A DNA stretch of 64,000 nucleotides, from NCBI RefSeq assembly GCF_000626715.1, contig NZ_AQRA01000001.1, positions 372,001 to 436,000 of the forward strand. Reading direction: 5' to 3'. The DNA comes from Aquimarina atlantica. GTDB taxonomy: Bacteria > Bacteroidota > Bacteroidia > Flavobacteriales > Flavobacteriaceae. The notes under the pieces were generated by a model, which saw nothing but the letters and a program-made list of their open reading frames with translations, was not told the origin of the DNA and did no database searches. The translations under genes and the position numbers were made by a program. How positions within the stretch are numbered: the stretch's first letter is position 1; each line of letters begins with the position of its first letter. This document shows, in pieces, positions 1 to 64,000 of this stretch.

Positions 1-123
1 TTTTTGACTATTATTGCGTGTATATATATTGTTTTTAGTTTCAATTGTATAAATTTTGTGTCAAATTGAAGGTAATGTTTTGTTTTTATTATCAATTTTG
101 ACTGCAAGTGTTTTAAATTTTTT

Positions 124-612
124 ATGAGTATGAATCATTTTGATTATATAGATCAGCAGATTTTATTGCAGATACGTGAAGATGCCAGAAAGCCTTTCTC
201 TCAAATAGCAGAGAATTTAAAAATTTCTAATTCTTTGGTACATCAAAGAATTAAAAAACTTAAGCAACGTGGTGTAATAAAGAAAGCCGAGTTTGTTGTA
301 GATGAAAAACAAATCGGTTTTAAAACGAAATCTTATGTTGGTATTCGTCTAAGAGAAGCTAGATATGCAAAACAAGTAGTTGACGGTTTAAAAGAAATTC
401 CTGAAATATTAGAATGCAATTATGTATCAGGTCATTATGCTATTTTCATTCTTATTTTTGCATTTGATAATCATCATTTACGTAAGATTCTGTATGAACA
501 GGTGCACCAAATTGATGGAGTCGCAGGAACAGATAGTTTTATTTGTTTTGATACCAATTTTAGAAGGCAGGTTTCTTTAAATTCTTTAGGAAAGAATATT
601 TCATATGATTGA
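124..612 (+). CDS. Lrp/AsnC family transcriptional regulator
   Basis: This 162-residue protein has the Lrp/AsnC layout. An N-terminal winged helix-turn-helix (about residues 5-60, beginning with the family pattern DYIDQQILLQI and containing SNSLVHQRIKKL) is followed by a RAM-type ligand-binding half. Proteins of this family bind DNA as octamers and usually sense an amino acid. The ATG at 124 is used; the ATG at 130 is an alternative. The stop overlaps the start of the downstream FAD oxidoreductase by 8 nt, so the two are almost certainly cotranscribed and the regulator may control that enzyme. The ligand cannot be read from the sequence. Confidence 0.9.
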   Translation: MSMNHFDYIDQQILLQIREDARKPFSQIAENLKISNSLVHQRIKKLKQRGVIKKAEFVVDEKQIGFKTKSYVGIRLREARYAKQVVDGLKEIPEILECNYVSGHYAIFILIFAFDNHHLRKILYEQVHQIDGVAGTDSFICFDTNFRRQVSLNSLGKNISYD

Positions 613-3526
613 TAAAAGTATATTGACACCTTTACAAAACCAGCTAGAAGGTCAACTACAATTTGATACTCTAATTACTGCTTTATATGCTACAGATGCT
701 TCAGTGTACCGTAGAATTCCCCTGGCGGTAGCATTTCCAAAAACAATACAAGATGTAAAAAAAATAATTGCTTTTGCGTCTCAGCATGATATTGGTATAA
801 TTCCCAGAACAGCAGGAACTTCGCTTGCGGGGCAATGTGTGGGGGATGGTATTGTGGTAGATGTTTCTAAATATTTTACTAAAATAATCGCTGTAGATAA
901 AACCAAAAAAACAGTAACTGTTCAACCAGGAGTGATACGAGATGACCTTAATCGTTTTTTAAAGCCTTATGGATTATTTTTTGGGCCCAATACATCGACA
1001 TCTAATCGTTGTATGATTGGCGGAATGGTAGGAAACAATAGTAGCGGTACTACATCGATTCAATATGGTGTTACAAGAGATAAAGTCTTAGAATTGCAAA
1101 CTATATTGTCTGATGGTAGTGAAGTTACTTTTTCTGAAATATCACTAGATGATTTCGAGGCAAAACGAAATTTGGATACTCTTGAAGGAGAAATTTATAA
1201 CCAGATTTATACCGAACTTTATTCTAAAGAGATTCAACAACAAATTACGGCGCATTTCCCGAAACGAGAAATTCATAGACGTAACACTGGTTATGCTATT
1301 GATGAGTTAATTGATTCTGAAGTTTTTTCTACAACAAATACACATTTTAATATGTGTAAACTCCTTACAGGAAGTGAAGGGACATTAGCTTTTACAACAC
1401 AAATTACATTACAGTTAGATGAACTCCCACCAGAAGAAACCTTAATGATTGCAGCGCATTTTAGGACTATTGATGATTGTATGAGAGCAGTAGCACCTGT
1501 AATGCAACATTCGCTGTTCACTTGCGAAATGATGGATAAAACCATTTTGGATTGTACAAAAAATAACATTGAGCAATTAAAGAATCGTTTTTTTATTGTT
1601 GATGACCCAGAAGCAATCCTAATGTTAGAACTTAGGGCAAACGACACGAATCATTTAGAACAGCAAAAAGATAAGCTATTAAAAACTCTTGATGATTCAA
1701 AACTAAGCTATGCCAATCCAATTTTACGTAAGGAAGAAATAGATAAGGCTTTAGAACTAAGAAAAGCAGGATTAGGATTATTAGGTAATATTGTTGGTGA
1801 TAAAAAAGCGGTTGCTTGTATAGAAGATACGGCAGTCGCAATCTCTGATTTGGCAAATTACATATCAGAATTTACAGATTTAATGAAATCTTATGACCAA
1901 CAAGCGGTGTATTATGCACATGCTGGAGCAGGAGAGATTCATCTTCGACCTATTCTGGATCTGAAAAAAAGTAAAGACGTAACGCTATTTAAAAAAATAA
2001 CAGATGATGTAGCTTCTTTGGTAAAGAAATATCAGGGCTCTATGAGTGGTGAGCATGGCGATGGTATTGTAAGAGCTGGATACATACCTTTTATGATTGG
2101 TGAGGATAATTATAAGATTTTAGAACGTATTAAAAGGACGTTTGATCCTAATTTTATTTTTAATCCGGGTAAGATTATAGATGCTTATCCCATGGATCAA
2201 AAGCTGAGATATGAGGTCGATCGAAAAGAACCAGAAATAGATACCATTTTTGATTTTACTGACTCGATGGGAATTCTAAGAGCTGCAGAAAAATGTAACG
2301 GTAGTGGTGATTGCCGTAAGTCTGTAGAAGCAGGAGGAACCATGTGTCCCAGTTATCGGGCTACAAAAAACGAAAAAGATACTACCCGAGGCAGAGCAAA
2401 CACATTAAGAGAATTTTTAACCAATAGTGAGAAGGTTAATAAATTTGATAATAAAGAATTAAAAGAAGTTTTTGACCTCTGTCTAAGTTGCAAAGGATGT
2501 GCCAGTGAATGTCCCTCTAATGTTGATGTAGCTGCGCTGAAAGCAGAATTCGAATATCAATATCAAAAAGAAAACAGAGTATCATTACGTACAAAGCTTT
2601 TTGCCCACAATAATAGATTGAATGCTATAGGAAGAATCGCGCCTGGTTTAACAAATTTTTTCTTTTCCAATACATTAACATCTGGTGTTTTAAAATCTAT
2701 TTTAGGTATTGCCAAACAACGAAATTTACCTTTGTTAAGCAAACAATCCTTAGAAGGTTGGTGTAAACAAAATATAAAAAAAATACAACCAGAGCAACCT
2801 ATAAAATCAGTATACTTTTTTATAGATGAATTTACCAATCATCTGGATGCCGAAATTGGAATAGATGCGATCAAGTTACTTACCAGATTAAATTATGAAG
2901 TAAAGATTATTGATCATAAAGAAAGTGGGCGGACTTTTATATCAAAAGGGTTACTGAAACAAGCCAAAATGCTGGCAAATCTTAATATTAAAACGTTCAG
3001 CAATCATATTACAGCAGAAACTCCTTTGGTTGGATTAGAACCTTCTGCCATACTTACTTTTAGGGATGAGTATTTGAGATTGGCAGACGATAAAGAAAAA
3101 GCAACATCAGTAGCAACACATACTTTTTTGATTGATGAATTCTTACATACAGAAATAGAAAAAGGAAATATAAATGCAGATTTGTTTACTACAGATACTA
3201 AAACCATCAAAATACATGGGCACTGTCATCAAAAGGCTTTATCGGGTATACACAATACATTTTCGATTCTAAACTTACCCAAAAACTTCAACGTTACGAT
3301 TATTCCATCAGGATGTTGTGGTATGGCAGGATCTTTTGGATATGAGAAAGAGCATTATAATATTAGTATGCAAATAGGGGAGCAGACCTTATTTCCATCG
3401 GTTAGAAAAACACCTAAGGATACTATTATTGTGGCTGTAGGAACTAGCTGCAGGCATCAAATAAAAGATGGGACCCAGCGAGAAGCACTTCATCCCATTA
3501 GCATTCTCAAAAATGCTTTAGTATAG
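605..3526 (+). CDS. FAD-linked oxidase / 4Fe-4S / CCG-domain hydroxyacid dehydrogenase (GlcD-DLD type)
   Basis: The 973-residue protein is a fused three-part flavoenzyme. A PCMH-type FAD-binding domain lies at about residues 30-215 (PRTAGTSLAGQ; a GGMVGNNSSGTTSIQYG stretch). An FAD-oxidase C-terminal domain follows to about 530 (SGEHGDG near the end). Two ferredoxin-like clusters come next (CNGSGDC near 563; CLSCKGCASECPS near 626), then a CCG domain (HGHCHQKAL near 871, PSGCCGMAGSFGYEKEHY near 901). The family includes D-lactate and D-2-hydroxyglutarate dehydrogenases that pass electrons to the quinone pool. The substrate is not determined here. It overlaps the Lrp gene by 8 nt, so that regulator is a plausible controller. 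Confidence 0.9.
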   Translation: MIDKSILTPLQNQLEGQLQFDTLITALYATDASVYRRIPLAVAFPKTIQDVKKIIAFASQHDIGIIPRTAGTSLAGQCVGDGIVVDVSKYFTKIIAVDKTKKTVTVQPGVIRDDLNRFLKPYGLFFGPNTSTSNRCMIGGMVGNNSSGTTSIQYGVTRDKVLELQTILSDGSEVTFSEISLDDFEAKRNLDTLEGEIYNQIYTELYSKEIQQQITAHFPKREIHRRNTGYAIDELIDSEVFSTTNTHFNMCKLLTGSEGTLAFTTQITLQLDELPPEETLMIAAHFRTIDDCMRAVAPVMQHSLFTCEMMDKTILDCTKNNIEQLKNRFFIVDDPEAILMLELRANDTNHLEQQKDKLLKTLDDSKLSYANPILRKEEIDKALELRKAGLGLLGNIVGDKKAVACIEDTAVAISDLANYISEFTDLMKSYDQQAVYYAHAGAGEIHLRPILDLKKSKDVTLFKKITDDVASLVKKYQGSMSGEHGDGIVRAGYIPFMIGEDNYKILERIKRTFDPNFIFNPGKIIDAYPMDQKLRYEVDRKEPEIDTIFDFTDSMGILRAAEKCNGSGDCRKSVEAGGTMCPSYRATKNEKDTTRGRANTLREFLTNSEKVNKFDNKELKEVFDLCLSCKGCASECPSNVDVAALKAEFEYQYQKENRVSLRTKLFAHNNRLNAIGRIAPGLTNFFFSNTLTSGVLKSILGIAKQRNLPLLSKQSLEGWCKQNIKKIQPEQPIKSVYFFIDEFTNHLDAEIGIDAIKLLTRLNYEVKIIDHKESGRTFISKGLLKQAKMLANLNIKTFSNHITAETPLVGLEPSAILTFRDEYLRLADDKEKATSVATHTFLIDEFLHTEIEKGNINADLFTTDTKTIKIHGHCHQKALSGIHNTFSILNLPKNFNVTIIPSGCCGMAGSFGYEKEHYNISMQIGEQTLFPSVRKTPKDTIIVAVGTSCRHQIKDGTQREALHPISILKNALV

Positions 3527-3550
3527 ATAGAATTCTTAAGAAACAAATAT

Positions 3551-3724
3551 TAAAATTGATAACGAATCCCTAATCCAAACCCTGTATGAGGATATGCCGA
3601 AGTGGAGTTGCTATCATATTTGGCAAAAAGTATTCCAGGTGTGTTTAGAAAATTCTTGTGATTGAGTGGTATTTACAATCAATGCAAAAACTGCAAAAAT
3701 TAAAACATGTTTTTTGTACATCAT
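3551..3724 (-). pseudogene. Remnant of an outer-membrane beta-barrel protein gene
   Basis: Reading the minus strand from the ATG at 3724 gives a signal peptide (MMYKKHVLIFAVFALIVN, then TTQSQEF) that stops after about 36 codons. The reading frame one step over continues from around NTPGILFAKYDSNSTSAY to TGFGLGIRYQF and a stop at 3551. That ending, a final beta-strand finishing in Phe, is typical of outer-membrane barrels in this phylum. The N-terminus and C-terminus of a barrel protein are therefore present, out of frame with each other and with the middle deleted. This is an inference from two short peptides, but both are unusually characteristic. Confidence 0.6.
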
Positions 3725-3854
3725 AAAAAAGGTTAGTAGTAACAACAACAGGTTTTATTGGGACATCTCAAATATGTCACAAGGTTTTTAAGGAAAAGTC
3801 ACTGTTTTTGGGGATATTGAAAAAGTAATAACAATAAAACGTGAGAAAAACAGG

Positions 3855-4712
3855 TTATAATTTTCTGAGAGATGTAATTACCTGGTTGGTAATAAAAGAA
3901 GCTTGTAGGGCTTCGGGATCAATTTCTAAACTATCGGCCTCTTCAATAGATTCTTCATAAGCTTTCATAGATTCATTCTCATAGTGTACTAGTTTCCATG
4001 CTGCATCATGATATTCTAACGAAGTTAGATTTTCTATCCAGTCTCCAGAATTTAAATAAATACAGGACCCACTTTTATCCTCGTATTTACGCATTTGAGG
4101 TTGATGAATATGACCACATACTACATAGCTATACTTATTCTTGACGGCTAGCTCTGCAGCAACATCTTCGAAATCATTAATATACTTGACAGCTTTTTTT
4201 ACACTATTTTTGATTTTCTTCGAAAGAGAGAATTTTTCTTTTCCTATACGTACAAGAAACCAATTAATAGCTTGATTAAAAAGAATTAACATATCATATC
4301 CCCAACCTCCTAATTTTGCTAACCATTTTGCATTTTGGATTGAGGCATCAAAAACATCTCCATGAAAAAACCATGCTTTTTTGCCATCTAATTCCAGAAC
4401 GAGTTTATCAACTAATTTAAAATTCCCCATTTGAGCATCGCTAAACTTGCGAAGCATCTCATCATGATTGCCTGTGATATAGATAACCTCTGTTCCTTTT
4501 GAAGCAAACGAAATAATCTTTTTGATAACCTTAAGATGAGATTTTGGAAAATATCGTTTTCTAAATTGCCAGATATCTATGATATCACCATTAAGAATAA
4601 GAGTTTTTGGTTTGATACTGTTTAGGTAGTTGAGAAGCTCTTTTGCATGACAGCCATAAGTACCAAGATGGATATCCGAAATTACAACAAGTTCTACAAT
4701 ACGTTTTTTCAT
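3855..4712 (-). CDS. Metallophosphoesterase, UDP-2,3-diacylglucosamine diphosphatase-like
   Basis: A calcineurin-like phosphoesterase of about 285 residues. The metal-ligand motifs appear in order: SDIHLG near residue 11, NGDIIDIW, GNHDE, then FFHGD and CGHIHQP. The GDIIDIW and GHIHQPQ patterns fit the LpxH-related family that hydrolyses UDP-2,3-diacylglucosamine in lipid A synthesis, although many Bacteroidota members are only annotated by similarity. An ATG at 4721 would add three residues; the one at 4712 gives the usual MKKRIVELVVISDIHLG beginning. No signal peptide, so probably cytoplasmic or peripheral to the inner membrane. It stands alone, facing the FAD enzyme. Confidence 0.82.
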   Translation of the reverse strand: MKKRIVELVVISDIHLGTYGCHAKELLNYLNSIKPKTLILNGDIIDIWQFRKRYFPKSHLKVIKKIISFASKGTEVIYITGNHDEMLRKFSDAQMGNFKLVDKLVLELDGKKAWFFHGDVFDASIQNAKWLAKLGGWGYDMLILFNQAINWFLVRIGKEKFSLSKKIKNSVKKAVKYINDFEDVAAELAVKNKYSYVVCGHIHQPQMRKYEDKSGSCIYLNSGDWIENLTSLEYHDAAWKLVHYENESMKAYEESIEEADSLEIDPEALQASFITNQVITSLRKL

Positions 4713-4972
4713 ATAAAACATAATAGTTACACAAAGAAAAGAACGGATTATAAATCATGGATTAAGAAAGTATAAGCATATTGTTATGTGGTCTTTAAGA
4801 ATTAAGCCATAATATTAATTTGAGATTAAGAAGCCTTTGGCTTGATACTGAGAATGAAGGAATCTAAATTTTGTTAATGATATTATTTATAATTAGAGAA
4901 TAGATTCAATTTTTGTAAATAAAACCCGATTTTTTATATCATAATACTACTGTATTTTTAAAGATTAAAAAT

Positions 4973-4980
4973 TACATTTG
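4973..4980 (+). promoter_or_regulatory. Candidate -7 box of the aroC promoter
   Basis: TACATTTG matches the Bacteroidota sigma-A -7 consensus TAnnTTTG. Transcription would begin around 4987, about 9 nt before the ATG at 4996. This argues against an in-frame TTG at 4978, which lies inside the box. No clear -33 TTTG is visible. Confidence 0.5.
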
Positions 4981-4995
4981 CTAAAAATTGTATGC

Positions 4996-6060
4996 ATGGC
5001 AGGAAATACATTTGGTAACCTATTTAAGGTTACTACTTTTGGAGAATCACATGGAGTAGCTATTGGCGGAGTCATTGATGGCTGTCCAGCTGGTGTAACA
5101 CTTAACTTAGATGCTATTCAACAAGAACTTGATCGTCGTAAACCTGGTCAGTCGGCTATTGTTACACAACGTAAAGAACCTGATACTGTTGAGTTTTATT
5201 CTGGTATCTTTGAAGGTATTACTACAGGAACCCCAATAGGTTTTGCAATCAAAAATGCAAATCAAAAGTCTAAAGATTATTCTCATATTAAAGATTCTTA
5301 TCGACCGTCTCATGCAGATTATACCTATGATCAGAAATATGGTATTAGAGATTATAGAGGAGGAGGACGTTCTTCTGCTCGCGAAACAGCAAGCAGAGTA
5401 GTAGCAGGAGCAATAGCTAAGCAAGTGTTGTCTGATATTAAATTTCAGGCCTATGTAAGCGGTGTTGGCCCCATCAAATTAGGAAAAAGCCATACCGAAC
5501 TTGATTTATCATTAACCGAAAGTAATATTGTGCGATGCCCAGATCCTGAGATGGCTTCGGAAATGGAACAGTATATCAAACAAATTAGGAAAGAAGGAGA
5601 TACTGTTGGCGGAATTGTAAGTTGCGCCATTTCTGGTGTGCCAGTAGGGTTAGGAGAACCAGCTTTTGATAAGCTACATGCCGAATTAGGGAAAGCTATG
5701 CTATCTATTAATGCCGTTAAAGGATTTGAATATGGCAGCGGTTTTGCAGGATCAGAGCTAAAAGGAAGTGAGCATAATGATCTTTTTAATACCGATGGGA
5801 CTACAAAAACAAACCTATCTGGAGGTATACAAGGAGGGATTTCTAATGGGATGGATATCTATTTTAATGTAGCTTTTAAGCCGGTAGCTACAATTATGCA
5901 GGATCAGGAAACTATCGATAAAGATGGTAATATCGTCACTATGCAAGGAAAAGGGCGACATGATCCTTGTGTAGTTCCCAGAGCAGTACCTATCGTAGAA
6001 GCTATGGCCGCCTTGGTACTTGTCGATTATTGGTTAATGAATAGAACAATTAAGAAATAA
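4996..6060 (+). CDS. aroC: Chorismate synthase
   Basis: Converts 5-enolpyruvylshikimate-3-phosphate to chorismate, the last common step of aromatic amino-acid synthesis, using reduced FMN. The protein starts with the family signature [18 protein letters not shown] and carries the [35 protein letters not shown] and [18 protein letters not shown] blocks. At 354 residues it has normal length. The ATG at 4996 is chosen over an upstream in-frame TTG because the conserved N-terminus begins there and a -7 promoter box overlaps the TTG. It is a single-gene unit; the other shikimate gene seen here, aroQ, is at 34.7 kb. Confidence 0.97.
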
Positions 6061-6237
6061 ATTAATACACAACCATGTAGTTTTAATATGTAGAAACAAT
6101 TAGAATTACTATGCTGTGGAACTCTTATATGCTAAAAAAACGGATGTTTTATTTCGTATTTCGCAATTTATATCCCCTTTTATTATTTTAAATTTATATA
6201 TTGGACGCTGTTTTGTCTTAAAAATTAAATTCTTCAC

Positions 6238-7560
6238 ATGAAAAAAATAGCACTGCATTGGAAAATTATGATCGGAATGATATTAGGTATATTATTCGGA
6301 TTTTTAATGACAACATTTTCATGGGGAAAAGAATTTACAGGAGATTGGATTGCACCTTTAGGGACCATATTTGTAAATCTGTTGAAACTAATTGCAGTTC
6401 CGTTAATTTTGGCCTCTTTGATAAAAGGAATCTCTGATCTAAAAGATATTTCTAAATTTAAATTGATAGGAGGAAGAACTATCGTTATCTATATCTTAAC
6501 TACGGTGATTGCCATAACTATCGGTTTATTACTGGTCAATGCTTTTAAACCAGGAAATGGAATTACTCCAGAAACTATAGAAAAGCTAAGTACAGAATAT
6601 GCTGGTAATGCTAAAATATCAGAACGTATTGCTGAAGCAAGTAGACAAAAAGAAAGTGGTCCTTTGCAGTTTATTGTAGATATGGTTCCTCAAAATGCTT
6701 TTAAAGCAATGAGTAACAATAAGATGATGTTGCAGGTGATATTCTTTGCGATTTTCTTGGGTATTAGTATGTTATTAATAAAACCTGCGCAATCAGAACC
6801 TCTTAAGAAATTCTTTGATAGTTTAAATGATGTAGTGTTAAAGATGGTAGATTTGATTATGCTTACGGCACCATATGCTGTTTTTGCATTATTAGCTAAT
6901 GTTGTGGTTACTTCTGATGACCCTGATATATTGTTAGCATTATTAAAATATGCTGGCGTTGTAATATTTGGATTAGCATTAATGATCGTATTCTATTGTA
7001 CATTGGTTGCGGTTCTTACCAAGAAATCCCCATTGTGGTTTTTAAAGGAAATCAGTCCTGCACAGTTATTAGCATTTTCAACAAGTTCTAGTGCCGCTAC
7101 ACTTCCTGTTACCATGGAAAGAGTAGAGGAACATATCGGTGTGGATAAAGAAGTATCTAGTTTCGTATTACCGGTTGGTGCCACTATCAATATGGATGGA
7201 ACCAGTTTATATCAAGCGGTAGCTTCAGTATTTATTATGCAAGTGCTTTGGCCCGAAGGATTAACCTTTAGTAATCAAATTACTATAGTACTAACTGCTT
7301 TATTGGCTTCAATTGGATCGGCGGCTGTTCCCGGTGCAGGAATGGTAATGTTGGTTATTGTATTAGAAGCAATTGGTTTCCCGTCGGATAAATTACCAAT
7401 TGGTTTAGCACTCATCTTTGCAGTAGACAGACCTTTAGATATGTTAAGAACAACAGTTAATGTTACCGGAGATGCTACTGTGTCTATGATTGTAGCAAAA
7501 TCGGTTGGAAAATTAGGAGAACCCAATGTAAAAGAATGGGACGATGATTATCAAGGGTAA
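6238..7560 (+). CDS. Dicarboxylate/amino acid:cation symporter (DAACS family)
   Basis: An inner-membrane transporter of 440 residues with eight or more hydrophobic segments. The DAACS hallmarks are present: a serine-rich re-entrant loop (STSSSAATLPVTMERVEEH, residues about 281-299) and the substrate/cation motif PVGATINMDGTSLYQA. The family (GltP, GltT, DctA) couples uptake of glutamate, aspartate or C4-dicarboxylates to Na+ or H+. The substrate cannot be decided by eye. It is convergent with the LysR gene, 29 nt away. Confidence 0.9.
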   Translation: MKKIALHWKIMIGMILGILFGFLMTTFSWGKEFTGDWIAPLGTIFVNLLKLIAVPLILASLIKGISDLKDISKFKLIGGRTIVIYILTTVIAITIGLLLVNAFKPGNGITPETIEKLSTEYAGNAKISERIAEASRQKESGPLQFIVDMVPQNAFKAMSNNKMMLQVIFFAIFLGISMLLIKPAQSEPLKKFFDSLNDVVLKMVDLIMLTAPYAVFALLANVVVTSDDPDILLALLKYAGVVIFGLALMIVFYCTLVAVLTKKSPLWFLKEISPAQLLAFSTSSSAATLPVTMERVEEHIGVDKEVSSFVLPVGATINMDGTSLYQAVASVFIMQVLWPEGLTFSNQITIVLTALLASIGSAAVPGAGMVMLVIVLEAIGFPSDKLPIGLALIFAVDRPLDMLRTTVNVTGDATVSMIVAKSVGKLGEPNVKEWDDDYQG

Positions 7561-7589
7561 ATTAAATTAAACTTGATTAATTATTTTAT

Positions 7590-8471
7590 TTAGCTAACTG
7601 CCCAGTTTTTAAGTAATTCAAATAATAGAGGATATTCTGTTTCTCTTTCGGGGTTCCACATCATGGTTAGTTGTGCCTTCTGTTTTATATCTTTTAATTC
7701 AATAATTTTTATAGGAAATTCATGCCCCTGTAATGAAGATACAGGCTCGAAAGAAATTCCCAATCCAGCTTCGACTAGCCTGAAACTAGTACTTGCAGAA
7801 TCTGTTTCATGAACAATTTTTGGAGCAAACCCGGCATCAATGCAGATAGACTCCAGGATATGAACATAATTTGGGCCATCTGCCACAGATGGAAATATAA
7901 ACTCCTCATTAGAGAAAATAGAAAAATCGGTATAATTATGTTTATCAACAGGGTGATCTTCGGGTAGAAGTATTAAAAAATTATCAATACGCAGCACTTT
8001 GCTTTTTAGATTAAAAGGAACCATCGGGTTTGTAGCAAAACCAATATCTAATTCGTTTTGTTGTAATGCCAGGTATTGATCTCGGTTATTCATTTCTTTT
8101 AAAACTGCTTTTATACCAGGTATTTGACAATTAATTGTTTTTAGAATCTCGGGCAGGATCGTTTGCATTATAGAATGCGTAAACCCTATATTTATCTCTC
8201 CGGCGTGCCCATTGTGAATATTAACAGTTTGTTTTTTTAGCCTTTCTAATTGAGCAAGTTGTTTTTTAACTTCTTTTACAAAATGTTGCCCGGCAGGAGT
8301 AAGTTTTACGTTACGTTTATCTCTTATAAATAGAATAGCTCCAATCTGTTCTTCTAACTGCTTAATTTGTCTGCTTAAAGCTGGTTGAACAATGTTTAGT
8401 TCTTCTGCCGCTCTTGTGAAATTTAATTTCTCTGATAATACAACTACACTTTTTATTTGCTGAAGTGTCAT
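7590..8471 (-). CDS. LysR family transcriptional regulator
   Basis: The 293-residue protein begins with the LysR winged-helix domain (LQQIKSVVVLSEKLNFTRAA, then QPALSRQIKQLEEQIGAILF) and continues into a two-lobed periplasmic-binding-protein-like effector domain. It is transcribed divergently from the PLP decarboxylase at 8733. Its own -7 box (8497-8504) lies only 28 bp from the decarboxylase's (8533-8540), the usual arrangement for a LysR protein that represses itself and controls the divergent gene. The inducer is unknown; the decarboxylase substrate or product is a reasonable guess. Confidence 0.93.
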   Translation of the reverse strand: MTLQQIKSVVVLSEKLNFTRAAEELNIVQPALSRQIKQLEEQIGAILFIRDKRNVKLTPAGQHFVKEVKKQLAQLERLKKQTVNIHNGHAGEINIGFTHSIMQTILPEILKTINCQIPGIKAVLKEMNNRDQYLALQQNELDIGFATNPMVPFNLKSKVLRIDNFLILLPEDHPVDKHNYTDFSIFSNEEFIFPSVADGPNYVHILESICIDAGFAPKIVHETDSASTSFRLVEAGLGISFEPVSSLQGHEFPIKIIELKDIKQKAQLTMMWNPERETEYPLLFELLKNWAVS

Positions 8472-8496
8472 TTATTACTTTTTATTATTAGTCTAT

Positions 8497-8504
8497 CAAA
8501 ATTA
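8497..8504 (-). promoter_or_regulatory. Candidate -7 box for the LysR gene
   Basis: On the minus strand the sequence is TAATTTTG, an exact TAnnTTTG match. It gives a predicted start near 8490 and a leader of about 19 nt. Confidence 0.5.
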
Positions 8505-8532
8505 AGTATTTTTTATTATAAATGTAGATAGC

Positions 8533-8540
8533 TAATTTTG
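8533..8540 (+). promoter_or_regulatory. Candidate -7 box for the decarboxylase gene
   Basis: TAATTTTG matches TAnnTTTG. The predicted start near 8547 leaves an unusually long leader of about 186 nt before the ATG at 8733. That leader contains the inverted-repeat structure at 8582-8689. Confidence 0.5.
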
Positions 8541-8581
8541 GAATGTTTAAATGTTTGTTTAATCCATTGCGCATATTGGAG

Positions 8582-8689
8582 AATTACTGATCAGAACTTG
8601 TCAGCCTGCTATTCTGGTAGAGATTGTCTTAATGTAGTTGATACTTTTACTGCTTGTTATACAGGCTGACTTTTTCTTGATCACTAATT
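8582..8689 (+). promoter_or_regulatory. Large two-part inverted repeat in the decarboxylase leader (candidate cis-regulatory RNA)
   Basis: The outer arms AATTACTGATCA (8582-8593) and TGATCACTAATT (8678-8689) pair at 11 of 12 positions. The inner arms GTCAGCCTG (8600-8608) and CAGGCTGAC (8662-8670) pair perfectly. The 53-nt apical region contains a further possible hairpin (GTAGT/ACTGC). The inner 3' arm is followed by TTTTTCTT, like an attenuator terminator. It ends 43 nt before the start codon. No known riboswitch class was recognised; a small mobile palindromic element is an alternative. Confidence 0.5.
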
Positions 8690-8732
8690 TTTTATATGCA
8701 TACTATTAAAAGACCTAATTCTAATACGAAAC

Positions 8733-10175
8733 ATGCAGAATACGATACCAAAAACAGATATATTAGAAAAAGCTTACGATCCTTCAGACTTTAGAAAGAT
8801 GGGACATCAAGTTATTGATTTACTAGCAGATCACTTAGAAAAGGTTCAGACCGATCGAGAGCATCCTGTACTACCTTTTCGCAATCCCGAAGAAGAATTA
8901 TCCTACTGGAAAGAAGATTTTTCTTCAGATTCAGGAACATTAGATGTGTTTAAAAGTATTTTGGATCACTCGGTTCAGGTACATCACCCAAGATATATTG
9001 GTCATCAAGTTGCAGTTCCTGCATTGGTTTCAACTTTGGCAGGACTGATGTCTGATTTATTAAGTAATGGTACTGGTGTATATGAAATGGGAATGGCGGC
9101 TAATGCAATTGAAAAGATCGTTACTGATTTTGTAGCGCAAAGAATTGGATATACTGCAAAAACTTCTGGTTTTCTTACTTCTGGAGGTACTTTGGCTAAT
9201 CTTACTGCACTATTAGCAGCACGTAAAGCTAAAGCTCCATCTGCTGTTTGGGAACAGGGGCATCAAGAAAAATTGGCGGTTATGGTTTCTGAAGAAGCAC
9301 ATTATTGTATTGATAGAGCAGCCAGAATTCTTGGTTTAGGAAGTGAAGGAATTATTAAAGTACCAGTAGATATAGATTTTAAAATAGATACAAGTGTGTT
9401 AGATACATATTTGGATAAAGCTAAATCTGATGGGTTTCATGTGATTGCACTTATCGGTTGTGCATGTTCTACAGCCACAGGATCATATGATGATTTAGAA
9501 GCATTAGCTGATTTTGCAGAACTAAATAACTTGTGGTTTCACATTGATGGAGCACATGGTGGAGGAGTGGTATTCTCAAAAAAATATCAACATCTAACCA
9601 ATGGAATATCTCGTGCTGATTCTGTAGTTATAGATTTTCATAAAATGTTAATGACTCCCGCTTTAAACACTGCATTAATTTTTAAGAAAGAAGAAAATGC
9701 TTATCAAACATTTGCTCAAAAAGCTCAATACCTTTGGGATTCTCAACATACCAGAGAATGGTACAATTCGGGAAAACGAACTTTTGAATGTACAAAATTA
9801 ATGATGTCTATTAAAGTATATACCATTCTTAAGACATATGGAGAAGAGATATTCGAAAAAAATATTGATAAACTTTATGACCTGGGTTCGGTCTTTGCAA
9901 AAATGGTAAGAGAGCGATCTTCTTTTGAGTTAGCACTGGAGCCAGAAGCTAATATTGTTAATTTCAGATATTTCAAAACAGATAGTGAAGATCTTAATAC
10001 TCTTAATAATGCTATTCGCCAATGGTTAGTAAAATCTGGTAAGTTTTATATCGTTCAGACCACAATAGGAGAGCATCGTTATTTAAGAACTACGATTATG
10101 AACCCATTAACTCAGGAAGATGATCTACGAGCCCTTTTGGATGAAATAGAGCATATTGCAGAAACTTTGATATGA
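8733..10175 (+). CDS. Pyridoxal-phosphate-dependent group II decarboxylase
   Basis: A 480-residue fold-type I PLP enzyme. Visible motifs are TSGGTLANLTALLAARKAK (cofactor phosphate region), EEAHYCIDRAARILGLG, the aspartate motif WFHIDGAHGGG and the cofactor lysine in DFHKML. The family includes aromatic-amino-acid, glutamate and diaminobutyrate decarboxylases. The overall sequence is closest in feel to the diaminobutyrate/aromatic group, but the substrate is not settled. It is transcribed alone, divergent from a LysR gene, and has a long structured leader, so expression is probably controlled at both transcription and RNA level. Confidence 0.88.
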   Translation: MQNTIPKTDILEKAYDPSDFRKMGHQVIDLLADHLEKVQTDREHPVLPFRNPEEELSYWKEDFSSDSGTLDVFKSILDHSVQVHHPRYIGHQVAVPALVSTLAGLMSDLLSNGTGVYEMGMAANAIEKIVTDFVAQRIGYTAKTSGFLTSGGTLANLTALLAARKAKAPSAVWEQGHQEKLAVMVSEEAHYCIDRAARILGLGSEGIIKVPVDIDFKIDTSVLDTYLDKAKSDGFHVIALIGCACSTATGSYDDLEALADFAELNNLWFHIDGAHGGGVVFSKKYQHLTNGISRADSVVIDFHKMLMTPALNTALIFKKEENAYQTFAQKAQYLWDSQHTREWYNSGKRTFECTKLMMSIKVYTILKTYGEEIFEKNIDKLYDLGSVFAKMVRERSSFELALEPEANIVNFRYFKTDSEDLNTLNNAIRQWLVKSGKFYIVQTTIGEHRYLRTTIMNPLTQEDDLRALLDEIEHIAETLI

Positions 10176-10291
10176 TTAATTAGAGTTTGATAAGGATAGG
10201 ATTCATATTTTGATATTTAACATTTGTTAACGCAACGTATACTAAATGTAATTCATCTACTGTTATATAGTAGTAACCAAAATTAATAGTG

Positions 10292-10705
10292 ATGAAACAT
10301 TTTATTTATGTAGTATTCCTATTTGTGATAATAGGTTGTAGTGGCGATGATGATGGTAACCCGGTTAATCCGCCTTCTAATTCATCTGGTTTGACAGGTA
10401 TTTGGCATTTGGTAAATGTTACAGGAGGGTTTGCAGGTATAAATGATAATTTTGAAAAAGGTGTTATAGTTTGGGATTTTGATGATACCAAAAAAAGAGT
10501 AGAAGTAACTAATAATAACGCGGCTAATTCTTCTACCGAAGATTTGTTTCCAACAGGGGTTTATACTTTTTCTATTGTTACCATAAATGGTAATAAAGAA
10601 CTGATCGTCAATGAAAGAAACTTAGGTAATTTTGAGATTACAACTAATGAATTTATCGTTGACGAACAGTTTAAAGATGGTTTTCGTTATACTTTTCAAC
10701 GTTAA
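10292..10705 (+). CDS. Small lipoprotein, lipocalin-like
   Basis: A 137-residue predicted lipoprotein. The signal peptide ends in the lipobox VIIGCSGDDDG; the acidic residues after the Cys are typical of Bacteroidota lipoproteins and favour export to the outer membrane. The remainder has the pattern of a short lipocalin-like barrel beginning with TGIWHLVNV. The ATG at 10292 is preferred to the GTG just before it. Function unknown. Confidence 0.75.
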   Translation: MKHFIYVVFLFVIIGCSGDDDGNPVNPPSNSSGLTGIWHLVNVTGGFAGINDNFEKGVIVWDFDDTKKRVEVTNNNAANSSTEDLFPTGVYTFSIVTINGNKELIVNERNLGNFEITTNEFIVDEQFKDGFRYTFQR

Positions 10706-10763
10706 AAAGTAACCTTTAACATAGGTAACGCTTCTTTTTGAAGTTGTTTGTCAGTAATTTTAG

Positions 10764-10781
10764 TAGGGGAAAAACCCCCTA
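10764..10781. other. GC-rich inverted repeat upstream of a small membrane protein
   Basis: TAGGGG (10764-10769) and CCCCTA (10776-10781) form a 6-bp palindrome around a short A-rich spacer in otherwise AT-rich DNA. It lies 78 bp before the start at 10860. It could be a binding site; no T tract follows, so a terminator is unlikely. Confidence 0.35.
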
Positions 10782-10859
10782 TGCATTCTTAGTTAAAATC
10801 CCCTTACGCCGTATCGTTCTTATCTATACATTTGAAGTATCACATAAATGCTCATAGAA

Positions 10860-11045
10860 ATGAAAAGGCTTTTACTACCCGTAGTGCTTATTGCTTTTGC
10901 TGTAATATGCTTAAGTATTGTACATATAGACAATGTCAATAAGTTAGATGCTCAATCCAACGAGCTCAGAAAAAAATATCAAACAGAATACACAATAAAA
11001 CACCAAACTAGTGATTCTTCGGTTATTATGCCAGAAACCAAATGA
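10860..11045 (+). CDS. Small single-span membrane protein, unknown function
   Basis: Sixty-one residues: an N-terminal hydrophobic segment (LLLPVVLIAFAVICLSIV) followed by a short polar, probably periplasmic tail rich in Lys, Gln and Ser. The ATG at 10860 places MKR directly before the hydrophobic run; an in-frame ATG at 10848 would add four residues. No family recognised. The reading frame is open with normal codon use, but coding status is only moderately supported. Confidence 0.5.
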   Translation: MKRLLLPVVLIAFAVICLSIVHIDNVNKLDAQSNELRKKYQTEYTIKHQTSDSSVIMPETK

Positions 11046-11070
11046 AGGAATATAGATAATGATTCAGTTA

Positions 11071-11484
11071 CTATTGATCTATAAAAAGAGCGTTGAGTTC
11101 TGGAGTTGGAATCATACAACTTTCTTTTTTACCAAACCATTTATACCTGTTTTTGGCAATAATATCATAAATCCAATCTCTAAAGAATCTAGGTAAAATA
11201 AGAAAAACCGAAAGTAAGGGATATATACCAGAAAGTTGTTTTGCAATATGCAGAGCAGCCGTAGATTTATAGTAGTAAGCAATATCAGGTTCGATCAATA
11301 ATATAGAGTCTAATTTTTTAGGGTCTATATTTCGCTCTGCGATTAATCTTTTGCCAATTTTACTTTGTAATGGGGCATAGCGAAATACATCATTTTTATC
11401 TCGTTTAATAGTAAATAAAACCGCACTGTTGCATAAGTTGCAAACACCATCAAATAATATGATTTTTTTTCCATCTTCAATCAT
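11071..11484 (-). CDS. DCC-family thiol-disulfide oxidoreductase-like protein (DUF393)
   Basis: The 137-residue protein starts with the family signature LFDGVCNLCN, containing the CxxC-like DxxCxxC pattern, and later has FRYAPLQSKIGKRL and a YYYKSTAALHIAKQL stretch, all characteristic of DUF393. Members are small thioredoxin-related proteins of unproven substrate. The ATG at 11484 is used, so the conserved motif begins ten residues in; an upstream ATG at 11523 would add an implausible 13-residue extension. Confidence 0.85.
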   Translation of the reverse strand: MIEDGKKIILFDGVCNLCNSAVLFTIKRDKNDVFRYAPLQSKIGKRLIAERNIDPKKLDSILLIEPDIAYYYKSTAALHIAKQLSGIYPLLSVFLILPRFFRDWIYDIIAKNRYKWFGKKESCMIPTPELNALFIDQ

Positions 11485-11541
11485 AATACAAAGATAACAG
11501 GAATATATATTATTAATAATCAATTATCAATATATTAAGAA

Positions 11542-12357
11542 TCATTTAGCGATTACAGAATCAATAACCTGTTGTGTAGTAATCTGAAGGTTTTTAGGAA
11601 GTTTATTATCTTTTGGTAAAACAGCAAGATAACGATCATTATTAGAATCATAGACTTGCTTGAAAACCGGATCATCTAATTGCAAAGCATCACAAATTTC
11701 TTTTATTAAATCGAGATGATAAATAAGATCAGTACTTCCAAGATGAAAAACTCCTTTCTTACTGCGATTAATGATATAATGTATTTGTTGTGTTAATTTA
11801 GATATCGAAGTTGCATTAATAATAACATTTGGAAAAACTTCTATAGGTGCTCTAAGATCATGCAGAGTTTTAAGCTCTTGTACTCTGGGAGTAGTAGAAC
11901 CAAAAACCATAGGTACCCGAGCTATTACATATTTATGAGAAGGTAACCGCATTAGTGCATTTTCAATTTTGATTTTGAATCTACCAAAAACGCTATCACT
12001 AAGGGTTTTATCATATTCGTATGATGGGTAATTGCTAAAAGAATCAAATACATTAGCACTTGAGATAAAAACAAGTCGGCATTTATGTTTTTGAATCCAC
12101 TGTATGATACGTTGATGTGCATCTAATTGTGAATTAAAGTTACCTCTAAGAGCAGTAATAATAGTAGTAGGCTTAAGATTGTCTAATAAAATAGAGATAT
12201 CTTCCAGTTCCATGTCATACTGAAAAAACTTTTGATTTTTTTCAAAAAAGGGATTATCTGTATGATATGTACCGTAAGTATCAAAATAAGAATTAAGCTC
12301 TTTATATAAAGCATTTCCTATAAAACCACTGGCTCCTATGATTAAAACTTTCTTCAA
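11542..12357 (-). CDS. NAD-dependent epimerase / sugar-nucleotide reductase-like SDR
   Basis: A 271-residue extended short-chain dehydrogenase. The N-terminal Rossmann motif is GASGFIG; the catalytic Ser lies in VFISSANVF and the Tyr-x3-Lys in YEYDK. It resembles RmlD-type dTDP-4-dehydrorhamnose reductases and other sugar-nucleotide reductases. No sugar pathway genes sit nearby, so the substrate is not inferred. It lies downstream of gcvT but is separated from it by a strong terminator. Confidence 0.8.
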   Translation of the reverse strand: MKKVLIIGASGFIGNALYKELNSYFDTYGTYHTDNPFFEKNQKFFQYDMELEDISILLDNLKPTTIITALRGNFNSQLDAHQRIIQWIQKHKCRLVFISSANVFDSFSNYPSYEYDKTLSDSVFGRFKIKIENALMRLPSHKYVIARVPMVFGSTTPRVQELKTLHDLRAPIEVFPNVIINATSISKLTQQIHYIINRSKKGVFHLGSTDLIYHLDLIKEICDALQLDDPVFKQVYDSNNDRYLAVLPKDNKLPKNLQITTQQVIDSVIAK

Positions 12358-12371
12358 TATTAGTTATGTGT

Positions 12372-12418
12372 AAAAAAAATTAAGTTTCAAATATTACTAC
12401 TGTAACTTTGAAACTTAA
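12372..12418 (-). terminator. Intrinsic terminator after gcvT
   Basis: Arms TTAAGTTTCAAA (12380-12391) and TTTGAAACTTAA (12407-12418) pair perfectly over 12 bp. In the minus-strand direction they are followed by a long T tract (A run at 12372-12379), a standard rho-independent terminator. Confidence 0.85.
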
Positions 12419-12440
12419 CTATACTATTTTTATTGTAAAA

Positions 12441-13523
12441 CTACCCCTTGTAGAAAGGTAACTTTATTACTGTTGCAGGAATCGCATTTTTACGTACTTG
12501 AATATTGATTTTGCTTCCTGGTTTTGCAAAAATCGAAGGAACATATCCAAGACCAATACCTTTTCCTAAAGAAGGAGACATAGTACCAGATGTTACTATC
12601 CCAATACTGTTTCCGTTTCCGTCTACAATATCATAATCATGACGAGGAATACCACGTTCATCTAACTCAAAACCAATTAATTTTCGTTCTGCACCATGCT
12701 CTTTTTCTTTGGCTAAGGCTTCTGCGTTAATAAAATCTTTTGAGAATTTGGTAACCCAACCTAATCCAGCTTCAATAGGAGAGGTGGTATCATTAATATC
12801 ATTTCCATAAAGGCAATACCCCATTTCTAATCTTAATGTATCTCTGGCGGCAAGACCGATAGGTTTAATACCATAATCTGCTCCAGCTTCTAAAACTTTA
12901 TTCCAGATTTGTTCTACTTCAGAATTTTTACAGTAGATTTCAAAACCACCACTACCCGTATACCCTGTAGCAGAAATAATAACATCTTCGATCCCGGCAA
13001 AATCAGAAACTTCAAAAGTGTAAAATTTCATTGCCTCTAGATCAACAGATGTTAAAGACTGCATAGCTGCCGCAGCTTTTGGTCCTTGAATAGCTAATAA
13101 AGAGTACTCATCAGATAGATCACGCATTTCAGCATTCATTGTATTATGGCTGCTTATCCAATCCCAGTCTTTTTTAATATTAGATGCATTGACTACCATA
13201 AGATACTTTTGGTCGGCAATTCTATACACAATTAAATCATCGACAATCCCACCTTTGTCATTTGGTAAGTAGCTATACTGTGCTTTTCCGTCTACTAACT
13301 TAGAAGCATCATTAGAAGTTACCTTTTGGATAAGATCTAATGCATTGGGGCCAGTAATAAGAAATTCTCCCATATGAGACACATCAAAAACTCCAACACT
13401 TTTACGCACTGTTTCGTGTTCTATATTTACACCTTCATAAGATACAGGCATATTATACCCAGCAAAAGGAACCATTTTTGCTCCCAAGGCAGTATGAATT
13501 TTTGTCAAAGCAGTATTTTGCAT
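12441..13523 (-). CDS. gcvT: Glycine cleavage system aminomethyltransferase (T protein)
   Basis: Transfers the methylene group from the aminomethyl-lipoyl H protein to tetrahydrofolate and releases ammonia. The 360-residue length and motifs are standard: [63 protein letters not shown] and [19 protein letters not shown]. It is unlinked to gcvP and gcvH here, which is common in this phylum. No glycine riboswitch is visible upstream. Confidence 0.97.
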
Positions 13524-13702
13524 AATAGATGATTTATGGTTATCAAATAGACGCCGAATGTAAAAAACTTTGTGCCGGTATCCAATGCTTTTTTTACATA
13601 ATCCTAATAAATTATTGATTAAATATTGTATTTATGAATAAAAACTTGGATAGATAAAAGGTACAAAATAATTCTAAATGCATTCCTATTCATGGTATTT
13701 AG

Positions 13703-13710
13703 TAACTTTG
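13703..13710 (+). promoter_or_regulatory. Candidate -7 box upstream of the DUF3052 gene
   Basis: TAACTTTG matches TAnnTTTG. The predicted start near 13717 supports the ATG at 13748 and disfavours the in-frame GTG at 13715. Confidence 0.45.
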
Positions 13711-13747
13711 AGTAGTGTTATTAATGTATTGTAAACACATGTTAATT

Positions 13748-14161
13748 ATGTCAACAGGATATTCGGGTACACCTCTAGCCAAAAAATTAGGAATTAAAGA
13801 TGATGATATACTAATGTTATATAAGCAGCCAAATCATTATTATCGTCTTTTTTCAGACATACCAAAAAGAATTAGAGAGGTAAAGCAGCCTGAAAATGAA
13901 AGTGTAGATTTTATTCATATTTTTTGTACCACTTTTATAGAATTGCAGGAAGTAACAGTCACGTATAAGGCTGCTTTAAAAAAGAACGGAATGCTATGGG
14001 TAAGTTGGCCAAAAGGAAGCTCATCTATTCCTACAGATCTTAAAAGAGATCCTATAAGAAATTACCTAATTAGTATAGGATTAGTCGATGTAAAAGTGGC
14101 TGCAATAGATAAAGATTGGAGCGGATTAAAATTTGTATATAGAATCAAGGATAGAAATTAA
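13748..14161 (+). CDS. DUF3052 family protein
   Basis: This 137-residue cytoplasmic protein shows the DUF3052 pattern throughout: GYSGTPLAKKLGIK at the N-terminus, a central Rossmann-like half, LWVSWPKGSSSIPTDL, and the C-terminal GLVDVKVAAIDKDWSGLKFV. The family is widespread and uncharacterised; the fold looks like a methyltransferase without a clear SAM motif. The start at 13748 is chosen because conservation begins immediately after it. Confidence 0.82.
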   Translation: MSTGYSGTPLAKKLGIKDDDILMLYKQPNHYYRLFSDIPKRIREVKQPENESVDFIHIFCTTFIELQEVTVTYKAALKKNGMLWVSWPKGSSSIPTDLKRDPIRNYLISIGLVDVKVAAIDKDWSGLKFVYRIKDRN

Positions 14162-14226
14162 TGAAATAAAAACTTCTTAATATGTCTTTTTTTAAAGTTT
14201 TTATGTGGAAATAATAAATTAATAAA

Positions 14227-14256
14227 ACCCTTGGATATATGCATATATCCAAGGGT
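14227..14256. repeat. Perfect 30-bp palindrome
   Basis: The half-site ACCCTTGGATATATG is followed directly by its exact reverse complement. There is no T tract on the plus side and only a short one on the minus side. It lies between the DUF3052 stop and the ECF sigma start, and may be a transcript end or a binding site for a dimeric protein. Confidence 0.6.
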
Positions 14257-14355
14257 ATTGTAGCTTATTTTGTGATAATGAAATTTTTAATGTTAATTAT
14301 TTGTTGTAGTATCGTTAAAAAAAAATATTTACCTTTATCATGAATTATTGTACTG

Positions 14356-14928
14356 GTGAAAAAGGAATCACAAATAACACAAAGCTTTTTCATTAAGAAT
14401 ATAAACGAAGGAAATGAAGAAGCCTTCAAAATTCTTTTTGAACTTTATTATGGTAAGTTATTATACGTAGCTCAAAGCTATGTTTCTAATAAAGAAGAAG
14501 CAGAAGAGATAGTACAGGATGTATTTGTGAAAATTTGGAAAAACAAAAAAAATATTACTACTAATATTAATGGATATCTTTTTAAGAGCACCAAAAATTC
14601 CTGCCTAGATTATCTACGATCCAAAAAATATAAGCTTAATAGCTCAAACAATATAGTACAACTTGAAGCTTTTATAAACCATAATGCACTTGCAGATAAG
14701 GATGCTTCTTCTATACTAGAAAAAGAATTAGAACAAAGAATACAGACAGGTATCGAATTACTTCCGAAGAAATGTAAAAAAGTTTTTGTTAAAAGCCGAA
14801 TTGAAGGTTTAAAGAATAGAGAAATATCTGATGAATTAGATATTTCGATTAAAACTGTAGAGAATCATATGTCTAAAGCGATAAAGCATATGAGACTACA
14901 CCTACGAGAATTCTTATCTTTTTTTTAA
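14356..14928 (+). CDS. ECF sigma factor, FecI-like
   Basis: A 190-residue sigma-70 family protein with region 2 (FKILFELYYGKLLYVAQSY; VQDVFVKIWKNK) and region 4 (LPKKCKKVFVKSRIEGLKN; ISIKTVENHMSKAIKHM). It starts with GTG at 14356; an ATG at 14340 is out of frame. It is followed 67 nt later by a FecR-type anti-sigma factor and then an STN-containing SusC. In this arrangement substrate binding at the outer membrane releases the sigma factor to transcribe the transporter operon. Confidence 0.93.
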   Translation: MKKESQITQSFFIKNINEGNEEAFKILFELYYGKLLYVAQSYVSNKEEAEEIVQDVFVKIWKNKKNITTNINGYLFKSTKNSCLDYLRSKKYKLNSSNNIVQLEAFINHNALADKDASSILEKELEQRIQTGIELLPKKCKKVFVKSRIEGLKNREISDELDISIKTVENHMSKAIKHMRLHLREFLSFF

Positions 14929-14995
14929 AAAAAACCAAAAGTTATTGGGGGGTAATCCATATTTGTACGTCTGTATAAATATAAGATTGTAATTA

Positions 14996-15970
14996 ATGCA
15001 AGAAAAAGACCTTATAAAATTTATAAAGGGAGATGCTAGTCCTGATGAAAAGAAAATAGTAATCGAATGGATTAAAAAAGATAGTGAGCATCAAAAACAG
15101 TTCAATTTACTTAAAGCAGAATATGTTGCTTCTACTTTAGATTCACTAAGTAATATGGATGTCAATGCTCCATACCAACGTTTTTCTTCAAAGAGAATTA
15201 AAAAGAAAAGATACTATTACACGGCTATTGCAGCATCGATAGTAGTACCTTTTATGATGTGGTATATGTTTACATCTTTTCCTGGTAACGATTCGGTTGT
15301 TGATACTACAGAAATTCTTAATTCTACTACTAAGCATGTAGCGACCAGCCATGGAGGCTACAAAACTGTAGTATTGCCAGATGGTTCTACAATTGTATTA
15401 AATGCAAATAGTAGTCTTACTTATCCTAATAGATTTACAGATAGTATTAGAAAAGTTACATTAGTAGGAGAAGCGTTTTTTGATATAAAGAGAGATGTAA
15501 CCAAACCTTTTATAGTAACTACAGATCATATTAACATTAGGGTTTTGGGTACATCGTTTAATGTAAAATCCTATCCAAAAGATGAAAAAGTTGAAACTAC
15601 ATTGGTAACAGGAAAAGTTGAAGTTTTTCAACAACAAAAAGAAGAACCTATCGTTTTGGAACCGTCGCAGAGAGCAATTTTTGATAAAGAAAAAAGTGAT
15701 ATCAAAGTGGATAGAGTGGATTCTAAAAATATAGTTGCCTGGCAGGAAGGTAAATTAATTTTTGACAAAACCCCATTAAAACAAGTTGTATTAGATCTAA
15801 ACAGAAAATATAATGTAGAGTTTACAATTAAGTCTGATTCACTTCTACAATACAAATATACAGGAGAGTTCGATAACCTTACCCTAAAAGAGGTGTTAGA
15901 ACTCATCAAAATGTCTTCACCTATTAATTATAAATATGTAAACAACAAAGTCATGCTCAATTCAGAATAA
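14996..15970 (+). CDS. FecR family anti-sigma factor
   Basis: The 324-residue protein has a cytoplasmic N-terminal sigma-binding part, one transmembrane helix near residues 77-95 (YYTAIAASIVVPFMMWYMF), a FecR domain (GGYKTVVLPDGSTIVLNANS; LVGEAFFDIKRD; VLGTSFNVKSYP) and a C-terminal STN-like DUF4974 domain (FDNLTLKEVLELIK). It sits between its sigma factor and its SusC partner and should relay the outer-membrane signal. Confidence 0.93.
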   Translation: MQEKDLIKFIKGDASPDEKKIVIEWIKKDSEHQKQFNLLKAEYVASTLDSLSNMDVNAPYQRFSSKRIKKKRYYYTAIAASIVVPFMMWYMFTSFPGNDSVVDTTEILNSTTKHVATSHGGYKTVVLPDGSTIVLNANSSLTYPNRFTDSIRKVTLVGEAFFDIKRDVTKPFIVTTDHINIRVLGTSFNVKSYPKDEKVETTLVTGKVEVFQQQKEEPIVLEPSQRAIFDKEKSDIKVDRVDSKNIVAWQEGKLIFDKTPLKQVVLDLNRKYNVEFTIKSDSLLQYKYTGEFDNLTLKEVLELIKMSSPINYKYVNNKVMLNSE

Positions 15971-15982
15971 TATAATAAACAA

Positions 15983-16010
15983 AGAAGAGGATGCGGTAAC
16001 ATCCTCTTCT
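15983..16010 (+). terminator. Hairpin between fecR and susC
   Basis: AGAAGAGGATG (15983-15993) and CATCCTCTTCT (16000-16010) form a perfect 11-bp stem with a 6-nt loop. No T tract follows, so it may be a processing or partial-termination point setting different transcript levels for fecR and susC. Confidence 0.55.
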
Positions 16011-16062
16011 GTTAATCATTTAATTAGACTCAGAATTAGAATAATTAAAATCACACAAAATT

Positions 16063-19000
16063 ATGAAAAAAAACCTTTCCGGAGTTTTCTTATCCAGAAA
16101 ACATCTTATAAGAATTATGAAAATTTATTCTTTACTTATATGTATTACCATTTCAAAACTATTTTCATTTAATACATATTCTCAAAATATCTCAATCTCA
16201 CTTGAGGAAGTTACACTACAAACTGCTATTGAAGAGATTGAACAAAAAAGCGAATTTCGTTTCTTTTATAATAATAATTTGGTCGATATTTCAAGAAAAG
16301 TGTCTCTTGTTGCGACTAATGAGCGAGTAAAAAAAGTGTTGTACGGACTATTTGATGATACTAATATAAATTTTAAGATATATAAAAATCAAATCGTTTT
16401 ATTTCCAAGAAATGTAAAAACATCAGGTCTAGCTCTTAAAAATCTATTGGATTATATTGAAGAAAAATCAATAGAACAAACCAATAAAAACACAATTGAT
16501 AATAAAACCAAAACACAACAAAATTTTGTAAGTGGTATAATACAAAGTGAAGAAGGCTACCCTTTACCAGGAGTTAACGTAATTATTAAAGGAACAAATA
16601 AAGGAACGTTAACAGATTTTGATGGTAATTACAAATTAGAAGCAAACCAAGGTGATGCCCTGGTATTTTCTTATGTAGGTTTTGAAACACAGGAAATTGT
16701 AGTAACTAAGAATACTATAGATGTAGTCCTAAAAGAAGATATTAGTAATCTAGAAGAAGTTATTGTAACAGGATATGGTGTTCAGCGAAAATCAAGACTC
16801 ACAGGTTCGGCATTAAATATAGATGTAAAATCAATTACAGCTACACCTAGAGCAGCTATACAGGAGAGTATTCAAGGTAATATTGCTGGTGTACAGGTAA
16901 CCGCAAGCAGTGGACAACCGGGAGCATCTCCTAATGTGAGAATACGTGGAGTTGGATCATTCGAATCTGCATTTCCTCTATATGTTATTGATGGTTTTCA
17001 GACAACAAACTCTGCAGTGGTAACATCACTCAACCCCAATGATATTGAAGCAATGTCTATCCTAAAAGATGCTGCCGCTACCTCAATATATGGTGTAAGG
17101 GGGGCCAATGGGGTAATCGTTATAAAAACCAAGTCTGGAGTTTCTGGTAAGACTCAGGTTTCATATAGTGTACAATCTGGTTTGTCATCAGCGACTGTTG
17201 CAGAACGATTTAAACCATTAAACACTTCAGAATTACAAGAATTATTGGTAGAAGGAGTGCAAAATGCAGGAATACGTGATAATGATGCTGATGCACTAAC
17301 TTTTTTGACCGATAATGGATTTAATCCTAATGTGAATACAGATTGGTATGATGAACTTACTAGAGATGGATTATACCAACAGCATAATCTTTCTGTAAGA
17401 GGAGGAGCAGAAAATACAAAATTTTACCTTTCTGGAGGATATTTTAACCAGGAAGGAATTATTCTAAATTCGCAATTAGAGCGAATGAATACCAGGCTAA
17501 AAATCGACCACAAATTTACAGATCGTTTAAAACTAGATGTTAATATATCTTATAATAAATCAATTTCTAAAGAAAGACCAACAGGAGGGCAGTTTGCTAA
17601 TCCAGTTCGTTCGATATATAGAATTCGACCTGATATATCTCCTTATAATGAAGACGGAACATTTAATTTTGGATTCAATAGTACCCATAACCCAATTGCA
17701 CAGGCGCAAGATGAGATACGAAAAGATATAGATCATAGAATACTAGCTGGAGCTGGGTTATCGTATGAAATTGTAAAAGGCTTATCTTATGAATCTTTGA
17801 TCAATATGAATCAAACCTTTCAGGACGAGTTTATAAGACTTCCCGCTAGTTATGGAGACGGAAGACCTTTAGGTCGAGGAGAACAGGATTCTAATTTCTT
17901 GTTTTCTTGGCTGTTTAGAAATCTATTACGCTATAATCTAAATTGGAATAACAACAGTTTAACCGCATTCGGAGGATACGAATTGCAAAAAACCAGAAAT
18001 AAGTTTAGTGATCTTACCGTAGAAAATATTCCAGATGGTTTTGAAGATCTTAATAATGGTAGTACCCCAACCTTGGCCTCCACTAATAAAGCGCAAAGTG
18101 GTTTAAACTCTGTATTTCTTAATGCAGAATACTCGCAAAATGACAAATATTTGATAAGCGGTTCTATACGACGTGATGGATCCTCAAGTTTTGGAGAAAA
18201 TAATCAATTTGCAATATTTTGGTCAGCAGGTCTGGGATGGAATATTGCCAATGAATCATTTATGGAATCAGTTGGCTTTGTAAATGATCTAAAATTAAGA
18301 TCGAGTTATGGTGTAAATGGTAATGATCCCGAGACAGGAATATTTAACCTGTTCAGAGTTAATGATAGTGATGGTAATCCAGGTTTAATTTTTACATCAG
18401 TAGGAAACCCTGATATAAAATGGGAACTGAACAAAGCATTCAATGTAGGATTAGATTATTCCTTGTTAAATAATAGAATACAAGGTAGTGTTGATTGGTA
18501 TACAAGAGAAACAACAGATCTATTAAGACAGAGACCAATTTCTGCAGCTAATGGAGATGGAGGAGAAGATGGAAGTGAAGGAAATAATATTGCAGAAAAT
18601 ATTGGATCGATGGAAAACACAGGAATAGAATTCGATATTACCTCTCGTAATATAGTGTCGAATACTAATGGATTTACCTGGACAACAAATTTCAATTTTA
18701 CAGCAAATAGAAATGAAGTAACCAAATTAAGTAGAGGTGGTGATCCTATAGTAGGTGGTACTAGTATTGTAGCAATAGGAGAGGATATAGAAACATTTTA
18801 TTTGCCTAGATATGCTGGAGTAGATCCAGCAAACGGTAATGCTCTTTGGTATGTTGATGATACTAGAACAGAAGTAACTGCAAACTATAACAATGCAGAA
18901 CAAGTAATTATAGGTAATGCCACTCCAGATTTTTACGCAGGCCTTAGAAATTCTTTTTCGTATAAAGGTATTACTCTTAATTTTCAATTATATACAGCCT

Positions 19001-19434
19001 GGGGAGGTTTGGTATATGATACATGGAATAGATTTACTAATAGTGATGGTTCTCGACGATTATCGTCTACCGGAAATGTAAGCCGTGGTACCTACGAAAG
19101 AAGATGGCAAAAGCCAGGAGATGTTACAGATGTTCCTGCTTTTGTATATGGAAATGGACAATCAGGAAGTTCTGCACTGCGATCAAGTAGATTTGTGTAT
19201 GATGGAAGCTATATAAGATTAAGAGAAGTAGCGCTTTCTTATGATCTTCCTTTAACTTCTATAGAAAGAATTGGGCTTTCTACCGCTCGAGTGTATATAA
19301 AAGGAAACAATTTATACACTTTTATCAAAGATGATCGATTAGAACGAGATCCCGAAGCCGGATCAGACGGTAGATTAAATCAGGAAATACCTATTTCAAG
19401 TACATTGTTTTTAGGTTTAGACATCACATTTTAA
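16063..19434 (+). CDS. SusC/RagA-family TonB-dependent outer-membrane transporter with STN domain
   Basis: The 1123-residue protein has a signal peptide and then an STN domain (about residues 40-115, ISISLEEVTLQTAIEEIEQK) that contacts a FecR protein. A carboxypeptidase-D-like domain follows (VSGIIQSEEGYPLPGVNVII, to about 225). The plug is announced by LEEVIVTGYGVQRKS and contains VRIRGVGSF and GVRGANGVIVIKT. A long barrel ends LFLGLDITF. It imports a ligand captured by the adjacent SusD across the outer membrane with TonB energy. The STN domain means it also signals to the FecI/FecR pair upstream. The ligand is unknown. Confidence 0.95.
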   Translation: MKKNLSGVFLSRKHLIRIMKIYSLLICITISKLFSFNTYSQNISISLEEVTLQTAIEEIEQKSEFRFFYNNNLVDISRKVSLVATNERVKKVLYGLFDDTNINFKIYKNQIVLFPRNVKTSGLALKNLLDYIEEKSIEQTNKNTIDNKTKTQQNFVSGIIQSEEGYPLPGVNVIIKGTNKGTLTDFDGNYKLEANQGDALVFSYVGFETQEIVVTKNTIDVVLKEDISNLEEVIVTGYGVQRKSRLTGSALNIDVKSITATPRAAIQESIQGNIAGVQVTASSGQPGASPNVRIRGVGSFESAFPLYVIDGFQTTNSAVVTSLNPNDIEAMSILKDAAATSIYGVRGANGVIVIKTKSGVSGKTQVSYSVQSGLSSATVAERFKPLNTSELQELLVEGVQNAGIRDNDADALTFLTDNGFNPNVNTDWYDELTRDGLYQQHNLSVRGGAENTKFYLSGGYFNQEGIILNSQLERMNTRLKIDHKFTDRLKLDVNISYNKSISKERPTGGQFANPVRSIYRIRPDISPYNEDGTFNFGFNSTHNPIAQAQDEIRKDIDHRILAGAGLSYEIVKGLSYESLINMNQTFQDEFIRLPASYGDGRPLGRGEQDSNFLFSWLFRNLLRYNLNWNNNSLTAFGGYELQKTRNKFSDLTVENIPDGFEDLNNGSTPTLASTNKAQSGLNSVFLNAEYSQNDKYLISGSIRRDGSSSFGENNQFAIFWSAGLGWNIANESFMESVGFVNDLKLRSSYGVNGNDPETGIFNLFRVNDSDGNPGLIFTSVGNPDIKWELNKAFNVGLDYSLLNNRIQGSVDWYTRETTDLLRQRPISAANGDGGEDGSEGNNIAENIGSMENTGIEFDITSRNIVSNTNGFTWTTNFNFTANRNEVTKLSRGGDPIVGGTSIVAIGEDIETFYLPRYAGVDPANGNALWYVDDTRTEVTANYNNAEQVIIGNATPDFYAGLRNSFSYKGITLNFQLYTAWGGLVYDTWNRFTNSDGSRRLSSTGNVSRGTYERRWQKPGDVTDVPAFVYGNGQSGSSALRSSRFVYDGSYIRLREVALSYDLPLTSIERIGLSTARVYIKGNNLYTFIKDDRLERDPEAGSDGRLNQEIPISSTLFLGLDITF

Positions 19435-19444
19435 ACGAATTATC

Positions 19445-20860
19445 ATGAAAAAATACATTTATATATTTATTGCCACAATACTCACCTTATTGTCGTGTGA
19501 GGATACTTTAGAGCAACGCTTTTCTGATGCTGTCGAAGTAGAAAATGCTATTACAGATATTAATTCTTTGAAACTGGCTTCTAGTGGAGCATATAGTTTC
19601 TTAGCAAATTCAGCTTTATATAACAGAACTTTTACGCTATTGCCCGAAATTATGTCGGATAATGCATTTATTGACGCTTTTGACAATACAGGAAGGTATT
19701 TAGAATTTGATGATTATATAGTTACCTCTAATGATGCCCGAACCAATGAGGCTTGGAATATTATGTCTCGAATAATTGCGACGACTTCAATTGTAATTCG
19801 TGAAGCAAAGAAATTATCTTTTCCAGAGACAGTACAAGAAGATGCAGATCAGTATATAGGAGAAATGTATGCGTTAAGAGCGCTGGCTTTTCATAATTTT
19901 CAACTTTTATTTGCTCAACCTTACAATTTTACTACAGATGCTTCTCATTTAGGGGTACCAATACCAGATTTTGCACTGCTGGGTGACGGAGCAAACTTGC
20001 AAGAGCCTCCACGAAGTTCAACAGCAGCTGTTTATCAACAGATAATTAGTGATTTACAAGAAGCTATTAGTCTTATGCGTACAGAATCTAGACCAACAAG
20101 GTTAGATATCAACGCTGCAAAAGCATTATTAGCGAGAGTATATTTACATCAGGAAAATTGGTCGGGAGCAAGAGATATGGCTACCGACGTTATTAATACT
20201 AGCGGTAAAAGTTTACTAACAAGAGATAATTACATTGCAGCCTGGGCAGAGGACTTTAATTCAGAAAGCTTATTTGTTGTTGCGAATAACGAAACGGATA
20301 ATTCGGGATCCAATTCAATTAGTCACTTTTACCTGAATTATAAAGATGCATTTGCTACAGACAATTTTAAAAGTAATTTATCCGATACAGATGTTAGAAA
20401 AGAGCTGTATCCTGCAGAGGGGGCAGTAAATTTGATACAAAAATTTCCTCGTAATGACACTCAGGATGATAATGTACATGTTTTACGGCTTTCAGAGATG
20501 TATTTAATAAAAGCAGAAGCCCATGCACAATTAAATGAAGATTCCGACGCTCAGCAAGCATTAGATGTTATTATTCATCGTGCATTAGAAGCACCTGTTC
20601 CTCCAGATACATTACCTGTATCGACAGAGACAGGGCAGGCATTGCTTGATAAAATTTTATTAGAAAGAAGAAAAGAATTGGCTTTTGAAGGGTTTAGGCT
20701 TTTTGATCTTACCAGGCATGGTATCACTTTTAATAAATACAGGCAAGATGGGGATCCAATCGAGATTAATGCACCTGCTAATAGAACGATTTTACCGATA
20801 CCTATCGATGAAATCAATGTAAACCCTAATATTGCTAATCAACAAAACCCAGGATACTAA
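19445..20860 (+). CDS. SusD/RagB-family outer-membrane lipoprotein
   Basis: A 471-residue lipoprotein with the signal ATILTLLSCEDT. It has the SusD helical pattern: GEMYALRALAFHNFQLLFAQPY, KALLARVYLHQENW, the central RLSEMYLIKAEAH and the C-terminal RRKELAFEGFRLFDLTRHG with a final LPIPIDEINVNP. It forms the lid over the SusC barrel and binds the ligand. It starts 10 nt after susC. Confidence 0.95.
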   Translation: MKKYIYIFIATILTLLSCEDTLEQRFSDAVEVENAITDINSLKLASSGAYSFLANSALYNRTFTLLPEIMSDNAFIDAFDNTGRYLEFDDYIVTSNDARTNEAWNIMSRIIATTSIVIREAKKLSFPETVQEDADQYIGEMYALRALAFHNFQLLFAQPYNFTTDASHLGVPIPDFALLGDGANLQEPPRSSTAAVYQQIISDLQEAISLMRTESRPTRLDINAAKALLARVYLHQENWSGARDMATDVINTSGKSLLTRDNYIAAWAEDFNSESLFVVANNETDNSGSNSISHFYLNYKDAFATDNFKSNLSDTDVRKELYPAEGAVNLIQKFPRNDTQDDNVHVLRLSEMYLIKAEAHAQLNEDSDAQQALDVIIHRALEAPVPPDTLPVSTETGQALLDKILLERRKELAFEGFRLFDLTRHGITFNKYRQDGDPIEINAPANRTILPIPIDEINVNPNIANQQNPGY

Positions 20861-20873
20861 AAACAAAACAAAA

Positions 20874-21983
20874 ATGAAAAGTATAAAATTTATATACCTC
20901 ATAGCTTTAGTAAGTATCCTAGGTTGTGATACTGAAAACGATGTGCTATTACCTTCAGAATTTAGTTATATTTCTTTTAAAACGAATGAAATCAATGTCC
21001 TAGAATCTGATATGGGAGGCGTTACCACTACGTTTACCTACTCGGGAGAACTTCTTGCTACAGACTTAACTGTAAACTATACCATAGCATTTCCGGATCA
21101 GGATGCTGCTCAAGAAGGAGTTGATTTTACCCTTCCAGCAGGTTCGGGTAGTTTTGTGTTACCTGCAGGGCAGTCAACGGTAGATGTAACATTGCTCGAA
21201 TCTTTGGTTAATGATGAGCTTTCTAAAGGATCAAGAGCCGTAATATTTAGTCTTCAACCGATACAGGGTTATATTTTAGGAGCACCAGACCAAAGAGAAA
21301 ATAAAAGTGTAACTATAAATATAGGAGAAGATGATCTTTTCGAATTTGGATATACTAGTTTTGAAGAAATACCAACTTTCGGAACTTTAACCAGGTATCC
21401 ACGTCCGGCAGCAACACAAGATCCATTGCCAAATATTCAAGATACAGACCCGGCATCAGAAGTACCATATGTTAGTTATGTAAGTACAGGTGATGAGCTG
21501 GGGTTTACAGCATCCTTTTTGGCAGCTAGTGTTAGTGCAATTGAACAAGAAATAATGGGAGTCTATAACACTACCGTTACTGCTGCAAACCCTGATAGTT
21601 TCGAAACTAATTTTATAGATGGAAATCAAGGGTATGTTACATCTGATCTCGATGGTTTTGTAACCTTAACCTTTGATGAAATTACAGGTTTAAATCCAGA
21701 TGTAACTAATGCAGTGTTAGATGTAAAACTATTTTTTAGAACCACTTCCTGGGAAACCGAAGACGGAATTGTAATTTATTTTGAAACAGCAGATGGTTTA
21801 GGAGATCCTATCCTTTCTATTTTTGATGATGATGTTGAGGCAGTAGAAGGAACATGGCAAGAATTAAGAATACCAATACCAGATAACAAATTAGCTACAG
21901 GAAGATTGGTAGTAACATTTAGAAATGGAGCAGGTACAGAAATGATCATACTAGATTCTATATCGATAAAAGGAATTTTATAA
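20874..21983 (+). CDS. Lipoprotein of the SusCD operon with Calx-beta-like N-terminal region
   Basis: The 369-residue protein has a lipobox (LVSILGCDTEND) and then a beta-rich region whose spacing (FTYSGELLATDLTVNYTIAF, AAQEGVDFTL, a VNDELSKGSRAVIFSL stretch) resembles a Calx-beta-type domain. The C-terminal half looks like a jelly roll. The ATG at 20874 is chosen because it starts the signal peptide; the upstream in-frame ATG at 20832 would overlap susD. Position after susD suggests a surface-exposed ligand-binding lipoprotein. No catalytic motif seen. Confidence 0.75.
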   Translation: MKSIKFIYLIALVSILGCDTENDVLLPSEFSYISFKTNEINVLESDMGGVTTTFTYSGELLATDLTVNYTIAFPDQDAAQEGVDFTLPAGSGSFVLPAGQSTVDVTLLESLVNDELSKGSRAVIFSLQPIQGYILGAPDQRENKSVTINIGEDDLFEFGYTSFEEIPTFGTLTRYPRPAATQDPLPNIQDTDPASEVPYVSYVSTGDELGFTASFLAASVSAIEQEIMGVYNTTVTAANPDSFETNFIDGNQGYVTSDLDGFVTLTFDEITGLNPDVTNAVLDVKLFFRTTSWETEDGIVIYFETADGLGDPILSIFDDDVEAVEGTWQELRIPIPDNKLATGRLVVTFRNGAGTEMIILDSISIKGIL

Positions 21984-22014
21984 AAAAAGTACAGGGATTT
22001 GAGTTAGTCATTAT

Positions 22015-22053
22015 AATGGGCTCGATTACTATTAAAAATTAGTCGAGCTCATT
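22015..22053 (+). terminator. Probable terminator of the SusCD operon
   Basis: AATGGGCTCGA (22015-22025) pairs with TCGAGCTCATT (22043-22053), 10 Watson-Crick pairs plus one G-T. The T tract after it is weak (TATATAT). Confidence 0.55.
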
Positions 22054-22149
22054 TATATATGGACCCGTTTGATCACTATATTTCCATTTAAAAAACCATA
22101 TCTTGGCAGTGACAAAAATGTAATATTTTGTTTTGCTAATTTTAAATGG

Positions 22150-22719
22150 ATGAATTATAAAATTCTTGATGAAAATTTAGTTTATGATGGTTTTTTAAAA
22201 GTTAAAAAAGCTGTTGTTACTCATGATCGTTTTCATAAAAATACTCCGGTGACATATTCCCGAGAAATGGTAGATCGAGGAGATTCTGTTGCTATTTTAT
22301 TATATGAAAAAGACACCGGTCACCTAATCTTGATCAATCAATTTCGTTACCCTACCACAAAAAATGGTAATGGTTGGCTGATTGAAATTCCCGCAGGAGG
22401 ATTAGAAGCAAATGAAGACCCTGTTGCATGTGCTATTCGCGAAGCTGAAGAAGAAACGGGATATCGAGTAAATGATTTAAGACATATCACTACATTTTAT
22501 GCTACTCCGGGTGGTTCTTCTGAAAGAATGTATCTGTATTATGCCGAAGTTTCTGAGAAAGATAAAATATATGAAGGAGGAGGAGTACAGGAAGAGGAGG
22601 AAGATATAGAACTATGTAAGTATCATATCTCACAAATAGATGATTTATTAGTATCTGGAAAGATAAATGATGCAAAAACCATTATAGCGCTACAATGGTT
22701 TAAAATAACGTATAAGTAA
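22150..22719 (+). CDS. NUDIX hydrolase, NudK/ADP-sugar pyrophosphatase-like
   Basis: This 189-residue protein contains a full Nudix box (GGLEANEDPVACAIREAEEE, then TGY; residues about 95-117), the catalytic G-x5-E-x7-REUxEExGU pattern that binds Mg2+. The N-terminal beta-strand domain and length match GDP-mannose or ADP-ribose pyrophosphatases. An in-frame ATG at 22069 would add 27 unconserved residues, so 22150 is preferred. Exact nucleoside-diphosphate substrate undetermined. Confidence 0.85.
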   Translation: MNYKILDENLVYDGFLKVKKAVVTHDRFHKNTPVTYSREMVDRGDSVAILLYEKDTGHLILINQFRYPTTKNGNGWLIEIPAGGLEANEDPVACAIREAEEETGYRVNDLRHITTFYATPGGSSERMYLYYAEVSEKDKIYEGGGVQEEEEDIELCKYHISQIDDLLVSGKINDAKTIIALQWFKITYK

Positions 22720-22743
22720 AGTTTGCAATTACAAATAAACTTG

Positions 22744-23331
22744 TTATTCGCAATTGGTAGTAACGGTAACCTTTTTTAATTTCTTCCAGATTTGATGTTC
22801 GAGGGGCTGTGGAGATAAATTAAATAATACAAGGTGTTTATTTTGTAACTTGCACTTACTATAATGTACTGTAATATTTAAATTCAATTCCTTTTTTGTC
22901 GTAAAAGCATCATAAGTCAGTATTTTTCCTACATATACAGAATCATTTACTTTTTCAAAAAACGCTTTAGACTTAGGTATTTTACTCTTTTGTTTAGCAT
23001 CTGTTTTAGATACCAAACGCATTAAGCCGTCAAAATAAGCTTCCATTTCGGATTCAATTTTTTTGGCAGATAACTGTGGATCCTCGTTTATATCCCATAA
23101 AAATGCATATGAAAAATAGTCAGAAGCACCTTCTTTTCCCCATCCTGGAGCAAAACGAACATATTCGACACCAGAATATTGTAAAGAAGTGGCAAACTCT
23201 AAAGGAAATTCAATAACTTCGCCCTTCCAATTTTCTGAAGCACTTAATAAATTTTTGATTTTGGTATTATTGTCACATTGAACAAATAATAACGTTATTA
23301 TAATAAAAGGTATGGTTTTTGCAAAAGACAT
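22744..23331 (-). CDS. Predicted lipoprotein, unknown function
   Basis: A 195-residue protein with a lipoprotein signal (IIITLLFVQCDNN). The mature part has no motif recognised; a stretch VRFAPGWGKEGASDYFSYAF and an INITVHYSKCK-like strand pattern suggest a soluble alpha/beta fold. It converges with the NUDIX gene (24 nt between stops) and is divergent from the M28-like gene at 23429. Confidence 0.7.
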   Translation of the reverse strand: MSFAKTIPFIIITLLFVQCDNNTKIKNLLSASENWKGEVIEFPLEFATSLQYSGVEYVRFAPGWGKEGASDYFSYAFLWDINEDPQLSAKKIESEMEAYFDGLMRLVSKTDAKQKSKIPKSKAFFEKVNDSVYVGKILTYDAFTTKKELNLNITVHYSKCKLQNKHLVLFNLSPQPLEHQIWKKLKKVTVTTNCE

Positions 23332-23388
23332 ATTAAAATGTTATTTTAAGCAATAAAAATACAAAATTGTATAATTACAGATTTTTCA

Positions 23389-23396
23389 TAAATTTG
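23389..23396 (+). promoter_or_regulatory. Candidate -7 box for the M28-like gene
   Basis: TAAATTTG matches TAnnTTTG. The predicted start is near 23403, which excludes the GTG at 23396 and supports the ATG at 23429. Confidence 0.5.
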
Positions 23397-23428
23397 TGTT
23401 AAAGGGAATAGAATACAAAACCTACAAA

Positions 23429-24310
23429 ATGAATTATTATAGAGAATTTTTACTATTATTTATTTTCGTAATTCAGATGGCCCCAGCTCAGACTGAACAA
23501 GATCGAAAAGAAGCAGAGATTATTAATGTCCAAAAAGGAATTGTTGCCAAACTTACAGGTCATGAACCTATTAAAGGCAGAAAAAAATTAAAAAGTAGAG
23601 AAAGTGCTTCTGAAAGGAAAGCTTCTGCAGACTTTTTATATAATTCTTTAAAGGACATAGGACTTAAGCCTGAAAGGCATTCTTATAATGTGAAGGATAA
23701 AAAAGGGAACTTATTTAATGGTACAAACGTTTATGCAGAAATTCCTGCTACCAATGGCAATGATGAATATGTCGTAATAGCCGCGCATTTTGATACTGTA
23801 AAAGATAGCCCTGGTGCAGTTCATAATGCTACAGGAGTTGCGATAGCATATTATGTTGCTAAGAAACTAACAGAATTAAAAGAACGTAACCGAAATTTTA
23901 TGGTCGTGTTCTTTGACCACTGGAAAAGTAATATGGTTGGCACAAGAATGTTTACCAAAAAATTGAAAGAAGAAGAATATAAAATTCATTCGATGCACCG
24001 ATCTGATTATATGGGATGGGATAATGACGAAGATAGAGCAATCGAAATGTTGGCATCTAGTCTTAGTTTAGAATCATTATATCGTATAGAATCTCCTGTA
24101 CCTATTTATAAAAGGGAAGTAGCTACACCAGAAAGTAGGTTTTTTGCTAATTTTGGTTATGAAACCGTTACGCTTACTGCAGAGTTGAAAAATGCTGACA
24201 ACTCACCTTTTGTACGTCAGAGTGAAGATAAGTATACTACAGTAAATTTCAAATACTTAGCATCTACTACCGATATTGTTCATGGAGTAATGAAATCCCT
24301 GGCTAAATAA
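23429..24310 (+). CDS. Secreted M28-family peptidase homologue, probably catalytically inactive
   Basis: A 293-residue secreted protein (signal ending MAPAQTEQ) with the overall M28 aminopeptidase scaffold. The first metal ligands are kept in AAHFDTV (about residues 118-124). However, the bridging Asp in the usual DNA[ST]GV motif is His here (GAVHNATGVA, His132). The catalytic Glu-Glu after FFD is replaced by His-Trp-Lys (FFDHWKSNMVG, residues 161-171), and the distal His region reads FVRQSEDKYTTVNF. With the catalytic base and bridging ligand missing, hydrolysis is unlikely. It may be a binding protein or a pseudoenzyme. The frame is intact with no decay. Confidence 0.8.
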   Translation: MNYYREFLLLFIFVIQMAPAQTEQDRKEAEIINVQKGIVAKLTGHEPIKGRKKLKSRESASERKASADFLYNSLKDIGLKPERHSYNVKDKKGNLFNGTNVYAEIPATNGNDEYVVIAAHFDTVKDSPGAVHNATGVAIAYYVAKKLTELKERNRNFMVVFFDHWKSNMVGTRMFTKKLKEEEYKIHSMHRSDYMGWDNDEDRAIEMLASSLSLESLYRIESPVPIYKREVATPESRFFANFGYETVTLTAELKNADNSPFVRQSEDKYTTVNFKYLASTTDIVHGVMKSLAK

Positions 24311-24336
24311 AGATTTAAAAAATAATACTATATTTT

Positions 24337-24370
24337 TAAAAGAGTTCTTACCGCAGTAAGAACTCTTTTA
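24337..24370. terminator. Bidirectional terminator overlapping the thrC 3' end
   Basis: TAAAAGAGTTCTTAC (24337-24351) and GTAAGAACTCTTTTA (24356-24370) pair perfectly over 15 bp with the loop CGCA, with T-rich sequence on both sides. The last codons of thrC lie within it, so coding sequence and terminator share bases. Confidence 0.8.
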
Positions 24371-25637
24371 GTTTTTCATAGCTATTTACCATTATGCTGT
24401 GTTTTTCTTTACCCATTACTTTTTGAATTTGATTAGGGATTTCTACAGTTGTATCCAGGGTTTCTTCGACTATGTTTAGAAATTTAACCGGATGAGCCGT
24501 TTCCAGAAATATACCATATTGATCATTAGTGATCTCATGCTCTTTGAGCCCCAAATATCCAACAGCACCGTGTGGATCAGCAACATATCCTGTTTCATTA
24601 TGAATCATTTTCATAGCTTCTCTTGTCTGATCGTCGTTAAAACTATATGCAGAGAAGTTATTCTTAAGCTCAGAAAAGTTATGATTAAAAAGTTGTTGTA
24701 TCCTGATAAAATTACTCGGGTTTCCTACATCCATCGCATTAGAAATTGTAGCTTTTGATGGTTTTGGTTCATATTCTGAAGTTTCTAAATATCTAACAAC
24801 GGTGTCATTTACATTGGTCGAGGCTACAAACTGTTTAACAGGAAGCCCTAATTTGTGAGCAACAATTCCTGCACAAATATTACCGAAATTACCACTGGGT
24901 ACAGAAAATACAATATCTTTCTTCTTATGTTTAACTTGCTTATAGGCAAATAAGAAATAAAATAATTGCGGAAGCCATCTAGCCACATTGATAGAATTTG
25001 CCGACGTTAATTGTTTATGATTGGTAATACTTGCATCCAGAAATGCAGTTTTTACCATTTCCTGACAGTCATCAAATACTCCGTCAACTTCTAAAGCTGT
25101 TATATTTTGCCCAAGTGTAGTTAATTGTTTTTCTTGTATGTCGCTTACTTTTCCGCTTGGATAAAGAATAACTACATTCACACCTTTTACTCCTAAAAAC
25201 CCATTGGCAACTGCACCACCTGTATCCCCAGAGGTAGCGACCAAAACAGTAACCTGGCTTTCGTTATTTCTATTAAAATACCCTAAGCATCGTGCCATAA
25301 AACGAGCTCCAACATCTTTAAAAGCCATAGTAGGACCATGAAATAGTTCTAAGGTTCCTATATTATTTTCGACTTCTACTACCGGGAAATCAAAACTTAA
25401 AACATCGGCCAGAATATCCCGTAGTTCTGGTTCAGGAATTTCATTACCAACAAATTGTTGTATAGCCTGATAGGCTATTTCTTTGTTATCCAGGTGTTCT
25501 ATGTTTTCAAAAAACGAACTGGGTAACGGAGTTATGTTTTCCGGAAAGTATAATCCTCGATCTGGAGCTAAACCTTTTATGACAGCTTCAGAAAAAGATA
25601 CTTTAGGTGCATTATTGTTTAAGCTATAGTATTGCAT
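24348..25637 (-). CDS. thrC: Threonine synthase
   Basis: Converts O-phosphohomoserine to threonine with PLP; last gene of the thrA-thrB-thrC operon. The 429-residue protein shows FHGPTMAFKDVGARFMARCL, which carries the PLP lysine, ATSGDTGGAVANGF, the SVPSGNFGNICAG phosphate loop and ADPHGAVGYLG. It begins 7 nt after thrB stops, consistent with translational coupling, and its 3' end overlaps the operon terminator. Confidence 0.97.
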   Translation of the reverse strand: MQYYSLNNNAPKVSFSEAVIKGLAPDRGLYFPENITPLPSSFFENIEHLDNKEIAYQAIQQFVGNEIPEPELRDILADVLSFDFPVVEVENNIGTLELFHGPTMAFKDVGARFMARCLGYFNRNNESQVTVLVATSGDTGGAVANGFLGVKGVNVVILYPSGKVSDIQEKQLTTLGQNITALEVDGVFDDCQEMVKTAFLDASITNHKQLTSANSINVARWLPQLFYFLFAYKQVKHKKKDIVFSVPSGNFGNICAGIVAHKLGLPVKQFVASTNVNDTVVRYLETSEYEPKPSKATISNAMDVGNPSNFIRIQQLFNHNFSELKNNFSAYSFNDDQTREAMKMIHNETGYVADPHGAVGYLGLKEHEITNDQYGIFLETAHPVKFLNIVEETLDTTVEIPNQIQKVMGKEKHSIMVNSYEKLKEFLLR

Positions 25638-25644
25638 TATTTTT

Positions 25645-26586
25645 TTATTTTCTGTATTCAGTTTCTTCTATTATCTTAATTCCTTTGCTATTAATTTTTG
25701 AAATGTGTATATCAAAATCAATTCCTGTTTTTTCGTAAATATCTTGTATCGCAGTTGCTACGTCGTTTGCAACCTTCATACCTTTGCTAAGTGCAAAAAT
25801 AGAAGGTCCCGAACCCGATATCCCAGAACCTAAAGCACCTTTTGCAATAGCTGCATTTTTAACATTGTTAAATTCAGGAATTAAAATAGATCGTAATGGT
25901 TCGATAATTACATCATCTAAACTTCTACCGATTAGATCATAATCTTCTGTGAACAATCCAGCAACAAACCCTCCTAGATTACCCCATTGATGAATTGCCT
26001 TTTTTAAAGTTACTTTATGTTTGATTACAGATCGGGAATCTGATGTTTTTACTTCTATTTGCGGATGAATAACGGTCATTACCAGGTCTTCTGGAGAGTG
26101 TAGTTTTATAATATCCAATGGGTCGTAACTGCGTACCAAAGTAAATCCACCAAGAAGGGCAGGGGCAACATTATCTGCATGTGCGTTACCGCTTGCAAGT
26201 TTTTCCCCTTCCATTGCAAATTTTACCAATTCATGTGTGGTAAATGGATTACCTAATAAATGGTTTACCGCCCAAACAGCACCAGAGCTACTGGCAGCAC
26301 TACTTCCTATTCCACTACCTGCTTTTATCTTTTTATAAATCTCAATAGCGACTCCAATATTTTCTCCGTATGCTTTAAGAAAAGCTTCAACAGCAACACC
26401 AGCAACATTTTTATGAGTCTCCATCGGAAGATTAGCTCCTTCAATCTTTGTTATTTTTACACCAGGATCAGCTGTGATAGAAATTACCATTTCGTCACCA
26501 ACATTATCCAGGCAACATCCTAATACATCAAATCCGCAAGAAAGATTGGCAACCGTAGCAGGAGCAAATATTTTGATACTTTTCAT
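25645..26586 (-). CDS. thrB: Homoserine kinase
   Basis: A GHMP-family kinase of 313 residues that phosphorylates homoserine. The ATP-binding motif is KAGSGIGSSAASSSGAVWAV; the N-terminal PATVANLSCGFDVLG and the C-terminal GSGISGSGPSIFAL match the family. It lies between thrA (46 nt upstream) and thrC (7 nt downstream). Confidence 0.97.
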   Translation of the reverse strand: MKSIKIFAPATVANLSCGFDVLGCCLDNVGDEMVISITADPGVKITKIEGANLPMETHKNVAGVAVEAFLKAYGENIGVAIEIYKKIKAGSGIGSSAASSSGAVWAVNHLLGNPFTTHELVKFAMEGEKLASGNAHADNVAPALLGGFTLVRSYDPLDIIKLHSPEDLVMTVIHPQIEVKTSDSRSVIKHKVTLKKAIHQWGNLGGFVAGLFTEDYDLIGRSLDDVIIEPLRSILIPEFNNVKNAAIAKGALGSGISGSGPSIFALSKGMKVANDVATAIQDIYEKTGIDFDIHISKINSKGIKIIEETEYRK

Positions 26587-26632
26587 TTGTTGTTTTTTTA
26601 GTACGTTTTATTCGTCAGACCGACATTTTATA

Positions 26633-29080
26633 CTATTTACTTTTACCAATCCTTATAATATCTGCAAAGATACCAGAAGCAGTAACTTCGGCTCCGGCAC
26701 CGGCTCCTTTAACAATTAAAGGTTGTTTAGGATATCTATCGGTATAAAAAAGTACAATATTATCACTTCCTTCTAGATTATAAAAGGGATGATCAACTGG
26801 TATATGTTGTAATCCTACTTTGGCATTTTCTGCTTCATATTGTGCTACATACTTTAGTCGACATTGTTTTTTGTTGGCTTCTGCCAGGATTTCTTTAAAA
26901 TGATCTTCGTTTTTGGCTAGTGAATTAAAGAACTCGTCTACACTTTTGGATTCTAAACTTTCCTGAGGAAGAAATGCTTCATTCTCTATATTTTCAAGCT
27001 CCATAACTTTTTCACTTTCGCGGGCAAGGATCAAGATTTTTCGAGCAACGTCAACACCGCTTAAATCAATCTTAGGATCTGGTTCTGTATATCCTTCTTG
27101 CTGAGCCTGTTTTACGATATCATGAAAAGTAACTTCTTCGGTGTAATTATTAAATACAAAATTAAGACTGCCAGATAATACAGCTTGTATTTTATGAATA
27201 TTATCTCCAGAAGCGATTAAGTTATTAAGTGTATCGATGATTGGTAAACCAGCTCCAACATTGGTTTCATATAAAAACGGAGCATTAAATTTTCTGGAGA
27301 GATCTTGTAACTCTTCATAATTCGAATATTCATCGGCACATGCAATTTTATTACAAGTTACTACAGCCATACTTTCTGCCAGATAGTGTTTATAAATCTT
27401 AGCGATATTAGGATTTGCAGTATTGTCTACAAAGATAGAATTACGTAGATTCATTTCTTTTGCTTTTGCAAAAAATGATTCTGCATTGGCTTTTTCTCCT
27501 TGGGCAAGGATTTCTTGCCACTCATCAAGATCAATTCCATTTTCATTAAACGCCATTGTTTTGGAGTTTGACATCCCGACCACACGAATTTTTAAACGTA
27601 GTTTATTTTTTAAATATTTATTTTGTTGCTGAAGCTGTTCAAGTAATTTACTTCCTACATTTCCAACACCAGTTATAAATAAATTAAGCTGTTTCGTTTT
27701 TACTTCAAAAAATCGTTCATGTAGTATGTTTAAGGCTTTTTTGATGTCTTTTTTTGCAATTACGACAGAGATATTTTTTTCTGAAGCACCTTGTGCAATA
27801 GCTCTTATATTTACATTGTTTTTACCTAGTGTACTAAACATTTTGCCACTTAATCCCTGGTGATGGTACATATTATCACCAACCAGTGCGACAATAGCTA
27901 CATCATTTTCTATTTTAACGGGATCTAGTTTATGTTTAGAAATCTCAAATTCGAATGTAGTATCCAAAATAGTCTTAGCTTTCTCTGCTTCAGAAGCTTC
28001 GACAGCAAGGCATATAGAATGCTCAGACGAAGCTTGTGTAATAAGGATTACATTTATGTTTTCTAAAAATAGCGCTTCAAATAAACGTTTTGAAAAACCA
28101 GGAATGCCAACCATGCCACTTCCTTCCAGAGAAATGATCGAGATACTATCTATATGACTAATTCCTGTAACAGGTTTTTTTCGTTCTTCTACTTTTCGAG
28201 TGATAAAAGTTCCTTGATCCTTAGGTTTAAAAGTATTTTTAATCACTATAGGAATATTCTTTTCTAATACAGGATGTATAGTAGGAGGGTAGATTACCTT
28301 AGCTCCAAAATGAGAAAGCTCCATAGCTTCCTGATATGAAATATGACATACTGGCTTTGCTTGTTTTACTAATTTTGGATTGGCAGTAAATAGCCCACTT
28401 ACATCTGTCCAGATTTGTAATTCGTTGGCATCGATAGCCGCAGCTAGAATAGCTGCAGTAAAATCAGACCCGCCTCTTCCTAATGTTGTGGGTTCACCAT
28501 CCTGTGTTCTTGCAACAAAACCAGGAAAAAGACTTACTTTATGCGTATTGTTATTTGCAAATTCTTTGATTCGGGCATTAGTTTCTTTATAATCAATTAT
28601 AACTTTAGAATTACTCGTTTTAACAATAAGCTCTCTAGAGTCTTTTAAAACAATATCTAAACCTTTTATTTTGGCTGCTTCTGAGATAATATACGAAGAG
28701 AGCATCTCCCCAAAACTTGCGATTACGGCAGCAGTTTTTGGGGATAATTCACTTAATAAATATACACCTTCACACAATGATTCTAAGGCGTTTAGCTCTG
28801 CTTTAACTTTACTTATTATTGCACTTTGAGATACGATAGGAATAAGAGTTTTTACAGCCTCAAAATGTCTTTTTTCGATTTCTGCCAGTGTGTTTTTATA
28901 ATTTTCATTATTAGCAGAAGCCTCCTCTCCGGCTTGTAACAACAAATCTGTAATTCCACCCATTGCAGAAACAACTACATATAAGGGTTGATTTTGTGAT
29001 TGTTGTTTTATGATTTCTATTACACTTTCTATGGTTGATGCGTTAGCGACAGAAGAACCTCCAAATTTTAGAACGTTCAT
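26633..29080 (-). CDS. thrA: Bifunctional aspartate kinase / homoserine dehydrogenase
   Basis: The 815-residue fusion catalyses the first and third steps of the threonine pathway. The aspartokinase part (about 1-290) starts VLKFGGSSVANAST and includes GFVARTQDGEPTTLGRGGSD. Two ACT-type regulatory modules follow (GSGMVGIPGFSKRLFEAL; VALVGDNMYHHQGLSGKMFS). The homoserine dehydrogenase part (from about 465) has FITGVGNVGSKLLEQL, YETNVGAGLPIIDTL and EPDPKIDLSGVDVARKILIL. The ACT modules imply feedback inhibition by threonine. Expression is probably also controlled by the leader peptide at 29183-29296. Confidence 0.97.
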   Translation of the reverse strand: MNVLKFGGSSVANASTIESVIEIIKQQSQNQPLYVVVSAMGGITDLLLQAGEEASANNENYKNTLAEIEKRHFEAVKTLIPIVSQSAIISKVKAELNALESLCEGVYLLSELSPKTAAVIASFGEMLSSYIISEAAKIKGLDIVLKDSRELIVKTSNSKVIIDYKETNARIKEFANNNTHKVSLFPGFVARTQDGEPTTLGRGGSDFTAAILAAAIDANELQIWTDVSGLFTANPKLVKQAKPVCHISYQEAMELSHFGAKVIYPPTIHPVLEKNIPIVIKNTFKPKDQGTFITRKVEERKKPVTGISHIDSISIISLEGSGMVGIPGFSKRLFEALFLENINVILITQASSEHSICLAVEASEAEKAKTILDTTFEFEISKHKLDPVKIENDVAIVALVGDNMYHHQGLSGKMFSTLGKNNVNIRAIAQGASEKNISVVIAKKDIKKALNILHERFFEVKTKQLNLFITGVGNVGSKLLEQLQQQNKYLKNKLRLKIRVVGMSNSKTMAFNENGIDLDEWQEILAQGEKANAESFFAKAKEMNLRNSIFVDNTANPNIAKIYKHYLAESMAVVTCNKIACADEYSNYEELQDLSRKFNAPFLYETNVGAGLPIIDTLNNLIASGDNIHKIQAVLSGSLNFVFNNYTEEVTFHDIVKQAQQEGYTEPDPKIDLSGVDVARKILILARESEKVMELENIENEAFLPQESLESKSVDEFFNSLAKNEDHFKEILAEANKKQCRLKYVAQYEAENAKVGLQHIPVDHPFYNLEGSDNIVLFYTDRYPKQPLIVKGAGAGAEVTASGIFADIIRIGKSK

Positions 29081-29127
29081 AATATATTATATTTTTTAAG
29101 TTGAAAATTATTAATAAAAGCTTTGTT

Positions 29128-29152
29128 TGTAATTCTTTTTTTATGAATTACA
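29128..29152 (-). promoter_or_regulatory. Hairpin between the thr leader peptide and thrA
   Basis: TGTAATTC and GAATTACA arms pair perfectly over 8 bp around a 9-nt A-rich loop in the transcript. There is no downstream T tract on the minus strand, so it is not a classical attenuator terminator. It could affect Rho access, processing or thrA translation, 48 nt before thrA. Confidence 0.4.
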
Positions 29153-29182
29153 TACATGGTCCGGTGGTAATATATAAATGAA

Positions 29183-29296
29183 CTAACCCCTAAGGGTAAT
29201 AATAGTAATAGTACCTGTTGTAATAGAAGAAGCCTCAGATACGATAATCGTTCCTAAGATAAATAATAAAGCCGATAAAAAAATGGTACTAAACAT
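29183..29296 (-). CDS. Threonine operon leader peptide
   Basis: A 37-codon frame ahead of thrA, too short for ordinary gene calling, encodes MFSTIFLSALLFILG, then TIIVSEASS, then ITTGTITIITLRG. Residues 25-34 hold five Thr and four Ile in ten positions, closely paralleling the E. coli ThrL pattern, where ribosome stalling at Thr/Ile codons controls the operon. It starts 24 nt downstream of a -7 box and ends 102 nt before thrA. The attenuator terminator itself could not be identified, so the exact mechanism is open. Confidence 0.8.
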   Translation of the reverse strand: MFSTIFLSALLFILGTIIVSEASSITTGTITIITLRG

Positions 29297-29319
29297 TTGT
29301 TTGCTTTACTTTGCGTGTT

Positions 29320-29327
29320 CAAATGTA
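29320..29327 (-). promoter_or_regulatory. -7 box of the threonine operon promoter
   Basis: On the minus strand the sequence is TACATTTG, an exact TAnnTTTG match. Transcription would start near 29313, about 17 nt before the leader-peptide ATG. Confidence 0.6.
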
Positions 29328-29561
29328 TAATTTTTTACTTTTAAAGAAAATTAAATTAACGGCATTCTTAAACTTTTGCTAATTCAATAATTAATAACTT
29401 ATTTCATTGTGTAATTCATAAAAAAAGCATGAAACTGGCTAGATTAAAATTGTATTTAGTGAATTTGAGAAAGGATTATTTAATTTATTAAAAACTCTCA
29501 ACATAGAGTTTCTAATATAAAAGCATGAACTAATAGAATACATATTAATACTTATAGATAG

Positions 29562-31097
29562 ATGAAAATATTTTCTGCGCAACAAATGCGTATGGCAGAT
29601 GAAGCTACAATGGTTTCGGCTAAGATCACATCATTAGAATTGATGGAACGTGCTGCAACACAAATTTTTAATTTGATTCATAGCAGACTACAGGGGTCTC
29701 CAATTATGATCCACGTTTTTTGTGGTATTGGAAATAATGGAGGAGATGGACTAGTCGTTTCGAGATTACTGTTGGAACATGGGTATAATGTAAAAACTTA
29801 TATAGTAAATTTTAGCGATAACAGATCACAGGAATTTTTATCTAATTATGATCGATTAAAAGAAATAGCCAAAGATTGGCCAATCCAGCTTAAATGTGAA
29901 GAGGATTTTCCTCAACTTAAACGTGAGGATATAATTATTGATGCCATTTTTGGTATTGGACTTAACAGACCGCTGGTGCCTTGGGTGGTTTCTTTGATCA
30001 AACATCTTAATACTTCAAGGTGTTTTAAACTTTCTGTAGATATTCCATCTGGTTTGTACTCTGATAAAGCTCCAGATGATCCCGAAGGTGTTATTTTTGC
30101 TAATGTTACGGTTACGTTTCAATTACCTAAACTTGTTTTCTTTTTACCAGAGACCGGCATGTATACGCAAGACCTGGAGGTAATTGATATTGGATTAGAC
30201 CGTAATTTTCTAATGCAAAATCCCGGTATCGGCGTCTTGATTAATAAGAATGAAATATTACCATTATATCGACCAAGACATAAATTTAGTCATAAAGGAA
30301 CTTATGGCCATTGTGTAGTGATAGGAGGTAGTTATGGTAAGATAGGAAGTGTGGTTTTGGCGACTAAAGCTGCCTTGAAAACAGGTGCAGGCCTGGTTAC
30401 TGCTTATATCCCAGAATGTGGATATGAAGTACTTCAAACCACAGTTCCGGAAGCTATGGTAATTGCAGATAGTGATGACGAATTAGAAGAAATTACTCTG
30501 GATTTTACACCTGCAGCTATCGGAATTGGAATTGGTCTTGGAACTGGTGAAAAAACCATTAGTGCATTTGAAGAGTTTTTAAAAGAAAATACATCTCCTC
30601 TTGTTATAGATGCAGACGGGATTAATATTTTGGCGAAAAAACCTGAATTTCTAGATAAACTTCCAAAGAAAACTATTTTAACACCACATCCTAAAGAGTT
30701 AGAACGACTAGTTGGTAAATGGAAAGATGATTTTGATAAAATCGAAAAAGCAAAAGCATTTTCAAAGCAATATGATTGTGTTGTAATAATTAAAGGAGCT
30801 AACTCTATAACTGTATTTGAAGATCAATTGTACGTGAATAACACTGGGAACCCGGGAATGGCAACTGCAGGAAGTGGTGATGTACTTACAGGGATGATTA
30901 CCAGTTTATTGTCTCAAGGTTATGATCCTTTACATGCTGCTGTTTTTGGAGTCTATCTACATGGAAGTTCGGGAGACATAGCTGTTCAAAAAACTGGTTT
31001 TGAAGGATTGATCGCTAGTGAAATCATATCTCATATAGGTCCTGCTTTTATAGAATTGTTTAAGAGACCTAATGTTGAAGGGCAACAAGAGAAATAG
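29562..31097 (+). CDS. nnr: Bifunctional NAD(P)H-hydrate repair enzyme (epimerase + dehydratase)
   Basis: The 511-residue protein fuses the YjeF N-terminal epimerase (FCGIGNNGGDGLVVSRLLLE; IIDAIFGIGL; SVDIPSGL) with the C-terminal ADP-dependent dehydratase of the ribokinase fold (KGTYGHCVVIGGSYGKIG; LVIDADGINILA; NPGMATAGSGDVLTGMI). It restores NADH and NADPH damaged by hydration. It stands alone and is divergent from the thr operon. Confidence 0.96.
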   Translation: MKIFSAQQMRMADEATMVSAKITSLELMERAATQIFNLIHSRLQGSPIMIHVFCGIGNNGGDGLVVSRLLLEHGYNVKTYIVNFSDNRSQEFLSNYDRLKEIAKDWPIQLKCEEDFPQLKREDIIIDAIFGIGLNRPLVPWVVSLIKHLNTSRCFKLSVDIPSGLYSDKAPDDPEGVIFANVTVTFQLPKLVFFLPETGMYTQDLEVIDIGLDRNFLMQNPGIGVLINKNEILPLYRPRHKFSHKGTYGHCVVIGGSYGKIGSVVLATKAALKTGAGLVTAYIPECGYEVLQTTVPEAMVIADSDDELEEITLDFTPAAIGIGIGLGTGEKTISAFEEFLKENTSPLVIDADGINILAKKPEFLDKLPKKTILTPHPKELERLVGKWKDDFDKIEKAKAFSKQYDCVVIIKGANSITVFEDQLYVNNTGNPGMATAGSGDVLTGMITSLLSQGYDPLHAAVFGVYLHGSSGDIAVQKTGFEGLIASEIISHIGPAFIELFKRPNVEGQQEK

Positions 31098-31179
31098 AGA
31101 ATGCATTTTTACATAGGAAGAATGTGTTTTTGTATACAATTTTGTAAGTGTTTTGGAGTTAATTTTAGTGTAATCTAAT

Positions 31180-31187
31180 TACATTTG
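31180..31187 (+). promoter_or_regulatory. Candidate promoter (-7 box) of the RskA-like lipoprotein gene
   Basis: TACATTTG matches TAnnTTTG, and TTTTG at 31151-31155 is a possible upstream -33 element. The transcript would start about 14 nt before the ATG at 31208. Confidence 0.5.
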
Positions 31188-31207
31188 ATAGATAATTAAA
31201 AAGCAAA

Positions 31208-32092
31208 ATGATGACAAAAACAAAATTATTAATAGCTGCTCTGCTTTTTGGAGTGCTATTCAATTCGTGTTCTAGTGATGATGATGGCCCAGCGGTTGCC
31301 ATAATAGAATTAGAGACGATCGGATTAAAGGCTCTTACAGGAGGAACCTCTTATCAAGGATGGATTATCGTTAATGGGCAACCTGTTAGTACTACTAAAT
31401 TTACTAACCCTGCAGGAGTTGTTCGCTTAGAAGTATTTGCATCTGACCTGGCAAGTGCAACTCAGTTCATATTGACAGTAGAACCAGTGGGAGATATTGA
31501 TAACGGGCCTTCTGATACAAAAATTTTGACCGGTAATTTTAATGGTAATTCTGCACAACTTAGTTTTCCACCAGTAGTTGCTGATCTTTCTAATACATCG
31601 GGTCAGTTTTTCTTGGCAACTCCTACAGATAATGCCGGAGGTGTAGATAATGGTAATGATGAGTTTGGAGTATGGTTTATGAATGGTGCTAATGCTCCTG
31701 GGTTATCTCTACCTACACTGTCTAACGGATGGAAATATGAAGGCTGGGTAGATTTCGGAACTCAAACTTTATCTACAGGTACTTTTTCTAATGTTAGCGG
31801 TGTTGATGATGGAAATTTCTTTAAAGGCTCAGGAGGAGATGTTCCTCCGTTCCCTGGAGAAGATTTCCTTGTCTTACCTACCCAAGTTCCGATTACAGGA
31901 ATTACACTTCCTGCTGCTGTAACAAGTAAAAGAGTATTTATTACAGTTGAGCCTGTTGGAGATGGTGATCCGGCTCCGTTTTTTATAGAACCTCTTAGTG
32001 CAAATGCTGGAATCACAACAGGATCTGGAAATCCTGTTACGATGTTGTCTAATACTGTTGTTCCTTCAGGAATTGTAAAAAGACCAAATTAA
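31208..32092 (+). CDS. Lipoprotein with two anti-sigma-K (RskA) C-terminal-like repeats
   Basis: A 294-residue lipoprotein (lipobox LFNSCSSDDDG). The mature part contains one domain twice. Repeat 1 runs from YQGWIIVNGQPVSTTKFTNP to ILTVEPVGDIDNGPSDTKIL. Repeat 2 runs from YEGWVDFGTQTLSTGTFSNV to FITVEPVGDGDPAPFFIEPL. The YxGW start and [LF]I[LT]TVEPVGD ending resemble the extracytoplasmic domain of RskA-type anti-sigma factors, but no transmembrane anchor or sigma-binding part is present. It is therefore probably a cell-surface or periplasmic lipoprotein reusing that fold. Confidence 0.72.
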   Translation: MMTKTKLLIAALLFGVLFNSCSSDDDGPAVAIIELETIGLKALTGGTSYQGWIIVNGQPVSTTKFTNPAGVVRLEVFASDLASATQFILTVEPVGDIDNGPSDTKILTGNFNGNSAQLSFPPVVADLSNTSGQFFLATPTDNAGGVDNGNDEFGVWFMNGANAPGLSLPTLSNGWKYEGWVDFGTQTLSTGTFSNVSGVDDGNFFKGSGGDVPPFPGEDFLVLPTQVPITGITLPAAVTSKRVFITVEPVGDGDPAPFFIEPLSANAGITTGSGNPVTMLSNTVVPSGIVKRPN

Positions 32093-32116
32093 TTTTTTAA
32101 ATAGATATAGTATACT

Positions 32117-32159
32117 AAAAAAGGCTGTTTGAAATGCTACTTTTCAAACAGCCTTTTTT
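32117..32159 (+). terminator. Intrinsic terminator
   Basis: AAAAAGGCTGTTTGAAA and its complement TTTCAAACAGCCTTTTTT flank a 7-nt loop and end in a T6 tract. It separates the lipoprotein from the convergent xerD and can act in both directions. Confidence 0.88.
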
Positions 32160-32192
32160 AATATTATAAACTTTAAAAGCATGTTGTATATA

Positions 32193-33089
32193 TTACCTCC
32201 TTGGATGAAAACTATGTATAACTTCACTTAAATGACTTCGGTCGATATGCATGTATATTTCTGTAGTCGTAATACTTTCATGTCCTAACATTAATTGAAT
32301 AGCTCTTAAATCGGCACCATTTTCTAAAAGATGAGTAGCGAAGGAGTGTCTAAAAGTATGTGGACTAACCTGTTTATGGATTCCTGCTTTTTCTACCAAT
32401 CGTTTTATGATTGTAAAAATCATTGCTCGGGTGAGTTGTCTCCCTCTTCGGTTTAAAAATAAGGTGTCTTCATGCCCCTTTTTGATATCAATATGATTGC
32501 GGATTTCTGAAGTGTAAATATTGATATATTTTTGGGTGGTTTCTCCTATAGGTACAAAACGTTGTTTATCACCTTTTCCGGTAACACTAATGTACCCTTC
32601 ATCAAAAAAAAGACTTGATTTTTTTAGAGTGATAAGTTCGCTTACTCGCAAACCACATCCATAAAGAGTTTCAATAATTGCACGATTACGTTCTCCTTCT
32701 GGTTTGCCAAGATCGATTTGAGCAATAATAAGATCTATTTCTTCTACAGATAGTGTATCGGGTAGTTTTCTACCTATTTTTGGAGACTCTATAAGTTCCA
32801 TTGGGTTAGATTCTCTATAATCTTCAAAAACAAGATAATTAAAGAAGCTTTTTAATCCAGAAATAATTCTTGATTGTGAACGAGGATTAACCAGTTTTGC
32901 TATTTCAAAAATAAATTGCTGAAGTATTTCTTTTTCAATAGAAAGGGGAGTAGTTACTATATCCTGATGTTCGAGAAATTTTAATAACCGCTGAATATCA
33001 AGAGTGTAGTTAATAATTGAGTTTTCAGACAATCCTCTTTCAATTTTTAGGTAATGTTTGTAGTCTTTTATTGCGTGGTCCCATTTCAT
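32193..33089 (-). CDS. xerD: Site-specific tyrosine recombinase XerD
   Basis: A 298-residue tyrosine recombinase with an N-terminal SAM-like DNA-binding domain (YLKIERGLSENSIINYTLDI) and the catalytic residues in place: Arg in ETLYGCGLRVSELI, His-x2-Arg in PHTFRHSFATHLLENGADL, the second His in LGHESITTTEIYMHID and the nucleophile Tyr in that last motif. It resolves chromosome dimers with XerC at dif. No attachment sites or phage genes adjoin it, so it is the housekeeping recombinase. It is separated from aroQ by two beta-barrel genes, one on each strand. Confidence 0.93.
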   Translation of the reverse strand: MKWDHAIKDYKHYLKIERGLSENSIINYTLDIQRLLKFLEHQDIVTTPLSIEKEILQQFIFEIAKLVNPRSQSRIISGLKSFFNYLVFEDYRESNPMELIESPKIGRKLPDTLSVEEIDLIIAQIDLGKPEGERNRAIIETLYGCGLRVSELITLKKSSLFFDEGYISVTGKGDKQRFVPIGETTQKYINIYTSEIRNHIDIKKGHEDTLFLNRRGRQLTRAMIFTIIKRLVEKAGIHKQVSPHTFRHSFATHLLENGADLRAIQLMLGHESITTTEIYMHIDRSHLSEVIHSFHPRR

Positions 33090-33166
33090 TACAACTAAGA
33101 TATGATATAAAAGAAAACCATCCCAATTTACTTATAGATGGTTTAGAAATAATAAATCAAATGTTT

Positions 33167-33700
33167 TTATAGGTGTATAACAAATCCTATGTTTAATTGA
33201 AAAGCGTCTTTGTGAAACCGATCATCTAAGCTAAAATTGTATCGTAATCCAGGTTCAATACTTACCTTATCTCCTAGAAAAAAAGCATACCCTCCCTGAA
33301 CACCAAAATAGGATGGATCTTGATTAAGGTCTGTACTTGCACCATTATAATCGATTTGTACAGGGATCACTCCAATAATATAATATTTGGCTCCTATTTT
33401 ATATGAAAAAGAATCGAATGATTCAGAGTCTCCACCTTTATCTACAGATCCATAACCTAAACCTGCTTTTAGAGATAAATCATCCATAATAAAATAACCC
33501 ACTTCGGCACCAATATTAAAGGTTGATCCTCCATTATCAGAAAAACTTGTAAATTGAATACTCGTATTAGAAGCACTTGCCGCTCCAAAATTTGTATTAG
33601 CTTCGATTAGCCATTTGCCTTTAGTGGTTTGACCATTGTTTTGAGCATTTGCAAAGACAAAACTTAGTATAGCCAAAGTAATTAATACCGTTTTTTTCAT
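33167..33700 (-). CDS. Outer-membrane beta-barrel protein
   Basis: A 177-residue secreted protein with signal peptide MKKTVLITLAILSFVFANAQ and alternating aromatic/glycine strands (FNIGAEVGYFIMDDLSLKAG; YFGVQGGYAFFLGDKVSIEP). It ends with a strand terminating FQLNIGFVIHL. This fits the small 8-stranded OmpA/OmpW-like porin-related barrels common in Flavobacteriaceae. Function unknown; it follows xerD but is likely independently transcribed. Confidence 0.82.
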   Translation of the reverse strand: MKKTVLITLAILSFVFANAQNNGQTTKGKWLIEANTNFGAASASNTSIQFTSFSDNGGSTFNIGAEVGYFIMDDLSLKAGLGYGSVDKGGDSESFDSFSYKIGAKYYIIGVIPVQIDYNGASTDLNQDPSYFGVQGGYAFFLGDKVSIEPGLRYNFSLDDRFHKDAFQLNIGFVIHL

Positions 33701-33946
33701 AATTCATTTATTGGATTTAAAATTGGTTGCTAAACTATCCAATTTGTTAGTACGAAAAGTTAATTAGTTATTAATATTTTAGATACTAATTTTGTACGTG
33801 TATTCTTTATTAGGGAAAGAATAAAAGATTAATTTATGGTCGAACATTAATCTTCTAAAACTATTTTAATAATGACGTCTAAGAGTATTCTAAACTATTG
33901 AAGCGCATTTTTTGTTTGTAGATTCAGGTTTTTTAAAAAATAAAAC

Positions 33947-33954
33947 TACTTTTG
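33947..33954 (+). promoter_or_regulatory. Candidate -7 box upstream of the PorT-like gene
   Basis: TACTTTTG matches TAnnTTTG. The predicted start near 33961 supports an ATG at 33976 and excludes the upstream TTG at 33952. Confidence 0.45.
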
Positions 33955-33975
33955 AGTAGTAATAGTATTTATTAT

Positions 33976-34605
33976 ATGATGAAGAAATTTTTTCTTATTG
34001 TTTCTGCCCTAATGATGATCACATCTTTAACTGCTCAGCAAGAGAGTGAAGAATTATATACTCGTGCAGGATTTAAATTTGGACTTAATTATGCAAATAT
34101 AACCGGAGATATAAAAAATACAGATGCCCGGGTACGAATGCACCTGGGGGCTGTTATAGAGTTTCCTGTATCTCAACGGTTTTTTGTGCAGGCAGAAGTA
34201 TTGTATACAGCACAAGGATATAAAGTTGATGAAAATGGAGAAGAAAATAAGATTAGCTTAAATTATTTAACATTGCCTATTATTGCTAAATATTATTTCA
34301 CAGATAAATTTAGCCTGGAGACAGGGCCTCAATTGGCTATATTGGCAAATGCTACAGAATCTGCAGAGGATACTCCCGATGAGTTCTTTGATTCTTTTAA
34401 TAGTTTTGATTTTAGCTGGGGATTCGGAGCTGGATATAAGTTAGAATCTGGTTTGTTTTTCCAATTACGATATAATCTGGGCTTAACAAATATTAATGAT
34501 ATTGATGCGTTAAACATAGATTTTAAACATTCTGTTGCGCAATTATCGGTTGGATATTTGTTTAAAACTAAGAATAACCGAAGACAAGATCCTAATATCG
34601 AATAA
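33976..34605 (+). CDS. PorT-family outer-membrane beta-barrel protein
   Basis: A 209-residue protein with signal peptide ending SLTAQQ. It continues with the PorT-type pattern GFKFGLNYANITGD, FFVQAEVLYTAQGYKV, KISLNYLTLPIIAKYYFTDK and a final HSVAQLSVGYLF strand. The YLxLPIxAKYY motif is characteristic. Most members have no assigned role; a few act in type IX secretion. Two consecutive ATGs (33976, 33979) are possible starts. Confidence 0.85.
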   Translation: MMKKFFLIVSALMMITSLTAQQESEELYTRAGFKFGLNYANITGDIKNTDARVRMHLGAVIEFPVSQRFFVQAEVLYTAQGYKVDENGEENKISLNYLTLPIIAKYYFTDKFSLETGPQLAILANATESAEDTPDEFFDSFNSFDFSWGFGAGYKLESGLFFQLRYNLGLTNINDIDALNIDFKHSVAQLSVGYLFKTKNNRRQDPNIE

Positions 34606-34660
34606 TAAGCATGTAATGCATAATTGTTTATTATTGGTTAATTACTAAAAAATTAAGCGC

Positions 34661-35080
34661 GTGAAATTATTAATCATAAATGGTCCTAATCTAAACCTTC
34701 TTGGGAAAAGAGAACCAGACGTATATGGAAATCAAACTTTTGATGAGTTCTTTACTCAATTACAATCTGATTTTTCTACACTAGAGTTATCTTACTATCA
34801 ATCTAATATAGAAGGGGAGTTGATCACTAAACTACAGGAAGCAGATGATTGGTGTGATGGGGTTATCCTTAATGCAGGTGCATATACTCATACTTCTATT
34901 GGTATCGGAGATGCTATAAAGGCAATATCAATTCCTGTTGTAGAAGTCCATATATCAAATACTTTTGGCAGAGAAGAGTTTAGACATCAATCTTATATAT
35001 CACCTAACGCAAAAGGTGTTATTCTTGGGTTTGGTTTACAAAGCTATATACTGGCAATACAAAGTTTTTCTACAAAATAG
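34661..35080 (+). CDS. aroQ: 3-dehydroquinate dehydratase, type II
   Basis: Third step of the shikimate pathway. The 139-residue protein has the type II signatures: MKLLIINGPNLNLLGKREPD, the catalytic Tyr in PDVYGNQTF, QSNIEGELI, ILNAGAYTHTSIGIGDAI, VEVHISN and REEFRHQSY. It starts with GTG at 34661. It is not linked to aroC, which lies 30 kb away. Confidence 0.96.
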   Translation: MKLLIINGPNLNLLGKREPDVYGNQTFDEFFTQLQSDFSTLELSYYQSNIEGELITKLQEADDWCDGVILNAGAYTHTSIGIGDAIKAISIPVVEVHISNTFGREEFRHQSYISPNAKGVILGFGLQSYILAIQSFSTK

Positions 35081-35115
35081 TTCAGAATAAATACCTATTT
35101 TAAAGTAATTAATAC

Positions 35116-35153
35116 AAAAACGCCTTATTATCCAAGATAATAAGGCGTTTTTT
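35116..35153. terminator. Bidirectional terminator between aroQ and lpdA
   Basis: AAAAACGCCTTATTATC and GATAATAAGGCGTTTTTT pair over about 17 bp with a 3-nt loop and have T tracts in both orientations, ending both convergent genes. Confidence 0.9.
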
Positions 35154-35169
35154 ATGATATATAACTTAT

Positions 35170-36561
35170 TTATAAATGAATTACTTCATCGTATGCGTCT
35201 GCTACCGCTTCCATTACAGCTTCACTCATTGTTGGGTGAGGATGGATAGCTTTTAATACTTCGTGACCAGTAGTTTCTAATTTTCTACCTAATACAGCTT
35301 CTGCAATCATATCGGTAACTCCGGCACCAATCATATGACAACCTAGCCACTCCCCATATTTCGCATCAAAAATTACCTTTACAAAACCATCTTTGGTTCC
35401 TGCAGCACTCGCTTTACCCGAGGCAGAAAAAGGGAATTTTCCTACTTTTAATTCGTAACCAGCTTCTTTGGCTTGTTTTTCGGTCATTCCTACACTGGCA
35501 ATTTCTGGAGAAGCATATGTACATCCAGGGATATTTCCATAATCGATTGGTTCTACATGCATTCCTGCGATTTTTTCAACACAGGTAATTCCTTCTGCAG
35601 AGGCAACATGGGCCAGGGCAGGGCCAGGGACTACATCACCAATTGCATAAATTCCCGGGATATTAGTCTGATACCAATCGTTTACTACAATTTTATCTCT
35701 ATCTGTAGCTATACCTAATTCTTCTAATCCTATGTTTTCTATATTGGTTTTGATACCCACTGCAGATAATACAACATCTGCTTCTAGGATTTCTTCTCCT
35801 TTTTTGGTTTTTACAGTTGCTTTTACTCCATCACCACTTGTATCTACACTTTCTACAGAAGAATTAGTCATTACCTTAATTCCTGCTTTTTTGAAATTAC
35901 GTTCGAACTGTTTTGATACTTCTTCATCTTCAAGAGGAACGAGGTTAGGTAAAAATTCTACGATGGTAACCTCTGTACCCATTGCATTATAGAAATGTGC
36001 AAATTCGACTCCAATTGCTCCCGATCCAACCACAATCATCTTTTTGGGTTGAGATTCTAAGGTCATTGCTTGTCTGTAACCAATTACTTTTTTACCATCT
36101 TGAGGTAAATTAGGTAACTCTCTAGATCTAGCTCCTGTAGCTATAATAATATGTTTTGCTTCATAATCAGTTGCTTTTCCATCTGCATCTGTTACTGTTA
36201 TTTTATTACTGGCTTTTAATGTACCAAAGCCTTCGATAACATCGATTTTATTTTTCTTCATAAGAAACTGAACTCCTTTGCTCATTCCTTCTGCCACACC
36301 ACGACTACGTTTTACAACTGCATCAAAATCTTTATCAAATTTGTCTACAGTAAGACCATAATCAGAAGCATGTTTTAGGTATTCGAATACCTGAGCACTT
36401 TTTAATAGTGCTTTTGTAGGAATACATCCCCAGTTTAAGCATACTCCGCCTAAGCTTTCTTTTTCAATTACTGCGGTTTTAAACCCTAATTGTGAAGCTC
36501 TAATTGCAGTTACATAACCTCCGGGACCGCTTCCTAAAACGATGATATCATATGTGCTCAT
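35170..36561 (-). CDS. lpdA: Dihydrolipoyl dehydrogenase (E3)
   Basis: The 463-residue flavoprotein reoxidises dihydrolipoamide in the pyruvate, 2-oxoglutarate, branched-chain and glycine-cleavage complexes. The FAD motif GSGPGGYVTAIRASQLG, the redox disulfide GGVCLNWGCIPTKALL, the NAD motif VVGSGAIGVEFAHFYNAMG and the interface His-Pro-His-Pro-Thr-x-SEAVMEA are all present. It is monocistronic in this window; gcvT at 12.4 kb is one of its functional partners. Confidence 0.97.
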   Translation of the reverse strand: MSTYDIIVLGSGPGGYVTAIRASQLGFKTAVIEKESLGGVCLNWGCIPTKALLKSAQVFEYLKHASDYGLTVDKFDKDFDAVVKRSRGVAEGMSKGVQFLMKKNKIDVIEGFGTLKASNKITVTDADGKATDYEAKHIIIATGARSRELPNLPQDGKKVIGYRQAMTLESQPKKMIVVGSGAIGVEFAHFYNAMGTEVTIVEFLPNLVPLEDEEVSKQFERNFKKAGIKVMTNSSVESVDTSGDGVKATVKTKKGEEILEADVVLSAVGIKTNIENIGLEELGIATDRDKIVVNDWYQTNIPGIYAIGDVVPGPALAHVASAEGITCVEKIAGMHVEPIDYGNIPGCTYASPEIASVGMTEKQAKEAGYELKVGKFPFSASGKASAAGTKDGFVKVIFDAKYGEWLGCHMIGAGVTDMIAEAVLGRKLETTGHEVLKAIHPHPTMSEAVMEAVADAYDEVIHL

Positions 36562-36659
36562 AAATGTCGATTTTTTGAAGTCACGAATTTAAGGATAATT
36601 CAGCTAACCAAAAAAGGAATTAAGTATTCCCTAAGAATAAGATTTTCATTAAAAAGGAT

Positions 36660-36691
36660 AAAAAAACACCATGTTATATAAACATGGTGTT
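36660..36691 (-). terminator. Terminator downstream of the 36756 lipoprotein gene
   Basis: AACACCATGTT (36665-36675) and AACATGGTGTT (36681-36691) form an 11-bp stem with a 5-nt loop; on the minus strand a T7 tract follows. Confidence 0.85.
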
Positions 36692-36755
36692 AATTTTTAA
36701 TGTTTTTTGTTATGATTAGTGCTTATTGTAAAGCATAATTGAATTATGTATTTCT

Positions 36756-37253
36756 TTAAAATTTCAGCTTAAGTTCTCTTTTTACAGTATTAAAATCAGA
36801 GAAATCTATTTTTGAATTTTTTGCAAATGTTGAAGGTATAACTACAATCCTGAAAGACTGATTGTCTGTAATATCAGCATCCAATGCATTTAGATCATCA
36901 CTCTCTAAAAATATATCAATACTTGCAATATTTTGTGCCTCATTAAAAATAAAATTGAATTGAAATTGAGCAAACTCACCAGGAGCAAAGAAAAAAGTCC
37001 TTGGTAAGGGTTCCCATACATCAACCTGAGCTGTAGACTTTTCAGGATCGAGTACATAAACCAACGCAACATCTGAGTCTAACACATTAACATTGTCTGG
37101 TACTACAGCTTCTATTCGAAAGTTATTAGCTGTATTAAATGTTCCTGTTACTTCAAAAGTATTTGCTATAGTATCAAAATCTGTATCATCATCGTTAGAA
37201 CAAGATGTAAATATAAATGTGGCTAGACATAGTAGTGCGAAAATTTTTCTCAT
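36756..37253 (-). CDS. Predicted lipoprotein, unknown function
   Basis: A 165-residue protein with lipoprotein signal ending TFIFTSCSNDDDTD. The mature part is beta-rich (FEVTGTFNTANNFRIEAVVP; DVALVYVLDPE; PLPRTFFFAPGEFAQFQFNF) and has a conserved-looking DSDVALVYVLD core. Homologues of this type are common in Flavobacteriia and unassigned. It lies 27 nt beyond msrB and could be cotranscribed with it. Confidence 0.72.
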   Translation of the reverse strand: MRKIFALLCLATFIFTSCSNDDDTDFDTIANTFEVTGTFNTANNFRIEAVVPDNVNVLDSDVALVYVLDPEKSTAQVDVWEPLPRTFFFAPGEFAQFQFNFIFNEAQNIASIDIFLESDDLNALDADITDNQSFRIVVIPSTFAKNSKIDFSDFNTVKRELKLKF

Positions 37254-37280
37254 GAATTCTAAATTTTATTTATTATCGAT

Positions 37281-37688
37281 TTATTTTTTATTAAAGTCTA
37301 TACTAACAGAGTTTACACAATAACGCTGACCTGTAGTTGTCGGGCCATCATTAAATACATGGCCTAAGTGACTACCGCAATTCGCACATAATATTTCTGT
37401 ACGTATCATACCGTGCGATGTATCTTTTATATATTCTACACTTCCTTCTATTGATTCATCAAAACTTGGCCATCCACATCCCGAATCAAATTTAGAAACA
37501 CTTTTAAATAAGGGGACATCACAAGCCATGCAGGTATACACTCCATCTTCGAAATGCATATTATACTCTCCGGTAAACGGTCTTTCGGTTCCTTTTTGTC
37601 TTAACACTCTATATTGTTCTTCTGTTAGCTTTTCTTTCCATTCAGCTTCAGATTTTTGTATCGAATACTTGCTCATTTCTTTACTCAT
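37281..37688 (-). CDS. msrB: Peptide-methionine (R)-S-oxide reductase, cytoplasmic
   Basis: A 135-residue MsrB that reduces methionine-R-sulfoxide in proteins. It has two zinc-binding CxxC pairs ([21 protein letters not shown]), the GCGWPSFDE loop and the active-site Cys in RYCVNS. There is no signal peptide, so it is cytoplasmic. Its start overlaps the stop of the upstream second MsrB gene by 8 nt. Confidence 0.95.
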
Positions 37689-38163
37689 TAGGTTTAAATA
37701 CTAGAGCATCACCATTAATGCAATGTCTCATTCCTGTCGTTTCTCTGGGACCATCACTAAATACATGACCTAAATGTCCACCACAAGTAGCACATAAGAG
37801 TTCGGATCGAGCATATCCTAATTTGTGATCTATATCCTTATCGATACTACCTTCTATTGCACGGTCAAAACTTGGCCAACCTGTCCCGCTATCAAATTTG
37901 TATTTACTTTCGTATAACGGAGTATTACATGCTGCACAATGAAATGTACCATGAGCATACAATTTGTTTAAAGGACTAGAAAATGGTCTTTCTGTTCCGG
38001 CTTGCCTAAGAATATAGTATTGCTCGGATGTTAGAATCTTTTTCCATTCGGCATTCGTTTTAGAAACGGCATACACTTTATTCTCTTTTTTACCTTCTTT
38101 TTGCGCTGTACTTGTACAACTTATTGCCAGAATACTAATACATACTACAATAAAACGTTTCAT
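37681..38163 (-). CDS. msrB: Peptide-methionine (R)-S-oxide reductase, lipoprotein form
   Basis: A 160-residue MsrB paralogue with an N-terminal lipoprotein signal ([10 protein letters not shown]). Zinc Cys pairs ([21 protein letters not shown]), the GTGWPSFDR loop and the active-site Cys in RHCINGDAL are intact. The signal places it in the periplasm or at the outer membrane, giving this operon a paired cytoplasmic and envelope repair enzyme. A periplasmic electron donor is not encoded nearby. Confidence 0.93.
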
Positions 38164-38235
38164 AGTTTTTCTAATTTTTTATTAAAGTTATACCTAAGTA
38201 GTCGTATAAACTGGCTAAGAATAACTAATCAATAA

Positions 38236-39105
38236 CTATTCCAAAATAAATTCTATGATTTTGGATATTACTTTTGGGTCTCCCAAAATTTTTCGATGGC
38301 CTAATTGTTCAGTTAGAAGCAGTTGCCCGTTTTCTAGATTATTAATGATTTCATGAGCTGCACTATAATGTACGTCAACATCATTTTTGTCATGTACTAC
38401 CAGAGTAGGTATTTTAACACCAGAAGCAGAGGTTGCTCCAGAGTAATTGTCAAGATCTTCTCCATACCTTTTATCAAAGTATGTTTTTAATAAACGACCT
38501 ACTTTTTGGTTTAATTGTAAGTTTTTTGCAAAATTTTTAGTGATTGCAGTGATGCTATTGGCAGTACCAATAATAACAAGGGATTTGATTTGTAATCCAA
38601 ACCGAGTAGTTCTTAATAACGACATTCCGCCTAATGAATGTCCTATTGCTGTTTCAAATGGACCGTGAGTTTTTTCTAATTGATGTATTGTTTCGATAAA
38701 AAAGGGTAGCATACTTCTTTTTCCCGGAGCATGACCGTGTGCCGGAGCATCAAAACTTACAGTGCTATATCCATGTTCTAATAATTGATCTGCAATTTTA
38801 GAAAGTTGCGTTCCGCTTCCGGACCAACCGTGAGCTAAAAGAATTTTCTTATCAGAATTTCCATAGTTATAGACGATAACTTCTCGGTTAATTTTTTTAA
38901 TTCGAATTCTTTCCTTTTTGCTTTTTTCATACATTTCTTTCTCTCTGTCCGGCATTTTATAACCAAAAGGAGTTAAGAATATTCTGGCGGCAAATCTTGA
39001 AGCCAGAATAGGGGATATCCAATTCAATATTTTTGCAGTATATACAATAGATTTAGGAATTAAAAGTGCCTGTACAGGAATTAGGTCTTTGTCTACTTTA
39101 GCCAT
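38236..39105 (-). CDS. Alpha/beta hydrolase
   Basis: A 289-residue alpha/beta-hydrolase-fold protein. The nucleophile elbow is GHSLGGM; the oxyanion region LAHGWSGSGTQ and FDAPAHGHAPG precede it. An Asp (VHDKNDVDVHY) and a late His (EQLGHRKILGD) complete the triad. An N-terminal hydrophobic patch (LNWISPILASRFAARIFL) may associate with membrane. Substrate unknown. Confidence 0.85.
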   Translation of the reverse strand: MAKVDKDLIPVQALLIPKSIVYTAKILNWISPILASRFAARIFLTPFGYKMPDREKEMYEKSKKERIRIKKINREVIVYNYGNSDKKILLAHGWSGSGTQLSKIADQLLEHGYSTVSFDAPAHGHAPGKRSMLPFFIETIHQLEKTHGPFETAIGHSLGGMSLLRTTRFGLQIKSLVIIGTANSITAITKNFAKNLQLNQKVGRLLKTYFDKRYGEDLDNYSGATSASGVKIPTLVVHDKNDVDVHYSAAHEIINNLENGQLLLTEQLGHRKILGDPKVISKIIEFILE

Positions 39106-39329
39106 TAAATAAATAATTAATTGAAAAGGATAAAATTAAAATAACAACTGTTATTGAAATATATAATTATGATAAATTAATAGTATATAAAAAAACGTAA
39201 AGAAACAAAAAATGTCTAGTTTTTACATGCATATTTGGACTTATATGAATTCTGATAAGATAGTATAAATAAAATGTAAATAGATCAAATATATCTTCTC
39301 AATTCTTTCGTATAACCTTTAAAAGTGTT

Positions 39330-39337
39330 TAATTTTG
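39330..39337 (+). promoter_or_regulatory. Candidate -7 box for the helicase gene
   Basis: TAATTTTG matches TAnnTTTG and predicts a short leader of about 19 nt before the ATG at 39363. Confidence 0.5.
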
Positions 39338-39353
39338 TAGTTTATTTTTTAAT

Positions 39354-39358
39354 AGGAG
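39354..39358 (+). promoter_or_regulatory. Shine-Dalgarno-like AGGAG
   Basis: AGGAG sits 4 nt before the helicase ATG. True Shine-Dalgarno motifs are uncommon in this window, so this is a notable exception. Confidence 0.4.
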
Positions 39359-39362
39359 TTAC

Positions 39363-40883
39363 ATGGGATTACAACCCAAGAGGGTAGATAAAAAAGAACA
39401 AAAAGTACTTTACGATTATCAGAAACGGGATATAGATAAGATATTTAATCGTCTAAAAGAATTTTCCCAGAAATATAATCTGCTGTATCAGCTTCCTACC
39501 GGAGGAGGAAAAACGGTTATTTTTTCTGAAATTGTTAGAAGATATATAGAATCTACTCGAAAAAAAGTTGTTGTTCTTACACATCGAATTGAACTCTGTG
39601 GTCAAACCTCAAAAATGCTAAGCGAGTTTGGGGTAAAGAATAAAATCATAAATAGCTCTGTTAAGGAACTCGATGATCAAAACGAATATATGTGTTTTGT
39701 TGCAATGGTAGAAACCCTTAATAACAGGCTTAATGATGATCATTTAGAACTACACAATGTAGGAATGGTTATTATTGATGAAGCTCATTATAATTCGTTT
39801 AGAAAGCTTTTTAAATTTTTTAGCAATTGTTTTATCCTTGGAGTTACTGCTACACCTCTTAGTTCTAATATGAAACTCCCGATGAAGGATAATTATAATG
39901 AATTGATTGTAGGTGATACAATTAGTTCATTAATTAATAGTGGGTTTTTAGCCAAACCTGTAATTTATACCTATGATGTTGGATTAGGATCATTAAAAAT
40001 AGGAATGAATGGTGACTATACTGTAAAATCTTCAGAAGATTTGTACACCAACATGCTAATGCAGGATAAACTATTACATGCTTATGAGGAAAGATCAAAA
40101 GGAAAAAAAACATTGATTTTTAATAACGGAATCAATACTTCTATTTATGTTTATGAAACTTTTAAAAAAGCAGGGTATCCCATTCGTCATCTTGATAACA
40201 CAAATAGTAAGCAGGAAAGAGAAGATATTTTGGCATGGTTTAAAAATACAGATGATGCAATACTTACTTCTGTAAGTATTCTTACTACGGGATTTGATGA
40301 ACCTACAGTGGAGAGTATTATTCTTAACAGAGCGACAAAATCACTTACATTATATTTTCAGATGATTGGTAGGGGATCTCGTATATTACCTACTAAACCA
40401 GAATTTTCAATAATCGATTTAGGAAACAATACTGCAAGATTTGGGTTATGGAATTCTGATGTTGACTGGCAATCTATTTTTAGGTCGCCGGATTTCTATT
40501 ATGATAATCTGGTAGGGGATGAAGAGATAGAACGTAATTTTAAGTATGTATTACCAGAGGAGTTAAGAAAAGAGTTTTTAAAATCTGATGATATAGAGTT
40601 TGATATCGAAGCCGAATATGCAAAAACAAAACGTTATGGATATAGAAGCTTAACAGTTCTCGAAAAATCTATAGAACAACATGCAGTAATGTGTGTGCAA
40701 AATAGTGAAGATGTTTTTGATGCACGAATCCTAAGTAAACTTTTGGATCAGGACATAGAATATCGTGTACGTAGATACTCTTATTGTATTAGTAAAAGCA
40801 CTAAAAACTACAGAGATTGGTTAGAAGAAGATTATAAACGAAAATTGAGATCTAAAATCAATCAACTATTCATGGATGAGTAA
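39363..40883 (+). CDS. DEAD/DEAH-box superfamily 2 helicase (SSL2/RadD-like)
   Basis: A 506-residue SF2 helicase: Q-like motif LYDYQKRDIDKI, Walker A LPTGGGKTVIF (about residues 42-52), DEAH box IIDEAHYNSF (near 139), motif III GVTATPLSS, motif V VSILTTGFDEP and motif VI FQMIGRGSRI. The C-terminal 140 residues have no recognised domain. Related proteins (COG1061) take part in DNA repair and restriction. It stands alone, with no nuclease or methylase nearby. Confidence 0.9.
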   Translation: MGLQPKRVDKKEQKVLYDYQKRDIDKIFNRLKEFSQKYNLLYQLPTGGGKTVIFSEIVRRYIESTRKKVVVLTHRIELCGQTSKMLSEFGVKNKIINSSVKELDDQNEYMCFVAMVETLNNRLNDDHLELHNVGMVIIDEAHYNSFRKLFKFFSNCFILGVTATPLSSNMKLPMKDNYNELIVGDTISSLINSGFLAKPVIYTYDVGLGSLKIGMNGDYTVKSSEDLYTNMLMQDKLLHAYEERSKGKKTLIFNNGINTSIYVYETFKKAGYPIRHLDNTNSKQEREDILAWFKNTDDAILTSVSILTTGFDEPTVESIILNRATKSLTLYFQMIGRGSRILPTKPEFSIIDLGNNTARFGLWNSDVDWQSIFRSPDFYYDNLVGDEEIERNFKYVLPEELRKEFLKSDDIEFDIEAEYAKTKRYGYRSLTVLEKSIEQHAVMCVQNSEDVFDARILSKLLDQDIEYRVRRYSYCISKSTKNYRDWLEEDYKRKLRSKINQLFMDE

Positions 40884-40893
40884 TAACGTAATC

Positions 40894-40937
40894 TACCACT
40901 AAAGAATAGTATATCTCGAATATATTCTTTAATGGTA
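40894..40937. terminator. Terminator between helicase and racemase genes
   Basis: TACCACTAAAGAATA and TATTCTTTAATGGTA pair with one difference that is a G-T wobble in the minus-strand transcript. It lies between convergent genes. Confidence 0.65.
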
Positions 40938-40955
40938 AATTATCACTTTAATATA

Positions 40956-41660
40956 TTATACTATATATTCTTTTTGTAAAGCTATTTCAACTGCACTTTC
41001 TGCGTGAATTTTTGTGGTATCGAATACAGGAATATCAACATCATCTTGCTTGATCAATAATGGTATTTCTGTACATCCCAGAATTACACCTTCTGCACCT
41101 TCATGCTCTAATGCTTTTATAATTCGTTTAAATTCTTCTCTAGAACTATCTTTGATATTTCCGAGTACCAGTTCTTTATAAATTATCTGGTGAATAAGCT
41201 CACGGTCATTTTGATTGGGAAGTACTATTTCAATATCGAACTCTTTTAAGGTATTTCTGTAAAAATCTCTCTCCATTGTAAATTTGGTACCGAGAAGAGC
41301 TAGTTTTTTTAATCCTTTAGACTTAATATTTTTACCTGTAGCACTTGCAATATGTAGAAAAGGAACTGAGGTACTCTTAATTATTTCCTCACTACATAAA
41401 TGCATGGTGTTTGTACATAGAATTATCAAATCTGCTCCGGCGTTTTCTAATTGTTTTGCAGATTTAACCATTAATGTATTTAACTCATCCCAATCATCAT
41501 TACGTTGTAAATTTTCGATTTCTGCAAAGTCGACAGAAGCTAAAATACATTTGGCAGAATGAAAACCTCCCAAAAGTTCTTTTGTATGTTTATTAATCAA
41601 TTCATAATAGAGAGCCGATGATTCCCAGCTCATTCCCCCAATTAGTCCTATAGTTTTCAT
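40956..41660 (-). CDS. Aspartate/glutamate racemase family protein
   Basis: A 234-residue cofactor-independent racemase homologue. Both catalytic cysteines are visible, in LCTNTMH and LGCTEIPLL, and the N-terminus GLIGGMSWESSALYYELIN is typical of the YgeA/broad-specificity branch. It is last in the minus-strand series cupin, SDR, PhzF, racemase; its substrate is unknown. Confidence 0.9.
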   Translation of the reverse strand: MKTIGLIGGMSWESSALYYELINKHTKELLGGFHSAKCILASVDFAEIENLQRNDDWDELNTLMVKSAKQLENAGADLIILCTNTMHLCSEEIIKSTSVPFLHIASATGKNIKSKGLKKLALLGTKFTMERDFYRNTLKEFDIEIVLPNQNDRELIHQIIYKELVLGNIKDSSREEFKRIIKALEHEGAEGVILGCTEIPLLIKQDDVDIPVFDTTKIHAESAVEIALQKEYIV

Positions 41661-41708
41661 GAGTTTTAATTTTATAGATTATTCTTTTTTTTAATTTTTT
41701 TTCAAAGA

Positions 41709-42494
41709 TTAGATTTCTATTTCTCCTATCAGGTATGGAACCGAATGTCCGCTAAGGAAAACCCGATCTCCTTCTAATTTACAATCTAACTCTCCTCTAC
41801 GAGCAGACAATTGCTGAGCTTTAAGGTCATTTTTTCCTAGTTTTTTAGCCCAAAATGGAACCAAAGAAGCATGAGCAGAACCTGTTACCGGATCTTCGGG
41901 TTGAATAATACCATTTGCATCAAATACACGAGAAACAAAGTCTACGTGTTTTCCCTCGGCAGTGATTACAATACATAAATAGGGTAGGTCTTTAAGTAAA
42001 TCGAGTTTAGGATTTTCATTTAGTACTTCTTCTTCAGACGAAAGTCTGATTACCAAATCACGAGCAGCAAAAGTAGCAATAGGTTTTGCTTTCAAAGCTT
42101 GGTGAATTTCGGATGGAATTTCAACAGGTTCTGGTGGTCTCGAAGGAAAATCTAATGTGATTGCTCCATTATCCTCTTTTTTAGCTTTTAGAATTCCGCT
42201 TTTTGAAGAAAACTTAACTTCATTAATAGAAGTATCAAGATAATTGAAAATTACATATGCCGATGCAAGTGTAGCATGACCACATAAGTCAATTTCTGCA
42301 TGAGGCATAAACCATCTTATTTCGTAGATGTTATCTTTTTTTACAAAAAAACCAGTTTCTGCCAAATTATTTTCTACTGCAATATTCTGTAGAGTTTGAT
42401 CTTCTAACCAATGTGGCAAATGGCATATTGCCGCTGGATTACCTCCAAATAATGTTTTAGTAAAAGCATCGATCTGATACATTGAAATTTTCAT
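41709..42494 (-). CDS. PhzF family isomerase
   Basis: A 261-residue PhzF-fold protein with QIDAFTKTLFGGNPAAIC, the catalytic Glu in VENNLAETGFFV, DLCGHATLASAYV and the second-half DPVTGSAHASL. PhzF isomerises dihydro-3-hydroxyanthranilate in phenazine synthesis, but most family members lie outside such pathways and no phenazine genes are here. It is 19 nt downstream of the SDR gene. Confidence 0.9.
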   Translation of the reverse strand: MKISMYQIDAFTKTLFGGNPAAICHLPHWLEDQTLQNIAVENNLAETGFFVKKDNIYEIRWFMPHAEIDLCGHATLASAYVIFNYLDTSINEVKFSSKSGILKAKKEDNGAITLDFPSRPPEPVEIPSEIHQALKAKPIATFAARDLVIRLSSEEEVLNENPKLDLLKDLPYLCIVITAEGKHVDFVSRVFDANGIIQPEDPVTGSAHASLVPFWAKKLGKNDLKAQQLSARRGELDCKLEGDRVFLSGHSVPYLIGEIEI

Positions 42495-42513
42495 GATTTT
42501 ATGTGTTTCGTTG

Positions 42514-43113
42514 TTAATATTTTTTACAAATAGTACCTGTGTTATTATTATTAAATAGTTGTTTGTAGCTATCTACTACATCTGTAATATGAACAGGGTA
42601 GTATCCAGCAAATTTTTGATCTTCGGGAAAATCTCCTGCAATAGCACCAGGAGCTACAACATTTAGCCGAATTCCTCGATCCAGTTCTTTTGATGCAGCA
42701 TGAACAAAACTATGCAAAGCCCCATTTACCAGTGATAACCCGACAGCATTGGGTTCATAATGCTCTGCCAGAATACCGGTTGTTAAGGTTATTGAGGCAT
42801 TGTCATTTATATACTCTTTTGCTACATGTACAAGGTTTACCTGCCCCATTAGTTTACTACGTATCCCGATGTAATAATCTTCTTCGGTTAATTCTGATAA
42901 TGGTTTCCAGGAAGCTGTGCCTGCTGCATTAATTACTGCATCTATTTTAGGTAGTTTTTCAAATAATGCTTTTATAGATTTTTTATCCGTAATATCGATA
43001 GGGTAGGATTTACTATTTCGATGAGCACCAAATACATTGTCGTACTCATTCTTTAGAGTGTTATAAATTGCACTGCCTATTGTACCGGTGGCACCAATAA
43101 CTAAGATTTTCAT
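42514..43113 (-). CDS. Short-chain dehydrogenase-like protein lacking the usual YxxxK
   Basis: A 199-residue Rossmann protein (VIGATGTIGSAIYNTL; NAAGTA). In the place of the SDR Tyr-x3-Lys it reads LSLVNGALHSFVHAA, so the standard catalytic Tyr and Lys are absent, as in a known subfamily with a VNGA motif. It lies 13 nt after the cupin gene and is probably cotranscribed with it. Substrate unknown. Confidence 0.82.
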   Translation of the reverse strand: MKILVIGATGTIGSAIYNTLKNEYDNVFGAHRNSKSYPIDITDKKSIKALFEKLPKIDAVINAAGTASWKPLSELTEEDYYIGIRSKLMGQVNLVHVAKEYINDNASITLTTGILAEHYEPNAVGLSLVNGALHSFVHAASKELDRGIRLNVVAPGAIAGDFPEDQKFAGYYPVHITDVVDSYKQLFNNNNTGTICKKY

Positions 43114-43126
43114 ACATTTTTTCTTT

Positions 43127-43492
43127 TTAGATGGTTTCTAATTTATCCTGCGTTAAATTTCCTGGAGCATTCCCTGTATTGATTGTAGTGTTGGGTTCGA
43201 AGAGCATTACAGAAACTTCTTGATCTGCTACGGGTCTATGTTCTGTTCCTTTTGGAATAATCAAAAACTCATTAGCCTTTAAGTGTACGGTTCGATCACG
43301 AAACTCCATTTTAAATTCACCATTTAGAACATAAAACATTTCATCTTCGTTATCATGTTTATGCCATACAAATTCACCTTTGAACTTAACTAACTTTACA
43401 TGTTGTCCATTAAGTTCGCCAATAATTCGTGGATTCCAATGATCAGAAAAGAGAGAGAGCTTGTCGTTGATGTTTACTTTTTCTATATTCAT
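43127..43492 (-). CDS. Cupin domain protein
   Basis: A 121-residue single-cupin protein. Metal-ligand motifs are visible: GEFVWHKHDNEDEMFYVLNG and IIPKGTEHRP. No signal peptide. It leads the series of minus-strand genes behind the ArsR regulator, and a probable ArsR operator lies about 20 bp upstream of its start. Confidence 0.85.
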   Translation of the reverse strand: MNIEKVNINDKLSLFSDHWNPRIIGELNGQHVKLVKFKGEFVWHKHDNEDEMFYVLNGEFKMEFRDRTVHLKANEFLIIPKGTEHRPVADQEVSVMLFEPNTTINTGNAPGNLTQDKLETI

Positions 43493-43511
43493 TTTAATAT
43501 TATTATAATTA

Positions 43512-43533
43512 TATATTTAGTTTTATGAATATG
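43512..43533. promoter_or_regulatory. Second copy of probable ArsR operator, upstream of the cupin gene
   Basis: This 22-bp site is identical at 19 of 22 positions to the perfect inverted repeat at 43873-43894 (half-sites TATATTTA and TGAATATG here). It is placed between the ArsR stop and the cupin start. Confidence 0.5.
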
Positions 43534-43548
43534 TTGATTTAAATTTTT

Positions 43549-43860
43549 TTACAACTCTTTATTTATAGTTTCCAAAAACTCTTTAATTACAGGTTCATTC
43601 CTTTTAAAATATGTCCATTTCCCATGTCTTGTGGTGATTAATAGACCAGCCTTATGCATACCAGTTAGATAATGTGATATGGTAGGTTGTGATAATCCTG
43701 ATTTATCTTTGATATGTTGGCCACATACACCATCGTTAAAATGCCCAAGCTCTTCGTGGGGAGGAAAATTGGCTTCAGGGTCTTTTAACCATTTTAGTAT
43801 ATCTAAACGTGTCGCATTAGATAAAGCTTTATTTATTTCAAGTATTCTTGCATTGTTCAT
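43549..43860 (-). CDS. ArsR/HTH_5 family transcriptional regulator
   Basis: A 103-residue winged-helix repressor: NKALSNATRLDILKWL, then the recognition region GLSQPTISHYLTGMHKAGLL and the wing TTRHGKWTYFKRNE. A single Cys in GVCGQHIKD is visible but no full metal site, so the signal may not be a metal. The ATG at 43860 is used because a -7 box lies at 43865-43872, inside the longer alternative. It heads the cupin/SDR/PhzF/racemase genes. Confidence 0.9.
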   Translation of the reverse strand: MNNARILEINKALSNATRLDILKWLKDPEANFPPHEELGHFNDGVCGQHIKDKSGLSQPTISHYLTGMHKAGLLITTRHGKWTYFKRNEPVIKEFLETINKEL

Positions 43861-43864
43861 GCAA

Positions 43865-43872
43865 CAAATATA
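43865..43872 (-). promoter_or_regulatory. Candidate -7 box for the ArsR gene
   Basis: On the minus strand TATATTTG matches TAnnTTTG and lies only 4 nt before the ATG, implying a nearly leaderless transcript. It abuts the inverted repeat at 43873-43894. Confidence 0.5.
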
Positions 43873-43894
43873 CATATTTAATTTTATAAATATG
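43873..43894. promoter_or_regulatory. Probable ArsR operator at the arsR promoter
   Basis: CATATTTA-N6-TAAATATG is a perfect 8-bp inverted repeat located between the expected -7 and -33 regions, the usual position for autorepression by an ArsR dimer. Confidence 0.55.
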
Positions 43895-44094
43895 ATAAAA
43901 CCTTTTTAAAGTGTTCACATTATGCTGATTGATCATTATTTTTTAATTGTAAATTACTGATAATAAGGTGTTTGAAAAATAATGTGATTTTGTTGTGTAA
44001 CAAAAATAGAGAATGTTCGTCTAGTAAGTGTAGGCAGTAAAGAAATGATTAATTTCTTGAATATAAGCAAATTAGTTTTAACGATACCTATAAG

Positions 44095-44127
44095 GCGCGT
44101 ATCTTGATACATCTTGAGATAAGTGCT
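44095..44127 (+). repeat. Conserved-loop hairpin, copy 1
   Basis: Stem GCGCGTATCT (44095-44104) with AGATAAGTGC (44117-44126), one mismatch and one G-U pair, encloses the loop TGATACATCTTG. The same 12-nt loop occurs in copy 2 on a different stem. Confidence 0.55.
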
Positions 44128-44214
44128 TTAAAAAAAGGTTTATTTGCTTTAAACCAATCATAGAATTGAGTTTCTGTACTTTAAAGAATTCTTGATTCAA
44201 ATAATATATATAAG

Positions 44215-44254
44215 AGCGTTTATCCTGATACATCTTGGGATGGATGCTTTTTTT
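44215..44254 (+). terminator. Conserved-loop hairpin, copy 2, with T tract
   Basis: Stem AGCGTTTATCC (44215-44225) pairs with GGATGGATGCT (44238-44248) over all 11 positions if three G-U pairs are allowed, so the RNA is read from the plus strand. The loop TGATACATCTTG equals copy 1. A T7 tract (44248-44254) follows, making it a likely terminator of an upstream small transcript. Confidence 0.6.
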
Positions 44255-44449
44255 ATGGCCATTCTGATAATTAAACAGTACTTTTTTTGAGTTTTTCCTG
44301 TATCCAGATACTACGTAATTATATTACTTTTACTGAGATTAGTATTCTATGAATTTAGAATTTGTTATTAAGGCTATATTCTATTGATTAACTGAAGACT
44401 AATCAAATAAATACTGTGAAATTTCAATTAACCACAAATATTTACACCA

Positions 44450-44641
44450 ATGAAAATTATCTTAAACCTAGAGGGCGTAAAAACTCTAAGCAAAGAGGAG
44501 CAAAGCAAAATCTCTGGGGCAGGACGTTATGCCTGCACACAAAGAGGTAGAATGTGTTGTGAACTTGCTCCGGGAGGTCCGTTCTGTGATGCTGGTATCT
44601 GTACTGGTATTGGTGGATCTGGAGGTTGTCTCTGGTATTGA
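44450..44641 (+). CDS. GG-leader natural-product (bacteriocin-like) precursor peptide
   Basis: A 63-residue peptide with the Bacteroidota class leader LNLEGVKTLSKEEQSKISGA (residues 5-24) and a SGAG site in place of the usual Gly-Gly. The core (from about residue 26) is rich in Gly and carries six Cys (29, 36, 37, 46, 51, 60), with CC and the tail GGSGGCLWY. Family precursors are cleaved and exported by a peptidase-containing ABC transporter, which is not present in this window. A strong terminator follows 23 nt later, so it is monocistronic. Confidence 0.75.
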   Translation: MKIILNLEGVKTLSKEEQSKISGAGRYACTQRGRMCCELAPGGPFCDAGICTGIGGSGGCLWY

Positions 44642-44663
44642 TCATTACTCGAAAAACAAGTTT

Positions 44664-44698
44664 AAAAACGAGACTGTAATGAAACAGTCTCGTTTTTT
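44664..44698 (+). terminator. Intrinsic terminator of the peptide gene
   Basis: AAAACGAGACTGT and ACAGTCTCGTTTT form a 13-bp stem with a 6-nt loop and a T6 tract. Confidence 0.9.
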
Positions 44699-44854
44699 GT
44701 TTCAGTTATCATTAGTTTTACCCTCCTTTTCTGTTAGGGCTTCTTAATTCTGGACAGGTATGTTGTTTTTTGGTACGTTTATTTATAGGTAATATACTTT
44801 TTCTTTTGACATAATTATTTTAGGGAAACAAAATATTCACTATTCTTGCATACG

Positions 44855-46069
44855 ATGAATATTGTTCCTGAAATAACAACTAAAAGACTTGCTGTTAAGG
44901 TAAGGCCTGCGGCAGAAAAGATAATAAAGCAAAGACATCCCTGGGTTTTTGAAGATAGTATTATAAAACAAAATGTAGAAGGAGAAGCAGGCGATTTAGT
45001 AATCGTTTATGATACTAAAAAGAATAGCTTTTTAGCTTGTGGTTTATATGATCCATATTCTCCTATACGTATTAAATTAATTCAGTTTAAAAAAGCGGCA
45101 CAGATTAATAAAACGTGGTTTGCCGAAAAAATTTCTGAGGCATACAAAAAAAGGATCCCTTTATTAGAAACAGATACCAATAGCTACAGATTGTTATTTG
45201 GAGAGAATGACCATCTTCCCGGATGTATTGCAGATGTGTATGATCAAGTTCTGGTAATTAAGCTATATTCACATATCTGGTTTCCTTATTTAAACTGGAT
45301 TGTAGAACATTTGGTTGCTGTATCGGGTTGTAACTGTGTTGTACTTAGGCTTAGTAGGTTGTTGCAGTCTAAAGGAAAAGTATATGATTTAGAGGATGGC
45401 CAGGTAATCTATGGAACTCTGGAAAATGAAGTTGTAGTTTTTAGAGAACATGGAGTTTTATTTTCTGCAAATGTAATTAAAGGTCATAAAACAGGATATT
45501 TCCTTGATCACCGCCATAATAGAAAAAGAGTAGGGGAGCTTGCCTGTGATAAAACTCTTTTGGATGTGTTTTCTTATGCTGGTGGGTTTTCGGTTCATGC
45601 TTTAAAAGGCGGTGCAAAGAAAGTAGCAAGTTTGGATATTAGTAAGCAAGCTTTGGATATGGCTAAAGAGAATGTTGCTTTAAATATACATCATGGAAAA
45701 CACGATGTTATTGTAGCCGATGCTTTTGATGGATTACAGAAATTAATAGATCATAAAACGGTATTTGACATTGTAGTAATAGACCCTCCTTCTTTTGCAA
45801 AAAGAGCAAGCGAAATTCATAAGGCTATGATTAGTTATGCCCGATTAGCAGAACTAGGTTCATCCCTGGTATCTCCTAACGGGATTTTGGTGTTAGCTTC
45901 TTGTTCTTCGAGAGTTTTGGCCGAGGATTTTTTTAAAATTTCTGAAGAGAGTATTCTTAAATCTGGAAGAAAGTTTAGTGTATTAGAAAAAACCAATCAT
46001 GATATTGATCATCCTATTTCCTTTCCTGAAGGAGCTTATCTTAAATGCGGATATTATAGACTTGATTAA
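44855..46069 (+). CDS. Class I SAM-dependent rRNA methyltransferase, RlmI-like
   Basis: The 404-residue protein has an N-terminal PUA domain (VRPAAEKIIKQRHPWVFEDS), an EEHAD-like middle (RLLFGENDHLPGCIADVYDQ) and a C-terminal Rossmann methyltransferase (TLLDVFSYAGGFSVHALKGG; VIDPPSFAKRA; LASCSSRV). This is the RlmI/RlmK type that forms 5-methylcytosine in 23S rRNA, or a close relative. The ATG at 44855 is preferred over an in-frame TTG at 44846. Confidence 0.9.
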   Translation: MNIVPEITTKRLAVKVRPAAEKIIKQRHPWVFEDSIIKQNVEGEAGDLVIVYDTKKNSFLACGLYDPYSPIRIKLIQFKKAAQINKTWFAEKISEAYKKRIPLLETDTNSYRLLFGENDHLPGCIADVYDQVLVIKLYSHIWFPYLNWIVEHLVAVSGCNCVVLRLSRLLQSKGKVYDLEDGQVIYGTLENEVVVFREHGVLFSANVIKGHKTGYFLDHRHNRKRVGELACDKTLLDVFSYAGGFSVHALKGGAKKVASLDISKQALDMAKENVALNIHHGKHDVIVADAFDGLQKLIDHKTVFDIVVIDPPSFAKRASEIHKAMISYARLAELGSSLVSPNGILVLASCSSRVLAEDFFKISEESILKSGRKFSVLEKTNHDIDHPISFPEGAYLKCGYYRLD

Positions 46070-46072
46070 ATA

Positions 46073-46102
46073 ATACCAGGTTTGTTTAGATAAACCTGGT
46101 AT
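46073..46102. terminator. Terminator between the convergent methyltransferase and 46115 genes
   Basis: ATACCAGGTTT and AAACCTGGTAT form a perfect 11-bp stem with an 8-nt loop; a T-rich tract follows on the plus strand. Confidence 0.85.
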
Positions 46103-46114
46103 CGTATTATTTTT

Positions 46115-46525
46115 TTAATGCTTTCCAAAGACATGAACCTTTGCCTTTTTTCTGGATAAATTTTTAGTATCATAAAAAAAGGTAATATCTCTAATTATTC
46201 GCTTTCCACCTTTAAGGTCTATTATTCTTGTTTCACTTTTACGAGAGAAATTATGTTTTAATTGAATTACATCTTTTTTCCCATTACCATATTGAATAAC
46301 CATTTTGTGCATGTTTAAAGAACCTCCTGTAACCTTAACTTTAAGTTTTTTGAATCCTCCTTTTCTTGCCGTTACCTTTATAACATCTTTATCTAATCTA
46401 TAATTTACTGTTCTTGAACCGAGGTGTTCCCAATTATTTATAGTAGAAGTAAAACTACTTGTTATAAGTAGTGTTATTAGTAAGAATAAAAAAGCAGGGA
46501 TTTTTTGTAGTGTTATATTTTTCAT
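46115..46525 (-). CDS. Secreted protein resembling the DUF2541 family
   Basis: A 136-residue protein with an N-terminal signal (FLFLLITLLITSSF). The mature sequence WEHLGSRTVNYRLDKDVIKV, a basic KLKVKVTGGSL strand, YGNGKKDVIQL and RIIDLKGGKRIIRDITFFYD matches the spacing I associate with DUF2541, a small beta-sandwich periplasmic family of unknown role. The mature protein is very basic. Confidence 0.65.
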   Translation of the reverse strand: MKNITLQKIPAFLFLLITLLITSSFTSTINNWEHLGSRTVNYRLDKDVIKVTARKGGFKKLKVKVTGGSLNMHKMVIQYGNGKKDVIQLKHNFSRKSETRIIDLKGGKRIIRDITFFYDTKNLSRKKAKVHVFGKH

Positions 46526-46605
46526 AGTTTCTAAATGTTTTGATTTAGTACTAAGACATTCTAACCATAAAAAGGTTTAATTTGTATTCTTTATATCATA
46601 AAATT

Positions 46606-46641
46606 AAAAACGAGATGAATATGATGATCCATCTCGTTTTT
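46606..46641 (-). terminator. Terminator after the OmpA-like gene
   Basis: AAAAACGAGATG and CATCTCGTTTTT form a 12-bp stem with a 12-nt loop and T tracts on both strands. Confidence 0.82.
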
Positions 46642-46675
46642 AAAAAATAACGTAGTTGTTATTTAAAAGATATGA

Positions 46676-47509
46676 TTAGTTAGAAGACAGCATTGCAAAA
46701 AACTTATCCATATTTGGTAATAATACGATTCTTGTACGTCTGTTGATTGCCATATTTTCTTCACTATCATTTTCTACAAGAGGCTTGTAACTACTTCTTC
46801 CAGAGGCAATTAATTTGGCAGGGTCAACGTTATAGTTAGACTGTAGTTTTCTAATAATAGATGTTGCTCTTTTTACACTTAAATCCCAGTTATCTTGCAC
46901 AACTGCATTACTAATGGTTCTTGGATCAGTATGCCCTTCTACCATTACTTCAATACTTGGCTCAGAATTAATTACATCTGCTAATTTTTTTAATACTTCA
47001 TCAGCTTTATTACTTATTCTGTAACTACCGCTTTTGAATAACATTTTATCAGAAATAGATATCATAACTACTGTATTATCGATATCTATAGAAATATCTT
47101 CATCTTGTTTTAGATCATCTGATAAAGAATTTTTTAAATTATGAGATACTGCCAAATTCATCGAATCTTTTAAGGATTTAGCTCCCTGAAGTTTTTGCTG
47201 ATCAACTTTGGCTAATGTTTCTTTCATTTTTTCTTTGGTCTTGTTAGATATTGCTGCAACATCTTCTACCATTACCATTTTTTCATCATTAGAATCTTTT
47301 AAAGAATTGATCTTAGCATTATAATCTGCTACTCTAGCTTCAATTTTAGCAAACTTGCCTTCCAATTCATCTTTTTCAACTGCAGTCTTTTGTAATGTAC
47401 TACGAGTATCTTGCAATTCTTGCTCTAATGCAACATACTTCTTCTTTGACACACACGATGTCATGATTAATGCCCCCGACAAAGCAATAAATGTGAATGA
47501 TCTTTTCAT
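46676..47509 (-). CDS. OmpA-family lipoprotein
   Basis: A 277-residue lipoprotein (signal ALIMTSCVSKKKY). A coiled-coil region spans about residues 25-110 (EQELQDTRSTLQKTAVEKDE), followed by an OmpA C-terminal peptidoglycan-binding domain (MLFKSGSYRISNKADEVLKK; VEGHTDPRTI; NWDLSVKRATSIIRKL; GRSSYKPLVEN; NRRTRIVLLP). The peptidoglycan-contact Asp and Arg are present. It likely tethers the outer membrane to the wall. Confidence 0.92.
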   Translation of the reverse strand: MKRSFTFIALSGALIMTSCVSKKKYVALEQELQDTRSTLQKTAVEKDELEGKFAKIEARVADYNAKINSLKDSNDEKMVMVEDVAAISNKTKEKMKETLAKVDQQKLQGAKSLKDSMNLAVSHNLKNSLSDDLKQDEDISIDIDNTVVMISISDKMLFKSGSYRISNKADEVLKKLADVINSEPSIEVMVEGHTDPRTISNAVVQDNWDLSVKRATSIIRKLQSNYNVDPAKLIASGRSSYKPLVENDSEENMAINRRTRIVLLPNMDKFFAMLSSN

Positions 47510-47848
47510 GGTTATTTAATTAATAATTAGTGTTATTTTAAACTACTACTACGGTCATTTATTGTTGTACTAATTACTAATGTTTTCATATCAATTTCTT
47601 AAAAAGTGTTAATGATTTTTTGGATACATATTATCCCGTAAAATACCTACGGAAAGCCTGTATAGCTTATGTTTATTAATATATTGATTATCAAAGAAGT
47701 AAGTTGATTGTCGAAAAAAAGATGGCAAATGTTAAAAAATAAATTATTAACTTATTGTAATAACGTATTATTTTTACAGTTATATTGTAGAAAATAAACC
47801 CTACTACCCAGGTCTACTTTAATTACTAAAAATGTATAACAATAATTG
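47510..47848. other. Divergent intergenic region, 339 bp
   Basis: It lies between the ompA-like and M23 genes, which are transcribed away from each other, so it must hold both promoters. No exact TAnnTTTG box, repeat or small gene was recognised. Confidence 0.4.
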
Positions 47849-48805
47849 ATGTTTTTAATTAAAAAAAGGCTTGTATTTTATTTCTTGATATTTTCACCAT
47901 TCGTAATGGTAGTAGCACAAGAAACTTTGGAGCAGACAGAAAATATTCCGGTTGATCATAAAAAGTTAGTCGTACAAGGTGAGATCATCTGCTTACCTAT
48001 TTATCCCAAAAAAAATAGTAATTATTTTCCTGAAGAAAATGATTTGTCAGAAAATTTAGAAGCCTATAATACAAAATGGGATAACCAACAATTTAATCCG
48101 TATTGGAATGAGGAACTTACATTTCCCTTTCAGTTAGCATTTCAGGATGAAGATTTTTCACCACCGGTTGATCGCAAAATGGTAATTACGTCTCGTTATG
48201 GTTGGAGAAGAGGGCGGCCACATCAAGGTATAGATATTGATCTTCAGGTAGGAGATAGTGTAAAATCAATATTAGAAGGTAAAATTCGATATGTTGGATA
48301 TCATGGTGGACATGGAAATACAGTAGTGGTACGACACTATAATGGATTAGAGACTGTATATGCTCATCTTTCTAAGTCTTTGGTAAAAGAGAACGACGAG
48401 GTAAAAAAAGGACAAATTATAGGTACAGGAGGAGTAACAGGAAATGCAAGAGGTAGTCATTTACACTTAGAAGTACGATATCATGGTAAAAGTATTAATC
48501 CAGAATATCTATTCGAGTTTGCTAGTGATACAAAAGTTCGATCAGATACTCTTTTTGTGACTAAAAAATGGATGACACCCAGATATCATAGATCTACTCG
48601 TATGAGCAAAATAGTGATTCATAAAACTATGGAGGATATTGCCAGGATTAAAGAAGAACAAAAAAAGATCTATACGGTGCGTAAAGGAGATACTCTTCAT
48701 CGAATTGCTAATAAGTATGGATTGGCAGTTTCTGAAATATGTAAAACCAATTCGTTAAAATATAATTCGGTGCTAAAAATCGGGCAACAAATAATTATAA
48801 ACTAA
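47849..48805 (+). CDS. M23 peptidoglycan endopeptidase with C-terminal LysM
   Basis: A 318-residue exported protein (signal ending MVVAQE). The M23 domain holds the zinc ligands in HQGIDID and HLHLEVRYHG, with RYGWRRGRPHQGID at its start and GNTVVVRHYNGLETVYAHLS between. The last 45 residues are a LysM repeat (YTVRKGDTLHRIANKYGLAV) that binds peptidoglycan. It probably cleaves wall crosslinks during growth or division. The stop is immediately adjacent to the stop of the convergent kinase gene, with no intergenic base. Confidence 0.93.
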   Translation: MFLIKKRLVFYFLIFSPFVMVVAQETLEQTENIPVDHKKLVVQGEIICLPIYPKKNSNYFPEENDLSENLEAYNTKWDNQQFNPYWNEELTFPFQLAFQDEDFSPPVDRKMVITSRYGWRRGRPHQGIDIDLQVGDSVKSILEGKIRYVGYHGGHGNTVVVRHYNGLETVYAHLSKSLVKENDEVKKGQIIGTGGVTGNARGSHLHLEVRYHGKSINPEYLFEFASDTKVRSDTLFVTKKWMTPRYHRSTRMSKIVIHKTMEDIARIKEEQKKIYTVRKGDTLHRIANKYGLAVSEICKTNSLKYNSVLKIGQQIIIN

Positions 48806-50080
48806 TTAATGGGTATGTATTGGATTGTCTATATGCCTGTGGATCATTTCTAATAAATGATTCTTATTGTAAGGTTTTAATATATAGTCGTTTAATCCTG
48901 CTTGTACAATCTGTCTGTTTAATTGGGTAACATCTACTGCAGTTAAGGCAATGATTGGCGTTTTTGTATCAAACTCACGTATCCTCTTTGTGGTACCAAT
49001 TCCATTTAACTTAGGCATATTAATATCCATAAGTATTACATTATACTCATTTTCTCTAACCAATTCTATGGCATCAAAACCATTATCTATGGTCGTACAG
49101 TCAAAGTTCTCTTTTGATAGGATTTTATCTGCAACCAAGAGATTTAATTTATTGTCATCTACAATTAATACTTTAAGTTTAGAAGCATTAGAATTAGTAA
49201 AAGAAGCGTTATGATTTATTCCTTCCTGATTAACTTGTGACTTAAAATCAATAACCAATGCATACTCAGATCCTACATGAGAATTATTTTGGATAATAAT
49301 TTCGGCATCTAGTGCCGAAGCAAGTCTATTTATTATTTTTGAATTAATTCCTGTACCCAGATATGTTTTTTTGGCATTCCCGACATTAATAAACTCTTGA
49401 TATATAGATTTTTTGTCTTCTTTTGAAAGCTCATCTCCATCGTGATTAATTTTAAAAGAAATAGTAAATGTGTTTCCTTTTTTCTTAATTAACATTACCG
49501 AGAAATATACATTTCCATTTTTGGTAAAACGTAAAGCATTACTTATCAAATTCATCAGTATTTGAGAAAGAATACCAGGGTCACCATAAATCATTTGATC
49601 AATTTCTGGGTCAAACTCAAAATGTAATATGTTATCACTGTTCTCTGTAGCATAACTAAAGGAATGTATAAGGTTTTGAGTAACCTCTTTTATATCAAAT
49701 AATACATTTTGTACGGTAATTTCTTCAGAATCCAAAAAATTAACATGCAAAACATTATTAATAAGTGTAAAAAGATAATCCCCAGAAAATTTTAAGGACT
49801 TCAGGTTTTTATCATTTTTAAGATCGGGATATTCTTCTTCTAGGAGATTGGTGAGTCCCATTATTCCATACAAAGGTGTTCTCAACTCTTGACTAAGAAT
49901 AGAAATAAGGTTTTGTTGCAATTGAAACTGTTTTTCTGTTTCCTTGCTTAAGGATTTTAATTCAATATTCTTTTTTTCAAGTTTTTGGGTAACTTTTCTG
50001 TACTGTAAATACAAAAAAAGGAGCATAACCAGAAGTACTCCCCCGATAGCATAATAGATCATACCTATTTTTAATAACAA
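48806..50080 (-). CDS. Degenerate hybrid histidine kinase / response regulator
   Basis: A 424-residue membrane protein: one N-terminal helix (about residues 8-26), a coiled coil, a HisKA-like domain, an HATPase-like domain and an intact receiver (about 297-415; VLIVDDNKLNLL, VILMDINMPKLNG, ALTA, LKPY). The H-box reads SQELRTPL: the phospho-acceptor His is Gln64 (CAA at 49889-49891). The N-box (NLISNALRFT) persists, but the G1 region is NHDGDEL instead of DxGxG and the G2 region is LGTGINSK. Autophosphorylation is therefore unlikely; the receiver may be charged by another kinase. Confidence 0.85.
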   Translation of the reverse strand: MLLKIGMIYYAIGGVLLVMLLFLYLQYRKVTQKLEKKNIELKSLSKETEKQFQLQQNLISILSQELRTPLYGIMGLTNLLEEEYPDLKNDKNLKSLKFSGDYLFTLINNVLHVNFLDSEEITVQNVLFDIKEVTQNLIHSFSYATENSDNILHFEFDPEIDQMIYGDPGILSQILMNLISNALRFTKNGNVYFSVMLIKKKGNTFTISFKINHDGDELSKEDKKSIYQEFINVGNAKKTYLGTGINSKIINRLASALDAEIIIQNNSHVGSEYALVIDFKSQVNQEGINHNASFTNSNASKLKVLIVDDNKLNLLVADKILSKENFDCTTIDNGFDAIELVRENEYNVILMDINMPKLNGIGTTKRIREFDTKTPIIALTAVDVTQLNRQIVQAGLNDYILKPYNKNHLLEMIHRHIDNPIHTH

Positions 50081-50442
50081 AATAATAAATATAAGGTTTA
50101 TCTTACAAGTTTGTAGGTGTATTTTTTTACATATTTCTAATAATTTATGGTTTACCGTAAAAATATTAGGGTAAGAAGAACAAATTCAGCTATTTAGAGA
50201 TCAAAATACGTAGTGTTTTAATGGGGGGCTCTTTTAAAATTAACATAAAAACACCCTAAAATATGATAAATTGATTATTAGCAGACATAACTAATACTGT
50301 TGGCAATTGTAATTATTACAGATTTATAACGTCTTTATGAGTACAAATAGTAGATAAGAAATAAGATTTTATAGCAAATTAACAGTTATAAAAGACCTAT
50401 AATATTTATCTTTACTTAAAATTAATGAGCGGCATAAAAGAG
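50081..50442. other. Divergent intergenic region, 362 bp
   Basis: It lies between the kinase and the secreted-protein gene. TATCTTTA at 50407-50414 is a one-off match to TAnnTTTG for the rightward gene. A G6 run occurs near 50222. No repeat or gene seen. Confidence 0.35.
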
Positions 50443-51087
50443 ATGAAAGCTAATTTTTGTATAGTTTTTTTGTTATGTATGGGAATGGTAATGCATGCTC
50501 AAATAGAAAATTCTACTTCTTTGCGAATTGATGCCAAAAGTGATCTTAATACCAATAAGTATAGTCTGTCTAAAGGCGTAAACCCTAATTTTAATAGCGA
50601 TTCGTCTTTATATAAAACTCCAGAAGCATTATCTGAGTATGCTCGTAGTAAGCCAACTTTTGATATGACAGGTAATGATGGTTTTTTTAAACCCAAAACA
50701 GATGCTGTTCCAAAATGGTTCAAAAAAGATAATGAAATCAAAGACGAGTATAGAAGTGATCAATATCTTGGTGATTTTAAAAGTAACGGAGAATTTGTAA
50801 GATTGATGTATAGAGATCATCAGTTTGTAGATGGTGATGTAGTTAGAATATATCTTAATGATGCCGTTATTGTTTCTAAAATATTTCTTTCTGGAGATTT
50901 TAAAGGAATTTCGGTTGATCTTGCCAAAGGATTTAATAAAATAGACATACAGGCATTAAATCAAGGAGAATCTGGACCTAATACGGCAGAGTTTCATCTT
51001 TATGATGAGAAAGGAAATCTCCTTACCAGTAGCGAATGGAATCTCACCACTGGTGTTAAAGCAACATTGATTGTGGTAAAAGATTAA
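50443..51087 (+). CDS. Secreted protein of unknown function
   Basis: A 214-residue protein with a signal peptide (FCIVFLLCMGMVMHAQ). The mature part has a TPEALSEYARSKPTF segment, a DQYLGDFKSNGEFV turn and a C-terminal beta-sandwich pattern (VVRIYLNDAVIVSKIFL; GFNKIDIQALNQGESGPNTA; EFHLYDEKGN). This suggests an adhesion- or carbohydrate-binding-like fold. The ATG at 50443 is preferred over that at 50425, which is only 10 nt past a likely -7 element. Family not recognised. Confidence 0.75.
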   Translation: MKANFCIVFLLCMGMVMHAQIENSTSLRIDAKSDLNTNKYSLSKGVNPNFNSDSSLYKTPEALSEYARSKPTFDMTGNDGFFKPKTDAVPKWFKKDNEIKDEYRSDQYLGDFKSNGEFVRLMYRDHQFVDGDVVRIYLNDAVIVSKIFLSGDFKGISVDLAKGFNKIDIQALNQGESGPNTAEFHLYDEKGNLLTSSEWNLTTGVKATLIVVKD

Positions 51088-51241
51088 GATACTTACCTTT
51101 TTAAGAGCTGCTCATTATTGTTGTGGTAAGCTTATTTTTCAGTAAATTTTACGAGTATAATTAGTACTTCACAAAATATTTATAACATATTCTGTGATTT
51201 TTTTGATATGTCTCATACTAATAATGAAAAAGTAGGTCTAT

Positions 51242-51730
51242 ATGAGTAAAGAATACGAGTTTACTCGAATTATTAAGGAGAATGAAGGAGTTATTTTTAA
51301 GATAACTACCATTTATACTAACAATTATGAGGATCAAAAAGATCTCTATCAGGAAATTGTTTACCAGCTATGGAAGTCATACGATAGTTTTAAAGGAGAT
51401 TCTAAAATTAGTACCTGGATGTATCGCGTTGGACTTAATACAGCCATTACAAGATTGAAAAAAGAAAAACGAAGGGGAAATCAAATAGAAATATATGATG
51501 TGATCATGAGGCAAACCGAACAATATGACACAGAATTTGAAGAACGATTGAAAAAATTATATGCTCATATACATAACCTCAATGAATTAGATAAAGGATT
51601 GATTTTATTGCTTTTGGAAGGTAAAAAATATGACGAAATAGCAGTGATAACAGGTTTGTCACCAACTAACGTTGGAACCAAAATCTCTAGGATCAAGCAA
51701 AAATTAAAAACACAAATTGTAAAAAAATAA
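51242..51730 (+). CDS. ECF sigma factor
   Basis: A 162-residue sigma-70 family protein with region 2 (IYTNNYEDQKDLYQEIVYQL; ISTWMYRVGLNTAITRLKKE) and region 4 (LNELDKGLILLLLEGKKYDE; GLSPTNVGTKISRIKQKL). It is followed 5 nt later by a membrane protein that probably acts with it. It has no FecR or SusC partner, unlike the sigma factor at 14.4 kb. Confidence 0.92.
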   Translation: MSKEYEFTRIIKENEGVIFKITTIYTNNYEDQKDLYQEIVYQLWKSYDSFKGDSKISTWMYRVGLNTAITRLKKEKRRGNQIEIYDVIMRQTEQYDTEFEERLKKLYAHIHNLNELDKGLILLLLEGKKYDEIAVITGLSPTNVGTKISRIKQKLKTQIVKK

Positions 51731-51735
51731 ACGAG

Positions 51736-52353
51736 ATGGAATTGGAAGAAATGCAAGCAGTTTGGTCTCAGATGAGTGACCAGATAGAAAAACAAAAAAA
51801 ATTAACCGATAAAATGATCATTATGATGACACAAGAACAATACAGGCAAAAATTAAATAAAATTGCATATCCAGAGATGATAGGAGCCATTATATGTTAT
51901 GGTACTGCAATATTGATATTAATTAATGTTAACAAGTTAGATAACTGGTATACTTTATTATCAGGAATAGTATCTATGGTTATTCTATTAGTTTTGCCCG
52001 TGTTATCGCTAAGGTCAATTTATCAAATGAAAAAAGTAAATATTGCTGTAAATAATTATAAGGAAACATTACTAGAATATAGTAAAGGTAAAAAACGATT
52101 TCAGATGGTAACCAAAATAGGGCTCTATTTAGGTTTCTTTTTAATGTTTGCTATCCTGCCAGTAGCTACAAAGATTCTTAATAATAAAGACTTGTTTTCT
52201 GGTACCAAATCTATTTGGCCATTTGTAATATCGATACCAATTGCTATTATAGTTTTTATTACTTTTTCGAGATGGGTCGGCAGATGTTATAATAACAATA
52301 TGAATTCTGCAGAGGCATTATTTAAAGAGCTTAAAGATGTTGATGTATCATAG
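51736..52353 (+). CDS. Membrane protein cotranscribed with ECF sigma factor
   Basis: A 205-residue protein with an amphipathic N-terminus (MELEEMQAVWSQMSDQIEKQ) and about four transmembrane helices (EMIGAIICYGTAILILI; LLSGIVSMVILLVLPVL; IGLYLGFFLMFAILPVA; PFVISIPIAIIVFITF). The 5-nt spacing after the sigma gene suggests a membrane anti-sigma or sensor role; that is inference from position, as no zinc-finger anti-sigma motif is seen. Confidence 0.75.
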   Translation: MELEEMQAVWSQMSDQIEKQKKLTDKMIIMMTQEQYRQKLNKIAYPEMIGAIICYGTAILILINVNKLDNWYTLLSGIVSMVILLVLPVLSLRSIYQMKKVNIAVNNYKETLLEYSKGKKRFQMVTKIGLYLGFFLMFAILPVATKILNNKDLFSGTKSIWPFVISIPIAIIVFITFSRWVGRCYNNNMNSAEALFKELKDVDVS

Positions 52354-52383
52354 AAGTGAAATACCCAAACATAACCATACTAT

Positions 52384-52411
52384 AAAAGGGCTGTCTAACA
52401 ACAGCCCTTTT
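52384..52411. terminator. Terminator of the sigma/membrane protein operon
   Basis: AAAAGGGCTGT and ACAGCCCTTTT form an 11-bp stem with a 6-nt loop and T/A tracts on both sides; it also serves the convergent astacin gene. Confidence 0.88.
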
Positions 52412-52437
52412 CTCTTTTAATTTAAGGCAAAAAAAGT

Positions 52438-53607
52438 TTATGATCCACAACGTCCACCATTGCTCCATCTTCCATTGGTTCCTAGTATATATAAAAACCC
52501 GTTATAAGTTACTTTATCTCCGGCAGTATAGCTGTTATTTCTACTATATTCGTTAACTCCTTCACAAATATCTGCACTTGGCGTGGTGTCTTTACATTCT
52601 GCAATTCGATTCCATCTTGTAAAATCTCTTTCGTATAAGAACCCGCGATACGTTACTTTATCTCCTACAGAATAGCTTTGTCCGCTTACCCATTCTGCAA
52701 TACCGTCACATGGATTTGTCCCTACAGGAGGATTACCATCAGATGGATATGCTTTGTTTGTTCCTTCGATATCAAGAGTAGAAAGAGCAGCTTGTCTTCT
52801 CGGCAAAACATTCCCGTTAAGATCTGTTATGGTAGGTTTTCCGTTTTTGCTAAATGTATAACTACCATACATCATTGTAGATTTAATATCAAAATCTCTG
52901 GTTAGCAAAGTTGCAGAATTACTTTTGTAAAACTGGTTAGCAGCACCATTCTGGATATTGTCAAAATTGATAATAATATGATTATCTCTATCCGAGCGGT
53001 TTTGCTCATGGATATACCCCAGAGTATGTCCTATTTCATGAATAATTACAAGAGCCGTTGTACGAGTACCCAAACGAATAAATCCTCTCGATCCATTCAT
53101 TCCCAGAGTCGCAACGCCACAATTACAGTTATCTCCATTACTACTAATGGTAACATAATTAGATTCATTAGTACGTTCTTTAAAACGAACATTAGTTTTG
53201 CTCGTCCACTCATCCATCGATTTTTGAAGTTCACTTCTCACAGATTGGCTCAGTCCATTAATTACATAGACTATAGTATTGTTTGTCCATTTACGAACGC
53301 CTCCACCAAGTCCTAACTTTGCATTTATTCCTGCATCTGGTGCTATCTTATCAGAGAGAGGAACTTGTGTATCGGTTAACTGATCTTCAAATAATCTGGC
53401 ATCGGTTCCTTGCAGACTATACGTTCCATCATCTTCTTTTTTTATAAGGACACGGTCTCCCAGGAAATACTTTTCGATAAATTGATCTTGCTCTCCAATA
53501 GTATCTGGATTTTGATCAAAATCTTCATTTTTTTGACAGGATGCAAAAGATAGAGCAACTGCCAAAGCTCCGATTTTAAATCGGTTTAATACGGTTTTCG
53601 TTTTCAT
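52438..53607 (-). CDS. Astacin-family (M12A) zinc metalloprotease with two C-terminal binding modules
   Basis: A 389-residue lipoprotein or secreted protease (signal VALSFASCQKNED). The zinc site is HEIGHTLGYIHEQNRSDRD, the full astacin HExxHxxGxxHExxRxDR signature, followed by the Met-turn TMMYGSYTFSKNG. The C-terminus has two related modules of about 40 residues (EWVSGQSYSVGDKVTYRGFL; NNSYTAGDKVTYNGFLYILG) resembling carbohydrate-binding family 5/12. It is similar in plan to flavastacin. It would digest extracellular protein, perhaps attached to a polysaccharide surface. Confidence 0.92.
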   Translation of the reverse strand: MKTKTVLNRFKIGALAVALSFASCQKNEDFDQNPDTIGEQDQFIEKYFLGDRVLIKKEDDGTYSLQGTDARLFEDQLTDTQVPLSDKIAPDAGINAKLGLGGGVRKWTNNTIVYVINGLSQSVRSELQKSMDEWTSKTNVRFKERTNESNYVTISSNGDNCNCGVATLGMNGSRGFIRLGTRTTALVIIHEIGHTLGYIHEQNRSDRDNHIIINFDNIQNGAANQFYKSNSATLLTRDFDIKSTMMYGSYTFSKNGKPTITDLNGNVLPRRQAALSTLDIEGTNKAYPSDGNPPVGTNPCDGIAEWVSGQSYSVGDKVTYRGFLYERDFTRWNRIAECKDTTPSADICEGVNEYSRNNSYTAGDKVTYNGFLYILGTNGRWSNGGRCGS

Positions 53608-53793
53608 TAAGTTTAATTTTGAGTTTATGATTTTAATTTAATCTGTGCACATTGTTTAAACTGGTGACACACCTGATTAGTCTTTAAGACCGAGTTAAAA
53701 AAACCGTTAAACTTTCTTAAAATTAATGATTGGGCTTCAACATTTGATGAAATCGAGCTAGTATAATTGTACTTTGCATATAAGATAAATTCA

Positions 53794-53828
53794 TAAAAAA
53801 AGCCTGAATCAACAATCGTGATTCAGGC
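53794..53828 (-). terminator. Terminator of the 53857 membrane protein gene
   Basis: GCCTGAATCA and TGATTCAGGC pair over 10 bp with a 7-nt loop; on the minus strand a T7 tract follows (A run at 53794-53801). Confidence 0.88.
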
Positions 53829-53856
53829 AGTTATATAGTAGAGTAGAATGTTTTTA

Positions 53857-54285
53857 TTATGAAATCAATCCTTTAGCTATAGAATTTCTCGAAAACCAAA
53901 CTAAAAAGATAGCAACGACTATAATCATGATTGGCATTATAACTCGGCTGCCAGATAAAGTCACAAAATCCTGCAAAAAGAAATTATATGTAGCTTGTGC
54001 AATAACCGCGATGAGTGAAAGAAGTAGGAGAGGAGAAGCCCATTTTTTTCTAAGGAGTAACGCAAGGCAGCCCAAAGTTCCTGCAAATACTGCTATAGCA
54101 AAAGCAGCAGTTACCCAAGCTGGTGTATTGTTATAAAAATTTTGCTCCCCTTCTGGCAAGGTGGCCAATACTTCGTCTGTCATAAAAGCTTGAGCAATAT
54201 ATGCCATTACTCCCATGATATTCCATAAAAGTGCTAAGACACTAACAATCCAAAACCATACGGGAGTTTTTGTTTTTGTTTCCAT
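53857..54285 (-). CDS. Four-helix inner-membrane protein, unknown function
   Basis: A 142-residue membrane protein with four predicted helices (VWFWIVSVLALLWNIMGVMA; AWVTAAFAIAVFAGTLGCLA; LLLLSLIAVIAQATYNFFL; IMPIMIIVVAIFLVWF). The PVWFWIxxxLALLWNxxG start and TPAW motif recur in a common family of small bacterial membrane proteins of no known function. Confidence 0.75.
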   Translation of the reverse strand: METKTKTPVWFWIVSVLALLWNIMGVMAYIAQAFMTDEVLATLPEGEQNFYNNTPAWVTAAFAIAVFAGTLGCLALLLRKKWASPLLLLSLIAVIAQATYNFFLQDFVTLSGSRVIMPIMIIVVAIFLVWFSRNSIAKGLIS

Positions 54286-54615
54286 AATCTGTTGATATTA
54301 AGTTGTTTTGCTGTAACAATGTAGTTAGAAACTCAATGAAATACAAATTAAGAATTTTACGGATACTATTTTTCTAAGTACAACATACTAAAAAGATCTC
54401 TTTTTAGCATAAAGCGATATACTTCTTGTAACCATAAAATACCGATAATAATTAGTACTTTTAATGTAAGGTTGCTTGGTTTTATAAGTTGAAATATATA
54501 GAATTAACAAGTTTTAGTTAGGGAAAAACGAAAAACTAAGTAATTTCTAACGTTCGTTAAAAAAAGTAGAAATGTTTATATTCTGATTTTTTACTCTAAA
54601 ACCTGGATATTAAAT
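54286..54615. other. Divergent intergenic region, 330 bp
   Basis: No gene, repeat or exact -7 consensus was found; it must hold promoters for both flanking genes. Confidence 0.35.
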
Positions 54616-55026
54616 ATGTCAGACCCTATAAAGAATGACAAACTTATTAAACAATATGATCTTGAGTTAGGTAAAGTTTTTTTCTATGAAAATTATTTGA
54701 TCATTGAAGTGGCAGAAGGTGTTTGTTTTGATTACCAAAAAGCAAAAACATTATCTCTGTTAACCAATTTACATTTTGGTGATCGCTCTTTTGGTTATAT
54801 CTCTCATAGAATAAATTCATACTCACTAGAAGCTACAGATTATATGAAAATAAAGGATGTGTTTCCGAATATAAAAGCTTTTGCTGCAGTTACGTACAAC
54901 GAATCTCAGAAGACAAGTATAAGAATAGAAAATATGTTTTATCAAGAAGGTATTGTGTCTTTCGAAAATATTAAAGATGCAATTAAGTGGGTTATAGAAA
55001 AACTAAAAAACGACTCTAACACCTAA
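54616..55026 (+). CDS. Conserved cytoplasmic protein, SpoIIAA/STAS-like size and pattern
   Basis: A 136-residue soluble protein. The alternation of strands and helices (LELGKVFFYENYLIIEVAEG; AKTLSLLTNLHFGDRSFGYI; IKAFAAVTYNESQKTS; a C-terminal IKDAIKWVIEKL helix) resembles STAS-like proteins common in Flavobacteriia, but no defining motif is seen. It converges on the ArsR gene at 55047. Confidence 0.65.
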   Translation: MSDPIKNDKLIKQYDLELGKVFFYENYLIIEVAEGVCFDYQKAKTLSLLTNLHFGDRSFGYISHRINSYSLEATDYMKIKDVFPNIKAFAAVTYNESQKTSIRIENMFYQEGIVSFENIKDAIKWVIEKLKNDSNT

Positions 55027-55046
55027 ACATTTAACACATTACAATA

Positions 55047-55370
55047 TTAAGATATATTGTCTAAATAATTACTTAAATCATCCAGAGCGCCATCCCAGAA
55101 TTGCTCGTAAAACTTTAACCATTGATTTACTTCTTTCAGTGGATTAGGATTGGCATAGCAAAAACGCTCTCTTCCTTTGGTATCTATATTAATCAAACCT
55201 GCTCCTTCTAGAGTTTTTAAGTGTTTGGTAATACCCTGGCGGCTAATATCGAATTGACTTGATATCTGAGTTATTGGTAGAGCAGTAGTTGCAACCACCA
55301 AAGCGTGAAAAATTTCACGCCTGGTGGGGTCTGCAACCGCTTTTAATATTGTGGTGATTCTATCCTGCAT
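55047..55370 (-). CDS. ArsR-family regulator partnered with SRPBCC protein
   Basis: A 107-residue winged-helix repressor (LKAVADPTRREIFHAL; QISSQFDISRQGITKHLKTL; EGAGLINIDTKGRERF). It overlaps the upstream SRPBCC gene by 11 nt. This ArsR-plus-AHSA1 pair is a widely conserved two-gene unit. Two GCAAC-N6-GTTGC sites before the operon are its probable operators. Confidence 0.92.
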   Translation of the reverse strand: MQDRITTILKAVADPTRREIFHALVVATTALPITQISSQFDISRQGITKHLKTLEGAGLINIDTKGRERFCYANPNPLKEVNQWLKFYEQFWDGALDDLSNYLDNIS

Positions 55371-55785
55371 GAATCATTTGTTTTAAATAATCGGTTAATC
55401 CCGAAATACAATTATCCCATCCACCATTAAAACTATTAAACATTTCAACAGCAGTTTCTCCTTTATAACCAGAAATACCTGAATGTTCGAGATACAATTT
55501 GGTACCTTCTTCAACTTCTTCCAATACCCACTTTACCGTAGTCTCTAAAGGGTTTTCTGTTACAATCCACGAATATACTAAAGTATAGGGATTTGCCCGT
55601 TTTACTTCACCTTTTATCGGAGAACATTCTCCTCCAGAAGCATTAAAAGTATATTGATACCCTTTTTCAGCTTTAAAGTCTGCTTCTATAAACCAGGTCG
55701 AAATCTCTTTGGCATTGGTTATGGCGTTCCATACTTTATCAATAGGGTGATTAAGTATTCTCTCTTTGATTATTACATCTTTCAT
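55360..55785 (-). CDS. SRPBCC/AHSA1 domain protein
   Basis: A 141-residue START-like protein (IKERILNHPIDKVWNAITNA; WFIEADFKAEKGYQYTFNAS; NGGWDNCISGLTDYLKQM). Members bind hydrophobic ligands. Its coupling to an ArsR gene suggests it binds or clears the compound the repressor senses. The ATG at 55785 is preferred to 55815, which lies at the predicted transcription start. Confidence 0.88.
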   Translation of the reverse strand: MKDVIIKERILNHPIDKVWNAITNAKEISTWFIEADFKAEKGYQYTFNASGGECSPIKGEVKRANPYTLVYSWIVTENPLETTVKWVLEEVEEGTKLYLEHSGISGYKGETAVEMFNSFNGGWDNCISGLTDYLKQMIHAG

Positions 55786-55811
55786 ATGTATTAAGTTTTT
55801 TAAATTAATAT

Positions 55812-55827
55812 GCAACTATATGGTTGC
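55812..55827. promoter_or_regulatory. ArsR operator copy 1, GCAAC-N6-GTTGC
   Basis: GCAAC TATATG GTTGC is a perfect 5-bp inverted repeat directly downstream of the -7 box at 55827-55834, overlapping the predicted transcription start. Confidence 0.6.
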
Positions 55828-55834
55828 AAATATA
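55827..55834 (-). promoter_or_regulatory. -7 box of the SRPBCC/ArsR operon
   Basis: On the minus strand TATATTTG matches TAnnTTTG. It is bracketed by the two GCAAC-N6-GTTGC sites. Confidence 0.55.
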
Positions 55835-55852
55835 AATAAATATATTTAATAC

Positions 55853-55868
55853 GCAACTTTTTGGTTGC
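55853..55868. promoter_or_regulatory. ArsR operator copy 2, GCAAC-N6-GTTGC
   Basis: GCAAC TTTTTG GTTGC repeats the half-sites of copy 1 exactly, 41 bp away (about four helical turns), flanking the promoter. Confidence 0.6.
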
Positions 55869-55951
55869 TTATAAAGGCAAACCATCATTATATCATTCAT
55901 ATTTATAGAAAAACAATTGTCTAATTATTAAAAATAGAATATTTTGTGTGT

Positions 55952-56797
55952 ATGGAAAGTATAATTAATTATTTTGAAACGATACCATCATCTCACCGTA
56001 GTTTAATTTTGGTAGGAGGGATTACTTTTTTCTGGCTTATAGAATATGCTATGCCTTTGTTTAAATTTAATTATAAAAAGTTTAAACATGCATGGCCTAA
56101 CATATTTTTTACACTAACAACTATAATTATCAATTTTGTATTGGCTTTTATATTACTTAAAACCAGTGATTGGACGGTAGCTAATCAATTTGGAGTGTTG
56201 CAATGGTTAGCATTACCGTTATGGGTTACAATAATCCTAGGTATTGCCTTACTTGATCTAATAGGGGCTTGGTTGGCACATTATGTTCAACATATCGTAA
56301 AACCGTTATGGATGTTTCATCTTATACATCATACCGATAATCATGTAGATACCACAACAGCTAATAGACACCATCCGGGAGAAAGTGTTATTCGATTTTT
56401 GTTTACCACTCTGGCCGTATTTATTGTAGGAGCACCTATAGGTATAATTATGTTATACCAATCTTTATCTGTAGTATTATCTCAATTTAATCATGCCAAT
56501 ATATCTCTACCAAAAAAAGTAGATGATATGATAAGCTGGATAATAGTTTCTCCAGATATGCATAAAGTACATCATCATTATGTATTGCCGTATACAGATA
56601 CAAATTATGGTAATATCTTTTCTATTTGGGATAGAATTTTTGGCACTTTTGCCAAAATACGAAATGAAGACTTGATATATGGGGTAGATACCTATCCAGA
56701 TGTGGATTCAAATGCAAATGTGGGTAAATTATTAAAACTTCCTTTTTCAGGATATCGCGCACCAACTGGTGCAAAGTTTGAATCCGAAAAATCGTAA
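55952..56797 (+). CDS. Sterol desaturase / fatty-acid hydroxylase family membrane protein
   Basis: A 281-residue integral membrane di-iron enzyme. The histidine clusters HYVQH, HLIHHTDNHVD and HKVHHHY are present, between four hydrophobic spans. The family hydroxylates or desaturates lipids and carotenoids; the substrate is not inferable. The ATG at 55952 is preferred over a GTG six bases earlier. Confidence 0.88.
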   Translation: MESIINYFETIPSSHRSLILVGGITFFWLIEYAMPLFKFNYKKFKHAWPNIFFTLTTIIINFVLAFILLKTSDWTVANQFGVLQWLALPLWVTIILGIALLDLIGAWLAHYVQHIVKPLWMFHLIHHTDNHVDTTTANRHHPGESVIRFLFTTLAVFIVGAPIGIIMLYQSLSVVLSQFNHANISLPKKVDDMISWIIVSPDMHKVHHHYVLPYTDTNYGNIFSIWDRIFGTFAKIRNEDLIYGVDTYPDVDSNANVGKLLKLPFSGYRAPTGAKFESEKS

Positions 56798-56821
56798 TCT
56801 AATGCACTAAAATAGAAATTC

Positions 56822-57217
56822 ATGAAAGTTATACCCATTATTTGTTGTTTTATCATTTCAGCAGGGCTTTTCGCACAAACTAAAAATACAATTCTGGATT
56901 TTGAACCCGATCAGGATTATGATAATATATTAGTTAAAAAAGTATATAGCGATACACATACTTCGACTTTTGTAATATGGATTAAAAAGAATGTCAAACC
57001 CCATAAACATATAAAACATACAGAACAGGTATTCGTGTTACAGGGTAAAGCAAGTGTACAATTAAATGATAAAGAAATTATAGTGCAAAAAGGGGATTGG
57101 GTTACTATACCAGAACAAACTGTACATGCGGTAAAAGTCTTATCCAAAATACCGTTGAAAGTAATTTCTGTACAAACTCCGGAATTTGAAGGAAAAGATC
57201 GAGTATTTGTAGAGTAA
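56822..57217 (+). CDS. Exported cupin-domain protein
   Basis: A 131-residue single-cupin protein with a signal peptide ending GLFAQTK. Metal ligands are suggested by KPHKHIKHTEQVFVLQGKA and TIPEQTVHAVK. It begins 24 nt after the desaturase-like gene and could be cotranscribed. The role is unknown. Confidence 0.8.
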   Translation: MKVIPIICCFIISAGLFAQTKNTILDFEPDQDYDNILVKKVYSDTHTSTFVIWIKKNVKPHKHIKHTEQVFVLQGKASVQLNDKEIIVQKGDWVTIPEQTVHAVKVLSKIPLKVISVQTPEFEGKDRVFVE

Positions 57218-57316
57218 TATTGACACTTCGAAAGCACAAAATTTTCATAAAATCGATCCACTGTATTCAATTAAAAAGTATTTTCAAAACTAAAAGCAGT
57301 TGTAAAAATATTTGGT

Positions 57317-57976
57317 ATGCCACAACAACGAGTACAGTTTTTAGTTTTATCAATTTTGATATTGATAGTAGAGATAAGTTATGCCCAATATAAAAAAATA
57401 GATTGGGAAGAAAGGGATACGTGGATGAATGTCCCCAGAATCCTTAAACTTGCAAGAGTAGAGGAAGGTAATGCAGTTGCAGATGTTGGTTGCCACGAAG
57501 GATATTTTACAATGCATTTGGCCCAAAAAGTAGGAGAATCTGGAAAAGTCTATGCGGTAGATGTAAGAGAAGATAGGATTGATAAGTTAAATACATATAT
57601 TAAAGATCGTAAGCTTCAAAATATAAAAACTGTAGTTGGAGATTATGATGATCCTAAATTACCAAATGAAACACTGGATGTAGTTGTTGTAATGGATACA
57701 TATCATGAAATGGATGATTACATGAAAATTCTGGGTCATATAAAAAACGCACTAAAACAGGAAGGAAGGATTGTAATTATTGAGAAATTTAAAAAACATA
57801 TGCTCAATACATCAAGGGCAGAGCAAACTGAAGCACATACATTATCTTTAAAATATGTGAAGAAAGAATTGCAAAAAGCAGGATTTACGATCTCTAACGA
57901 AATTAAAGATTTTGGAAAATGGAAAAATGAATCTGATAAGACGATTTGGATTTTGGTAGGAACCAAAAACAATTAA
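57317..57976 (+). CDS. SAM-dependent methyltransferase homologue with a signal peptide
   Basis: A 219-residue protein. An N-terminal signal (FLVLSILILIVEISYAQYKK) precedes a class I methyltransferase domain: the SAM loop is VADVGCHEGYFTMHLAQKVG, the acidic residue YAVDVRE follows, and VVVVMDTYHEMDDY matches motif IV. The core looks complete. Export is odd because SAM is a cytosolic cofactor; a membrane anchor facing inward is possible. Similar predicted methyltransferases with signal peptides exist elsewhere (COG4798-like). Confidence 0.8.
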   Translation: MPQQRVQFLVLSILILIVEISYAQYKKIDWEERDTWMNVPRILKLARVEEGNAVADVGCHEGYFTMHLAQKVGESGKVYAVDVREDRIDKLNTYIKDRKLQNIKTVVGDYDDPKLPNETLDVVVVMDTYHEMDDYMKILGHIKNALKQEGRIVIIEKFKKHMLNTSRAEQTEAHTLSLKYVKKELQKAGFTISNEIKDFGKWKNESDKTIWILVGTKNN

Positions 57977-57985
57977 TTTTACTAC

Positions 57986-59221
57986 TTATATCTTTGATTC
58001 CTGTGTTAAGAGACGTTCGTATTTGTCTAAAACACTCATTATAGCTTTATAATGCCTGTAATCTTCTTTTGAAACAATAGCTGTATTGATCACTAATATC
58101 TTACCTGTTCCGGTTTTAGGATCAAAAAACATATAGGTCTCGGTCCCAGGGTCACTACCTGTATGACCAATATAACCAACGGGAGTTATTCCCATAAAAA
58201 GGCCACTATTATACTCCTCGTTATATGGATTTTTTGTATTTCTACCAGGTAAGTTGTTAGAAGAAAGTTGTTCTTTAAATAATTCTGAATAACTGTTTTT
58301 ATCCAATAAAGTACCTACTCCATAATATCCTTTGATGAGTTCGATAAGATACTTGCTAAAATCGTTTATATCTGTTAATAAACCTCCATCGGGATAAGTA
58401 ATAAGAGAATATTTTGGTAAACTATCTTTAGTGCTGGAGTAAAGTACAGAGTGATTATCTATATCTATTGTATCAAATGACCAACCTGAAGCATCCATAC
58501 CCAACGGTTTTAAAATATGTTTGGTGGTATATTCGTCATAAGGAACCCCTGTTGCTTGTTCTATAATATAAGCAGCCAGAGTTGCTCCTATATTACTATA
58601 TTTAAAAATGGACCCGGGTTCATTTTTGAGATAGTTTTTCTTTCTGTACCATTCCCCATCTTTTGAAAGTAAGTTTCTTAAAAAAATCGGTAGAGCAATA
58701 GTTTCTTCGGGATCATTAAAAATTCGATATTTTTTCATGAGTATACCTTCATTTACACCTTTATTATTTTTCAGAATATAAGATTTGTCATAGTACTTGG
58801 TATCTAGTATCGTAGATGTATGCGTAGCCAAATGCCTTATTTTTATTGATGTTTGAGGGTAGTGAGGATTGATCACACTAAAAGGTAAATACATATTTAC
58901 AGGATCATCAAGATTTAGTTTTCCTTGTTCCTGAGCTTTCATTAAAGCAATACCGATCAGTGTTTTAGAAACCGAAGCAATATTTTGTATGGTATAAGGT
59001 GTATATTCCTTTTTTTTTGACACATCTGCATACCCAAACCCTTTTTTATATAAAACAGCATCTCTATCTACAATAGCAACAGAAAAACCATTAATATATC
59101 CTTGTTTTTGTAACACTTTTAATTCACAGGTCAAAGAATTATTATGCTCTGTATTATCATTGTTTTGTGCATATATCTGGTTTAACACAAACAGAGCTAT
59201 TATTAGAATTATCTTTATCAT
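57986..59221 (-). CDS. Serine hydrolase of the beta-lactamase/PBP class C family
   Basis: A 411-residue exported protein (signal ending QIYAQ). The catalytic SxxK is in IASVSKTLIGIALM, the YxN is in FKYSNIGATLAAYI and the HTG triad is GHTGSDPGTE. This family contains esterases and peptidases, and most members are not resistance enzymes. It converges on the methyltransferase gene, 9 nt apart. Confidence 0.9.
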   Translation of the reverse strand: MIKIILIIALFVLNQIYAQNNDNTEHNNSLTCELKVLQKQGYINGFSVAIVDRDAVLYKKGFGYADVSKKKEYTPYTIQNIASVSKTLIGIALMKAQEQGKLNLDDPVNMYLPFSVINPHYPQTSIKIRHLATHTSTILDTKYYDKSYILKNNKGVNEGILMKKYRIFNDPEETIALPIFLRNLLSKDGEWYRKKNYLKNEPGSIFKYSNIGATLAAYIIEQATGVPYDEYTTKHILKPLGMDASGWSFDTIDIDNHSVLYSSTKDSLPKYSLITYPDGGLLTDINDFSKYLIELIKGYYGVGTLLDKNSYSELFKEQLSSNNLPGRNTKNPYNEEYNSGLFMGITPVGYIGHTGSDPGTETYMFFDPKTGTGKILVINTAIVSKEDYRHYKAIMSVLDKYERLLTQESKI

Positions 59222-59318
59222 GTATTAGAATATTTTAGACTACAAATCAAAAAATAAAATGAGTACCATACGTTCCAATGGATACATTGGAACTAGTTTT
59301 ATAAAAATTAAATAGTGA

Positions 59319-60452
59319 TTAAAGGCTGTTTTTATATTCTGAAGGAGAAAGCCCAGTTTCTTTCTTGAATATCCTGTAAAAACTGGTTTTAGAGTTGAAA
59401 CCACATTCATAAGCGATGCCTAAAAGTGTATAGTTTTCGTATTTGGCAGAATTTATTTTTTCTTTTACCGCATGTACACGATAAGTATTAATAATATCAT
59501 AGAAAGAGACATTCATGTACTGATTTAAAAGTGCAGATAGTTTTTTATCTGTGGTGGGAATACGTTGAGCTAGTTTTATAAGAGTAAGTTCTTCATCCAG
59601 GTATGGTTTTTCATTTTCTAGTACCTGTTCTAACTTTAGTTTTAGTTCAGAAAGTTCAGCATCAGTCGAATTTGATAAATGATGAATACGTTCTTTTTTG
59701 GTAGTTTCAGAGGTATCATCAAGGATTAAAAAATCGGGTAACAATACTTTTGATTGGTTTATACCATAATATCCTAAGTATGAAATAAGAAGTATCATTG
59801 CTATAACCGTGATGTAGCCATGATCTGTGTCTGGATAATTAAAAATATGTTCATAGAGTAGTATTAGTAAATCAATACTAATAACTATCCCACTGCCTAA
59901 TAATAGATGTTTAATCCATCCGACATCTTTCTCTGTAAGATTAGAATAATTAGATTTCATGGCTTTTCTATAACGAGAAAGTAATTTGAAAGATAAGAAT
60001 ATGTAAAAAAGAGTATACGCATTAGAGAATTCAGCTTCTATGATCGAATGTTCGAAATAAAAATCTAAATAATTAAATACCGTTTTTTCAATAACATCTG
60101 ATACTAATTCGGGAATAGAAATAAACACAAGATAGATACCGAAAGGGATAAAATGTGCTATGGTGTTCTTTATTAATTTTTCCTCTTTAAGAAACAAGGA
60201 TTTAATATATAAATACAATAAAGGACCTATTAACCATTGCGTAGTATCAAAAGGAATAAAACTTATAAGTTGTAATATATCTATATCATGTAAGTTGGCA
60301 TAAAAAAATATAGAAACAAATAATAGAAAAACAAATAGAACGATAAGGATGTACTTTGGTAATTGTTTTTCTTTTGATTTTATTAATAAAAATAGAATTA
60401 AAACGGTAATCGTAATACCAACAACTAAGATAAAATCCAGAATTAGGGCCAT
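59319..60452 (-). CDS. Membrane-bound AraC-family transcriptional regulator
   Basis: A 377-residue protein with about seven N-terminal transmembrane helices (to about residue 230), then a cytosolic AraC DNA-binding domain (LTLIKLAQRIPTTDKKLSAL; YRVHAVKEKINSAKYENYTL; AYECGFNSKTSFYRIFKKET; GLSPSEYK). This membrane-AraC layout is frequent in Bacteroidota and lets an envelope signal act directly on DNA. Its target is not evident; the serine hydrolase downstream is a candidate. Confidence 0.9.
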   Translation of the reverse strand: MALILDFILVVGITITVLILFLLIKSKEKQLPKYILIVLFVFLLFVSIFFYANLHDIDILQLISFIPFDTTQWLIGPLLYLYIKSLFLKEEKLIKNTIAHFIPFGIYLVFISIPELVSDVIEKTVFNYLDFYFEHSIIEAEFSNAYTLFYIFLSFKLLSRYRKAMKSNYSNLTEKDVGWIKHLLLGSGIVISIDLLILLYEHIFNYPDTDHGYITVIAMILLISYLGYYGINQSKVLLPDFLILDDTSETTKKERIHHLSNSTDAELSELKLKLEQVLENEKPYLDEELTLIKLAQRIPTTDKKLSALLNQYMNVSFYDIINTYRVHAVKEKINSAKYENYTLLGIAYECGFNSKTSFYRIFKKETGLSPSEYKNSL

Positions 60453-60562
60453 TCATCCATTTTTTTATTAATCTTATATTATCAGAGATTGATCCGATTT
60501 TTAATATAGACTAATATAAATAATTAATGTTACTATCACAGTATATCAAATTGTTTGATCAT

Positions 60563-60946
60563 CTATATTTCACCAATGTGGATAACGCTTAGCTCTTTCA
60601 TTTCTTGTTCAGTATATATTCTTGATTTGATTACAAAACGAATTCCCATAGGGATTTCGAGCGAAAAACTAGATCCTCTACCTTTTACAGTATCTATTGT
60701 TAATTGTGTATGTTTCCAATATTCGAATTGGTCTTCAGACATATAGAAGTCACAACCATGGATATTGCCCAGCCAGATGTCTGTTTCATTAATCATTAAT
60801 TCTCCTTTTTGAAAACACATCGGGGAGGAGCCATCGCAGCATCCTCCGCTTTGATGAAACATCAACTCCCCGTGTTTTGCAGTAAGGGTATCGATTACAG
60901 CTTTTGCTGCATCGGTAATCTTAATACGTGATATCATTTTTTTCAT
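60563..60946 (-). CDS. DUF779 protein linked to aldehyde dehydrogenase
   Basis: A 127-residue protein matching DUF779 (HGELMFHQSGGCCDGSSPMC; DIWLGNIHGCDFYM; FSLEIPMGIRFVIKSRIYTE). Several Cys near the N-terminus could bind metal. DUF779 is typically encoded next to aldehyde dehydrogenases; here it starts 3 nt after that gene's stop. Role unknown. Confidence 0.88.
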   Translation of the reverse strand: MKKMISRIKITDAAKAVIDTLTAKHGELMFHQSGGCCDGSSPMCFQKGELMINETDIWLGNIHGCDFYMSEDQFEYWKHTQLTIDTVKGRGSSFSLEIPMGIRFVIKSRIYTEQEMKELSVIHIGEI

Positions 60947-60949
60947 TTT

Positions 60950-62473
60950 TTAGAAGAAGCCCATTGCTTTTTTATCGTAAGATATGAGCATGTTTTTAGT
61001 CTGGCGATAGTGATTAAGCATCATTTTGTGGGTTTCTCTACCGATACCAGATTTTTTATACCCTCCAAAAGGAGCATGTGCTGGATAGGTATGATAGCAA
61101 TTTACCCATACACGACCTGCCTGTACAGCTCTCGAAACCTGATATGCCTGGTGAGTATCGCGAGTCCATACTCCGGCACCTAATCCATAAAGTGTATCGT
61201 TTGCTATCTCAATAGCTTCTGCCTGATCTTTAAACGTAGTAACACACGCTACGGGACCAAAGATTTCTTCCTGAAATACACGCATTTTGTTATTTCCTTT
61301 TAGAAGTGTAGGTTGTATATAGTAGCCATTTTCGAGCCCTTCGATATAGGCAGATTCTCCTCCTGTTAATACTTCGCATCCTTCTTCTTTTCCGATAGCA
61401 AGGTAGTTTAGTATTTTTTCATATTGATCATTAGAGGCTTGAGCTCCCATCATTGTTTCGGGGTCTAATGGGTGCCCTAATTTAATAGCTTCTGTACGCT
61501 CAATAACACGTTCTATAAATTGGTCATATATACTTTCCTGAATTAAAATTCTGGAGGGACAGGTACATACTTCGCCTTGATTAAGAGCAAACATTACTGC
61601 TCCTTCTAAAGATTTATCAAAAAACTCATCATCGGCTTCCATAATACTTTCAAAAAAGATATTTGGCGATTTCCCTCCAAGTTCCAGAGTGACCGGAATG
61701 ATATTTTTTGATGCATATTGCATGATAAGTTGTCCAGTAGTGGTTTCTCCGGTAAAAGCTATTTTATTAATGCGTGGACTTGATGCTAAGGGTTTACCTG
61801 CTTCAACTCCAAAACCATTCACTACATTAAGAACACCGGCAGGAAGTATACCTTCAATAAGTTCTATTAAAATCATAATTCCTACGGGAGTTTGTTCTGC
61901 TGGTTTTAAAACAACACAGTTACCTGCTGCCAGTGCCGGAGCAATTTTCCAGGTCGCCATTAATAAAGGGAAATTCCATGGGATAATTTGCCCAACAACC
62001 CCCAAAGGTTCTGGTACATTTATAGATACTGTATTGGCATCGAGTTCACTAACCGAGCCTTCTTCTGCACGAATTACTCCTGCAAAGTACCTAAAATGAT
62101 CAATCGCCAGCGGAAGGTCTGCAGCAAGAGTTTCGCGTAATGCTTTTCCATTATCCCAGGTTTCTGCCCGGGCTAATGCTTCTAAATTTTCTTCTAATAC
62201 CGTTGCAATTTTTAATAAACAGTTACTGCGGTAGGTAGCAGAAGAATTATTCCACTCTGGTGCAGCGGCCCATGCAGCGTCAATGGCAAGTTCTATATCC
62301 TCACTGGTAGAACGAGCCACTTTGGTAAAGCTATTTCCGTCAACCGGGGAGATGTTTTCAAAATATAAGCCTTTTACTGGTGAGGTCCATTTTCCTCCAA
62401 TATAATTATCATATTGGTCCTTAAAGTTGGGTCTTTCCATTTTACGTTTAGGAGATGCTTGTGAGATACTCAT
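60950..62473 (-). CDS. NAD-dependent aldehyde dehydrogenase (ExaC/AcoD type)
   Basis: A 507-residue enzyme oxidising aldehydes to acids. The NAD and active-site motifs are present: [32 protein letters not shown], the Glu in [14 protein letters not shown] and the catalytic Cys in [11 protein letters not shown], ending near [18 protein letters not shown]. The doubled Cys and DUF779 partner fit the acetaldehyde branch. The start may be the second Met (residue 12, 62440). A dyad at 62519-62543 is a possible operator. Confidence 0.93.
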
Positions 62474-62518
62474 AATTTTAGATTTAAAGGTTTTTAAGTA
62501 ATAAAATGTGTGTGTATT

Positions 62519-62543
62519 GTCTACATGTGTAATGTGTTGACAA
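62519..62543. promoter_or_regulatory. Possible operator upstream of the aldehyde dehydrogenase gene
   Basis: TGTCTACA and TGTTGACA form an imperfect 8-bp dyad (one mismatch) separated by 9 bp, 46 bp upstream of the start. No regulator is identified. Confidence 0.35.
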
Positions 62544-62633
62544 GAAGAGATCTATCCTTAAATATACGGCATTTTGACCATATTACTTTAGTGAACACTG
62601 TTAATATTATCGTAGATTTTTAAGGAGTATAAG

Positions 62634-62651
62634 CCCCATATATTTATGGGG
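62634..62651. other. Short hairpin upstream of the RiPP-like precursor gene
   Basis: CCCCATA (62634-62640) and TATGGGG (62645-62651) form a perfect 7-bp stem with a 4-nt loop, 92 bp before the ATG at 62744. It could be a site for a regulator or the end of a transcript; no T tract follows. Confidence 0.4.
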
Positions 62652-62743
62652 TGTTTACCTTGTGTTTTATAGTGGTAAAACTCTGTTTTATAGATAATTG
62701 TGTGAGTATTTTTATGTAATTAATAATTAAAACACAAAAAAAG

Positions 62744-63151
62744 ATGAAAATTAATCAAAGAGTGGGAAGAGGGGCAGTAAGATTATCGATTCCAGCAAAA
62801 GTTGCATATGATGCAAAAGCCTTTCAGAATAGTATTTATGAGCTGTTAGATGAATTGGGATGTCCAAAATGTTTTTCTGGTGTAGACTGCTATTTTCAAA
62901 CGATTAGAGATTATGTTTTAGACCCAAGAGAAAATGTAGTTTCACGATCACTGGCTTTTAGAGATTCTTCTCCACAACCTAGTAAACTATTAGCAACAAA
63001 AACTCTAAATGTTGGGGTATCTCCGGCAGTATCATATGATATTGGTAAGATTGATGAGGCTATAAAAAGTATTTTTGAAGAAATAGGGTGCCTGGCATGT
63101 TGTTCGGGAAATGATATCTTCTTTCAAAACCAGTTTGATTTTAATTTTTAA
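62744..63151 (+). CDS. Duplicated Cys-containing protein, candidate MNIO substrate (RiPP precursor)
   Basis: A 135-residue protein with no signal peptide. It consists of two copies of one unit (about residues 12-52 and 88-128). Each has a strand with P-A-x-V-x-Y-D, an amphipathic helix (SIYELLDELG; SIFEEIG) and a Cys motif ending the unit: GCPKCFSGVDCYFQ at 39-52 and GCLACCSGNDIFFQ at 115-128. The shared pattern is GCxxCxSGxDxxFQ. The spacer is low in Cys. The gene lies 8 nt before a DUF692/MNIO gene, so the Cys residues are probably what that oxygenase modifies. No family recognised; coding is well supported by the duplication. Confidence 0.78.
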   Translation: MKINQRVGRGAVRLSIPAKVAYDAKAFQNSIYELLDELGCPKCFSGVDCYFQTIRDYVLDPRENVVSRSLAFRDSSPQPSKLLATKTLNVGVSPAVSYDIGKIDEAIKSIFEEIGCLACCSGNDIFFQNQFDFNF

Positions 63152-63159
63152 AACAAATC

Positions 63160-64000
63160 ATGGGTGTACTTAAAAAAACGCTAGAATTAGAATGCCTACC
63201 ACAATTAGGGGTAGGCATTATTTACTCGCCTACAGTCGCCAAAATTAATTTCCCTAAGGGGTTAATTGATACTTTTGAAATAGAACCCCAAACACTGTGC
63301 ATTAGAGACGAAAATGACAATTTGAAGGTACCGACAGAAGTTTTTGAAGAAATAAGCGAATTACCATATCATAAACTGGTGCATAGTATAGGGGCGCCTG
63401 TAGGAGGAAGCTTACTACCCAAAAATGACCAGTTGGCATTAATTAGATATGCAACGGCTCTTTTCGATAGTCCGTGGGTAACAGAACATCTTAGTTTTAA
63501 TGCCACTACAGAATTTAACACTGGTTTTTTTCTTCCACCTTGTCAAACAGAAAAAGGGTTAGAATTAGTCATACGAAATATAAAGTATCTTCAAGATAAA
63601 ATAGGAAAACCAATTGCTATTGAAACCGGAGTAAATTACCTAAAACCCAATAGTCATGAAATGAATGATGGAAGATTTGTCGCAGAATTGTGTAAAGAAA
63701 CTGGATGTGGAGTATTATTAGACATTCATAATATTTTTGCCAACCAGTTAAATGGTCGTCAAAGCATCACAGATTTCTTAAAAGAAATACCATTAGAACA
63801 TGTGATAGAAATGCATATTGCAGGAGGGACAGAATTAAATAATTTATGGATGGATTCTCATTCTGGACCTATAGATAAAAGGTTACTAGCTATAACAAAA
63901 GAAATTTTACCAGATCTTACTAATTTAAAAGCTGTTACTTATGAAATATTTGATTCTTATATTCCTGTAGTAGGTGATACCCTTATTATTTCTGAAATGG
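63160..64000 (+). CDS. DUF692/MNIO family multinuclear iron oxygenase (partial, runs off the window)
   Basis: The first 280 codons are open to the end of the window. The MNIO TIM-barrel motifs are seen in order: VHSIGAPVGG (His75), WVTEHLSF (His110), GFFLPPC, IETGVNYL (Glu155), LLDIHNIFAN (Asp189, Asn191), EMHIAGG (Glu217, His219), DSHSGPI (Asp232, His234) and VTYEIFDSY (Glu262). These are the metal-binding positions of the family that includes MbnB, TglH and ChrH, which modify Cys residues of ribosomal peptides. It starts with ATG at 63160, 8 nt after the putative substrate gene. The C-terminus and any partner gene lie outside the window. Confidence 0.88.
   Translation, partial: MGVLKKTLELECLPQLGVGIIYSPTVAKINFPKGLIDTFEIEPQTLCIRDENDNLKVPTEVFEEISELPYHKLVHSIGAPVGGSLLPKNDQLALIRYATALFDSPWVTEHLSFNATTEFNTGFFLPPCQTEKGLELVIRNIKYLQDKIGKPIAIETGVNYLKPNSHEMNDGRFVAELCKETGCGVLLDIHNIFANQLNGRQSITDFLKEIPLEHVIEMHIAGGTELNNLWMDSHSGPIDKRLLAITKEILPDLTNLKAVTYEIFDSYIPVVGDTLIISEM

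Follow-up and report, generated by a model that had tools for sequence, protein, structure and literature searches.

The window (the 64,000-nt stretch of Aquimarina atlantica DNA analyzed here, positions 372,001-436,000 of contig NZ_AQRA01000001.1) ends with a gene for a small cysteine-bearing protein followed by a gene for an MNIO enzyme (Table 1). The two ORFs are separated by 8 nt, and the sequence C-x-x-C-x-S-G is present in each of the two related units of the small protein. Both motifs quoted in the initial annotation, GCPKCFSGVDCYFQ and GCLACCSGNDIFFQ, were recovered, as was the MNIO gene immediately downstream. The small protein had also been described as duplicated, and this was confirmed by our analysis: its two halves aligned to each other with a Smith-Waterman score of 77, a value reached by none of 5000 shuffles (shuffle maximum of 48), which indicates that the duplication is not due to chance.

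Table 1. Position of the small protein, its two units and the MNIO gene.
Feature	Position	Strand	Basis
Substrate-like small protein, 135 aa, 6 Cys, two tandem units of ~46 aa	62744..63151	+	ORF, self-alignment
Unit 1, small-protein residues 12-57, motif GCPKCFSGVDCYFQ	62777..62914	+	Self-alignment of halves, alignments A1 and A3
Unit 2, small-protein residues 88-133, motif GCLACCSGNDIFFQ (CxxCC; CLACC)	63005..63142	+	Self-alignment, alignments A1 and A3
MNIO (DUF692, PF05114) gene, codons 1-280 of 484 in the window	63160..64000	+	Pfam, NCBIfam
Complete MNIO gene, 484 aa	L002:2161-3615		Continues beyond the window end

The search of the small protein against Pfam returned nothing above cut-off (best: PF12229, 14.4 of 22.1 bits), and no match was found in NCBIfam or the PDB. 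We attribute to chance the PF12229 match, the scattered weak database matches of a set of 20 small-protein sequences and a profile match to PDB entry 9l08 (E = 0.0098), for which no single stretch passes alone. The start of the protein is not strongly hydrophobic: judged by hydropathy, the highest N-terminal 12-aa value is 0.91 for the window protein, 1.01 and 1.42 for two relatives, and 2.12 and 2.21 for two controls. The full-length alignment comprises seven sequences, the other six being 77-99% identical to the first, and structure prediction from six sequences (94-99% identical to the first) yielded a low-confidence model (pLDDT of 43.5). Omega ranged from 0.04 to 0.17 for four pairs of small proteins with CxxC and from 0.08 to 0.12 for three MNIO pairs, three of all twelve pairs being saturated and giving no value. 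In the pairs that gave values, the small protein is thus under purifying selection similar to that acting on the MNIO.

Residues 36-285 of the MNIO match PF05114 with 145 bits (cut-off of 25), and the same family was matched at E up to 0.1 in all 12 of its fused relatives (i.e., those sharing the apparent domain fusion discussed below). Residues H75, E109-H110, E155, D188-x-H190, H219, D232-x-H234 and E262, which we take to be the iron ligands, are invariant in alignment A4 (12 sequences, window enzyme included), and the likely iron-ligand motifs are all located inside the window, in line with the initial identification of a DUF692/MNIO gene with all its metal-ligand motifs. By this domain match, the window enzyme is a member of the MNIO superfamily (PF05114), predicted to use two or three irons for the O2-dependent oxidation of a peptide. 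Among the NCBIfam models for MNIOs, BufB scored best (122.5 bits), followed by HvfB, ApyH, ChrH and MbnB, and all scores were far below the equivalog cut-offs (310 bits for BufB; 61 vs. 600 bits for the ChrH model NF050165). A tree of 49 MNIO domains placed the 13 from fused enzymes in a single group on a long branch (support 100/100), apart from the bufferin-type/BufB enzymes, and four ChrH-like MNIOs formed a separate clade (100/99); the deeper placement of the fused group is unsure, since long branches meet there. Structure prediction of the fused MNIO (five sequences) was likewise of low confidence, with a pLDDT of 35.1.

At 484 aa, the full MNIO is longer than the barrel-only MNIO models (~260-280 aa). 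About 190 residues follow the barrel, with a DUF2063-like region starting at about residue 295. PF09836 (DUF2063) scored 18.7 bits on this extension, below the cut-off of 27.2, and with a limit of E = 0.1 it was matched in only two of the 12 fused relatives; the HvfC model matched the window extension with E = 0.0021 and likewise two of the 12 fused relatives (best E = 2.5e-4). We then compared the extension by hhalign to a profile built from seven BufC/DUF2063 partner proteins encoded at six bufferin-type or similar plasmid loci. The match spans 87 columns with a score of 27.5 (E = 0.0034, with a probability of only 9.5%), vs. at most 17.0 for 60 column-shuffled decoys and 13.3 for reversed ones. 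The same comparison with the C-terminal part of ChrH-like enzymes gave no match (E = 0.56; score of 10.8, vs. up to 18.3 among 60 shuffled decoys). We read the extension as a candidate fused DUF2063-like partner domain, the homology being remote. The initial annotation had anticipated a separate DUF2063-like partner gene; because of this resemblance, the partner that is absent as a separate gene is probably fused onto the MNIO instead.

We searched for relatives of the pair in other genomes. An MNIO 93-97% identical to that of the window is present in five named loci, four of them from Aquimarina and the fifth from a Bacteroidia MAG, and the small protein is paired with the MNIO in all five. 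Using the MNIO as query against 395 genomes of the phylum, 23 were matched at E up to 1e-10 and in only three did the match extend past residue 300: the window's own genome, G534 and G688. Among 322 matching records of a plasmid collection, a single one of the best 40 covers 80% of the MNIO query; the top two matches, which span both domains, are separate adjacent bufferin-type genes and were rejected as fusions.

With a profile limited to the Aquimarina units, no convincing relative was recovered from the remaining 394 genomes in the order sample. Single-unit relatives (70-79 aa) are nevertheless found elsewhere in Bacteroidota, just 5' of the fused MNIO: proteins of 70 and 79 aa lie upstream of it in G534 and G688. 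When these single units were included in the profile (A3), strong matches (E up to 1e-20) were confined to the three of the 395 genomes that contain the full-length fused MNIO. At E up to 1e-4, A3 matches were found in two of the 181 genomes of G534's family, one of the 128 genomes of G688's order and 13 of the 149 genomes of G534's genus (hereafter, the second genus). The latter matches occupy 19 places, with 11 copies containing C-x-x-C-x-S-G ('a') and eight lacking the CxxC with the rest of the unit kept ('b'; one of them retains a single Cys), these labels reflecting the motif rather than a tree. CxxCxSG was present in every aligned unit with CxxC and CPxCGxG in none. The single-unit protein of G688 had no match in the plasmid collection at E up to 1. 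Weak matches were dropped before counting, namely those in three genomes of the order sample found with the Aquimarina-unit profile (one of these loci, L015, is a 27-aa match with two internal stops) and those in 12 genomes of the phylum found with A3 (E of 9e-4 to 0.01), so that weaker true relatives may have been lost.

The CxxC protein and the fused MNIO are found in the same genomes. Within 91 genomes searched, the small protein was detected in six of 52 Aquimarina genomes and the fused MNIO in the same six, and three further Aquimarina genomes contain other MNIO types only. Likewise, 11 of the 149 genomes of the second genus possess 'a' copies and the same 11 possess the fused MNIO, which is split across two contigs in G1149 and decayed in G1134 (an 87% complete draft), where about the first 100 residues are left, with an in-frame stop. 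This co-occurrence covers three genus-level lineages of one phylum; beyond the phylum, the search covered the plasmid collection only. All copies with CxxC adjoin a fused MNIO (18/18: six in Aquimarina, one in G688 and 11 in the second genus, one of these MNIOs being decayed) vs. four of the eight CxxC-less copies (P = 0.005; Fisher test), a P value that is descriptive only since the copies are related. Hence, occurrence without a DUF692 neighbor, which the initial annotation had named as an observation that would count against its reading if widespread, was restricted among the copies found to these CxxC-less ones. The accompanying proposal that the upstream protein is the substrate and carries modified Cys gains support from the linkage in 6/6 Aquimarina and 11/11 second-genus genomes, with the modification itself being predicted.

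The CxxC-less copies are located inside the MNIO cluster in G534, G1058, G1149 and G1091, away from the MNIO in G1048 and G1093, and, for the last two, in genomes from which the fused MNIO is absent: G893 (without any MNIO match) and G1112 (another MNIO type only). That four of them share a cluster with the MNIO suggests that the family has some Cys-independent role. The G893 copy stands alone between genes that, by eye, encode an acetyltransferase and an oxidoreductase of the FAD type, flanks resembling those of G534. Of the copies L061:10342-10605 and L063:9237-9455, one adjoins the fused MNIO and the other belongs to a genome without any MNIO match. In two genomes, a CxxC-less copy lies downstream of a gene whose product starts with MDESKIIIYQTEDGNTRIE (L088:62-1060 and L093:67-1059), presumably a RhuM-type-like protein; this pairing may mark a mobile context. 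We also observed in the second genus that the conserved start of the MNIO is not ATG but CTG in L118, L119, L120 and L122 and TTG in L121; an in-frame TTG three codons upstream of the CTG may be the start in L118 and L120.

The wider neighborhood of the pair varies between lineages. The initial annotation had looked to the region past position 64,000 for partner genes: downstream of the pair, the window genome does carry ABC genes as well as one for an M14 peptidase, but they are not kept in G021, G534 and G688. A divergent aldehyde dehydrogenase gene and the downstream M14 peptidase gene are conserved in close relatives and absent from the pair in these three genomes, and a functional link of the pair to the M14 peptidase or to the aldehyde dehydrogenase/DUF779 genes was consequently rejected. 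Based on inspection of the ORF lists by eye, no transporter, peptidase or DoxX gene is kept with the pair across lineages. In a RiPP in the strict sense, a leader would be removed and the modified core released or exported. No separate partner gene was found beside the pair and no sigma factor is kept with it; a sigma-70-like ORF lies downstream of the pair in G688, in convergent orientation (by eye). The window locus presented neither a Pfam match to a DUF2282/Buf2 precursor nor a separate PME-type 1 gene. The cassette consists of two genes. In G021, a desaturase/hydroxylase-like gene adjoins the pair (L064:10428-11279, 11453-11896; by eye). The window contains a close relative of this gene, with a similar neighbor, ~6 kb 5' of its own pair (54616-55026, 55946-56797; by eye); a relocation of the cassette inside a single region is possible.

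The locus had been presented as unreported, which is probably not the case. In the survey of Antoine et al. (2025; PMC12452194), adjamnio-IV comprises 10 sequences of 119-146 aa with 5-6 Cys and the motif CxxCC; it belongs to the set without predicted signal peptides, its gene order is given as 'Adjamnio-IV - MNIO' and no partner gene is listed. The window protein falls within these ranges (135 aa, 6 Cys, CLACC) and the window pair has the same order, precursor then MNIO, without a partner gene. It is therefore likely, judging from length, Cys content, motif and gene order as described there, that the family of the window protein is adjamnio-IV; the single-unit relatives of 70-79 aa fall outside its length range. 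Adjamnio-7 of the same survey, represented by a Novilysobacter protein, is by its description likewise a signal-peptide-less precursor with CxxC. The name 'adjamnio' was found in PMC12452194 alone, and no study of this small-protein family was among the literature matches listed. Relative to the sections of PMC12452194 considered here, in which the text on adjamnio-IV mentions no fused partner domain, single-unit relatives or CxxC-less copies and no passage concerns an MNIO-DUF2063 fusion, these three features appear to be new.

Added domains on MNIOs are not in themselves a novelty. PMC12452194 describes MovX as an MNIO with a winged helix-turn-helix, whose added domain may do the work of the partner, as its authors suggest, and also names MNIO|nitroreductase fusions; ChrH carries a C-terminal bundle (PMC12636315). 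By description, MovX and the nitroreductase fusions resemble the window enzyme in their extra domain but differ in what this domain is.

Our results suggest that the locus is probably a two-gene cassette for MNIO-dependent post-translational modification, with the upstream small protein as the putative substrate. This reading follows from the linkage of the CxxC protein and the fused MNIO, which are present or absent together. MNIOs usually bind their substrate via a partner, and most known cases oxidize Cys (PMC12452194; PMC12636315). Here, the fused DUF2063-like domain would hold a unit of the small protein and present its CxxC to the iron centre, which would use O2 for a four-electron oxidation of one or more Cys per CxxC, with the second Cys as the likeliest target. 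The expected shift would be about -4 Da per site and about -8 Da for the two-unit protein. Since neither a protease nor an exporter accompanies the pair and the small protein has no signal-peptide-like start, the product is probably retained intracellularly; it would be a modified intracellular protein, with the binding of a metal (copper) as its most likely use. The predicted product is either a Cys-Cys cross-linked heterocycle of the ChrH kind or a thiooxazole/oxazolone-thioamide, and the sequence cannot decide between these two. The formation of a thiooxazole is a four-electron oxidation too, and mass alone will thus not separate the two. More speculatively, and rather doubtfully, the MNIO, instead of making a secreted peptide, might put a permanent Cys-derived group in a folded cytosolic protein, which would make the pair a self-contained cofactor system with a fused partner, a two-site duplicate in Aquimarina and unmodified CxxC-less siblings serving another role.

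Conversion of each Cys into a 5-thiooxazole or oxazolone-thioamide would make the small protein a metallophore that buffers copper, as do bufferins (BufABC) and oxazolins (HvfABC). This is a possibility that we regard as reasonable without favoring it. These systems also have an upstream Cys-bearing substrate and a DUF2063-like partner, which the C-terminal domain of the window enzyme resembles, BufB is the nearest NCBIfam model to its barrel, and copper binding has been reported for both (PMC12452194). However, the partner is apparently fused in the window, the small protein lacks a strongly hydrophobic, signal-peptide-like start, no DoxX or separate partner gene adjoins the pair and no sigma factor accompanies it; the fused MNIOs form their own distant, long-branch clade apart from BufB, with a score well below the cut-off of that model. 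The other chemistry, in which the two Cys of CPxC would yield one cross-linked heterocycle as proposed for ChrH/DybH, appears somewhat less plausible and we consider it tentative. ChrH acts on CPACGMG, with a chemistry proposed to begin at the second Cys (PMC10214503), and its relatives yield an unmethylated -4 Da product (PMC12636315). The CPxC of our family resembles the CPxCGxG of ChrA/DybA, and the chryseobasin-type subfamily also includes minimal clusters of precursor and MNIO, a C-terminal bundle of helices on the MNIO and substrates >30 kDa (PMC12636315; PMC10214503). In contrast, the window motif is internal and reads CxxCxSG, the Pro is missing from unit 2 in Aquimarina (CLACC), the ChrH model scores far below its cut-off, ChrH-like enzymes form a separate clade and the C-terminal domains present no detectable similarity.

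It is also conceivable, but unlikely, that the small protein is a metal (iron) donor, a regulator or a subunit of the MNIO, with a CxxC that would coordinate iron or zinc without ever undergoing covalent modification. By the standards of a precursor, the protein is large and conserved, and the family includes CxxC-less copies, some of them adjoining the MNIO. Yet the MNIO already carries a partner-like extension, the presence of CxxC tracks that of the MNIO, and the position of the small-protein gene is that of the substrate gene in bufferin clusters, which is strictly 5' of the MNIO gene (PMC12452194). Finally, the variable wider surroundings could suggest chance neighbors with no functional link, but the shared gene order and short spacing across three genera, together with joint presence in 6/6 and 11/11 genomes, make this highly improbable. 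Overall, the interpretation of the locus as a real and functionally coupled cassette of an MNIO and its predicted substrate, probably already catalogued by name, is well supported.

If the family is adjamnio-IV, a row of a survey table becomes a testable two-gene system. Its single fused enzyme needs no partner gene, which is convenient for reconstitution, and the single- and double-unit substrates together with the natural CxxC-less copies constitute built-in controls. Such a system could tell whether MNIOs mature proteins that are not exported and what determines the outcome at CxxC motifs.

Our searches also recovered other MNIO loci. In another Aquimarina genome, a 194-aa protein with 13 Cys (L076:891-1472) is encoded directly 5' of a BufB-like MNIO; its size and Cys count fit adjamnio-I as described in PMC12452194, and similar proteins precede MNIOs in L024-L026, L028, L029 and L042. 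A 66-aa protein ending in CPACGMG (L039:1052-1249), located where a ChrH-like MNIO gene starts, corresponds to the DybA-type, lipoprotein-like kind of precursor described in PMC12636315. Lastly, the E. coli conjugative plasmid NZ_CP021938.1 contains a complete bufferin-type set (L073:3445-5948), composed of DUF2282, DUF692, a DNA-binding/DUF2063-type partner and DoxX.
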